This document shows positions 1 through 33,778 of a stretch of 33,778 nt of DNA, piece by piece. Each line of letters starts with the position of its first letter. The stretch's first letter is position 1. The DNA lies in the IMG/VR virus record IMGVR_UViG_3300048065_000738, positions 1-33,778 of that record. One strand, written 5' to 3'. The notes below the pieces were generated by a model, which searched no databases, was not told where the DNA came from, and saw nothing but the letters and a program-made list of their open reading frames with translations. The translations under genes and the position numbers were made by a program. This DNA comes from a virus.

Positions 1-652
1 GAAACTCTGCTCGACTAGGTCTTTCACTACTAGCTGAAGTACCACCAGTTGCTCCGCCAGCACCCACTTTCTTGGGTTTCGCAAATTGTTTAGCAAACTC
101 AACGAGTGAGTTAGCCACTGACTTTCTATTGCCTTGTTCGTCTAGGTCAGGAACACCGTCCTTAACGGCATAAAACTCCCCATTAGACTCCTCTATCTCG
201 TACTCGTTATAGAACAGTTGTTCTACATAGTCTTGGCGTAAAGTCAGTTCATTATCTTGTTGAAGTGCACCAAACGCTGATTGAAACTCAGTGTTTATGC
301 GATTCTCCATTTGAGTCATCATGAGTTGCTCTTTTGCAGACTCAGCTTCTTGCTGGTACTGTTGCAATAGCTCACGCAACTTTTCAGACTCACCCTTCTC
401 TTCTTGCTTGGGTTGAAGTGTCTGTTGGATTAGCGAAAAAGCATCATCCAATGACTCAACGTTGTTTCCCAATAATTCAGAGAACTTTCCTACAACGTCC
501 TTTTCGACCTTACTTTTTCCTTCGTTGTATGCACCACGAAAGAACTTGTCTTTGTCGAATTCTGGTTGTTGTGATTGTACGGTGTTTTGTGAGGTTGTCT
601 CCTCTAGTGTTGAATCAGGAGCTTCAACTTGCTCTATGTTTTGTTCGCTCAT
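1..652 (-). CDS. Probable capsid scaffolding protein, partial (C-terminus beyond left edge)
   Basis: The frame is open from an ATG at 652 to base 1 with no stop, giving 217 residues. The product is rich in Glu, Gln, Lys and Asp, has a long helical and probably coiled-coil middle (about residues 75-130), and has no Cys or membrane segment. It starts 18 nt after the portal stop. A charged helical protein directly after portal and before capsid is the usual place of the scaffold, which guides procapsid assembly and then leaves. The role is inferred from position and composition, because no diagnostic motif is visible. If the genome is circular, the rest lies between this edge and the capsid fragment at the right edge. 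Confidence 0.7.
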   Translation of the reverse strand, partial: MSEQNIEQVEAPDSTLEETTSQNTVQSQQPEFDKDKFFRGAYNEGKSKVEKDVVGKFSELLGNNVESLDDAFSLIQQTLQPKQEEKGESEKLRELLQQYQQEAESAKEQLMMTQMENRINTEFQSAFGALQQDNELTLRQDYVEQLFYNEYEIEESNGEFYAVKDGVPDLDEQGNRKSVANSLVEFAKQFAKPKKVGAGGATGGTSASSERPSRAEF

Positions 653-670
653 AATGTGATTATAAGTTAA

Positions 671-2230
671 TTATTGCTCGCTTTGTGTTTCAATACCAAC
701 TTGTGCTTGGCGTTGAAGTTCTTCTTGTGGAAGAATATCCACTAAATTCCTTAAGTCAGTAGCCGTTTTGGGCATACCATAATCATCAAAATGTTGCATT
801 ACTTCTTCAATATCTTCTTGAGGCATGGAACGCTTGCGCATATATTCACTGGTCAACTTCTTGATGAGAGGTAGGGACATTGCGTGGTACTGCATTCCCT
901 CGGTAATGTCTTGGAATATCTCATCCGCACTAGACAAGTCGTAATGTTTCGAATAGGTTACACCGTATCCTTCGTAGTCCTCATCACGAACCTTAGCCAT
1001 TCTTCTAAGCACCTGCATCTCTATCATCTCCATGTCCATAGCGGTAGACGCTAGCAACCCTTGTTCCTCTACGTTATCGAACCTCTTAGCGGAGCCCGAT
1101 ACATTGCTCTTAACAATGGACTTGTCTCGAACCTGAGCCATAGAGAAGATGAGCGACATCAAATCACCAAAAATTACGTCTCTAAGGTGCTGAAGACCCT
1201 GCATATCTGCTTGATATAACATGTTACTAGGTATTTGCTGGTCATCAGGAATAATGATAGCCATACCCACACCCTCTTTGATGGTACGAGAGTCGTATTG
1301 ATCGTCATCAGCGACACCAGCTAGACTTCGAACAATGGAATCTGTGAGAACAGGAATAGGATGCCCGAACAGTTCAGAACCCTTCTTCAGGTCATAAAAC
1401 AACTCAGAAGAGGCTAGGTACATACCCTTAAGGGAATATCTACGAGGTTTACCTACAATGAACGAACTGTTAGCATCTGTCTGACCCTTGAGTAGCGTGG
1501 CTGGAACCTCTCCGAATGGATTAGGTATTTCCAGAGTCTTTTGTTTCTTCCCATTCTCTTCGATGTACACGCAGATGTACTCAGGTGTGTAGGCAGTCCA
1601 CTTATGCTTCTTAACGTTGTCTAGGTCATAATACATTTGCCTAGTAACAAGCAACGTGAGAGCGCCTTGCTTCACTTGAAAGTTCCATATTTCGTGGGGA
1701 CGCACAACAAAGTTATAAGGAACTACGTTGCCGTCTGTGTCGGTAACAGGGTTTCCGTTACCATCTATCATAAGATCGGTTACTACGGCACCGAATCCAA
1801 GAACCTCTTTCACGAAGAGAACCTTGTCTCGGTAAAACTCGGTGATAGAACACCCTGCATCATCAAAATTAGTTTCCTTCCACTTCCAGAAATCCTTGTT
1901 GTCAGGGTACATTCGGTTGACGTTGTTCTCGTCATAAATGCGCTGTTGTGCCGAGAAGAACTTCTGCTCCAGTGGGAACAACTTCATTCGACCTAAACGC
2001 TCTCTGTACTCTTCATCCGACTCAATGCTGCTCTGGTCAATGATATAGGACTTATCAGAAAAGACCGTGCTAGAAATGGCTGTGTACTCGTCATACTCCG
2101 CTTGAAACCAACTGTTCATGATTTTGGCTCGGTCAAGAACCACGCTATAATACGGGTGACGAGTTTCTTTCATTACGATGTCTTCGACAGCGTCTTTGGA
2201 TACGGAATATAACTTTGAGGTGTCTATCAT
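671..2230 (-). CDS. Phage portal protein
   Basis: This 519-residue protein has portal size and position, after the terminase genes and before the scaffold. The N-terminal part is mixed alpha/beta with a long charged helical stretch. The middle has a beta-rich wing-like segment with an Asp/Asn/Gly turn (about residues 160-175). The C-terminal third is helical with an acidic, Gln-rich tail. Portals form the dodecameric ring at the capsid vertex that docks the terminase and the tail. The start ATG overlaps the stop of the 39-aa gene by one base (TAATG), which implies translational coupling. The family is assigned from length, layout and neighbours rather than one motif. Confidence 0.85.
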   Translation of the reverse strand: MIDTSKLYSVSKDAVEDIVMKETRHPYYSVVLDRAKIMNSWFQAEYDEYTAISSTVFSDKSYIIDQSSIESDEEYRERLGRMKLFPLEQKFFSAQQRIYDENNVNRMYPDNKDFWKWKETNFDDAGCSITEFYRDKVLFVKEVLGFGAVVTDLMIDGNGNPVTDTDGNVVPYNFVVRPHEIWNFQVKQGALTLLVTRQMYYDLDNVKKHKWTAYTPEYICVYIEENGKKQKTLEIPNPFGEVPATLLKGQTDANSSFIVGKPRRYSLKGMYLASSELFYDLKKGSELFGHPIPVLTDSIVRSLAGVADDDQYDSRTIKEGVGMAIIIPDDQQIPSNMLYQADMQGLQHLRDVIFGDLMSLIFSMAQVRDKSIVKSNVSGSAKRFDNVEEQGLLASTAMDMEMIEMQVLRRMAKVRDEDYEGYGVTYSKHYDLSSADEIFQDITEGMQYHAMSLPLIKKLTSEYMRKRSMPQEDIEEVMQHFDDYGMPKTATDLRNLVDILPQEELQRQAQVGIETQSEQ

Positions 2231-2349
2231 TACTTTCTTGAGTATTGTAGGGCTATAGCGATAGCTTGTTGCTTCGTATAACCCTCTTTGATAAGTTGTC
2301 GAATGTTTTGCTGAATAATATTTGGTGAAGAACCACGCTGAAGAGGCAT
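2230..2349 (-). CDS. 39-aa conserved small phage protein
   Basis: The product starts MPLQRGSSPNII and ends in a helix with the pattern KEGYTKQQAIAIAL followed by a basic tail. Tiny phage proteins of the form MPL-x-KGSS...QAVAIA are widespread next to structural genes, and their function is unknown. The stop overlaps the portal start by one base, and the start lies 5 nt after the stop of the upstream 94-aa gene. Tight packing on both sides and the family pattern support a real gene despite its size. Confidence 0.7.
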   Translation of the reverse strand: MPLQRGSSPNIIQQNIRQLIKEGYTKQQAIAIALQYSRK

Positions 2350-2353
2350 AACG

Positions 2354-2638
2354 TTACCATTTTACTTTATCCGCCCAATATGCTGCTGACATACGTCCTT
2401 TGGCTATGTTCTTTGCGTGTCTAGCCTTAAAGGATTTGCGTCTAGCTTTTGCAGCCTCAGTCTTAGGGTTCTTGCCTGCACCTGATACACCCTGCTGACC
2501 AAAGCGTATGACCTTTACTTTGTTGCCCACTTTTGCTACTACAATATGAGACTTAGTAGGGTGACTTGGAGTCCGTTTAGGCTTGTTATAGCCACTTACT
2601 CCGTACCTTGTAAGTTTTGGGTCTTTTTTGCTACTCAT
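2354..2638 (-). CDS. Small basic protein of marine phages, unknown function
   Basis: From ATG 2638 the product is 94 aa, highly basic, beginning MSSKKDPK and ending with a KARHAKNIAKGRMSAAYW segment then DKVKW. Close relatives of this ending are, from memory, common in cyanophages and other large marine viruses; their role is unknown, though the charge suggests nucleic-acid or virion association. An earlier ATG at 2665 would add nine residues, but it lies upstream of the probable transcription start set by the promoter at 2646-2675, so 2638 is preferred. The mRNA would then be almost leaderless. Confidence 0.75.
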   Translation of the reverse strand: MSSKKDPKLTRYGVSGYNKPKRTPSHPTKSHIVVAKVGNKVKVIRFGQQGVSGAGKNPKTEAAKARRKSFKARHAKNIAKGRMSAAYWADKVKW

Positions 2639-2645
2639 GGTGTCA

Positions 2646-2675
2646 AAAATATACGTATATTCCATAAAGATTCAA
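2646..2675 (-). promoter_or_regulatory. Bacteroidota-type promoter for the 94-aa/39-aa/portal/scaffold genes
   Basis: On the minus strand TTG (2675-2673) is followed by 19 nt and then TATATTTT (2653-2646), close to the TTG/TAnnTTTG consensus. It would restart minus-strand transcription after the opposing plus-strand island. The -7 element lies within a 14-bp perfect palindrome (AATATACGTATATT, 2648-2661), which could be an operator. Confidence 0.5.
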
Positions 2676-2713
2676 TACTAAACTTAATAGCTATGAAGTA
2701 CAGAGAAGTAACC

Positions 2714-3232
2714 ATGGATAATACGTACAAGTTACAGATTATTGACTTTGCGGAAAAGTGCTATCGAACTAACAAAGCAGAATATAAAAGACGTGGTCAA
2801 GACAATCCTGGTAAGATTAAACAAGATATTTACTATGGTAAATTAGCTGAATACGCAGTATGGCTTACGTACACAGAAATGAATCAAGAGTGCACTCAGC
2901 CTGACGTAGGCATATACAAAAGCAGAAACAAGTCTTACGATGCCGACATGATCGTAAATAACGCTCATAACCTTCACGTTAAAAGTCAACTGTTACAAAC
3001 GGCTAATCAATTCGGTCTTTCATGGATGTTTCAGAAGAACGATCCATTAGTCAAAAGTCCATTACTATCCGACTACGTCGTATTGTGTTTAACAATAAAC
3101 ACTAACAAAGTTAGGGTGTATGAGCCTATTAAGGCAAAAGATTTAGTCAAAAAGTACAAAAAACCTAAAAAGAAACAGCTACAGTCTACAAAGTTGGCTT
3201 TGTACGGTAAAGATATTGGTATTGAACTTTAG
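2714..3232 (+). CDS. Putative PD-(D/E)XK-like nuclease on the plus-strand island
   Basis: From ATG 2714 the product has 172 residues; ATG 2693 would add seven. A helix with Glu (GKLAEYAV) is followed by a YDAD segment and then a strand ending HVKSQ. This order resembles the E...D...xVK core of restriction-endonuclease-fold enzymes, although the usual acidic residue before x-K is replaced here (HVK), so activity is uncertain. The C-terminus is very basic (VKKYKKPKKKQ). It and the next gene are the only plus-strand genes inside the minus-strand packaging module, which suggests a cargo insertion. Nuclease assignment is an inference from the motif pattern. Confidence 0.5.
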   Translation: MDNTYKLQIIDFAEKCYRTNKAEYKRRGQDNPGKIKQDIYYGKLAEYAVWLTYTEMNQECTQPDVGIYKSRNKSYDADMIVNNAHNLHVKSQLLQTANQFGLSWMFQKNDPLVKSPLLSDYVVLCLTINTNKVRVYEPIKAKDLVKKYKKPKKKQLQSTKLALYGKDIGIEL

Positions 3233-3261
3233 GGTGATTCAGTCATAAGTTTGACGCAATC

Positions 3262-3645
3262 ATGGCAAACACTCCAGCAAAACCAGCCCTATACAGCCGA
3301 GTTAAATCTGAGGCTAAACGTAAGTTCAAGATATTCCCTAGTGCGTATGCTTCTGCGTGGATAGTAAAGGAATACAAGAAAAGGGGTGGAACGTACAAAG
3401 GCAAAAAGTCAGGTACAACTGGTGTAGCCCGATGGATGAAAGAAAAGTGGAAGACCCAAGACGGACAGGCTTGTGGCTCTGCTAAATTTAAAGGAGTGAA
3501 GAAGTGTCGACCTACCGTTAAGGTTTCCTCTAAGACCCCAGTAACGTGGCAAGAACTGCGTAAGCGTGGCGAGGGTAAGAAAGCAGTACGTGAAAAGAGA
3601 CGGGTTGGTATGGGTAAACGAGCTAAATCTATAAAGAGAAGTTAG
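3262..3645 (+). CDS. DUF5872-like basic protein
   Basis: The 127-aa product carries the pattern PALYSRVKSEAKRKFKIFPS-AYASAW-IVKEYKKRGG, then a Trp-rich middle, a two-Cys segment (about residues 72-82) and VSSKTPVTW. This matches what I recall of the DUF5872 family in marine phages and giant viruses. It is strongly basic, ending in Lys/Arg-rich sequence. The function is unknown; DNA or virion association is plausible. It follows the nuclease-like gene by 29 nt and its stop overlaps the convergent terminase-nuclease stop by 4 nt, leaving no room for a terminator. Confidence 0.7.
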   Translation: MANTPAKPALYSRVKSEAKRKFKIFPSAYASAWIVKEYKKRGGTYKGKKSGTTGVARWMKEKWKTQDGQACGSAKFKGVKKCRPTVKVSSKTPVTWQELRKRGEGKKAVREKRRVGMGKRAKSIKRS

Positions 3646-4427
3646 CGGAGCACATACATAGGGGAGGCGGAGCCTCTCTCATTACGCCAGATAGCGTAAT
3701 CAGTAGCATCGGACATGTGACCCCTGTCGCCATTGTCGATTTTTAGCCCTTTATCATTAACGATGGAATACATATAGTCTTTTATGACGTGTTCGCAGCG
3801 TGTGTTTACAAGCAATCTACGCTCCCCATTGGTTCCAGCGTAAATTACGTTGTTTACCTTGTCTACACGCACCTTTCTCTTAGGATTTTGGATGTCTAGC
3901 TCGTTTTTATACAAAATATCGTTCTCCTCAAAGACTTCTCGCACGTAGTCCCAGTCATTTTTGCCTACACGACCATAATTGCCACTTTTTTGGTTGGAAG
4001 TGTTGTCTCCAGCTAATAAAACCTTTGAGATGCCCCATTTATTTAGTAATTCTACCGCTTTTAGGGCTTGCTCGGTGGTTAAAGCCTCTTTGGAGAAGAT
4101 TTCATCGAAAATAATATACTGCTTAAGCCCATTACGAGCTCTTTTAACTTGGAGAAGAGCCCAACAATGAGGAGACCTGTTGAAATCAGCACAAAGCCAG
4201 ACAGGATAGCCAGGATCGTAATCAAGAGCCGTAAGATTCCCATCAGGGTAGTGATTGTATCCGTCAAAGTGTTTATAAGCCTTTCTCGTTGGGTCATCTG
4301 TTTCCTCGCTCATTTCGTATCCAAGTTTATACGACAGAAAGTCCATCGCTTCCTCTTGGAGTAGCCGTTGTTTACTGTGATTAGTTTCCCATAAGGGAAT
4401 GTCCCAGATCTTATCCGGTTCTCTCAT
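3642..4427 (-). CDS. terL-C: Large terminase, nuclease half (separate gene)
   Basis: This 261-aa ORF has the RNase-H-like nuclease of large terminases. It shows an acidic residue after a hydrophobic strand (WLCADFN, D81), a second acidic pair (IIFDEIF, D108/E109), a third (LLAGDNT, D141) and a late HMSDATDYAIW (D240/D243). Residues 8-50 match the linker that normally joins ATPase and nuclease (PLWETNHSK, then a helix). The enzyme cuts concatemeric DNA during packaging. It lacks any ATPase motif, which is found in the separate gene at 4753-5565. Its ATG overlaps the stop of the resolvase-like gene by 4 nt (ATGA), so the three genes are probably translated together. Confidence 0.85.
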   Translation of the reverse strand: MREPDKIWDIPLWETNHSKQRLLQEEAMDFLSYKLGYEMSEETDDPTRKAYKHFDGYNHYPDGNLTALDYDPGYPVWLCADFNRSPHCWALLQVKRARNGLKQYIIFDEIFSKEALTTEQALKAVELLNKWGISKVLLAGDNTSNQKSGNYGRVGKNDWDYVREVFEENDILYKNELDIQNPKRKVRVDKVNNVIYAGTNGERRLLVNTRCEHVIKDYMYSIVNDKGLKIDNGDRGHMSDATDYAIWRNERGSASPMYVLR

Positions 4428-4771
4428 AACCTACTAAATAATGTTTGCATGACAGCACCGCTTTCAATAAAGTAGACAGGCACACCTGCATCGTCACCCT
4501 CCGCTATTAAGGACATTGCACCTGAATGGTGCTGGTGTAATGTTTTAAGGTCGTATGTCAGGATTGCCCATCCATTTTTTCCGCATTCTTTTATAATTTC
4601 GTGTATCGCCTTAGAGTTTTTGTGCTTGGCTAATATTTCCCACTTTTGACCGACAAGTTCAGCTTCTATCATATCCAGAAACTCATCCATCTTATTTTTT
4701 ATTTGATTTATTTCCTCTTGCTGTACCTTTAGCCCGAACCGAGCGTACATAACTACTTTAGGTTGTTCCAT
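4424..4771 (-). CDS. Serine-resolvase-fold protein with catalytic residues lost, lying between the terminase halves
   Basis: The 115-aa protein resembles the N-terminal domain of resolvase/invertase recombinases: VVMYARFG...QQ at the start, and GWAILTYDLKTL then DAGVPVYFIESG at the end, as in YARVS..QQ, VILVKKLDRL and GVSIRFIDDG of gamma-delta resolvase. The catalytic Ser position holds Gly (YARFG, G13), and the LDRLxR arginines are replaced (LKTLHQ). There is no C-terminal DNA-binding domain. It should therefore not recombine DNA. It overlaps the ATPase gene by 19 nt and the nuclease gene by 4 nt, so it is probably co-translated with both. A role as terminase bridge or third subunit is inference. 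The fold is assigned by eye only. Confidence 0.6.
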   Translation of the reverse strand: MEQPKVVMYARFGLKVQQEEINQIKNKMDEFLDMIEAELVGQKWEILAKHKNSKAIHEIIKECGKNGWAILTYDLKTLHQHHSGAMSLIAEGDDAGVPVYFIESGAVMQTLFSRL

Positions 4772-5565
4772 TCTTCCACCTTATATCCTGATTTATCTTC
4801 TTTTACCGAAATCTGAAGCACATTGAATATGCCCGACTTCATTAACCGACTATTAGCGTCATTAGGATGGTATGGTGTACACACGCTTAAAACAATACCT
4901 TTGTCGTGTACACGCTTAATCCAAGTGTTCGATACCTTATTCCAAACCGTTTCTCTACGAGCCGTAGATATACGATCTTCATCGTTGCACACATCATCAA
5001 GGATCAAAACACCAGCTCGTTGTCCCGTAGTTTGGGTTAGTACAGCATACGCTTCGTAGGTAGGATTACCAGTGCGGTTACGACTACTTACTATAATCCT
5101 TTGCGTAGACCCTGTATCGGTACGGTCAAACTCTACCGGATTAAAGTTGTGCTCCTTGCACCAGTACCGGTACATATCACTTTGAAACAAGGCTCTTAGA
5201 GACAATATTCTTTTCGTGGAGATGCCACCGTCTGCCGATACTATTAGGGTTTCTAGCTCGTGCTTACGTGTGGTCATGTATGCAGACAGACCAATGGGAA
5301 CTTGTTGGGACTTTCCCGTGTTGTAGGGCGCTCTAATCAATCCATTGAGACGAGCGTTCTTGGATAGCGCCTGTTGCTCCCAGTCATAGATGCCTTGCTG
5401 CATCGTGTGATGAATCTGAGCTTGGGTTACCTTAAACCCATCTTGATCAGCTAAACAGTTTTCGATAAAAGAATTACGTAGGTCTAGCGAGTCAGGGGGT
5501 GGCTCGTGTCCTACGACATTGACTAATAAGTCTGACCAGTTATTCTTTTTCGGTTTTTGGCTCAT
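4753..5565 (-). CDS. terL-N: Large terminase, ATPase half (separate gene)
   Basis: From ATG 5565 the product is 270 aa (start MSQKPKKNN). It holds a Walker A variant RAPYNTGKS (78-86), Walker B VLILDDV (186-192) and a coupling motif SVCTPYHPND (227-236), so it is the packaging motor. It stops right after the ATPase fold (...VEEWNNLK), where an intact large terminase would continue into the nuclease; that half is a separate ORF. Complete terminases are usually 420-600 aa, and this plus the 261-aa nuclease totals 531. An upstream in-frame start at 5625 would overlap the Zn-finger gene by 86 nt rather than 26, so 5565 is preferred. Confidence 0.85.
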   Translation of the reverse strand: MSQKPKKNNWSDLLVNVVGHEPPPDSLDLRNSFIENCLADQDGFKVTQAQIHHTMQQGIYDWEQQALSKNARLNGLIRAPYNTGKSQQVPIGLSAYMTTRKHELETLIVSADGGISTKRILSLRALFQSDMYRYWCKEHNFNPVEFDRTDTGSTQRIIVSSRNRTGNPTYEAYAVLTQTTGQRAGVLILDDVCNDEDRISTARRETVWNKVSNTWIKRVHDKGIVLSVCTPYHPNDANSRLMKSGIFNVLQISVKEDKSGYKVEEWNNLK

Positions 5566-5737
5566 AGGCTCGTTTGCATATGGGGCACTGCACCTCGCAC
5601 CGCTTATCAGTAGATACTTCACCAAGACACTTAAATATGCGTGCTTTGTTTTTTAGGGGTACGGGCTTAGGTATAAAGTTTTCTTTCATTTCAGGAAATA
5701 TGTAGCGTTTAATGTTATTTGAGCTTGAGCCGTTCAT
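5540..5737 (-). CDS. 65-aa Cys-containing, probable zinc-finger protein
   Basis: The protein is basic and has a C-terminal Cys group: KCLG at about residue 37, one more Cys near 48, then CPIC. The CPIC knuckle suggests a small zinc-binding fold. It overlaps both neighbours (23 nt with the coiled-coil gene, 26 nt with the terminase ATPase gene), so it belongs to the packaging operon. Its function is not recognised. An HNH nuclease would also need His/Asn motifs, which are not visible. Confidence 0.6.
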   Translation of the reverse strand: MNGSSSNNIKRYIFPEMKENFIPKPVPLKNKARIFKCLGEVSTDKRCEVQCPICKRAYEPKTEKE

Positions 5738-6026
5738 TCTCTTTCTCCAAGAATTCGACTTTAATCCTTAACGCAGATACTTCCTCTGTTAGCTTTAATA
5801 TTTGACTTCGTAACTCATCCTTTTCATCAGATGAATCTTCTAATAAGTTCTCGAGGTTACGAACCCTATTCTTTAGGTCGTCACGATACTGAATCGTGTC
5901 ACTATTATTGGTTTCGTTTTCTCTTTGCTCAGCCTTTATTTTAAGCCTAGCTTCAAAGAACTTCCAGACCCCAGCGGAGCCTAGTACAGTTGCGAGCGTA
6001 ATAACAATTTGCGTGATGTTATCCAT
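5715..6026 (-). CDS. Membrane-anchored coiled-coil protein, spanin-like
   Basis: The 103-aa product has an N-terminal hydrophobic segment (about residues 6-24, ITQIVITLATVLGSAGVW) followed by a charged coiled coil to the C-terminus with heptad-like Leu spacing (LKNRVRNLENLL, LKLTEEVSALRIKVEFLEKE). This layout fits an inner-membrane spanin, which with an outer-membrane lipoprotein disrupts the Gram-negative envelope. Similar proteins are common in flavobacterial phages. The 41-aa gene two positions upstream could be the partner. The function is inferred from topology. Confidence 0.6.
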   Translation of the reverse strand: MDNITQIVITLATVLGSAGVWKFFEARLKIKAEQRENETNNSDTIQYRDDLKNRVRNLENLLEDSSDEKDELRSQILKLTEEVSALRIKVEFLEKENERLKLK

Positions 6027-6399
6027 TGTTTTTTTTATATATTTTTTCTCTCGATAATCTGGACATACTACCGAAAGCAGCTATTATAAATAAGAACCAC
6101 CCGTAGTGTGTTGGACTAGGGAAGCCTATAGTTAAAAAATACATAACCGCTGACGCTAAGTACACACCTAGGCAAATCATAGAGGCTCGCACTCTACAAT
6201 CTATCTCGTCAGAAGCCACGCAAATCATTTGATGAATACCCGACACAGCAGGTATCAAAGAAAGAAACAAACCAGTGCCAACCTCCATGCTCAATGCAAA
6301 TGGAACCATAAAGATATTAGCCAGCGCAAGGATAATCTCCGTTGGTTGATTGTCAGAGTACATCCATACCTGACGTAGGCGTAATAACTTCATCTTCAT
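6019..6399 (-). CDS. Four-helix membrane protein, possible holin
   Basis: The 126-aa product has about four hydrophobic segments (roughly residues 22-36, 42-58, 72-90 and 98-112) and a basic C-terminus ending KIYKKNNG. Size and topology would suit a holin or another envelope protein, and it sits between a possible lipoprotein and a coiled-coil spanin-like gene. No family is recognised. Its ATG overlaps the upstream stop (TAATG), showing tight coupling. A second ATG two codons later is also possible. Confidence 0.55.
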   Translation of the reverse strand: MKMKLLRLRQVWMYSDNQPTEIILALANIFMVPFALSMEVGTGLFLSLIPAVSGIHQMICVASDEIDCRVRASMICLGVYLASAVMYFLTIGFPSPTHYGWFLFIIAAFGSMSRLSREKIYKKNNG

Positions 6400-6524
6400 T
6401 AAAAACAGATTGAGTTGCAGATTGTCGATGGGTCTGTCGTTAAGGAGTTACAGGATGCGCCTAAGATAAAGCACCCTATAAACTCGGTCAATACGACAAT
6501 GCACATCGGTACTAACTTTTTCAT
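6399..6524 (-). CDS. 41-aa secreted or lipoprotein-like peptide
   Basis: The sequence starts MKK and continues with a hydrophobic stretch ending ILGASC, then a short polar tail with two more Cys. It looks like a signal peptide with a cysteine near a possible lipoprotein cleavage site, although the -3 residue (Gly) is not ideal for a lipobox. Start and stop overlap the neighbouring genes (ATGA with the small terminase, TAATG with the next gene), which strongly supports translation. An outer-membrane spanin partner of the coiled-coil gene is an attractive inference, not shown. Confidence 0.55.
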   Translation of the reverse strand: MKKLVPMCIVVLTEFIGCFILGASCNSLTTDPSTICNSICF

Positions 6525-7075
6525 AAAATCTCGTAGTCCGCCTCTATTGACTCCATACGCTGCGCAAATTCCCTGAGTTGATCTACATCCAAGAAGTCCT
6601 GAAGCACTTGTAGCGTTTGTTCTCGAACCTTGTTCTTATACTCAATAATAATGGCTGGTTCGTTACTGAGCTCTTTGCGCACGTCATGCAAATCCTTCAT
6701 GATCTTACTCAAATCCTTTGGATGAATCGAGTCCAGGTCAGGATGGTTCTCTAATAGGCTCGTAATCTTGATGAGCATAAACTCTACCTTTGCAGATAGC
6801 TTCTCTTTTCGCTCCTCTAGCGTTCCAATGAGCTGAAGGGTGTTACGGTATTGGTTTAGGTCTTTTAGGACGTTAGGATCGAAATTTGACTCGCTTCTTA
6901 CTTGCTGGACTTGTTGTTCTATAACAATCTGCTTATCCAACTCTTCACGCTCCGACCTCCAGTTGTAAATGCTTTGTCTAGAAACACCCCATTTTTCAGC
7001 TACTTTAGACACATTGCCTAATATGTCTATATCGTTCAGTATCTGGATCTTTTCTTTGGTCGTAAAATCACTCAT
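6521..7075 (-). CDS. terS: Probable small terminase subunit
   Basis: The 184-aa protein has an N-terminal helix-turn-helix (about residues 8-45: TKEKIQILNDI..., VSKVAEKWGVSRQSIYNWR) and then long helices with coiled-coil character (90-170). A DNA-binding HTH plus an oligomerising helical region is the layout of small terminases, which recognise the packaging start site. It lies at the head of the packaging genes, behind the late promoter. Its start overlaps the stop of the 59-aa gene by 8 nt. A general regulator with the same HTH is the alternative. Confidence 0.7.
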   Translation of the reverse strand: MSDFTTKEKIQILNDIDILGNVSKVAEKWGVSRQSIYNWRSEREELDKQIVIEQQVQQVRSESNFDPNVLKDLNQYRNTLQLIGTLEERKEKLSAKVEFMLIKITSLLENHPDLDSIHPKDLSKIMKDLHDVRKELSNEPAIIIEYKNKVREQTLQVLQDFLDVDQLREFAQRMESIEADYEIL

Positions 7076-7247
7076 CGTTCCATCCGTGTTTTTTAACGTA
7101 TTCCTTGATTGATTCTATCCTATTAAAGATATAGTTCGGCAATTTATCCGACATAGAAGGGATCGCATGCAGGCATTCTATGACTACTTTAACCTCCTCC
7201 AACAACTCCTCACGACTGCTTATTTCTTGCTTTTTGTGCCAGGGCAT
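7068..7247 (-). CDS. 59-aa protein at the head of the packaging operon
   Basis: The product (start MPWHKKQEISS) is helical and charged, with a Glu/Leu-rich segment in the first half and a basic C-terminal helix (IKEYVKKHGWNDE). The family is not recognised. It is the first gene after the late promoter (ATG about 15 nt from the expected transcription start) and overlaps the small terminase start by 8 nt. That position and coupling support a real gene. Confidence 0.6.
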   Translation of the reverse strand: MPWHKKQEISSREELLEEVKVVIECLHAIPSMSDKLPNYIFNRIESIKEYVKKHGWNDE

Positions 7248-7268
7248 AATGGTAAAAATTTAAGTTGA

Positions 7269-7300
7269 CAAACTATAGATAGAAATTTCTAGAAATGCAA
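7269..7300 (-). promoter_or_regulatory. Candidate late promoter of the packaging/structural operon
   Basis: On the minus strand TTG (7300-7298) is followed by exactly 20 nt and TATAGTTTG (7277-7269), an approximate TAnnTTTG element. The spacer holds two overlapping palindromes, AGAAATTTCT (7281-7290) and ATTTCTAGAAAT (7285-7296), so a regulator bound there would sit on the core promoter. Confidence 0.55.
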
Positions 7301-7317
7301 GTCATTACGGTAGAAAT
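7280..7317. repeat. Three TAGAAAT half-sites in and above the late promoter
   Basis: TAGAAAT occurs at 7280-7286, 7290-7296 and 7311-7317. The same heptamer, extended to TAGAAATC/T, occurs four times at 10104-10205. Operator sites or a packaging (pac/cos) recognition site for the adjacent small terminase are both possible. Confidence 0.6.
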
Positions 7318-7465
7318 CTTTATAGTTGACGGGTATTGGTGAAAATTTAGTTTTTGCGGAAGAGTTGGTAGTATAGCGCCGTTCCGTCGCCGTTTAATAT
7401 GGTACCCCTCTTGCTCTGGCTCCTGGTGGCGTGGTTTGGTTGGGTGGTAAAAAATCCCTAGGCAT

Positions 7466-7494
7466 AAAAAAAGCCCGGGCGTTATTGCCTGGGC
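7466..7494 (-). terminator. Intrinsic terminator of the 9506-to-7583 operon
   Basis: GCCCGGGC (7473-7480) and GCCTGGGC (7487-7494) form an 8-bp stem with one G-U pair and a 6-nt loop. On the minus strand the stem is followed by seven U (7472-7466). Confidence 0.8.
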
Positions 7495-7523
7495 TCCTGT
7501 CAATAGTTTACGGTTTTTTGATC

Positions 7524-7576
7524 GGGTTCGGTCGGGTTGGGTTGGGGTTGGTCTACCCTCCTACCCTCCTACCCTC
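7524..7576. repeat. G-quadruplex motif and triple CTACCCTC repeat in the 7248-7582 intergenic region
   Basis: The plus strand has GGG tracts at 7524, 7534 and 7539 and GGGG at 7544 with loops of 7, 2 and 2 nt, a canonical quadruplex pattern. Three perfect copies of CTACCCTC follow at 7553, 7561 and 7569. They lie between the last accessory gene (stop 7583) and its terminator, so they are transcribed as 3' untranslated RNA in which the strand is C-rich first. An ORF at 7273-7503 spans promoter and terminator and is not credible. Confidence 0.6.
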
Positions 7577-7582
7577 GCAAGG

Positions 7583-7843
7583 TCACCACCTGTCCGGGTC
7601 TCTATAGCTTGGGTCGTTTTGGTTGTCGATACTATTCCAATACAATTTGAGCCGGTGGGCTCGCTCCAATATTTCAAGCGCTTCATTTATCTGGTTGAAT
7701 TCCTGGTAGCTTATTTTATTCGGTAGTATCTCGTTCGGGTACAAACATAAACGGTTGATACGGTTGTGGTTTATACCGGAAGCTCTCGAGAGTTCCCGCT
7801 GTGTTGTGTAGCTTTTTTGTAGTGTTTTATGTAAATCGTTCAT
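7583..7843 (-). CDS. Small HTH-like protein, possible regulator
   Basis: The 86-aa product has a likely helix-turn-helix at about residues 12-33 (TTQRELSRASGINHNRINRL, as in Cro/CI-type proteins), followed by a helix (YQEFNQINEALEILERAHRL) and a polar tail. It is the last gene of the accessory operon. It could regulate phage promoters such as those carrying TAGAAAT sites, but no evidence links them. The start is ATG 7843, 4 nt after the stop of the gene above. Confidence 0.6.
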   Translation of the reverse strand: MNDLHKTLQKSYTTQRELSRASGINHNRINRLCLYPNEILPNKISYQEFNQINEALEILERAHRLKLYWNSIDNQNDPSYRDPDRW

Positions 7844-7847
7844 AGTT

Positions 7848-8567
7848 TTATACCGTTGTTTTTTGTGTTGTGTGTTGTGGCGCTTGCTTCTTTCGTACCT
7901 GCTCCCATATAACCGCTTGGAATTCGTACGGCTTCAATCCGACGGAAGCGGCTGCGGTTTTGGTTGCTTCTGTTATATCTGCGTATCTTGCAGCGGTTAA
8001 ACTTTTAATGCGCTTCGGATCTTTGAAAAATGCGCTTAGGTGGTGGCGGTCGATCGTTACAAAATCGGCGGCGGTTTCTCCCTGGTTTATGTTTTGAAAA
8101 AAGGCGTATGTTTTTAGGGCGGTTTCTCTATTGATCCCAGGGCGTGCGGTTCGTGGCTTTCCGGTCTTGCCGGTATACTCTCCATTCTTTATTTCCCGGG
8201 GTTTATATGTTACCGGCTTATCTTTTAGCGTTGCGATCGCTTTGTACTTGTTCCCGTCATATGTTGAAACGATCACTTTTGCCGGATTGCTTCCGGTGTT
8301 GTGCGCTGCAATTATAGCGGCGGCTTGCTGTTTGTTTAGCTCCCACTCGACCGACGGGCTCAAAATACTAATTATTTTTGCGGCGGTTTCTGTGGTGGTG
8401 TTGTGCTCTATTGCAAGTGCTGCGGCGTATTTGTGAGCGTCCGAATACCATTTAATACCGGCGGCTTTTTCTTCCGGGGTTGCTTGGTTGTATAGTTTTA
8501 TCATTCTATTGATACCGGTTCTTATATAGTACCGGTTTAACGATCTGTATTTTTTAGCTGTTTTCAT
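7848..8567 (-). CDS. Phage protein resembling the DUF7178 / HhH-GPD glycosylase layout
   Basis: In the 239-aa protein the order IISILSPSVEWELNK (about 65-80), ETALKTYAFFQNI (about 147-160), DFVTIDRHHLSAFF (about 167-180) and YEFQAVIWEQVRK (about 213-225) matches what I recall of a phage family annotated DUF7178. Its helical pattern and TIDRHH segment recall DNA-glycosylase-like folds. Enzymatic activity is not shown; a role in DNA modification or counter-defence would be speculation. It overlaps the upstream Zn-ribbon gene by 14 nt. The gene is rich in CCGG compared with the structural genes. Confidence 0.5.
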   Translation of the reverse strand: MKTAKKYRSLNRYYIRTGINRMIKLYNQATPEEKAAGIKWYSDAHKYAAALAIEHNTTTETAAKIISILSPSVEWELNKQQAAAIIAAHNTGSNPAKVIVSTYDGNKYKAIATLKDKPVTYKPREIKNGEYTGKTGKPRTARPGINRETALKTYAFFQNINQGETAADFVTIDRHHLSAFFKDPKRIKSLTAARYADITEATKTAAASVGLKPYEFQAVIWEQVRKKQAPQHTTQKTTV

Positions 8568-8763
8568 TTGTTGGCTCCTGGTTTAGGTTGTATTGTTTAA
8601 TTTGTTCGGGTGTGGCTTCTGTGTTGTCTTCTGCGCTTTCTTCGCATTCCGGACAAAACTGTTCATCGTATCCGGGGGCGTATCGGGTGGCGTGTGTTGT
8701 TTCTCTTAATTCTTTCGAATGATCATAAATAGCGTCGCAATGTCTGCAGCTTAGTAAGTACAT
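8554..8763 (-). CDS. 69-aa zinc-ribbon protein
   Basis: Two Cys pairs (CRHC at about 6-9 and CPEC at about 37-40) about 27 residues apart form a clear zinc ribbon, followed by an acidic, Gln/Asn-rich tail. Such small ribbons are common in phage accessory operons; whether it binds nucleic acid or protein cannot be told. Starts and stops overlap both neighbours by 13-14 nt, which indicates one operon. Confidence 0.7.
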   Translation of the reverse strand: MYLLSCRHCDAIYDHSKELRETTHATRYAPGYDEQFCPECEESAEDNTEATPEQIKQYNLNQEPTNENS

Positions 8764-9155
8764 TTTTCTTTGGTTTGGTTATCTTTTATAGTTAGTTCAA
8801 ATCGATCATATAATTTTTGCTTATCTATTCCGCCGTGCTTATTAATTACTTTTTGAGCGATTTCAATAGGTACCCTTTCAAGTATCCCGTTTAAAGGGTC
8901 TTGAAGATAGTAATTTTTTTCGGCTTCGTATTCTTCTAAAGATCCACATTGAAAGACGGCTAAAATATCGTCGTAATTAGGGAACCCAATTTCTACGCTT
9001 TTATATTCTTTGGTTTCTTCCCGGGGTTCGCAATGGTATCCGCTACCGGCTTGTACTGACATTTTAAAACCGTCATTACATATTAAAGCCGGTCTCATAT
9101 TATTAAACAGTGGTTTTGTGTAGTGTGTTAGTAATAAATATTCTTTTAAGTTCAT
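8751..9155 (-). CDS. 134-aa phage protein of unknown function
   Basis: A mixed alpha/beta protein with NMRPALICNDGFKMSVQAGS in the first third and a helical end (IAQKVINKHGGIDK). Phage proteins with a similar N-terminal pattern (RPxxxCxDGFxxSVQA, Gly/Tyr/Cys) are widespread in early regions with no known role. No catalytic motif is evident. It overlaps the Zn-ribbon gene by 13 nt. Confidence 0.65.
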   Translation of the reverse strand: MNLKEYLLLTHYTKPLFNNMRPALICNDGFKMSVQAGSGYHCEPREETKEYKSVEIGFPNYDDILAVFQCGSLEEYEAEKNYYLQDPLNGILERVPIEIAQKVINKHGGIDKQKLYDRFELTIKDNQTKEKCTY

Positions 9156-9165
9156 TTGATCGGGT

Positions 9166-9261
9166 TTAGTGGTTAAAAATATGGTGTAAAATGTGGGCTG
9201 TTAGGTAAAGAGCTCCAAAAATGATCGTGTATTTTTCTAGTAGTAGATAGGCTTTTTTCAT
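9166..9261 (-). CDS. 31-aa single-pass membrane peptide
   Basis: ATG 9261 to TAA 9166 gives MKKAYLLLEKYTIIF then a second half of hydrophobic and His-rich residues (LTAHILHHIFNH). One hydrophobic helix spans about residues 12-28. It lies 10 nt before the next gene on the same strand, in an operon of small genes. Phage early operons often carry such peptides, but the size makes chance possible. Confidence 0.4.
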   Translation of the reverse strand: MKKAYLLLEKYTIIFGALYLTAHILHHIFNH

Positions 9262-9311
9262 TTGTCCGGGGTTTAAAGTTTGGGAACCCGTGCCCGGGCT
9301 CCCGTGTTGGT

Positions 9312-9506
9312 TTACTTGTTAATTGTTTCTTTTAATTGGATCCGGGCGGCGGCTTCTAGGTTAGCAGCTGAATAAACTAAACCTAAAATAATGGCGGCGG
9401 TTTCTCTTTTTTCGGTTTCGTCTGTTTGATCCTGTAAAACATAGATTAAATTGGATAACTCGTTTAATCTGTTTAAATAGTTGTTTAATTCTGTCATTTG
9501 TCTCAT
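9312..9506 (-). CDS. 64-aa helical protein, first gene of the accessory operon
   Basis: The product is almost all helical (LNNYLNRLNELSNLIYVLQD; ETAAIILGLVYSAANLEAAA) and has no Cys. Either ATG 9506 or ATG 9497 could start it; both lie about 20-30 nt after the strong promoter at 9534-9564. The function is not recognised. Being the promoter-proximal early gene suggests a host take-over or regulatory role, which is inference. Confidence 0.6.
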   Translation of the reverse strand: MRQMTELNNYLNRLNELSNLIYVLQDQTDETEKRETAAIILGLVYSAANLEAAARIQLKETINK

Positions 9507-9533
9507 ATTTAATTATTGTTTTAGTATCTGTTT

Positions 9534-9564
9534 CAAATATAGGGCGTTTTGTTTGCAATGTCAA
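9534..9564 (-). promoter_or_regulatory. Strong Bacteroidota promoter for the accessory operon
   Basis: On the minus strand TTG (9564-9562) is separated by 20 nt from TATATTTG (9541-9534), an exact match to TAnnTTTG. The expected start is near 9527, about 20-30 nt before the 64-aa gene. Confidence 0.8.
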
Positions 9565-9651
9565 ACAATTATTAAAGTTTTTTTTGGATCGGCTTTTTTG
9601 ATAGTGTTTAAAGGGATCCGGATATTTTTTTATTTTTTTTTGCTTTTTTGC

Positions 9652-9682
9652 TTGCATTGTGTTTTGTTTTGTTGTATATTTA
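9652..9682 (+). promoter_or_regulatory. Divergent Bacteroidota-type promoter for the 68-aa gene
   Basis: TTG (9652-9654), 20 nt, then TATATTTA (9675-9682). It mirrors the promoter at 9534-9564, and the T/A-rich 90 bp between them contains no gene. Confidence 0.75.
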
Positions 9683-9724
9683 AAACAGTTAATAAGAACA
9701 GTAACAAACAAAGAGACAAACAAG

Positions 9725-9931
9725 ATGAAACAAACAAAATTAGCAAAAGGTTATTATAAGTTCGACAATGGTTTTGTCATTTATTACGACCGATCAATCG
9801 AGGGACAAAATAAATGGGTAATAAATAACGACGATTACAACAAAATAGAAAAGTTCATCAGCGACGGAAACGATCAACTTTGGGCAACCTTAACAGAAGC
9901 TAAATTTAATTTACAATATGCGGAAGCCTAA
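9725..9931 (+). CDS. 68-aa early protein of unknown function
   Basis: From ATG 9725 the product begins MKQTKLAKGYYKFDNG and contains aromatic, mixed-charge sequence (VIYYDRSIEGQNKWVINNDD), ending in a helix. The family is not recognised. It has its own promoter (leader about 35 nt) and its own terminator, so it is a monocistronic, probably strongly expressed early gene. An in-frame start at 9659 precedes the promoter and is rejected. Confidence 0.75.
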   Translation: MKQTKLAKGYYKFDNGFVIYYDRSIEGQNKWVINNDDYNKIEKFISDGNDQLWATLTEAKFNLQYAEA

Positions 9932-9961
9932 AAGCCCCAACCGGGGCGGCTTCCGGGTTTT
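9922..9961 (+). terminator. Intrinsic terminator of the 68-aa gene
   Basis: Nested stems GGAAGCC (9922-9928)/GGCTTCC (9948-9954) and GCCCC (9934-9938)/GGGGC (9943-9947), with loop AACC, are followed by GGGTTTTGT. The outer stem begins in the last codons of the gene. Confidence 0.7.
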
Positions 9962-9976
9962 GTACCGAATCCCAAA

Positions 9977-10015
9977 TTTAAGACGGGGAAAATCCACTTT
10001 AAGACGGGGAAAATT
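9977..10015. repeat. Two 17-bp direct repeats, TTTAAGACGGGGAAAAT
   Basis: Copies lie at 9977-9993 and 9998-10014, 21 bp apart (two helical turns), just after the terminator. Such spacing suits binding of a protein on one face of the DNA. Confidence 0.75.
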
Positions 10016-10062
10016 CCCGCACCCAAATGCGGTGGCATCGTGCCAGGGGGGTCGCCCTATAA

Positions 10063-10206
10063 CCCCCGCCGAAAATCCCCCCTAAAAATCTCTCAACCCC
10101 CCATAGAAATCCAAACCCGTCTAGCCCCCATAGAAATCCATAAAAAAAGGGGGGCTGCTATACCCCCCGTAGAAATCTTCAATCCAATAAACCCCCCGTA
10201 GAAATT
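10063..10206. repeat. Array of C-tract plus (G/A)TAGAAAT repeats in a convergent gap
   Basis: Four good copies of CCCCC(C)(G/A)TAGAAATY start at 10097, 10125, 10163 and 10192, and two degenerate ones at 10063 and 10077. They fill the non-coding gap between two converging genes, so they are not a promoter. On the minus strand they give six G5-G6 tracts. TAGAAAT is shared with the late promoter at 7280-7317. Confidence 0.75.
10142..10168 (-). terminator. Intrinsic terminator of the 11543-to-10222 operon
   Basis: On the minus strand GGGGGG (10168-10163), an 8-nt loop, CCCCCC (10154-10149) and seven U (10148-10142). One C-tract repeat of the array forms half of this stem. Confidence 0.75.
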
Positions 10207-10221
10207 TATCGTATGTTCACT

Positions 10222-10452
10222 TTATAACGCAAAGTTCTCCTCGTAATAGTCCCAATCAATTTCGCCCTGAGCACTTACTAATCCATTATCGATGTAAGAC
10301 TTAGCTTCCCTTCCGATGCGCCCTTCAAGACGCCATGCTAAGCCCGTAGCGATTAAATCTGCAAAGAACTGTAGGTTCCATTCCAGGCTATGATCCTCGG
10401 TCTGATATTCAATCACTCTATTCATTAGTCCCATCATCTCTACTTGTCTCAT
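10222..10452 (-). CDS. DUF7417-like small phage protein
   Basis: The 76-aa product has LMNRVIEYQTEDHSLEWN, then LQFFADLIATGLAWRLEGRIGREAKSYID, and an acidic C-terminus. The segment FxDLIxTGLAWxLxGxxGRxA matches, from memory, a widespread small phage family annotated DUF7417, of unknown role and often near replication genes. ATG 10452 overlaps the preceding stop (ATGA) and has a good ribosome site (GGAGG) 11 nt upstream, inside the 49-aa gene. Confidence 0.7.
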   Translation of the reverse strand: MRQVEMMGLMNRVIEYQTEDHSLEWNLQFFADLIATGLAWRLEGRIGREAKSYIDNGLVSAQGEIDWDYYEENFAL

Positions 10453-10598
10453 TTTGGTTCCTCCAATAATACGCTTAGCATTAGAGCCTTGGCTTGGTCA
10501 GGATTCCCATTGATAGCAATGTGCATTACATTGACTAATTGCTCTATGTCTTTGGTTGCAACTTTCTTTACGTAGGTATTTACGATTCTCTTATCCAT
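10449..10598 (-). CDS. 49-aa helical small protein
   Basis: ATG 10598 to TGA 10449 gives MDKRIVNTYVKKVATKDIEQ and then a helix (AINGNPDQAKALMLSVLLEE). It sits between two genes with 3 nt before it and a 4-nt ATGA overlap after it, which supports translation. The family is not recognised. Confidence 0.6.
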   Translation of the reverse strand: MDKRIVNTYVKKVATKDIEQLVNVMHIAINGNPDQAKALMLSVLLEEPK

Positions 10599-10601
10599 TG
10601 G

Positions 10602-10790
10602 TTATTTACTCCATTCTTTTGCTAGTTTTAATATTGATTCATCTGATACAATCACTCTTATAGAGTCGTAATTTATATCACTAACTACCTCGACAATTAT
10701 TTTACCTTCCCTGTAGGTATAAGGCATTTCTAGGAAATTAAGCCTGTTAATAGCTTTTTCTATGTCTGTAATTTTTGCTGTTTTTTTCAT
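10602..10790 (-). CDS. 62-aa small protein
   Basis: The product has an N-terminal helix (IEKAINRLNFLEMPY), a strand pair (EGKIIVEVVSDINY, IRVIVSDES) and a short helix. The family is not recognised. It is the first gene after the promoter at 10826-10854, with a leader of about 30 nt. Confidence 0.65.
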   Translation of the reverse strand: MKKTAKITDIEKAINRLNFLEMPYTYREGKIIVEVVSDINYDSIRVIVSDESILKLAKEWSK

Positions 10791-10825
10791 TGTTCTCTTA
10801 TTAATTAATGTTTGTCTCTATCTAT

Positions 10826-10854
10826 AGTATACACTTATCCACAATTAATGTCAA
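10826..10854 (-). promoter_or_regulatory. Sigma70-like promoter with a DnaA box in its spacer
   Basis: On the minus strand TTGACA (10854-10849), a 17-nt spacer and TATACT (10831-10826) match the classic sigma70 consensus. It also reads as TTG-N20-TATACTAT. A perfect DnaA box lies between the two elements, so bound DnaA or the phage DnaA-IV protein would block polymerase. Confidence 0.7.
10835..10843 (+). promoter_or_regulatory. Perfect DnaA box
   Basis: TTATCCACA, the consensus DnaA site, lies inside the spacer of the promoter at 10826-10854. The phage encodes a DnaA domain IV protein at 17583-17927. Confidence 0.75.
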
Positions 10855-10886
10855 ATAAAAACCATACATCATATGTTCTGCACTTA

Positions 10887-11543
10887 TTAAAGTACATCAA
10901 CGGACTTAAAGCCCTGGGTTGACCAACTGTCCGCACCTTGATCCTTGTGCTCCGGTTTGAACCATACGCTTTGAGCCTTCTGCTTCCAACTCTTTACTGC
11001 ATTGCCCCTACTATCCTTCCAATACTTCTGACGGTTACTAGAAATCGAAGCCTGGTAAAAATCGTACATCTTGTTAGCGGCTTCTACCGTGTACCCATTA
11101 CTACTAAAATAAGAGACAACCTCTTCAAGGGTCGGGATGTACTCATCCCTCTTATCTTTATTTATAGTTTCTTTTGTGTGTGTAGTAATTCCACTAGCAA
11201 CTTGTGTAGTAGCTCCACTAGGTGGTGTAGTAATTCCACTAGTTGGTGTACTGAGTACACTAGTTACGTTATAGTTCAAGGTAATGTGCGTAGTGGTTCT
11301 ATTGCTCTTTTGCGTAACAATAAATCCGAACTGCTCTAGGTCTTTAACCGCAGCAATCACGGTCTTGTTAGATACCCCTGCCAATTCCACGATCTGTGAT
11401 ATGCTTATGTAGTCGGATTGCTTGTGCCACCCAATAGTCTTTCGACATATGGCGATGAGCACTTTAAACTGAGCCGGGGTTAGGCTCTTCATATGTTCAT
11501 CAATGATACTGTTAGGTATCTGAGTGTGGTTTGGGACGTCCAT
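10887..11543 (-). CDS. Lambda-O-like replication initiator
   Basis: The 218-aa protein opens with a winged helix typical of phage replication protein O: QIPNSIIDEHMKSLTPAQ, a helix, SDYISISQIVELAGVSNKTV and a wing (QFGFIVTQK), about residues 8-85. A Thr/Ser/Pro/Gly-rich linker follows (about 94-121), and a C-terminal helical domain with YFSSNGYTVEAANKMYDFY and Trp-rich sequence (about 137-205), which in O-type proteins contacts the helicase. The linker DNA is four iterons, so gene and origin coincide as in lambda. The phage DnaB-like helicase at 14443 is its likely partner. Start at ATG 11543. Confidence 0.8.
   Translation of the reverse strand: MDVPNHTQIPNSIIDEHMKSLTPAQFKVLIAICRKTIGWHKQSDYISISQIVELAGVSNKTVIAAVKDLEQFGFIVTQKSNRTTTHITLNYNVTSVLSTPTSGITTPPSGATTQVASGITTHTKETINKDKRDEYIPTLEEVVSYFSSNGYTVEAANKMYDFYQASISSNRQKYWKDSRGNAVKSWKQKAQSVWFKPEHKDQGADSWSTQGFKSVDVL
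11180..11263. repeat. ori: Four 18-bp iterons inside the initiator gene: probable replication origin
   Basis: GTGTAGTAATTCCACTAG and variants lie at 11180-11197, 11204-11221, 11225-11242 and 11246-11263 (periods 24, 21 and 21). The last contains the palindrome GTGTACTGAGTACAC. An A/T-rich stretch (about 11150-11176) follows in the gene's reading direction, as in lambda ori. Confidence 0.75.
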
Positions 11544-11655
11544 TTATGTCTTGATCTCATTAATATTATGTAAGAATATAAAAATTATTTTGGATAGTGT
11601 ATACTTTTTTATAAATTATATCCACAATACTTAAATTAAGAAACGAGATACACAT
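11544..11655. promoter_or_regulatory. Divergent control region between initiator and early plus operon
   Basis: The region holds a near-DnaA box (ATATCCACA, 11618-11626) and GGATAGTGTATACT (11592-11605), almost the same as GGATAAGTGTATACT in the 10.8-kb promoter. A plus candidate is TTG (11590-11592)-N19-TAAATTAT. A minus candidate is TTG (11628-11626)-N21-TATACACT. GTATAC would be shared by both directions. Exact promoter positions are uncertain. Confidence 0.45.
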
Positions 11656-11850
11656 ATGAGACAACACATAGAATTTATGCAGGCATTTCTGTCTGGATTA
11701 AGATCGTTACCTGACCCAGACAAGTATACTCAGGCGTACATACGAGCCTTTGAAATGTGCTTGTATAGCGCTAAACGTGAACAAAAATCTAACCACAAGA
11801 CAAATGGAACAAACTTGGAATTACCGGGTACTTTCACAGAAATCCGGTGA
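11656..11850 (+). CDS. 64-aa protein, first gene of the early plus operon
   Basis: The product begins MRQHIEFMQAFLSGLRSLPD and is mostly helical, ending in a polar tail. The family is not recognised. It is preceded by the control region at 11544-11655, and its end overlaps the next gene by 47 nt, so one of the two starts may need revision. Confidence 0.6.
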   Translation: MRQHIEFMQAFLSGLRSLPDPDKYTQAYIRAFEMCLYSAKREQKSNHKTNGTNLELPGTFTEIR

Positions 11851-12031
11851 CGAGACGGTGTACTCTATACACCAAGTCTTTTACGACGATCAAGACCTCG
11901 TTGTAAAATACGTTAAAGTGCCAATCAGTTTAATAGCTACCGATCTAGAAGATATGGTGGAAGATATAGAGTTGGCTCTTGAAGCGTTTAATCAACCTAT
12001 AATAAAAATCGAAACCTTAAATAACTTATAA
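11804..12031 (+). CDS. 75-aa protein of unknown function
   Basis: From ATG 11804 (MEQTWNYRVLSQKSGDETVY) the product has alternating strands (YSIHQVFYDD, LVVKYVKVPISLIA) and a C-terminal acidic helix (LEDMVEDIELALEAF). An earlier in-frame start at 11750 would overlap the 64-aa gene by 101 nt and adds a Cys-rich leader out of keeping with the rest. Small proteins of this strand-helix type are frequent near phage recombination genes, without a known role. Confidence 0.65.
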   Translation: MEQTWNYRVLSQKSGDETVYSIHQVFYDDQDLVVKYVKVPISLIATDLEDMVEDIELALEAFNQPIIKIETLNNL

Positions 12032-12035
12032 TATT

Positions 12036-12473
12036 ATGTCTATTAATTGGAACTATGCACTAAAAACAAAAGTAGGAGGCGGTGGTGGACACAAAGCCTC
12101 AGACGGAGTCGTGCTATTTGGTAAGCGTGGCAAAAAATCCGTTGCGTATAGCGTTCTTTTCTATCAAAAAGGTAGAAAAAAGATTGGATCACCCGAAACC
12201 TTATCCTTTGGGTTTAACGACACAAAGGTATATTGTACGCCCGAACCACTAGGTGAAGCGTTTAATGTGACCGGTCATAGAGCAGGGTGTATGCAGGTAT
12301 GTGGCAAGGATCTTACTGAAAAACTAATACAAAAGTTGACCGGTAAAAATCCAACGGGCAATCAAAATGTACTACAAACCGTGCCTATTTTTCTTGAACG
12401 ACAGAACTCTTCACACGAAGTATATGAGATCAAGCCTCATAAAACCGAAGAACAAGAACGATTTGGATTCTAA
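12036..12473 (+). CDS. 145-aa basic protein of unknown function
   Basis: The product has a poly-Gly stretch (about 14-18), a basic beta-rich middle (FGKRGKKSVAYSVLFYQKGR), a two-Cys segment (CMQVCG) and a polar C-terminus. The family is not recognised. Its stop overlaps the RecE-like gene start by one base (TAATG), and its place before the exonuclease suggests a role in DNA metabolism, which is inference. Confidence 0.65.
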   Translation: MSINWNYALKTKVGGGGGHKASDGVVLFGKRGKKSVAYSVLFYQKGRKKIGSPETLSFGFNDTKVYCTPEPLGEAFNVTGHRAGCMQVCGKDLTEKLIQKLTGKNPTGNQNVLQTVPIFLERQNSSHEVYEIKPHKTEEQERFGF

Positions 12474-13315
12474 TGAAAGTATACGAATCCTTATCCAATA
12501 GTGACTACCACGCTCTAACCGACTACGTTTCTAGTAGCTTCGTGAAGGGCGTGGCTAAGCACTCGATCGCAAAGGCGCTTCAACCCATAGAGCCGAGCCA
12601 GGCTCTTCTGTTTGGGGATGCTATGCACACGTACTTCGAGGATAGGCAAGCATTTCATAAGCGCTTCAAGGTGTTTAAAGATGCTGAGATCATAGCACAA
12701 ATCCTGGAGCGTAGACCGGACATCATGGCTCCGACCATGACCAAAGACTACAAGACCTATAAGAACGACTTTGAGTGTTCTCTAGGTGAAAATCAAGTGT
12801 CTATATCTGAGGCGGATATGGAGCGGATCCAACACATGTACAACTCTGCATTCAGAAACGAAGCGCTAAAAAAGGTGTACGACCTATACGATCCGCATGA
12901 AGCATGGGACGAATATTCGTTTTTAACGACCGAACCCGATCTGTTTGACCTGATGTATCGAGTCAGACCTGATCGTCTCTTAGTGAGGAACGAGGAACCC
13001 CTAGCAATCATAGATTGGAAGTCGTGCCGAGATGCCTCGCACAAATCTTTTAAGTCTGACTTCTATAAGTTCAGATATGATCTACAAGCTGCTTTTTATT
13101 GTGACGTGCTAGAAATCCCTTTATATAACTTCTACTTTGTTGCAATAGAAAAAGAGTTTCCATATAATACTGCCGTCTATTCTCTAGACGAGATGACACA
13201 GACAAATGCTATGCAGGAACTAAACGTAATTAAGTACCGCATCGGTGAATGGAAGAAAAACCCAACCCCCGAGTTAATCGGGCTAGAAAACGCAAATGAA
13301 ATAACACTATTATGA
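12473..13315 (+). CDS. RecE-like PD-(D/E)XK exonuclease
   Basis: The 280-aa protein has the layout of phage RecE/PDDEXK_12-type nucleases: GDAMHTYFE (H52, E56), RVRPDRLL (D167), AIIDWKS (D181, K183; the D-x-K core) and RYDLQAAFYCDVL (Q205, Y209). Such enzymes resect double-stranded ends 5' to 3' so that a partner can anneal the exposed strand. The next gene is the likely annealing partner, and the two overlap by 4 nt (ATGA). Length matches the nuclease domain of the family. Confidence 0.8.
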   Translation: MKVYESLSNSDYHALTDYVSSSFVKGVAKHSIAKALQPIEPSQALLFGDAMHTYFEDRQAFHKRFKVFKDAEIIAQILERRPDIMAPTMTKDYKTYKNDFECSLGENQVSISEADMERIQHMYNSAFRNEALKKVYDLYDPHEAWDEYSFLTTEPDLFDLMYRVRPDRLLVRNEEPLAIIDWKSCRDASHKSFKSDFYKFRYDLQAAFYCDVLEIPLYNFYFVAIEKEFPYNTAVYSLDEMTQTNAMQELNVIKYRIGEWKKNPTPELIGLENANEITLL

Positions 13316-13746
13316 GCACAGAACAAAACACACTTAAATTACTAGCAGAACGATACCGTCTAACCGGTAAAGACTTCTTTAAACACCCGTACCAAGGGTT
13401 CATTATCATTACCCGAACCGGTGTAGAAAAGATAATGGCGCATGACAAGATCACAGTAACCTACGAGGTTGTACCCGAACTAACCGAGGGGCAAGAGAAC
13501 TGTTGTATCAAGGCTATTGCCGAAAAATTAGATGCTAATGGTGAGGTATATACCGTAGAGTCTTATGGAACGGCTAACCATTATAACTGTCCCGTAAAAA
13601 CCAAGAAAGCAGGTGGTGCCCTACCTCATTACCCGGTAGAGACCGCTGAGAAAAGAGCGAAGGCTCGTGCCGTACTTCAAATAACCGGATTTTACAGCGA
13701 AGGGGTCTTCTCTGAAGATGAGTCAGATGACTTTAAGCGTAAATGA
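13312..13746 (+). CDS. Probable single-strand annealing (recombinase partner) protein
   Basis: In the 144-aa protein, HYPVETAEKRAKARAVLQIT-GFYSEGVFSEDESDDF resembles the helix and acidic end of Rad52-like/Sak-type and other phage annealing proteins (xPxxxAEKRAxxRAVLxLxG...SEDEADDF). Similar genes follow PDDEXK exonucleases in Bacteroidota phages. It would anneal the strands made by the exonuclease. The exact annealing family cannot be fixed by eye. It overlaps both neighbours by 4 nt. Confidence 0.5.
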   Translation: MSTEQNTLKLLAERYRLTGKDFFKHPYQGFIIITRTGVEKIMAHDKITVTYEVVPELTEGQENCCIKAIAEKLDANGEVYTVESYGTANHYNCPVKTKKAGGALPHYPVETAEKRAKARAVLQITGFYSEGVFSEDESDDFKRK

Positions 13747-13844
13747 TTAATTTTTCCATCGTAGTAGCCCTTATCATCGTCTCCGTGGTGGTAGGGGCTT
13801 CTTTATCCTATGAGCAAGCAAAAAGGACGCAGAACCGTAACTAA
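13743..13844 (+). CDS. 33-aa single-pass membrane peptide
   Basis: ATG 13743 overlaps the annealing-protein stop (ATGA). The product is MINFSIVVALIIVSVVVGA, then a polar, basic tail ending in RNRN-type residues. It is one clear transmembrane helix. It overlaps the following nuclease gene by 35 nt. Coupling supports translation, but at 33 residues chance is possible. Confidence 0.45.
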   Translation: MINFSIVVALIIVSVVVGASLSYEQAKRTQNRN

Positions 13845-14232
13845 AGCCATAGCATTCTTTCACGATAAAGGAATGATCGTGGATGAAGTAGAGCTAGGAG
13901 GGCGTTTCCGAAAATCCAAAGACCTATTCGCTGGACTCTGCACTAAGTGTTGGCGCATGGAGTGTGAGTGTAACGAGCTTAGATTTGATGGGTTCGACAT
14001 CATAGCCATGGACGGAAGCAACGTTTGGCTCGTACAAATTAAGACGAACCGACCACCTGCGCAAAAACCCTACATTCGTTTTGCTAAGAAGTTTGCTAGT
14101 AGGTATATTCGCATCCTTGCAATGACCTGGTACGACCGTAAAGGTTGGGTCACTCACACATACAACAAAAATGGAACCGTAACTAAAAGAGATTTAAGAA
14201 AAACAAATGAGAAGAAAGATGACAATAAATGA
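13810..14232 (+). CDS. PD-(D/E)XK nuclease-like protein with Cys cluster
   Basis: The 140-aa product has a Cys cluster (CTKCWRMECEC, about residues 38-48) followed by FDGFDIIAMDGSNVWLVQIKTN, in which D and Q-x-K on paired strands fit the PD-(D/E)XK fold seen in VRR-NUC and Holliday-junction resolvase-like proteins. The C-terminus is basic. It may process recombination intermediates made by the two genes upstream, which is inference. The Q in place of the usual E occurs in several active families. Confidence 0.6.
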   Translation: MSKQKGRRTVTKAIAFFHDKGMIVDEVELGGRFRKSKDLFAGLCTKCWRMECECNELRFDGFDIIAMDGSNVWLVQIKTNRPPAQKPYIRFAKKFASRYIRILAMTWYDRKGWVTHTYNKNGTVTKRDLRKTNEKKDDNK

Positions 14233-14446
14233 ACTGAACATACTAAACTTATTACAATCCAATACTAAGGCAACGTATTCGGAAATTGAACCGCTGATGA
14301 AGATAGAAAATCACGATAAGTATTGGACTACCTTTTCAACGATATGTAGCTTGATACAGTCAGGTGTAATGGTCTCCGATAATAAGTATCCGTCGACCTA
14401 TTCACTAACCCCATACGGACGAGTTAAGGCTAAGGAAGTTATATGA
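14207..14446 (+). CDS. 79-aa winged-helix-like protein
   Basis: From ATG 14207, or ATG 14219 (MTINELNILNLLQSN), the product reads as a winged helix: LNILNLLQSNTKATYSEIEP, a second helix (TTFSTICSLIQSGVM), a wing with YPSTYSLTPYGRVKA. Similar small winged helices sit before DnaB-like helicases in phages and may act in loading or regulation; this is inference. It overlaps the upstream gene by 26 nt (or 14) and the helicase by 4 nt. Confidence 0.6.
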   Translation: MRRKMTINELNILNLLQSNTKATYSEIEPLMKIENHDKYWTTFSTICSLIQSGVMVSDNKYPSTYSLTPYGRVKAKEVI

Positions 14447-15678
14447 GCCAATTAGACCAAAGGCATTTAGAGGAAGTGCTGGTTGGTACGCTCATTGCTA
14501 ATAAAGAATATAGAGACCTTATATTCAATGTAACGGACGCTACCCACTTCCCTAACCTACACCCAATTTATTTAGAAGCGTGCGAGCAACATGCACAAGG
14601 CATTCTGTTCAACGAGGATACCCTAGCAGCTAAATTAGATAACTATAATACTGACTATCTACTTGAGTTGCAGATGCACCAACGCACATCCGAACATGAC
14701 ATCAAGGGGTACGCTCGTATCCTGAAGGACACCGCTGATAGACGAAAATTAACCAAGTCTTTAACCCAGGCTACCCAACTCGCTCATAATCCGTCTACTA
14801 CGATGGATCAATTAATGATGGAGATAGACAAGCTAAGTGGTGAACTAGACGAAGCGACTCCAGTAGATGCACTGACTCCTACACAAATTTTCGAGAGAGA
14901 GCAATCTCAACCTAAGAAGGAGAAGCTAGTAACGGGCGAACCAAAAATAGACGATCAACTGTATCAGCACGTGGGTCTACACAAGGGCGACATCAACGTG
15001 ATACTAGCCGATTCCGGACATGGAAAAACGCAATGGTCAACGTCCTTAGCCTCTAAATTAGCGGTACAAGGCTATCAAGGTCTGTGGTTTCAAATGGAGG
15101 ACTATGACGTGAACACGGCTACACAACTCGCTATGCAAGCGGTTGCTCATGCTGATAACGTGCGTATCGTAGACACCACCGATGACATAGACGAAATCAA
15201 ACGTCTGTGCCGTCTAGCAAAAATTGAGGGCGGTCTAGACTTCGTGGTCATTGACTACGTACAAGAAGTATACGCCCAGGGTAGATACGACTCAAGAACC
15301 CTGGAGATAAACTACGTAACCAAAATACTAAAGCAGATAGCAAAGGAACTCAACGTGTTGGTCATCGTGCCTAGCCAAGTTACCATATCCGAATACAACC
15401 GATCCGGATGGCAACTAGAGCCTAAGTACAAGGACGCTCAATGGGCGCAAGTCATCAAGAACGTGGCTCATTGTATGACCTCAGTGTTCCGACCTAACAT
15501 GGTTGAGTCCCTTATCCTGATGGATGCACTCGGAAATTTAAAAGTAAAAGGGTGGCGAGACGGTGACGTTCACGCCTATGAGAGTGTGTTCATTAAGGTT
15601 GTGAAGAGCAGGCGAGGACAGCTTACACATGAACGGATCAAAATGATGCACCATAAAGATCTAGGGCTAAAAATTTAG
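14443..15678 (+). CDS. dnaB: DnaB-like replicative helicase
   Basis: The 411-aa protein has the DnaB N-terminal helical domain (about 5-100, LEEVLVGTLIANKEYRD...), a linker helix and a RecA-like motor with Walker A ADSGHGKTQ (189-197) and Walker B FVVIDYVQ (267-274), then VIVPSQV (the motif 3 strand). The replicative helicase unwinds the fork as a hexamer. No primase domain is present, so priming probably uses the host. The lambda-O-like initiator would load it at the iterons. Confidence 0.85.
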   Translation: MSQLDQRHLEEVLVGTLIANKEYRDLIFNVTDATHFPNLHPIYLEACEQHAQGILFNEDTLAAKLDNYNTDYLLELQMHQRTSEHDIKGYARILKDTADRRKLTKSLTQATQLAHNPSTTMDQLMMEIDKLSGELDEATPVDALTPTQIFEREQSQPKKEKLVTGEPKIDDQLYQHVGLHKGDINVILADSGHGKTQWSTSLASKLAVQGYQGLWFQMEDYDVNTATQLAMQAVAHADNVRIVDTTDDIDEIKRLCRLAKIEGGLDFVVIDYVQEVYAQGRYDSRTLEINYVTKILKQIAKELNVLVIVPSQVTISEYNRSGWQLEPKYKDAQWAQVIKNVAHCMTSVFRPNMVESLILMDALGNLKVKGWRDGDVHAYESVFIKVVKSRRGQLTHERIKMMHHKDLGLKI

Positions 15679-15681
15679 TTA

Positions 15682-15712
15682 TTGACTTTCTTCACTCACT
15701 CATCTATATTTA
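15682..15712 (+). promoter_or_regulatory. Bacteroidota promoter for the SSB-like gene
   Basis: TTG (15682-15684), 20 nt, TATATTTA (15705-15712). The start would be near 15719, about 24 nt before ATG 15743. It gives the SSB-like gene extra transcription beyond the operon. Confidence 0.75.
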
Positions 15713-15742
15713 AACTTCAATCATAACACAATCAAAAGAAAA

Positions 15743-16063
15743 ATGGCGACAATAATCAATGCGTCTATAGACGTAACAAAAATCCCAAAAGAATCGTTAG
15801 TAACTGGTAAAAAAGGCACATACGCCAACGTTACCGTATTCATTAACGATGAAACCAGGTTCGGCAATAATGCGAGTATTGCTATGAGCATGTCCAAAGA
15901 AGAACGAGAAGCAGGACAGGAAAAAATTTGGCTCGGTAATGGTCGAGTAGTATTTACTGAGGGAGCTGTAACCGTAGCGGAGCGAGAAGACAGTTCATCA
16001 TCTAAAGTAATGACAGGTTCTGAATTATTTAAAGAACCTAAAGAAGCGGCATTACCGTTTTGA
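15743..16063 (+). CDS. SSB-like single-stranded-DNA-binding protein
   Basis: The 106-aa product is beta-rich (INASIDVTKIPKESLV, KGTYANVTVFINDETR, KIWLGNGRVVF, GAVTVAE), as expected of one OB fold, and ends in EAALPF, like the hydrophobic tip of bacterial SSB. It would coat single strands at replication forks and resected ends. The family is assigned by layout and genomic place only. It is the last gene before the hairpin-rich gap and has its own promoter. Confidence 0.6.
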   Translation: MATIINASIDVTKIPKESLVTGKKGTYANVTVFINDETRFGNNASIAMSMSKEEREAGQEKIWLGNGRVVFTEGAVTVAEREDSSSSKVMTGSELFKEPKEAALPF

Positions 16064-16371
16064 GTAAAGGACGATGAGATTGCTATGATGATATATAAAA
16101 AACTTTGTTGATAGCAGTTTTCATTTGTCTCTTAATACATGGATAGTGGGTGTGAAAGCCTCTATCCTTTTTCAGGACAATCCTGATACCATGAAACAAA
16201 ACATTAATTTGTTAGTTTCTCGTTATTATGATATGAAAGGGGGCTTGTGCGAGCAACGTCCCTTTTTTTATTGATTTATTTTTACTATATTATATGTACA
16301 TCTCTTGCGGAGATTAGTTTTAATAAGTCATACTTGTAGCCCCACCTGATCAGTGGGGTTTTTTATTGGTA
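16064..16371 (+). terminator. Gene-free gap with three hairpin terminators, possible small RNAs
   Basis: Hairpins: GGATAG (16141-16146)/CTATCC (16162-16167) then five T; AAAGGG (16236-16241)/CCCTTT (16260-16265) then T; CCCCAC (16340-16345)/GTGGGG (16353-16358) then six T. A perfect TCAGGA-CAA-TCCTGA hairpin lies at 16172-16186, and a TCTC/GAGA stem near 16310. Three terminators in a row suggest that two short transcripts may start inside the gap. No convincing ORF is present. Confidence 0.65.
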
Positions 16372-16402
16372 TTGATATTTTGGTGGTAACTACCTACATT
16401 TT
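16372..16402 (+). promoter_or_regulatory. Bacteroidota promoter for the lysis genes
   Basis: TTG (16372-16374), 20 nt, TACATTTT (16395-16402). It would start near 16409, 17 nt before the endolysin ATG. Confidence 0.65.
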
Positions 16403-16425
16403 ATCATTTAACTAACAAAATACGT

Positions 16426-16842
16426 ATGTACTACGATTATTTTAGCATTAAAGAATTTCTAGTGGATAGAGTGATGGTGGGTGTTCCTATTCACGTAGTA
16501 GACAAGATAGAGAAGCACCACAAGCCCATAATTAACCCTATACGCCACAGGATAGGTCAACCTGTACAAGTATCTCAGAACAGTGGGTATCGCTCGAAAG
16601 ATTGGGAACTGTCGCACGGTAGAAGCGGAACGTCAGAACATACCTTTACTGGTCTAGGAGCCGTAGATTACACGTGCGCTAACATGGAGCTACTCCTAGA
16701 GGAGCTTAGAGCGTCCGACTACAAACGCATCTGTTACTACCCAGAGCAGAAGTTTATACACTGCGACCATAAAGGGGATAGATACCACGAATTTGAAGTA
16801 GATGAGGACGGAAAATGGCAATACAAGGGCGAAAGAAAATAA
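16426..16842 (+). CDS. M15-family peptidase endolysin
   Basis: The 138-aa protein carries the zinc peptidase motifs: SGYRS (53-57), SEHTFTGLGAVDYT with H72 and D81 (the SxHxxGxAxD pattern), and FIHCD with H112. These are D-Ala-D-Ala carboxypeptidase/L-Ala-D-Glu endopeptidase residues of family M15, which cut peptidoglycan stem peptides. The length is that of the bare domain, with no cell-wall binding module and no signal peptide, so a holin or similar is needed. It overlaps the next gene by 28 nt. Confidence 0.8.
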   Translation: MYYDYFSIKEFLVDRVMVGVPIHVVDKIEKHHKPIINPIRHRIGQPVQVSQNSGYRSKDWELSHGRSGTSEHTFTGLGAVDYTCANMELLLEELRASDYKRICYYPEQKFIHCDHKGDRYHEFEVDEDGKWQYKGERK

Positions 16843-17195
16843 AAGCGGTTACCATAGATAACCGTAATGTACCACAGGGTAAGATAAAGGGCGTTAAGCA
16901 AACCAAGATGCCCGAAGTGATCCGACGTAAAAAGGTATTGAGTAGGGAGCGCATCGTTCCTATTATTGATTTCACAGTATATTTAATTAACAAAAGAGCC
17001 GTAACTATGACTTGGACTTGGTTAAAATCCCGATTAAAAGAACCCTCAACGTATCAAGGTGTAACCGCTATAGCTGGTGCTATTGGTGTGAGCGTACAAC
17101 CTGATCTATACGAATCTATTGCTGCATTAATGGTAGCCATCATTGGTGTGATACAAACCATCAAAAAAGAGAAGCCTGAACCAGAGGCAAAATGA
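16815..17195 (+). CDS. Holin-like membrane protein with optional N-terminal extension
   Basis: The frame from ATG 16815 gives 126 aa: a basic N-terminus (residues 1-45), a short hydrophobic patch, then a segment from an internal ATG at 17007 (MTWTWLKSRLKEPSTYQGV) with two hydrophobic stretches (TAIAGAIGVSV, SIAALMVAIIGVIQTI) and a charged tail. The 62-aa product from 17007 is the size and form of small phage holins beside M15 endolysins. Either start could be used; the long open frame (64 codons without stop) argues that the long form is real. Confidence 0.6.
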   Translation: MAIQGRKKIKAVTIDNRNVPQGKIKGVKQTKMPEVIRRKKVLSRERIVPIIDFTVYLINKRAVTMTWTWLKSRLKEPSTYQGVTAIAGAIGVSVQPDLYESIAALMVAIIGVIQTIKKEKPEPEAK

Positions 17196-17542
17196 CTCTT
17201 GAAGAAATTAAGGATGCAGTCAAAAAGAGTCCCTACTCAATGGTCGACTTCTCAAAGCACGTTGCCATCTACATGGGCATGGAGTGGTCAAACAAGTTCA
17301 AGGAACGAATCTATCAGATTCTCTCCCCAAAGGGGCACGGTAAACCCTCCGAAGACGAACTATCAGCGATGGTGTTCTGGTGTGATGTACAGACAGACCC
17401 ACACTGGTATGCGCACAGATACTACCGTTCTAAAGACCTACCCAAAAAATATCTCTTGCTAAGAGATTGGCTTACTGGGCGAAGAAGCTACAATCGCCTA
17501 CAGGCTAAAAAAATGCTTGACTATATATCTCGACTTCTGTAG
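17192..17542 (+). CDS. 116-aa protein in the lysis cluster, unknown
   Basis: The product is basic and mainly helical with several Trp and Tyr residues (WCDVQTDPHWYAHRYYRSKD). No membrane segment or recognised domain. It starts in the stop of the holin-like gene (ATGA overlap of 4 nt), so is co-translated. Position suggests a lysis-control or late accessory role, not shown. Confidence 0.6.
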   Translation: MTLEEIKDAVKKSPYSMVDFSKHVAIYMGMEWSNKFKERIYQILSPKGHGKPSEDELSAMVFWCDVQTDPHWYAHRYYRSKDLPKKYLLLRDWLTGRRSYNRLQAKKMLDYISRLL

Positions 17543-17544
17543 AT

Positions 17545-17553
17545 TGTGGATAA
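17545..17553 (-). promoter_or_regulatory. Perfect DnaA box upstream of the DnaA-IV gene
   Basis: TGTGGATAA, the complement of TTATCCACA, lies 30 nt before ATG 17583, between the preceding stop and a good ribosome site (AGAAAGGA). Suggests autoregulation. Confidence 0.75.
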
Positions 17554-17582
17554 CCAATCACAATTAAACAGAAAGGATACAA

Positions 17583-17927
17583 ATGATAGCGGAAGATATT
17601 ATAGATGCGGTATGCCAAGAAACCGCCGTAAATAAAAGTTTACTATTATCTAAAGATAGAAGACAATTTATAGTGGATGCCAGACAAATTATTATATTTG
17701 CTTTCGATCAACTTGGTTTTACCCAACAATTTATTGCAAGACAGTTAAATTACAAGGATCATACTACTGTTCACCATCATTTAAATAAAGATTGCTCTAT
17801 TTCGCACGAGAATCGTCTTAGAGCGTCTCGAATAGTAAAGCAATGTGATTATATGGCTTCTATTAAGATAAAGCGTCAGAAGTCAAATATAGAAGAGTTT
17901 TTAGAGCTAGTACAAAAAATAAATTAA
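17583..17927 (+). CDS. Stand-alone DnaA domain IV (DnaA-box-binding) protein
   Basis: The 114-aa product matches the C-terminal domain of bacterial DnaA: IIDAVCQETAVNKSLLLSKD, then RRQFIVDARQIIIFAF, then FTQQFIARQLNYKDHTTVHH. The DHTTV signature (59-63), which in DnaA reads TTATCCACA, is intact. There is no AAA+ domain, so it cannot form the initiator filament itself. Roles might be promoter repression, competition with host DnaA, or recruitment; all inference. A perfect DnaA box sits directly upstream, and another inside the 10.8-kb promoter. Domain IV-only proteins are known in some bacteria and phages. Confidence 0.8.
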   Translation: MIAEDIIDAVCQETAVNKSLLLSKDRRQFIVDARQIIIFAFDQLGFTQQFIARQLNYKDHTTVHHHLNKDCSISHENRLRASRIVKQCDYMASIKIKRQKSNIEEFLELVQKIN

Positions 17928-17931
17928 TATT

Positions 17932-18141
17932 ATGGAAATAGTAACGATTTTATTCTTTGTCTCTAGTATGACCTATGTAGGGTGGCTCTTCGGGATCGCC
18001 CAAAAGATAGAAGCCTCAGAGAAGTCAACCACTGAGGCATTTAAGGAAGGATACATAAAAGGGTATATTGATGGACACGCTAATGCCACCAAAAAAGAAA
18101 AGCCCTACTATGAGGACTTTCCAAAGATGGGTATAAACTAG
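17932..18141 (+). CDS. 69-aa membrane-anchored small protein
   Basis: The product has an N-terminal hydrophobic helix (about residues 3-22, IVTILFFVSSMTYVGWLFGI) and then a charged helix with Gly/Tyr repeats (EGYIKGYIDGHAN). It is a probable single-pass anchor with cytoplasmic tail. It is the last gene of the plus operon; its stop overlaps the convergent small gene by 4 nt. Family not recognised. Confidence 0.6.
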   Translation: MEIVTILFFVSSMTYVGWLFGIAQKIEASEKSTTEAFKEGYIKGYIDGHANATKKEKPYYEDFPKMGIN

Positions 18142-18260
18142 CCTTTCTTACTACGACCAGTCTTTTTCATTGCAGCCATTCTGCCGTTCTTGGCGTTTGG
18201 CTTTTTCTTTTTGTTGTTAGGGTCATTTTTATGACCCATCTTTCCATAGTGTGTTGGCAT
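18138..18260 (-). CDS. 40-aa Lys-rich small protein
   Basis: ATG 18260 to TAG 18138. The product is very basic (HKNDPNNKKKKPNAKNGRMA, then KKTGRSKKG). It ends the tail operon, 6 nt after the 48-aa gene. Small Lys-rich proteins of this kind, with MPTHYG- or MPxHY-type starts, recur at the ends of marine phage structural regions. The role is unknown. Confidence 0.55.
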   Translation of the reverse strand: MPTHYGKMGHKNDPNNKKKKPNAKNGRMAAMKKTGRSKKG

Positions 18261-18266
18261 GATTGG

Positions 18267-18413
18267 TTATACCTCCTCTGGATCTGGTTCTTGTTCTTCT
18301 TTAGTTTCTAGTGCGCTTTGATAACCTTTAATCATATATTGTGTTTCGTGTAGATCCATCACAAGTTTTGATTCAAGGATTTTTAACTGCTCTAGTCTTT
18401 CTTCTGCTGTCAT
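18267..18413 (-). CDS. 48-aa helical small protein
   Basis: ATG 18413 to TAA 18267. The product is one long amphipathic helix (AEERLEQLKILESKLVMDLH) and an acidic Glu-rich tail. Between two minus-strand genes, 42 nt below the 105-aa gene. It may be a coiled-coil tail accessory. The family is not recognised. Confidence 0.55.
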   Translation of the reverse strand: MTAEERLEQLKILESKLVMDLHETQYMIKGYQSALETKEEQEPDPEEV

Positions 18414-18454
18414 AATTTTGCTCGCTTTATGTTAATGGTTATACCCAAATATAA

Positions 18455-18772
18455 CTACCAAGCCAATCCTTTCAAAGTCGAAGGATTCTTTTGTGCTTCT
18501 ATTTGGTCGGTCAATGATTGCTCTACATCTTCTTCGCCTACTTCAGCTTTAACCCAACCAAGAACGATTTCTTCGGTTAAGTCATCAAAAGCGATGTAAT
18601 CTTCAGATGATGCGTCAGGTTGAAAAGAGCAAGAACCGTACCTTCTTGAACTGTATGACACAGCGTCATCGCCTTCGCCAACAGTTTCGGTATGGGTGCA
18701 ATCCCAATGTGCCGTTACAACTCCTTTGTCGGAGTCGTTAGTGTATTCTAGTGTGTTTATTTTCCAGTTCAT
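18455..18772 (-). CDS. DUF7936-like tail-region protein
   Basis: The 105-aa protein begins MNWKINTLEYTNDSDKGVV, then HWDCTHTETV, a beta segment (SSRRYGSCSFQPD) and DLTEEIVLGWVKAEVGEEDV, ending IEAQKNPSTLKGLAW. This order fits, as far as I remember, the phage family DUF7936, usually beside tail fibres. Its role is unknown. It follows the big fibre gene by 2 nt. Confidence 0.65.
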   Translation of the reverse strand: MNWKINTLEYTNDSDKGVVTAHWDCTHTETVGEGDDAVSYSSRRYGSCSFQPDASSEDYIAFDDLTEEIVLGWVKAEVGEEDVEQSLTDQIEAQKNPSTLKGLAW

Positions 18773-18774
18773 TT

Positions 18775-21495
18775 TTATTGGTTTTTAAGTTGTTCAATTT
18801 CTGCTCTAAGTTCTTGAATTGCTCCTACTAATAAAGGAACTAGCTTGCTTTGGTCGATACCTTGATAAACTGGTCTAGTACCCATCACTGCTTCTTCTAT
18901 AACGTTTCCTTCATCATCAAGAACGGCAGGCGTTACTTCGTATTCTTCGGTAGCATCCTTTTCACCAGTAATCGCTTCAGGTACTACATCAGCAACTTCG
19001 TGTGCTAAGAACCCATCAACAGTTGTGTTAGCATCAGCAATAAAGTTAAATCTACTAGGATTAAGTTGGTCAACCCTATCCAATGCACCAGTCAATTCTA
19101 CAACGTTTTCTTTTAGTCGATAGTCAGATGAAGTGTTGTAAGCCGTTGCTGTTGTTGTTATAGAAATTGAACCTACATCAGTATCTCCCCTTTCGAAAGA
19201 TATTGCCTTTCCGTCTGAACTTGTACGGTCAATGTGAATACCAGTATAAGCACCAGTACCAGTTCCTACTGCTACAGTCATTGTATCACCAGTTGCAGAA
19301 AAACAAGCTCTTTGTGCCGTACCGCTAAATCCAGCTAATGCAGATGTAGTTCCTACCAATAACCTACCGCTTGAATCAATACGCATCGCAGTAGAATAAT
19401 TACCTGCTCCTTGTTTTACAAGGAAATCCATTTCAGACCTATCAGCATTTGTACCTGCCGTAACTGTAATTTGTCCCACTCTTTTTTGAAACTCATTAGT
19501 AGCAGAACCATTTACCCAATAATAACCACCTAAAAAACCACTAGCACTCTGAGCAGATTCTGCTATAAAACTAGCAGATTTATTTGTTCCAGTACCACCT
19601 TTTACGTGAAGTTCTTTACCACTAAAAGCAAACAAATCAGGGCTTGTCTGACCAATCCCAACGTTACCGCTTGAATCAATGCGCATGCGTTCATCAACGT
19701 CAGAATTATCACCGTCTGAATTTCTTGTCCAAAATCGTAAATTACCTTTAGCATCTCCACTTTCTACAAATGAAGCGATACCTGCAATATCATTAAATGA
19801 AGATGTGTTACCACTATTGATAAACATCAAGCCTGCATTATTACTTGCGTTAGTTGTCTTTAATAGTAATGTACCATTTTGAAGTGAACTACCTGACGTT
19901 GCAGTTATTGTAGTTGTACCGCCTGAAGCAATGCGCATACGCTCATCTGAATCTTGATAAAATCTTAAAGCATCAGCCGATGATGAAACAAGCATTGACC
20001 ATTCGTGTGTACCACCTTCTATTTGTAACGAAGCAGAACTTGAATTTGATACTTCGATATTTCCAGTAGCAACCCCCGATGTAGCAGTCTTACCCACTAA
20101 TACGTTACCCGAACTGTCGATGGTCATTAATGGATTTATACTAACTGTTTCATCAGCACCAGTTGCACTTGCAGTAGCGTTATACCAAATATGCTTTCCA
20201 TTTACTACATCTTGTTGATATATAGGACTCCAACCCGAAGCAATGCTTTTGCCTGCATCGCTACTGTTGTAATAGAAGTTACTTGCTATATAGGTGTCTT
20301 TTGTTCTTTGAAAGGTAAGATGGCTTCCTACGTTTAAACTATCGGTTACATTGGAATGTTGTGTTTTTGGTATATCACCAATTCCCATTCGACCCGAACT
20401 GTCGATGCGCATAAACTCACTTGTGCCTGCTGAATTTGAAAACTCGTGCGTATCGCCAAAATAAGTTAGACTAGCATCTGATGCGATAGTAACAGAACTT
20501 CCACCTTTTGCTCTTACACTAAATGTTCCTGCTCCAGTATCTACTTCTAAAGGATAACTAGGCGAAGTACCAATCCCTACGTTACCTGAACTATTTAAAA
20601 CTAATACATTATCTAAACCATTAGTCCTAAAATCCATAACACCAGTATCTCTTGTGTAACGGATTCTGCCTTCGTATTGACCTGCACCAGTATTAGCACT
20701 TGCGAAATTGATAGTCGCTTGTGCAGAATTGCCCTGCCATAAAGTTAGACCAGGTGATACACCCAATGCTCCTTGACCTATAACTAATGAAGATGATGTG
20801 CTAACGCTAGTAGCAAAACTGTCAGGTGAACTATTATTAATACCTATTGCACCTGAGCTTTGGATGCGCATGCGTTCGGTTGGAGTTGAACCATTTGGGT
20901 CTGTATAAAACTCTAATGATGCAGAATTATTTGAATTATTGTAAGTAGATGTTATACTTGTATTTCCAATTTTAGTTCCTGAAAGGATGTAACCATACCC
21001 AGATAATAAAGTATTAGTTGTGCTTGTGTTTGTAGAAGAGCCTACAGAAATAGAACCATCTTGAACCTCAAGTTTAGCACTAGGCGAAGTAGTACCAATC
21101 CCAAGACTTTCTGCACTTGCATCCCAAAAGAAAGCTGGTGTTACGCCAGTATCATCATAAAAATTAACATCACCATTTAAAGCAACATTTAAAAATGTTG
21201 TATCAGCAGGCATAACACTAAAACCACCTGCACTATTTGTTCGTAATCTAACACCGTAAGAAACATTATTTAACGTTATATCGCCATTAGAATTAGTAGT
21301 ATTTAAATCTAAAACAACGTTGCTTGTTTGGTCGATAGTTAATCCATTTGTCGTTATACTACCATTAACATCAAGAGCAGTAATATCTTGACCATCACCA
21401 TTTTCAATCGTTCCAGTAGTTGGTGAACCTGCCGAAGTTCCAATCGTTAATAGGTTACCGTATGTGTCTTTTAGTTGAGTTGTCGCTAGATTCAT
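18775..21495 (-). CDS. Tail fibre with C-terminal endosialidase-type chaperone (peptidase S74)
   Basis: The 906-aa protein is a fibre of repeated modules: about eight copies of a MRIDSSGNVGIG-type motif (for example ...ERMRIDSSG, GNVGIGTSPS). The C-terminal 118 residues (from about 789) form the intramolecular chaperone: SSDYRLKENV with the catalytic Ser and Lys, DGFLAHEVADVVPEAITGE and a coiled-coil end (LVGAIQELRAEIEQLKNQ). The domain trimerises the fibre and then cuts itself off. It binds the host surface or shapes the fibre. Nucleotide repeats mirror the protein repeats. Confidence 0.85.
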   Translation of the reverse strand: MNLATTQLKDTYGNLLTIGTSAGSPTTGTIENGDGQDITALDVNGSITTNGLTIDQTSNVVLDLNTTNSNGDITLNNVSYGVRLRTNSAGGFSVMPADTTFLNVALNGDVNFYDDTGVTPAFFWDASAESLGIGTTSPSAKLEVQDGSISVGSSTNTSTTNTLLSGYGYILSGTKIGNTSITSTYNNSNNSASLEFYTDPNGSTPTERMRIQSSGAIGINNSSPDSFATSVSTSSSLVIGQGALGVSPGLTLWQGNSAQATINFASANTGAGQYEGRIRYTRDTGVMDFRTNGLDNVLVLNSSGNVGIGTSPSYPLEVDTGAGTFSVRAKGGSSVTIASDASLTYFGDTHEFSNSAGTSEFMRIDSSGRMGIGDIPKTQHSNVTDSLNVGSHLTFQRTKDTYIASNFYYNSSDAGKSIASGWSPIYQQDVVNGKHIWYNATASATGADETVSINPLMTIDSSGNVLVGKTATSGVATGNIEVSNSSSASLQIEGGTHEWSMLVSSSADALRFYQDSDERMRIASGGTTTITATSGSSLQNGTLLLKTTNASNNAGLMFINSGNTSSFNDIAGIASFVESGDAKGNLRFWTRNSDGDNSDVDERMRIDSSGNVGIGQTSPDLFAFSGKELHVKGGTGTNKSASFIAESAQSASGFLGGYYWVNGSATNEFQKRVGQITVTAGTNADRSEMDFLVKQGAGNYSTAMRIDSSGRLLVGTTSALAGFSGTAQRACFSATGDTMTVAVGTGTGAYTGIHIDRTSSDGKAISFERGDTDVGSISITTTATAYNTSSDYRLKENVVELTGALDRVDQLNPSRFNFIADANTTVDGFLAHEVADVVPEAITGEKDATEEYEVTPAVLDDEGNVIEEAVMGTRPVYQGIDQSKLVPLLVGAIQELRAEIEQLKNQ

Positions 21496-21593
21496 AATTT
21501 AGTGCTTGTCAAAATACATTGTTGATTGATTCCAAATTTGATTGGAGCGTGATAAGACACCCCATCTGATATGCGATATATAGGTTAATAATT

Positions 21594-21926
21594 TCAATCT
21601 AGTATATCTATTAATAAGAACTTAGCCGTTCTTTCGCTTGCTTCGTTACTTGCTCCCTTCAATCGCACTTTGTTTACGTCTTTGAATACATCAGAAGGCA
21701 ATGAATGCTTGCCAGTTGCTACTGTTACATTATACTTGTTTCCAAACGTATCGTATATATCGAACCACGTTCCATCCACTTCTACTTGTACGTCAAATGA
21801 CGTGTTCGTATACGTTCCTTCTAGGATCAAGGAACCCACCTCAAATTGGTCACCTGACCGTTGAAAATCTATTGCTGAAGACGTTGCTGCTCCAGATGCG
21901 ATGGTTGTTACTTCTAGTTTTGCCAT
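21594..21926 (-). CDS. 110-aa tail-associated protein
   Basis: A beta-rich protein (SLILEGTYTNTSFDVQVEVD, WFDIYDTFGNKYNVTV) resembling a single beta-sandwich, without Cys. Lies between the two large fibres, so is probably a fibre- or tail-associated structural protein. Family not recognised. The 98-nt gap below it (21496-21593) has no clear promoter. Confidence 0.6.
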   Translation of the reverse strand: MAKLEVTTIASGAATSSAIDFQRSGDQFEVGSLILEGTYTNTSFDVQVEVDGTWFDIYDTFGNKYNVTVATGKHSLPSDVFKDVNKVRLKGASNEASERTAKFLLIDILD

Positions 21927-21955
21927 AGATTAATTTAATTTGAGTTTCAAAGTAG

Positions 21956-22090
21956 CTAGTTTTGTTGGTCGTTTTCAATACGAAGTTTATAGTTTTGTAT
22001 GATTTGCTGAATCATAGCGTGCGCCTCGTAATTAACGTTGAGCTTTCGTAAATCGTTTTGTATCGCTTCTAAGAGTTCTAAGTTGGTCAT
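21956..22090 (-). CDS. 44-aa helical small protein
   Basis: ATG 22090 to TAG 21956. The product is helical and polar (LELLEAIQNDLRKLNVNYEA, MIQQIIQNYKLRIEN). It lies 4 nt after the large fibre stop and 29 nt before the 110-aa gene, which supports a real gene. It might be a coiled-coil fibre accessory. Family not recognised. Confidence 0.55.
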   Translation of the reverse strand: MTNLELLEAIQNDLRKLNVNYEAHAMIQQIIQNYKLRIENDQQN

Positions 22091-22094
22091 GATG

Positions 22095-25000
22095 TTAGGT
22101 TATTAATGAATAATCTATATAAGTGTTTCCGTTACTCAATATAAGGGAATCGCTTAATCTTGTAAATACGCCACTTGGATTTAACTCTGTGACAGGATTA
22201 TAATCTCTTGTTCCTATGTCAGTAGCCGAAGCTCCACTTAATGTTACCCCAGAAGAATCTAAGACATTAAAGCGTATGTGTGTAGTCGTATCTTTTTCGT
22301 TCACGTAAAAATACATAGTAATTGTTCCAGTGCAAGAACCAGTTTGGCTAGAGGTAAATTTAAATTCAGTTTTTGTACTATCAGATTGGTCTACAACATT
22401 AAGTCTGTTTCCAGTTGCGTTATCTGCAACAAAATAATTCGTGTTAAAATCTATCCTAGTATCTGAAAACAACCCATAATCAGTAAAAGTAGAATTATTC
22501 GTACTAACCTCAAGTGTTACGGTAATACCAGCAGTAAAAGAACCAGCAGGAACACTTTGAGAGTAATCAAATTGAAACTTAACCCATCTATTATTATTTA
22601 TAGCTAATGAGTTTGTGTTAAAACCGTTTGCTAATGTGGCAAGTCTAAAATCAGATACATCTGACGTGGTAACTTCTGTATTAGCACTATCTGATGGATA
22701 CGTAGTTCCTGTTGATTTAATTCTAAGGTTACCAGACGTTAAATCAAATACTTCTGATTTAATTTCAAACGTACCTGCATTCTCATTAAATGATAAGAAG
22801 TTAGTACCATCGCCTACCTTAAACTGTACATCACCCTGACCTAGTTTCCAGTAGTTTTGATTGGTTATTCCACCAGAATCTATTTTTATGCCTTGCTCTA
22901 CACTACTTAACTTACCGACAGTCATTAATGCCGAACCCGTACCAATGACTATGTTTTGGTTATCAGTATTTACATTGAAATTAGTAGTAGTAATCAGAAC
23001 GGTATCACTATCACCAGATAATACGCCACCACCAAAAGAGAATGTCTTGTCCTGTTTAAAGAAGTCGTTAGCACCTATCGTAATACCGTCTGTGCTATCT
23101 ATAGTCATTGACCCAGCAGTAAGGTCAAAGGTACTAGCATTTATAGTAAAATTAGTTCCATCAAACTCTAAGAAGTTAGTAGCGTCACCAACCCTAAGCA
23201 CATTACCTGATTCAAGGTCACCATCACTAATACCAAAGTAATTATTGGCATTTATAAAGAATCCGTAAAAGTCTCCGTTACTAACACCGCCCTGAGATGC
23301 TTGTACGTTTATGTCTATATTCTCAAGTTTACCTACGATAGCCTCGTTACTTCCATCTGTAGCTTTTAACTTACCAGTAACTTCTATTTCTTGGGCAAAT
23401 AAATTGGATACATTTATCTCTGTAGCGGTAATAGAGTCGGTAACAATAGTACCACCATCTATAAAGGTTGCTTCGCCTAAATTAGTAGGTGTAGTAGAAC
23501 CGTCTTTAGCGCTCTTAAATATGGTTGTACCTGTAATATCAATATCACCTTTTACGGTAAGAGTACTACCGCTGAACTCCATGTATTGACCACTCCTAGT
23601 AAGGTCTCCCACCAATAAAGCGCCAGTAAGAAACGTGTTTTCGCCAAAGAAGCCAAACCCACTTACGTTAGAATACGTGCTAGTTAAATTAGCAAGGTTA
23701 CCGCTTTGTGTGATTACCGTTATAACCGTATCAGGGTCTCCTGCTCTTGGCGAACCACTTACTGTGTTAGTCCATTGCACGATTCTGTTGTAAGGAACCT
23801 TAGTAAAATCATCGGAAGATTCAGTGCTTCTGTCTAATACAGTTCTTTCAATGTAGTAACTACCTGACGTTCCGTAATCTAAAAGAATATTACCTTTGTT
23901 TACTGTTTTCCCTACAGCTCCATTTGATGCGCCTGCATACGTTATGGTATAATCCCAAGTTTGTGTACCACCTGCTACACTAGCGTAGTTCGATACGGTT
24001 CCGTATATATCAAATATTTCGAGTCCACTAGTTGAATCAACGACTCTAGCCCTTACATGGTCACCAGCCTCAAACACCTGTAACCCACTTAATCCTTCTA
24101 GGTCTTCCACTGTGATGCTTACAGATGCTCCTACACTAGGAACTACGAATGATGCGTTTAACTTAGCAACTGACTTCGTTAGTATGTCAGATCCTGCTAA
24201 TGCTTGTGCTACATCTGCCGTAAATGCCTTAGCTACTAACTCATCTATATACAATGTTCTAAAGTCACCAACACCTGCCTGAGATATTTGGAAGCCACTT
24301 GGTGTAGTAGTAAACCAAGAACTAAAATCAGCTGTTTCTATATCGTCATTAACGGTTATCGTTCCATCCACCTGTAGTGTTGAGCTAAGGATTGTAGCCC
24401 CACTTACTGTTAGCGCCCCAAACGTTACACTGTCGCTAGTTTGAACGTTTTGGTTCATTGCATACAGCTCATTGTCGCCTTGACCAGTGTTTAATGTAGG
24501 AGCGTCTAATGTGCCTGAAATGGTGGTGTTACCAGTTACTGAAAGAGTACCACCTATCGTTGCGTTTGTGCCTACTTCTAAATAGGTGTCTGCTTTTAGA
24601 TATGTTCCTGCGTGAACGTGTTGGTCTGCATTGATACCGTTATCAACGTCTAAACTCGTTCCAATAAATACTGGGTTATTAAACTTCTCACTAGGGTCAG
24701 CATCCCATTCTAGCGTGCTTGTGTTCCACGTAATACTGGTCGTATCTATTTCATCGGTGATGACTATACCATTAACAGTTAGGTCATCGTTTATAGTTAC
24801 AAGACCACTAGCTATATTAACATCAATTACATCAGTTGTTACTGCTTGGTTGTTAGCATCACCTGCGAATATTTTTCCTTCGTCTAGGTTAGGTACGGCA
24901 TTGGTACGACCTGCACCCATGATGTAAATTTGTCCACTACTACCATCGACTCGTATAACCTTAGCGATTTTCTGAAGTAGGTTGCTTTCACCAGTTGGTG

Positions 25001-25640
25001 GTGTATTTACAAGCGTACCATTAGGACCAATAAACAATTCATCGCCTACTGTAAAAGAACTTGTATCTATCCCTATTAACTTACCATGAGTAACTATATC
25101 ACCCATAGCATTATCATTCACATCAGCCGATAAAACCCCAATCGAAGGCATTGTGCCACTACCATCAGAATCAGCTACACCTATCGTGAACTGCTGACCT
25201 TGAGCAACTTGTCCTGATATGTAGACTGGTGTGCCTTTTGTTAATGTGCCACCTGTATCATTCTTTCCTTGTACGTGAATAGCACCAGTAAGGTCGCCTG
25301 TTACGTCCCCTGTAACGTTACCAGTAACATCTCCAATTAGGTCAGCTGTTACCGTATTAAACGTTACATCATCACTAGCACCAAGTTCTAGGTTGTCTCT
25401 GGCGGTGGATACGTTATCAAGGTCGGATAGATTATTGCTTTCAAGTAGGTATCTAGCATCAGGTACAGTAAATATAGCATTACTAAAGTCTTCACGAAGC
25501 AATGGAAACCCAGCTTGAGTAGCACCGTCATGAACGACTACGGTATCTTTGGTTAAGTCTACCGTAAGTTCTGCTACAGCGCCAGTAAAGGAGGCGTGTT
25601 CTGATGTTGTACCCCGTCTGCGTTTTACTTCGGTTGCCAT
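22095..25640 (-). CDS. Large tail fibre / tip protein
   Basis: The 1181-aa protein starts with a segment common at the N-termini of phage fibres (KRRRGTTSEHASFTGAVAEL, KDTVVVHDG), then a beta-rich module (GTLTKGTPVYISGQVAQGQQ) and a long middle of strand repeats (GxLTVSGNTTISG types). About residues 750-780 read SITATEINVSNLFAQEIEVT, as in tip proteins (J-like) of tailed phages. Two copies of a GDxxxxxVGDxTNFLxF...FDLTxGxxxI module lie near 800-1000. It is probably the main receptor-binding or central fibre. The role is by type and place. Confidence 0.75.
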   Translation of the reverse strand: MATEVKRRRGTTSEHASFTGAVAELTVDLTKDTVVVHDGATQAGFPLLREDFSNAIFTVPDARYLLESNNLSDLDNVSTARDNLELGASDDVTFNTVTADLIGDVTGNVTGDVTGDLTGAIHVQGKNDTGGTLTKGTPVYISGQVAQGQQFTIGVADSDGSGTMPSIGVLSADVNDNAMGDIVTHGKLIGIDTSSFTVGDELFIGPNGTLVNTPPTGESNLLQKIAKVIRVDGSSGQIYIMGAGRTNAVPNLDEGKIFAGDANNQAVTTDVIDVNIASGLVTINDDLTVNGIVITDEIDTTSITWNTSTLEWDADPSEKFNNPVFIGTSLDVDNGINADQHVHAGTYLKADTYLEVGTNATIGGTLSVTGNTTISGTLDAPTLNTGQGDNELYAMNQNVQTSDSVTFGALTVSGATILSSTLQVDGTITVNDDIETADFSSWFTTTPSGFQISQAGVGDFRTLYIDELVAKAFTADVAQALAGSDILTKSVAKLNASFVVPSVGASVSITVEDLEGLSGLQVFEAGDHVRARVVDSTSGLEIFDIYGTVSNYASVAGGTQTWDYTITYAGASNGAVGKTVNKGNILLDYGTSGSYYIERTVLDRSTESSDDFTKVPYNRIVQWTNTVSGSPRAGDPDTVITVITQSGNLANLTSTYSNVSGFGFFGENTFLTGALLVGDLTRSGQYMEFSGSTLTVKGDIDITGTTIFKSAKDGSTTPTNLGEATFIDGGTIVTDSITATEINVSNLFAQEIEVTGKLKATDGSNEAIVGKLENIDINVQASQGGVSNGDFYGFFINANNYFGISDGDLESGNVLRVGDATNFLEFDGTNFTINASTFDLTAGSMTIDSTDGITIGANDFFKQDKTFSFGGGVLSGDSDTVLITTTNFNVNTDNQNIVIGTGSALMTVGKLSSVEQGIKIDSGGITNQNYWKLGQGDVQFKVGDGTNFLSFNENAGTFEIKSEVFDLTSGNLRIKSTGTTYPSDSANTEVTTSDVSDFRLATLANGFNTNSLAINNNRWVKFQFDYSQSVPAGSFTAGITVTLEVSTNNSTFTDYGLFSDTRIDFNTNYFVADNATGNRLNVVDQSDSTKTEFKFTSSQTGSCTGTITMYFYVNEKDTTTHIRFNVLDSSGVTLSGASATDIGTRDYNPVTELNPSGVFTRLSDSLILSNGNTYIDYSLIT

Positions 25641-25643
25641 ATA

Positions 25644-26156
25644 TTATACGCTAGGTGCTTGGAGTGCTGCTGGTATGGTCGTTGCTAGTTCTTGCCCTAT
25701 CAATCGAATGTTGGCAGACCCACGACCTATTTGGTTAGTGTATGCGGTTGTGATGGTGGAGCTATCTAAAATAAACTTAAAAGCGTTAGCGGTAGCCCCA
25801 TTGGTGTCATCAAATAGCGTAGTAAAAGAACCACTAAACGACACTTCTACATACGAATCTCCACCAGTAAACGCACTAACTAAATCCTGTAAGAAGGCAC
25901 TGGCTGTGTTACCACCCCCACCACTACCAGCAAACGTTGATGATAAAAGTTTAGCCCAGTTCAAGTCTAAGGTAAACCGAAAGCCACGAAGATTCTGTCT
26001 TAGACTAGCATCTAAAGCCTCATCATAAGCCGAGCCAAAGTTTACCTGACCTATGTCGCTAGTAAAGTTGTTGGTAGTTATCGTGTAACTCCAGCTGCTT
26101 CCACCAGCCTTCCTAATGTATATTGAGCTTATTTTACTAGATAGAGCCATAATCAA
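25644..26156 (-). CDS. Tail/baseplate protein, copy B of a tandem pair
   Basis: The 170-aa protein shares the segment FGSAYDEALDASLRQNLRGF (followed by RFTLDL) with the next upstream gene (FWGSTFDEALDGSLRSNFRD, FRRTVEL), so the two are duplicates. The rest is beta-rich with a Gly run (about 100-104). ATG 26150 (third residue) would be an alternative start. The genes overlap by 20 nt. Place after the 430-aa protein and before the fibre suggests a baseplate component. Confidence 0.65.
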   Translation of the reverse strand: MIMALSSKISSIYIRKAGGSSWSYTITTNNFTSDIGQVNFGSAYDEALDASLRQNLRGFRFTLDLNWAKLLSSTFAGSGGGGNTASAFLQDLVSAFTGGDSYVEVSFSGSFTTLFDDTNGATANAFKFILDSSTITTAYTNQIGRGSANIRLIGQELATTIPAALQAPSV

Positions 26157-26646
26157 AAGACTGAGTTACTGTTTCCGTTATGAGCCTGTAATCTCTAGCA
26201 TCGTCTACAGCCTCAGTAATAAATCGCCAATCCTCAAAGTTTAGTGTTATGACCACGCCTAAGTCAAATGCTTTGAGCGTAATCTTTGGAACAAACAAAC
26301 CATGTTGATTTGCGTATTGAACACGATGAGCAAAGTCATCCTCTAAAACTACACGAAACAGACTACTAGTATCAATACCGATATATATAAAGGTAGAACC
26401 ATTAATAAAGTCCGTAGCTATATTGTTGCAAATCCTTCTGTAGTCATCAGCCGTTGTGCACAGGTTATAGGTAAGCTCTACTGTTCTTCTAAAGTCCCTG
26501 AAATTGCTCCGTAACGAGCCATCTAGTGCCTCATCGAAGGTTGACCCCCAGAACTGGAGTTCGTCCGTCTCAGCGTAATTTTGAATGGTTAATGTCTCAG
26601 TTCCGCCTGCGTCCGTAACAACTGTGATATTTGTTAGCTTGGACAT
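26137..26646 (-). CDS. Tail/baseplate protein, copy A of a tandem pair
   Basis: The 169-aa protein has the same DEALDGSLRSNFRDFRRT motif at about residues 38-55 as its neighbour, and about 35-55 is the only clearly alike region by eye. Unlike copy B it ends in LNFEDWRFITEAVDDARDYR and a further tail. It starts 2 nt after the 430-aa gene. Role as a baseplate or distal tail part is inferred from place. Confidence 0.65.
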   Translation of the reverse strand: MSKLTNITVVTDAGGTETLTIQNYAETDELQFWGSTFDEALDGSLRSNFRDFRRTVELTYNLCTTADDYRRICNNIATDFINGSTFIYIGIDTSSLFRVVLEDDFAHRVQYANQHGLFVPKITLKAFDLGVVITLNFEDWRFITEAVDDARDYRLITETVTQSFDYGSI

Positions 26647-26648
26647 GG

Positions 26649-27941
26649 TTAGGCTATCTTATAGGCGTTGAATTGCATTGTATCTTTTTGGAAGTCGTAT
26701 GTAACACTAGAAAACCTATATGTTCCGTCTAATGACCCAACGAGCCTTGATGTTTTTGTTGTGCCAAAAGATATAACCATGCACTCGTGAGGCTTTATTT
26801 TAGTGCAATCAAATATTGTTCCGCTAATTCTAGGTATATACTCATTCAATAATAGCTTTTCATAAGATGCCACCCCAAACTGGGCTAGTGTAACGTCCGT
26901 ATAATCTAATTCATTTGCATTAGAAATATCTTTGTATTTATAACTAAATAAAAGAGGTCCATCGCCATCTATTTCTCTTTTAGATAAATTACCTTGTCTA
27001 AATGAAAAGTTAGCTGTTTTGCTAGAGTTAGGGTCTAAAAGACTTAGTGTAGATGAGTCGAAATACTCACCATGAATAACTTTTAATTGTTTGTACTTCA
27101 TCTTTCTCGTATTATCCAACTTTAAATCTTTGAAGTCAGACTCGTTCATCGTAACCGTTTGACCCCCCACAAGATTTCTAGCAAAGTATATTTTTTGACC
27201 TAGCATATTACCAAATACAGCGCCCTCAACTCCTGCTATATTAGCTAATTGTTCCGATGCCGTAAGAAGGTCTTCTGTGTCTTGTTTATCTCGAAGAACC
27301 ATCCAGACTCGTTCTCCAAAGTCTGGGTCCGTATCGGAAAGATTGGTTATAATGGTATTAGAACCAGTAGAGCCGTATATCTCATCTAGCATATCATCTA
27401 TAAAGTCTCTAACTACCATGCCGTCTGGATAGGATGGAATGGTGATTGGTGTGCCAAAATAAACGTTTTGGCTAGAACCGTCCATAATATCAGCAATAGA
27501 GTCAGTAACGTCACTAGGTCGTAACGGATTAAACGTTATTGTTGTTTTTCGACCATTTATGTCGTAAGATACATCGTTTAAATTGAACCTACACTTAATA
27601 ACGTCAGCGGTGTAAGCTCCTGATGGATTGTATATAGATATATCTACGTCTATGTGTTGAGGTACTATTCCAGACGAAAACAACATATCATATATGCTTG
27701 GGTATTCCGCATCAGGATTATCAAAAAATGATATAGTGACTGCTCCAGCTCTAATCCCTATTTTATCAACGTTGTCTACGTCAGTGGTTAATCCGAAATC
27801 ATATTTAAACTTACCTAGTTCACAAATTTCGTAAGTAGCCCCTGTAGTCGTGGCTGTATTATGAAGTATGCTAAAATCAACCTCTATATCTATAGGTCGT
27901 AACGATACTTTATTTGATGATACAGCATAAAATACTGGCAT
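26649..27941 (-). CDS. 430-aa tail protein, probable baseplate/hub component
   Basis: A beta-rich protein with an N-terminal domain (KVSLRPIDIEVDFSILHNTA), a segment RDFIDDMLDEIYGS (about 180-195), TASEQLANIAGVEGAVFGNM and LGQKIYFARN (about 225-250), patterns recalling phage baseplate-hub proteins that sit after the tape measure. No catalytic motif seen. It lies 3 nt after the tape measure stop. The hub role is an inference from order. Confidence 0.6.
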   Translation of the reverse strand: MPVFYAVSSNKVSLRPIDIEVDFSILHNTATTTGATYEICELGKFKYDFGLTTDVDNVDKIGIRAGAVTISFFDNPDAEYPSIYDMLFSSGIVPQHIDVDISIYNPSGAYTADVIKCRFNLNDVSYDINGRKTTITFNPLRPSDVTDSIADIMDGSSQNVYFGTPITIPSYPDGMVVRDFIDDMLDEIYGSTGSNTIITNLSDTDPDFGERVWMVLRDKQDTEDLLTASEQLANIAGVEGAVFGNMLGQKIYFARNLVGGQTVTMNESDFKDLKLDNTRKMKYKQLKVIHGEYFDSSTLSLLDPNSSKTANFSFRQGNLSKREIDGDGPLLFSYKYKDISNANELDYTDVTLAQFGVASYEKLLLNEYIPRISGTIFDCTKIKPHECMVISFGTTKTSRLVGSLDGTYRFSSVTYDFQKDTMQFNAYKIA

Positions 27942-27944
27942 TTA

Positions 27945-30143
27945 TTAATCTCCAAGATAATTGGTTGAGCCTTCTATTTTTGCGTTACCTTCTTTTACTC
28001 TCATGGACAATAATTCGTCATCAAGAACCCCTTCAAAAACTATCGTGCTCGACATGAACTCTGGGTTCACCGGAGTGTAACCAATCATACTACTAGCCTT
28101 ATTACTAATTCCTTCTGAGGCATCGTAATCAGTCTCGAAAAACCCTCTCTGTGGGGCTTGTACGGTTTGAGAAGTAGATGGTGACTGAACGTTTGCTGAC
28201 CCTCCAAGCTGTGTGCTTTTTATTTGCTTTATTTGAGCTATAGCACTAGCAGCAATAGTAGCTGACATGGCTATTTTAGTAAAAGTATCTAGCTTTGGAT
28301 CTGCCAAGGTACTTACTACAGCCGAAGCTCCCTCAATGGTAGCCATAGCTATTCTAAACTCTTTACTCGCTCCAAATATTTCTCCATACACACCGGCTAT
28401 CTGAGCAAGCTCTCCTGCTCTACCAAACTGAAGGCTTGCGGATTGAGCATCAGCAAATGATGTAACAGATTTTTTAGCTGCGTCTATCTGTGCTGATAGT
28501 TCAGGATACTTTAACTTTAACTCGTCTAAATCCTTAATCTGTTTATTTGTTTCCCTATTCATCTTAGCAAATTCGCTTACGTTAGCTGTAGTAGAAAACG
28601 TTAAATCTTGAATCTGTTCTGATGCTTTCTTAACAGGATCATTTAATTTATTAAATAATTGTATCTGTTGGTTCATCAACGAAAGGTGTTTAGCTCTTTC
28701 CTCAGATGATAAGTTTTCGAAGTTTAAGAGGTTAGCCTGGGCTTGTATTTGTCTTTGTAATTCTGCTGTAATTTCTGATCTGCTTCTAAAGGACTCTCCA
28801 TTAACCTGTATACCTTCCATTTGAGAAGCAGTTAAAACAGCCATAGTATTGGCAGCGTCTTTAGTTACATTTAAAAAACCTTGAAGACCTTTAGTGTTAG
28901 CAACTTCTGCGTCAAATTGCCTTTTAGCTTCTAGTAACTCCTCTAATCTATCGTTAAACTTTTCTTGAGCAGCAGCCGTCTTTATGGCTTCATCTTCAAT
29001 AAGACCAAATAAAGCACCTATCTCAAAAGAAGCGTTTGGGAAAGCCTCCATTAGTGACGCTAACCCTAACATTAAAGGATTTAATCCACCAGCTGCCCTT
29101 ATACCGGTAGCGAGCATGCCGCTCTCTAATTCTTTAAAGTTTGCAGGAACTTCTTTTATTTTCTCCTGAAGCATAGCTATCTCTTGCTCTCTAGCTCTCA
29201 TGCCAAGAGGATCATCAAATCCAGAATCAAACTCGCCAAAAGCCTTCGTTATCTCTGAAAATGCTTCTACTTGCTTATCCGCTGCTTGAGTTACTTTTTT
29301 AAGTCTCTTCTCTAGCATTTGAAACGCTAAAGTACCGAGCATAACCGCCGTGTTTATAGCTATTAAAGCTCCACCGGCTCCTTTCATAGAATTCTTTAAC
29401 GCTCCAAACGTAGTCATTTGTTTTTCGTTTTGAAGAACCCCATCCGCTACTAGCTTGTTATGCCTCTTAACGTTATTACTAAGGTTAGCAAATAGCTCTG
29501 CGGTAAACCCAACGTTGTTACCAATAGCTCGCATACCCTGTGCGAACCCTTGACTGAACTGAGTAGAATCCTGCACCAAATCACTAAAAGAAAATAGTAT
29601 TTGATTTGATCCAGAAAATGCCTTGTTCATGGTTCCGGCTTGATGCTCTATAACTTGTAATCCATCATTAAAGTTATTAGATGAACTAACCGCAGCTCTT
29701 TGAACATTAGCTAAATTATTTATAGTGTTATTTAACTGCTCCGTTTGTTTGTCGGTAAGATTTTCTTGTTGGGCAGCTTCCTCTAACTCTTCTCGTAACC
29801 TTTGAAGTTGTATTGATCCATCAAGAAGAGCCTCCGATTGGCTTATAAATGAGTCCGTGCTCTGATCGGTTGTTACAATGCTCTTTTTAAATGAAGACGT
29901 GTTTTTTCGGACTTCAGACGTAGTAGTCTTAACGTTCTGCATTAAATCTAAAAATCCAGCAGAAGCACCCGTTGTTGCGTCTTTAGCAGGGGATTTGATT
30001 TTATTTAGATTGTCCTTTAATCTTTGAATCTCTTGATTGAGATTTTGCACTTCCCTAGAAGCGTTTGGGTCAATGCCAGATGTAATCTTTTTTAGATTAG
30101 ATGAGTCTACTTCGAATCGGACGTTATATACTAACTCTGGCAT
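27945..30143 (-). CDS. Tail tape measure protein
   Basis: The 732-aa protein has a long coiled-coil N-terminal half (LNQEIQRLKDNLNKIKSPAK...), hydrophobic helices around 255-275 (GALIAINTAVMLGTLAFQML) and near 620-640 (IAMSATIAASAIAQIKQI), and a Ser/Gln-rich C-terminus. Length, membrane-like segments and the place directly after the G/GT genes mark the tape measure, which sets tail length and enters the envelope. It has the size of a medium siphophage tail. Confidence 0.85.
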   Translation of the reverse strand: MPELVYNVRFEVDSSNLKKITSGIDPNASREVQNLNQEIQRLKDNLNKIKSPAKDATTGASAGFLDLMQNVKTTTSEVRKNTSSFKKSIVTTDQSTDSFISQSEALLDGSIQLQRLREELEEAAQQENLTDKQTEQLNNTINNLANVQRAAVSSSNNFNDGLQVIEHQAGTMNKAFSGSNQILFSFSDLVQDSTQFSQGFAQGMRAIGNNVGFTAELFANLSNNVKRHNKLVADGVLQNEKQMTTFGALKNSMKGAGGALIAINTAVMLGTLAFQMLEKRLKKVTQAADKQVEAFSEITKAFGEFDSGFDDPLGMRAREQEIAMLQEKIKEVPANFKELESGMLATGIRAAGGLNPLMLGLASLMEAFPNASFEIGALFGLIEDEAIKTAAAQEKFNDRLEELLEAKRQFDAEVANTKGLQGFLNVTKDAANTMAVLTASQMEGIQVNGESFRSRSEITAELQRQIQAQANLLNFENLSSEERAKHLSLMNQQIQLFNKLNDPVKKASEQIQDLTFSTTANVSEFAKMNRETNKQIKDLDELKLKYPELSAQIDAAKKSVTSFADAQSASLQFGRAGELAQIAGVYGEIFGASKEFRIAMATIEGASAVVSTLADPKLDTFTKIAMSATIAASAIAQIKQIKSTQLGGSANVQSPSTSQTVQAPQRGFFETDYDASEGISNKASSMIGYTPVNPEFMSSTIVFEGVLDDELLSMRVKEGNAKIEGSTNYLGD

Positions 30144-30149
30144 AGTGCT

Positions 30150-30739
30150 TTATTTATCTGGTGGCTTGTGGTAAGCCTCACGAGCCATCATTGCTTTGGT
30201 TATGTCTTCTACGGAACAATCGGCTTCAAGTTCCTTAGCTCGCAATGGATCGAAACCGGCAAGTACATAACAGTAATATGTGTATGTACCGCCAATTTCA
30301 ACCACTAGGTCATTAGGTGCGAGCAAGTCTAATGACTCTAAAGTACTCCGACTCCATTGGAGGGTACTTGTCGCCTGTTCGTAAAAAAATCCCACGCTTC
30401 CTCAAGCGTTCCAAGCTCCAAGTCATCCGATTTCCAAGTGGCATCAGTGATTTTCTTATCTAGCTTCAAGCAGTGTTGCGCTGTGTACTTACAGTACTTA
30501 GCTCGAAACTCTTCATCTAAACGCCAAGCGTTCAGTGCGTCAAAGTCTTCCATCGTGTAATCATCAACAGAAACCTTATCGTCTTCTAGCTTCTTATGAA
30601 GTTTAGGATGGTTTTCCTTGTACCAGTTCATGAGCATATTTCTACGCTCCTCTATTATCTTATCAAAACGAATAGGGGTCGGCTTGACTTCAAACCGAAC
30701 CCCCATAAATTCGCCAGTTACTTTTGTAATACGTCCCAT
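30150..30739 (-). CDS. Tail assembly chaperone GT, made by -1 frameshift
   Basis: The T-part frame (30150-30395) has no good ATG; its first in-frame start is a GTG before the slippery site. Ribosomes that read the G gene to GAT-TTT-TTT and slip -1 at TTTTTTT (30383-30389) continue TAC-GAA-CAG... to the stop at 30150. The product is 119 + 77 = 196 aa. In lambda-like siphophages the fused GT protein recruits the tail tube protein to the tape measure. Place directly before the tape measure is the classic one. Confidence 0.8.
30338..30739 (-). CDS. Tail assembly chaperone G (unshifted product)
   Basis: The 133-aa unshifted product has a small beta N-terminus (ITKVTGEFMGVRFEVKP), a charged helical middle (KIIEERRNMLMNWYKENHPK) and DALNAWRLDEEFRAKYC. 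It ends RQVPSNGVGVL after the slippery site. It overlaps the T frame by 58 nt. G is the major product and GT the minor one in the family. It follows the tail tube-like gene by 23 nt. Confidence 0.75.
   Translation of the reverse strand: MGRITKVTGEFMGVRFEVKPTPIRFDKIIEERRNMLMNWYKENHPKLHKKLEDDKVSVDDYTMEDFDALNAWRLDEEFRAKYCKYTAQHCLKLDKKITDATWKSDDLELGTLEEAWDFFTNRRQVPSNGVGVL
30383..30389 (-). promoter_or_regulatory. Slippery heptamer for -1 ribosomal frameshift
   Basis: Minus strand T-TTT-TTT in the G frame (codons GAT TTT TTT ACG) shifts to TTT TTT TAC. Both tRNAs re-pair perfectly after the slip. The overlap of the two frames brackets it exactly. Confidence 0.85.
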
Positions 30740-30762
30740 AAATTGCTCGCTTTATTTTAGGG

Positions 30763-31677
30763 TTATGTGTTAAATTCTACAAAGTTGTAGGTGCTATCTA
30801 GTTCAAGTGTTGGCTCTTTAAACTCAAGATCGGCTCCTGATGCTAAAGATATTATTGCTCTAATCATTTTTGCGTCTGAAGATGGAGATACAGTAGCTTG
30901 ATATGCAGTATCTGCTGCAGTAACAGAAACTGCGGATCCGGTTTGATCCGGGGTAGTACCATCATCTGTATAAGATATTAGCTGAATATTTACTGTTCCT
31001 GTTGGTGCGTCGCCAGCATTTGTTTTAATGTTAAAATAAATAGCTCTTCCATCAAATGGCAGGTATACATCCCTGGTCATAGTTAAAGTGCTACTACCAG
31101 AATCTATAACTTGAACACCATTACTAAAACTAGTTGTTGTATCGGTTCCAGTTACAGTCCACCCATCAGCTATACCACTACCATCTTGATCGCCCCACTT
31201 ATACAAAGCAAATCCATTGGTACTATAAGATAGGGCAGACGTGTGTTTTCCTGTACCTGTATGAGCATGTAATGGAGATACTGTCGTAAGATCATAGCCC
31301 CCTTTGGCTTCACGAGGACTATTAAATCTAAATGAAGCTGTCTCAGAAAAAACCTGATTCACGTTCATTGCACCTTCTAGCTGCAGTATTTGACCGCCCA
31401 AACCGAATCCACCAAACACAAGGCTTGTACGGTTGTCGGCTAACGCCTGTAAGCTAGATATAGTATCCTCTTTAAATAAACCGCTAACAGTTAAATCATA
31501 GTTTTTAGTCAATATAATAGTTTGACCGTCTTCTATAATTGGCGCTGATGCTGGCTCGATACTAAGGACTTGACGAGAAGCCTCGTCTGAGCCCTCTTGA
31601 ACTACAGAAAAAGTAAAGTGATTGGAAAAGTTAGCAGTATTTAAAATGCTTAACTTCTCTAGTTGACTTCTACTCAT
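30763..31677 (-). CDS. Tail tube-like protein with Ig-like C-terminal region
   Basis: The 304-aa protein has an N-terminal tube-like part sharing IxDGQTI with the gene upstream, then a segment with GNGxxxLYKWG-type turns (GFALYKWGDQDGSGIADGWT) and a beta-sandwich (TVNIQLISYTDDGT). Such additions decorate tail tubes. The gene precedes G/GT as major tail proteins do. Exact tube role versus the 143-aa gene cannot be settled by eye. Confidence 0.6.
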   Translation of the reverse strand: MSRSQLEKLSILNTANFSNHFTFSVVQEGSDEASRQVLSIEPASAPIIEDGQTIILTKNYDLTVSGLFKEDTISSLQALADNRTSLVFGGFGLGGQILQLEGAMNVNQVFSETASFRFNSPREAKGGYDLTTVSPLHAHTGTGKHTSALSYSTNGFALYKWGDQDGSGIADGWTVTGTDTTTSFSNGVQVIDSGSSTLTMTRDVYLPFDGRAIYFNIKTNAGDAPTGTVNIQLISYTDDGTTPDQTGSAVSVTAADTAYQATVSPSSDAKMIRAIISLASGADLEFKEPTLELDSTYNFVEFNT

Positions 31678-31695
31678 TAGATTATCTCCTAATTA

Positions 31696-32127
31696 TTATG
31701 AAGAAGTTAATCCAGATGCAGCGCTGATTACTTCTAATGTTCCAGTTAATACAGTTTCTCTACGTCCGTTACTAAAATCTTCGTAACCGTTTAAATAAAT
31801 CTGACCTGTTTCTATATTGAATGAGCTAGTTGCTCCATGAAACTTAATATAAGCCTTAGTATGAAGCGTACCGTCATTAGAAACAACAGCAGACGTTAGT
31901 ATTACACCACCATTATCTGTGGCATCAAACCGTGTATGCTTGGTTCTCATCTCAATATTTACAGTGTATGATTCATTGATAGTTTGACCGTCATCAACTA
32001 CCACTGTATTAGGTTCTATGGTAGGTAAAGAAGCCTCAACAATAACAGCGTGGATGTCTCCACCGCCTGTTCCGTCAAAGTTGCTAGTGCTACCTATGGT
32101 AACTTTGTCTAATATAAATTTAGCCAT
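31696..32127 (-). CDS. Probable major tail tube protein
   Basis: The 143-aa product is beta-rich, with VVVDDGQTINESYTVNIEMR (about 42-61) and SSFNIETGQIYLNGYED, and ends in Ser/Gly. Size and place between the tail terminator-like gene and the G/GT genes fit a tube protein. The shared DGQTI motif with the next gene suggests a common ancestor. No firm family assignment. Confidence 0.6.
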   Translation of the reverse strand: MAKFILDKVTIGSTSNFDGTGGGDIHAVIVEASLPTIEPNTVVVDDGQTINESYTVNIEMRTKHTRFDATDNGGVILTSAVVSNDGTLHTKAYIKFHGATSSFNIETGQIYLNGYEDFSNGRRETVLTGTLEVISAASGLTSS

Positions 32128-32142
32128 TGTCTTGTGTTTGGT

Positions 32143-32598
32143 TTAGGATATTTTAATTATACTTTGAAAATTCACGTTTGTTGATAAGTAGCCATCTTCT
32201 TCGTCTATCGTATCAACGCCAGTTATTGTAATGGTGTATACGTCGGCTGTTATCGTCGTCGCTGCCGTTGTATCTGCCCAGTCAATAAGCTGATCTGTAA
32301 GTTCTAACATTCTGTCGTAGGCAGCATCTTTACCACTATGAGAGTCCGGCTGATCTACGTAGACCTTAGCCTGGAAACTCTGGTTAAGTTCTGTTGGTTT
32401 TTCAGCATCTACTTGATAGTCTGTAGACCCACTCATCAACTTGAACATAACCGCTTCGGTTTTAATGTCACCTCTCTTTCTAATATCGAAAGAATCACCA
32501 CTATATTTCAATACCTTTTCCGCAGTAGGTCTTGCGTCTGAAGATGAATAGGAGCTGAAGCTGGTTACGTACCCACTAAGTATTGCGTTTCTATCCAT
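32143..32598 (-). CDS. Probable tail terminator / head-tail joining protein
   Basis: The 151-aa product has a helix in the first third, a KAxVYVDQPD strand (FQAKVYVDQPDSHSGKDAAY), a helix (DRMLELTDQLIDWAD), and a beta C-terminus (TITADVYTITITGVD). This resembles tail terminator proteins (gpU-like), which cap the tail tube. It overlaps the upstream gene by 8 nt. Assignment from order and fold impression. Confidence 0.55.
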   Translation of the reverse strand: MDRNAILSGYVTSFSSYSSSDARPTAEKVLKYSGDSFDIRKRGDIKTEAVMFKLMSGSTDYQVDAEKPTELNQSFQAKVYVDQPDSHSGKDAAYDRMLELTDQLIDWADTTAATTITADVYTITITGVDTIDEEDGYLSTNVNFQSIIKIS

Positions 32599-33073
32599 TG
32601 ACTACGATCCTTCTGTTTTTATTAAGGTGTTCTTCTAATGTTTTTTCTACAAATTCTACGTTCTTTTGTTGGAATGACTCATCAGAATCCTCTGTTGTCG
32701 GAAATTGTCTACGCTCGGGCATCCCACCGGATCCTGTTTCATGCAGATACATGTAACTGTCCGATTCAGCGTTGCTATGATACATTTCAAATCCTTCGTT
32801 GGTATTATACACGCCCAGGCTTTGCTCTGCTCGTTCCGTATAAATTAAGTTAGGCTCGTCGTTACCAACGTCACGTAACTTGTTTCTAGCATAGAAATAT
32901 GGAGAGTTATCCGATAATGGATGTCTAGGCGTACCATCTGGGTCTAAAGATTCTCTATTGGTTTTTCTAATGTCCTCTCTATAGTGCAAACCAATTTGTT
33001 GGTATACCTCTTTTATTACATGAGGTTTAAACCTGGTTTCTACGTCTAGCTGTATAACTCTACCTAGATCCAT
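32591..33073 (-). CDS. Head-tail connector/morphogenesis protein
   Basis: The 160-aa protein has a helical N-terminus (VIQLDVETRFKPHVIKEVYQ), a basic/aromatic turn-rich middle (SDNSPYFYARNKLRDVGNDE), and a C-terminal charged helix. The layout resembles HK97 gp10-type or virion morphogenesis proteins that act at the head-tail junction. The start is 1 nt after the preceding stop. Confidence 0.55.
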   Translation of the reverse strand: MDLGRVIQLDVETRFKPHVIKEVYQQIGLHYREDIRKTNRESLDPDGTPRHPLSDNSPYFYARNKLRDVGNDEPNLIYTERAEQSLGVYNTNEGFEMYHSNAESDSYMYLHETGSGGMPERRQFPTTEDSDESFQQKNVEFVEKTLEEHLNKNRRIVVNG

Positions 33074-33074
33074 A

Positions 33075-33530
33075 CTAGTACATACTCATGAAACGAACTC
33101 GTGGAGTCGTCTTTGGTTTAGCTAATAAACCACTCAATCGCCTAAGATTAGCAGTAAGGTATTGGTTGTACATGTTATAGTACTTCATAGCCTTAGAAAA
33201 GCTATAGCTATCTTTGTGCGTTGCGTCCTGCGCAAACCACAACTCTAAAAATTTGTATGAAAGCAAGTCAACGAGAAGTTCTTCAGAATCTGCTGCGTAA
33301 ATAGCGTCTAACAACGCAGTCTCTGTAGCATACGTAGAATCGTTTATATATTCCCGTAAATTCTCAAGAATATCCGTTTTAAGGAGTTTAATTGCTTTAC
33401 CTAGTATTAGGTTATCCTTCTCCGATAGATTGAGCGTTGTCGTTCCTGTAGTAACATTAACGCCCTTGAACGTTAGCTCTTCTAGTGCATCAATATTGTT
33501 TCTAGTAAGTGTTAAGTCGCTAAACGCCAT
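33075..33530 (-). CDS. Head-tail connector-like protein
   Basis: From ATG 33530 (MAFSDLTLTRNNIDAL) the product is 151 aa, all-helical after a short strand, with FLELWFAQDATHKDSYSFSK and YYNMYNQYLTANLRRLSGLL. It is of the size and form of connector (head completion) proteins just after capsid. A possible upstream start (33584) would lie inside the terminator hairpin region and is rejected. Confidence 0.6.
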   Translation of the reverse strand: MAFSDLTLTRNNIDALEELTFKGVNVTTGTTTLNLSEKDNLILGKAIKLLKTDILENLREYINDSTYATETALLDAIYAADSEELLVDLLSYKFLELWFAQDATHKDSYSFSKAMKYYNMYNQYLTANLRRLSGLLAKPKTTPRVRFMSMY

Positions 33531-33552
33531 GAATCTTGTTTTATGTGTAGTT

Positions 33553-33587
33553 AAAAAATAGGGGGTGACCCCGAAGAGCCACACCCC
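33553..33587 (-). terminator. Terminator or attenuator after the capsid gene
   Basis: On the minus strand GGGGTGTGGCTC-TTCG-GGGTCACCCCC forms a hairpin with a UUCG tetraloop (33587-33561), a bulged U and two wobble pairs, followed by CTATTTTTT. It lies between the capsid stop and the next ATG, and would make capsid the most abundant message. Confidence 0.75.
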
Positions 33588-33607
33588 TTTTAATTAGTTA
33601 CTAGGGC

Positions 33608-33778
33608 TTACGCCTTAGCTACGTTACCACGAATGTATCGTCCACCTAGGTCTGGTCTGAATACTTTAGCTCCGTAAAGAACTTCGATAAGTACGTCAGC
33701 ACCTGACTTGGTTTCTTCGATAGTCAATGTGTAGTTTACGTTGTTCATTGGCTCGAAACCAGCAGCTCTACGCACGCC
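33608..33778 (-). CDS. Probable major capsid protein, C-terminal 56 residues (partial)
   Basis: The frame enters at the right edge and ends at TAA 33610-33608. The visible end reads GFEPMNNVNYTLTIEETKSG, ADVLIEVLYGAKVFRPD, LGGRYIRGNVAKA, which has the look of a capsid protein end (spine strands, GAKVxRPD). It precedes connector genes and carries a strong attenuator, as major capsid genes do. The N-terminal rest lies outside the window, next to the scaffold at the left edge if the genome is circular. Confidence 0.65.
   Translation of the reverse strand, partial: GVRRAAGFEPMNNVNYTLTIEETKSGADVLIEVLYGAKVFRPDLGGRYIRGNVAKA

Follow-up and report, generated by a model that had tools for sequence, protein, structure and literature searches.

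We describe a family of uncultured, mostly marine phages in which the gene for the large terminase (terL) is permanently split, so that the ATPase half and the nuclease half of TerL are encoded by separate genes. The sequence analysed here, hereafter the window, is the whole 33,778 bp of the uncultured virus record IMGVR_UViG_3300048065_000738, in which the division of TerL into an ATPase gene, a 115-aa ORF (the middle gene) and a nuclease gene is confirmed as real. TerL in these phages would probably act as two chains with no covalent link, with the overlapping genes at the break forming a cassette that couples translation of the nuclease half.

Split terL Genes in the Packaging Module

The packaging module of the window is formed by a TerS-like HTH protein, the ATPase half, the middle ORF, the nuclease half and the portal protein, all encoded on the minus strand (Table 1). 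As the earlier note described, the three ORFs of the split lie in different frames and overlap (by 19 and 4 nt), and the ATPase half, which carries Walker A ('RAPYNTGKSQQ'), Walker B ('VLILDD') and coupling ('VCTPYHPNDAN') motifs, ends soon after the motor, ~32 aa past the coupling motif; an alternative, longer reading of this half starts from TTG at 5625. The ATPase half matches the PHROG terL families phrog_38 (E = 7.9e-21) and phrog_4758 (E = 3.6e-15), and its ASCE ATPase motifs are invariant or nearly so in relatives.

The nuclease half was said to begin with the linker; its N-terminus reads 'MREPDKIWDIPLWETNHS', and its 'PLW' segment indeed corresponds in the alignment to 'LWP', which intact TerLs carry after their ATPase core. 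It matches phrog_10250 (terL; E = 3e-7) and a profile of intact TerLs (hhalign, probability 98.6, E = 1e-15), and residues D81, D141 and D240/D243 are invariant. The AF2 model of this half is of low confidence (pLDDT 42), and its RNase H-like assignment is based on the sequence profile and the acidic residues. Neither the ATPase profile nor the nuclease profile found a match among solved structures. Together the halves comprise 531 aa, vs 534 aa for the intact GP100 TerL.

Upstream of the packaging module, the window encodes a DUF7178 protein (7848-8567; E = 1.7e-28; phrog_3842). Elsewhere, it encodes a 114-aa phage protein (17583-17927) matching the DnaA C-terminal DNA-binding domain (E = 7.7e-14) and, on the minus strand, a 1181-aa protein with an Mtd_N (major tropism determinant N-terminal) domain (22095-25640).

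Table 1. Features of the packaging module in the window, and of the junction between the TerL halves in related loci (L-numbers).
Feature	Position	Strand	Remarks
Probable small terminase, TerS-like HTH, 184 aa	6521..7075	(-)	Upstream, same direction; weak matches to phrog_4044 and phrog_2538 (E = 5e-4 and 9e-4)
TerL ATPase half, 270 aa	4753..5565	(-)	ATG at 5565; phrog_38; Walker A, Walker B, coupling motif
Shine-Dalgarno-like AAGGTGG of middle gene	4776..4782	(-)	Inside ATPase gene
Overlap of ATPase 3' end and middle-gene start, 19 nt	4753..4771	(-)	ATG within conserved Glu-Trp codons (GAATGG)
Middle gene, 115 aa	4424..4771	(-)	Resolvase N-domain-like; predicted inactive as recombinase
ATGA overlap of middle-gene stop and nuclease start, 4 nt	4424..4427	(-)	
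TerL nuclease half, 261 aa	3642..4427	(-)	Linker/'PLW' segment first; acidic motifs CADFN, GDNTSN, HMSDATDY
Portal protein	671..2230	(-)	Downstream; phrog_145, E = 1.1e-17
GIY-YIG (T5orf172/MUG113) gene at ATPase/middle-gene overlap	L048:5814-6305; L024:5803-6221		In ~20 other junctions
~260-aa gene between TerL halves	L253:2438-3287; L254:440-1220; L263:1-125		phrog_8198-like in L254

Recurrence and Selection Across Relatives

A scan of viral contigs gave 80 loci with an ATPase half at 87-100% identity; with duplicates removed and distant relatives found later added, these make up 76 distinct junctions. The ATPase and nuclease halves are separate ORFs in all 76 rather than one polypeptide, and the order ATPase-middle-nuclease, whose conservation the earlier note had proposed to check, is kept wherever the contig is long enough. 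The commonest form across the relatives has a first overlap of 19 nt and a second, ATGA overlap of 4 nt, and the break falls at the same residue even in relatives with halves only 55-62% identical. Since this order and these overlaps recur in dozens of independent contigs, the split is not a sequencing error, a chance event or a frameshift artefact. No gene is broken in 69 distinct complete loci, and there is thus no sign of the indel or decay against which the earlier note had cautioned.

The junction holds the middle gene only in 48 of the 76 cases, and the middle gene together with a GIY-YIG gene in 22; the other six have no middle gene detectable by tblastn. One of these six, L236, has a shortened and strongly diverged middle gene by profile (E = 3.5e-8). 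In the marine clade, the middle family is present in 70/70 fully covered junctions.

Both halves are under strong purifying selection, and the middle gene is under clear but weaker selection and evolves much faster: across the 69 distinct complete loci, the medians of pairwise dN/dS are 0.028 for the ATPase half, 0.066 for the nuclease half and 0.225 for the middle gene (maximum 0.59). Mean column identity is 94% for the ATPase half (11 relatives) and likewise 94% for the nearly invariant nuclease half. Middle proteins only 40-60% identical occur together with near-invariant halves; in L004, the halves are ~98% identical to those of the window, and the middle protein only 60%.

Gene trees of the ATPase, middle and nuclease genes strongly reject one another, and in a control the trees of two halves within the ATPase gene disagree too, which indicates that recombination is pervasive in this phage group. 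Recombination of the middle gene was therefore dropped as proof of its mobility. The same control bears on a different view of the split, in which the ATPase half would translocate DNA alone and the nuclease half would be a separate genome-cutting enzyme outside the motor. Motors of the Phi29 type run with an ATPase that lacks an active nuclease, and both the independence of the two chains and the disagreement of segment trees could be read in this way; however, conflict inside the ATPase gene means that the trees are no evidence for independence, and the nuclease half retains the linker segment and its near-invariance, as expected of a motor part. We regard such a division of labor as unlikely.

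A Resolvase-Like Protein, Predicted Inactive, at the Break

The earlier note took the middle ORF for a serine-resolvase N-terminal domain with its catalytic Ser replaced by Gly and the LDRLxR arginines lost, and the wider family bears this out. The window copy itself is weakly resolvase-like, below the cut-off for Pfam Resolvase (E = 0.036); the L044 member passes that cut-off (E = 1.3e-5, 25.7 bits vs 23.3), and 16 of the 22 aligned members of the family match at E <= 0.1. The AF2 model of the middle protein (pLDDT 78) has an alternating beta-alpha fold, and its best Foldseek matches in the PDB include the serine recombinase catalytic domains 3g13, 6dgc, 3guv and 3bvp (probability 1.00, query-normalised TM 0.58-0.67, E = 1.7e-3 to 5e-3, none below 1e-3). 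Among solved structures, the middle profile gave a marginal match only, to TP901-1 integrase (E = 0.74). Based on the L044 sequence match together with the predicted fold, we assign the middle ORF to the resolvase-like N-terminal domains.

The position of the catalytic Ser (residue 13) is Gly in the window and is occupied by Gly, Ser, Thr or Asn in 24, 21, 21 and 3 sequences, respectively, and the arginine positions of LDRLxR are hydrophobic in 69/69 (L/M/I and L/V/I). The match to the catalytic domain covers all 115 aa, which leaves no DNA-binding domain, either C-terminal or N-terminal as in IS607. From these substitutions, the middle protein is predicted to be inactive as a recombinase. What the family shares with serine recombinase catalytic domains (3g13, 3guv, TP901-1 integrase 3bvp and IS607 TnpA 6dgc) is the predicted fold, the Pfam Resolvase similarity of its members, a conserved 'YxR' and Gln and, in most members, the Asp of LDRLxR; unlike serine recombinases, it has no conserved Ser, LDRLxR arginines or DNA-binding domain in its 115 aa, and has acquired new invariant residues (W44-E45, S53, C63, Y73, H79). 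In total, 13 residues are invariant in the 22 aligned members, including W44-E45, S53, Y73 and H79; the invariant positions comprise Y9, Q18, W44, E45, S53, C63, Y73, H79, G84 and F101. As this invariant set is not that of a recombinase, the middle protein probably has another conserved function.

Homologues of the middle gene were absent from 50,697 phage records (tblastn), none was confirmed in a species-genome collection by pattern search, and no locus away from TerL was found. Being found nowhere besides the TerL junction, the middle gene does not behave as a mobile element. This argues against regarding it as a selfish passenger, that is, a degenerate remnant of a serine-recombinase-type mobile gene that is safe inside an essential gene and useless to the phage. 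Its fast evolution, its loss of recombinase residues and the company of a homing-type GIY-YIG gene in the same junction would fit a passenger; yet no decayed copy was seen among the 69 distinct complete loci, and dN/dS has a median of 0.225 and a maximum of 0.59 (see section "Recurrence and Selection Across Relatives"), and we consider a purely selfish role for the gene unlikely.

The Junction as an Insertion Hotspot

In 22 of the 76 junctions, an extra ORF of 380-510 nt lies between the ATPase gene and the middle gene. It encodes a GIY-YIG protein (MUG113, E = 7.5e-15; T5orf172, E = 1.7e-10) with a variable N-terminal part, consisting of zinc-finger-like CxxC...CxxC pairs in most cases and of another segment in L048. 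The GIY-YIG gene is not in the window's own junction, and its presence varies between close relatives. L044 (without the gene) and L048 (with it) form an empty/occupied pair: the insert of ~515 nt lies exactly at the ATPase/middle overlap between flanks that run on unbroken (91% and 98% identity), with the ATPase tail encoded anew so that both neighboring genes are intact. A homing-endonuclease-type gene thus occupies the break of an essential gene, with occupied and empty sites in close relatives, as in known genes in pieces. The earlier note had set homing endonucleases aside as not the case here, which the 22 junctions and the clean L044/L048 insertion contradict. The recurrence of this T5orf172 GIY-YIG gene marks the TerL junction as an insertion hotspot.

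A sister clade (L231, L252, L253, L254 and L255) has the identical split with no resolvase-like gene, and encodes unrelated ORFs of 60-80 aa instead; in L252-L255, the small ORF starts within the same Glu-Trp codons as the middle gene. In L253, L254 and L263, there is an additional ~260-aa gene between the halves, possibly for a virion protein, followed by a basic 50-60-aa ORF. The upstream ORF runs into the nuclease start codon in L231, L253, L255 and L263, and none of the lineages seen lacks a small ORF in the junction.

These junctions bear on the proposal of the earlier note that an ancient insertion had been turned into the structural bridge of a three-chain motor. An old and stable three-gene arrangement is upheld; the bridge is not. 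As a bridge, the inactivated resolvase domain (in the sister clade, the unrelated small protein) would replace the covalent linker as a structural or regulatory subunit that ties the ATPase to the nuclease. T4 gp17 cut at the linker retains its ATPase and nuclease activities but loses translocation (PMC3012670), and a replacement tie could therefore be needed; the intact state of the middle gene under purifying selection, its presence in 70/70 marine-clade junctions, its 13 invariant residues (W44-E45, S53, Y73 and H79 among them) and the small ORF in every lineage are in keeping with such a role. Set against this, the sister clade keeps the split with small proteins unrelated to resolvases, a finding that the earlier note itself had named as speaking against its reading. 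The shortened, strongly diverged version in L236 also argues against a bridge, and the 60% identity of the L004 middle protein, between halves at 98%, would be unexpected for contacts with two near-invariant partners. We therefore think it unlikely that the resident serves as a bridge.

Translation Signals and the Possibility of Rejoining

The middle gene has a Shine-Dalgarno-like sequence in the window (-8.2 kcal/mol), and the mean over 51 loci is -4.95 kcal/mol vs -2.42 for random 20-mers. At the nuclease start, the mean over 69 loci is -1.19 kcal/mol (weak or no Shine-Dalgarno sequence in most relatives), with the window a partial exception (moderate, -4.5 kcal/mol). Nuclease starts that mostly have no Shine-Dalgarno sequence and that overlap the stop of the gene upstream fit translational coupling, and we infer that synthesis of the nuclease half is coupled to that of the preceding small gene. 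Tight ATGA overlaps are common in phages, and this, together with the score of the window's own nuclease start, keeps coupling at the level of a probable mechanism.

Alternatively, RNA splicing or programmed frameshifting could restore a single chain, joining the ATPase and nuclease halves with or without the middle protein. Terminase introns are known in other phages (ICP1, PMC10448857; Bastillevirinae), and one -1 shift at each overlap could join the frames in most loci. However, Rfam models, those of introns included, match nothing in 3.5 kb of the window or in L024, L048, L231 and L253, and the insert is fully coding with overlapping ends, which led us to reject a group I or II intron in terL. 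An intein was rejected because the three frames differ, with stop codons between them. Frameshift joining was rejected because the frame relation between the middle and nuclease genes differs among loci (-4 vs -14 or -17 nt); inspection by eye revealed no obvious slippery heptamer in the overlap. Hundreds of nt, with intervening stops, separate the halves in L231, L253 and L254. We consider restoration of one chain very unlikely.

A Two-Chain Terminase With Exchangeable Residents

We favor an explanation in which TerL was originally a single chain and underwent, long ago, one break at the ATPase-nuclease linker; the ATPase and nuclease chains would now reassemble non-covalently into the packaging motor. 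The break would have given overlapping small genes a permanent place to land: its resident in the window's clade is a 115-aa protein, probably derived from a resolvase and predicted inactive in recombination; the sister clade has an unrelated protein of 60-80 aa there, with or without a virion-like gene, and the T5orf172 GIY-YIG homing-type nuclease gene comes and goes. The resident would be an independently folding accessory protein, and its translation, running from inside the ATPase gene to the nuclease start codon, would couple production of the nuclease half to ATPase synthesis. We prefer this two-chain motor, with its coupled accessory gene, over a bridge given the stability of the separate chains, the Shine-Dalgarno pattern, and a middle protein that is diverged and replaceable. 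Two-chain function with no bridge is not a given, as shown by the loss of translocation in cut T4 gp17 (PMC3012670), and the 70/70 presence of the middle family exceeds what a neutral passenger would need, which counts against the explanation we favor.

The ATPase-nuclease linker is central to the proposed force-transmission model. Since the T4 motor loses translocation when cut there (PMC3012670), this phage group constitutes a natural test of the need for a covalent link, and the split bears on what replaces the linker and on how the stoichiometry of the two motor chains is set. It also shows that a core packaging gene can be a stable hotspot at which overlapping genes, an inactivated resolvase among them, are inserted and exchanged.

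Origin and Comparison With Known Systems

For the ATPase half, the nearest annotated phage TerLs are those of Zobellviridae GP100 and Vibrio phage 521E56-1; for the nuclease half, they are those of pelagiphage HTVC111P, cyanophage MED4-117 and Flavobacterium phages. All are single chains (~24-29% identical), and the split is therefore derived and older than the divergence of the clades described here. No closer intact TerL was found, with the founding insertion itself not observed, and so the intact, insert-free close relative that the earlier note had raised as a counter-case did not appear. The TerLs of GP100, HTVC111P and MED4-117 share with the split halves the domain order and homology in the ATPase and/or nuclease domain, but are one chain each. 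Two terL families are of half length: phrog_4758 (243 aa) matches the ATPase half, and phrog_10250 (228 aa) the nuclease half. As a lead, these lengths hint that TerL is split in other sequenced phages too.

Precedents exist both for split core genes and for homing nucleases close to terminases. Insertion of homing endonucleases has divided nrdA and topoisomerase genes in phages, gene 43 is likewise known in split form, and the split NrdA and gene 43 products function as two chains (PMC2988022). For T5orf172 genes, 35% of neighborhoods include a terminase gene (PMC10448857). The nrdA and topoisomerase cases, together with this tendency of T5orf172 toward terminase genes, suggest by analogy that a homing-endonuclease insertion may have caused the TerL split. 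In the open-licence literature searched, we found no description of a TerL whose ATPase and nuclease are encoded by separate genes that splicing does not rejoin, nor of one with a permanent division at the linker and a resolvase-like, inactivated resident.

In ICP1, the same nuclease family (T5orf172/MUG113) is found at the terminase gene, but the terL pieces are spliced together (PMC10448857), whereas here there is no detectable intron and the pieces stay separate. Other close parallels are Aeh1 nrdA/mobE, T4 topoisomerase/mobA and Aeromonas phage 25 gene 43, in which an essential gene is in two ORFs with cooperating products (PMC2988022). As in these genes in pieces, the TerL junction combines overlapping ORFs with a mobile endonuclease gene in or near the break, and some T4 endonuclease genes overlap the upstream gene by 11-24 nt (PMC2988022), much as at the junctions described here. 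Unlike the nrdA, topoisomerase and gene 43 cases, the target is TerL, the break is at the ATPase-nuclease linker and the split is fixed across relatives down to ~55% identity; and, unlike at nrdA and topoisomerase, the resident of the TerL junction is usually a resolvase-like or unrelated small protein rather than an endonuclease.
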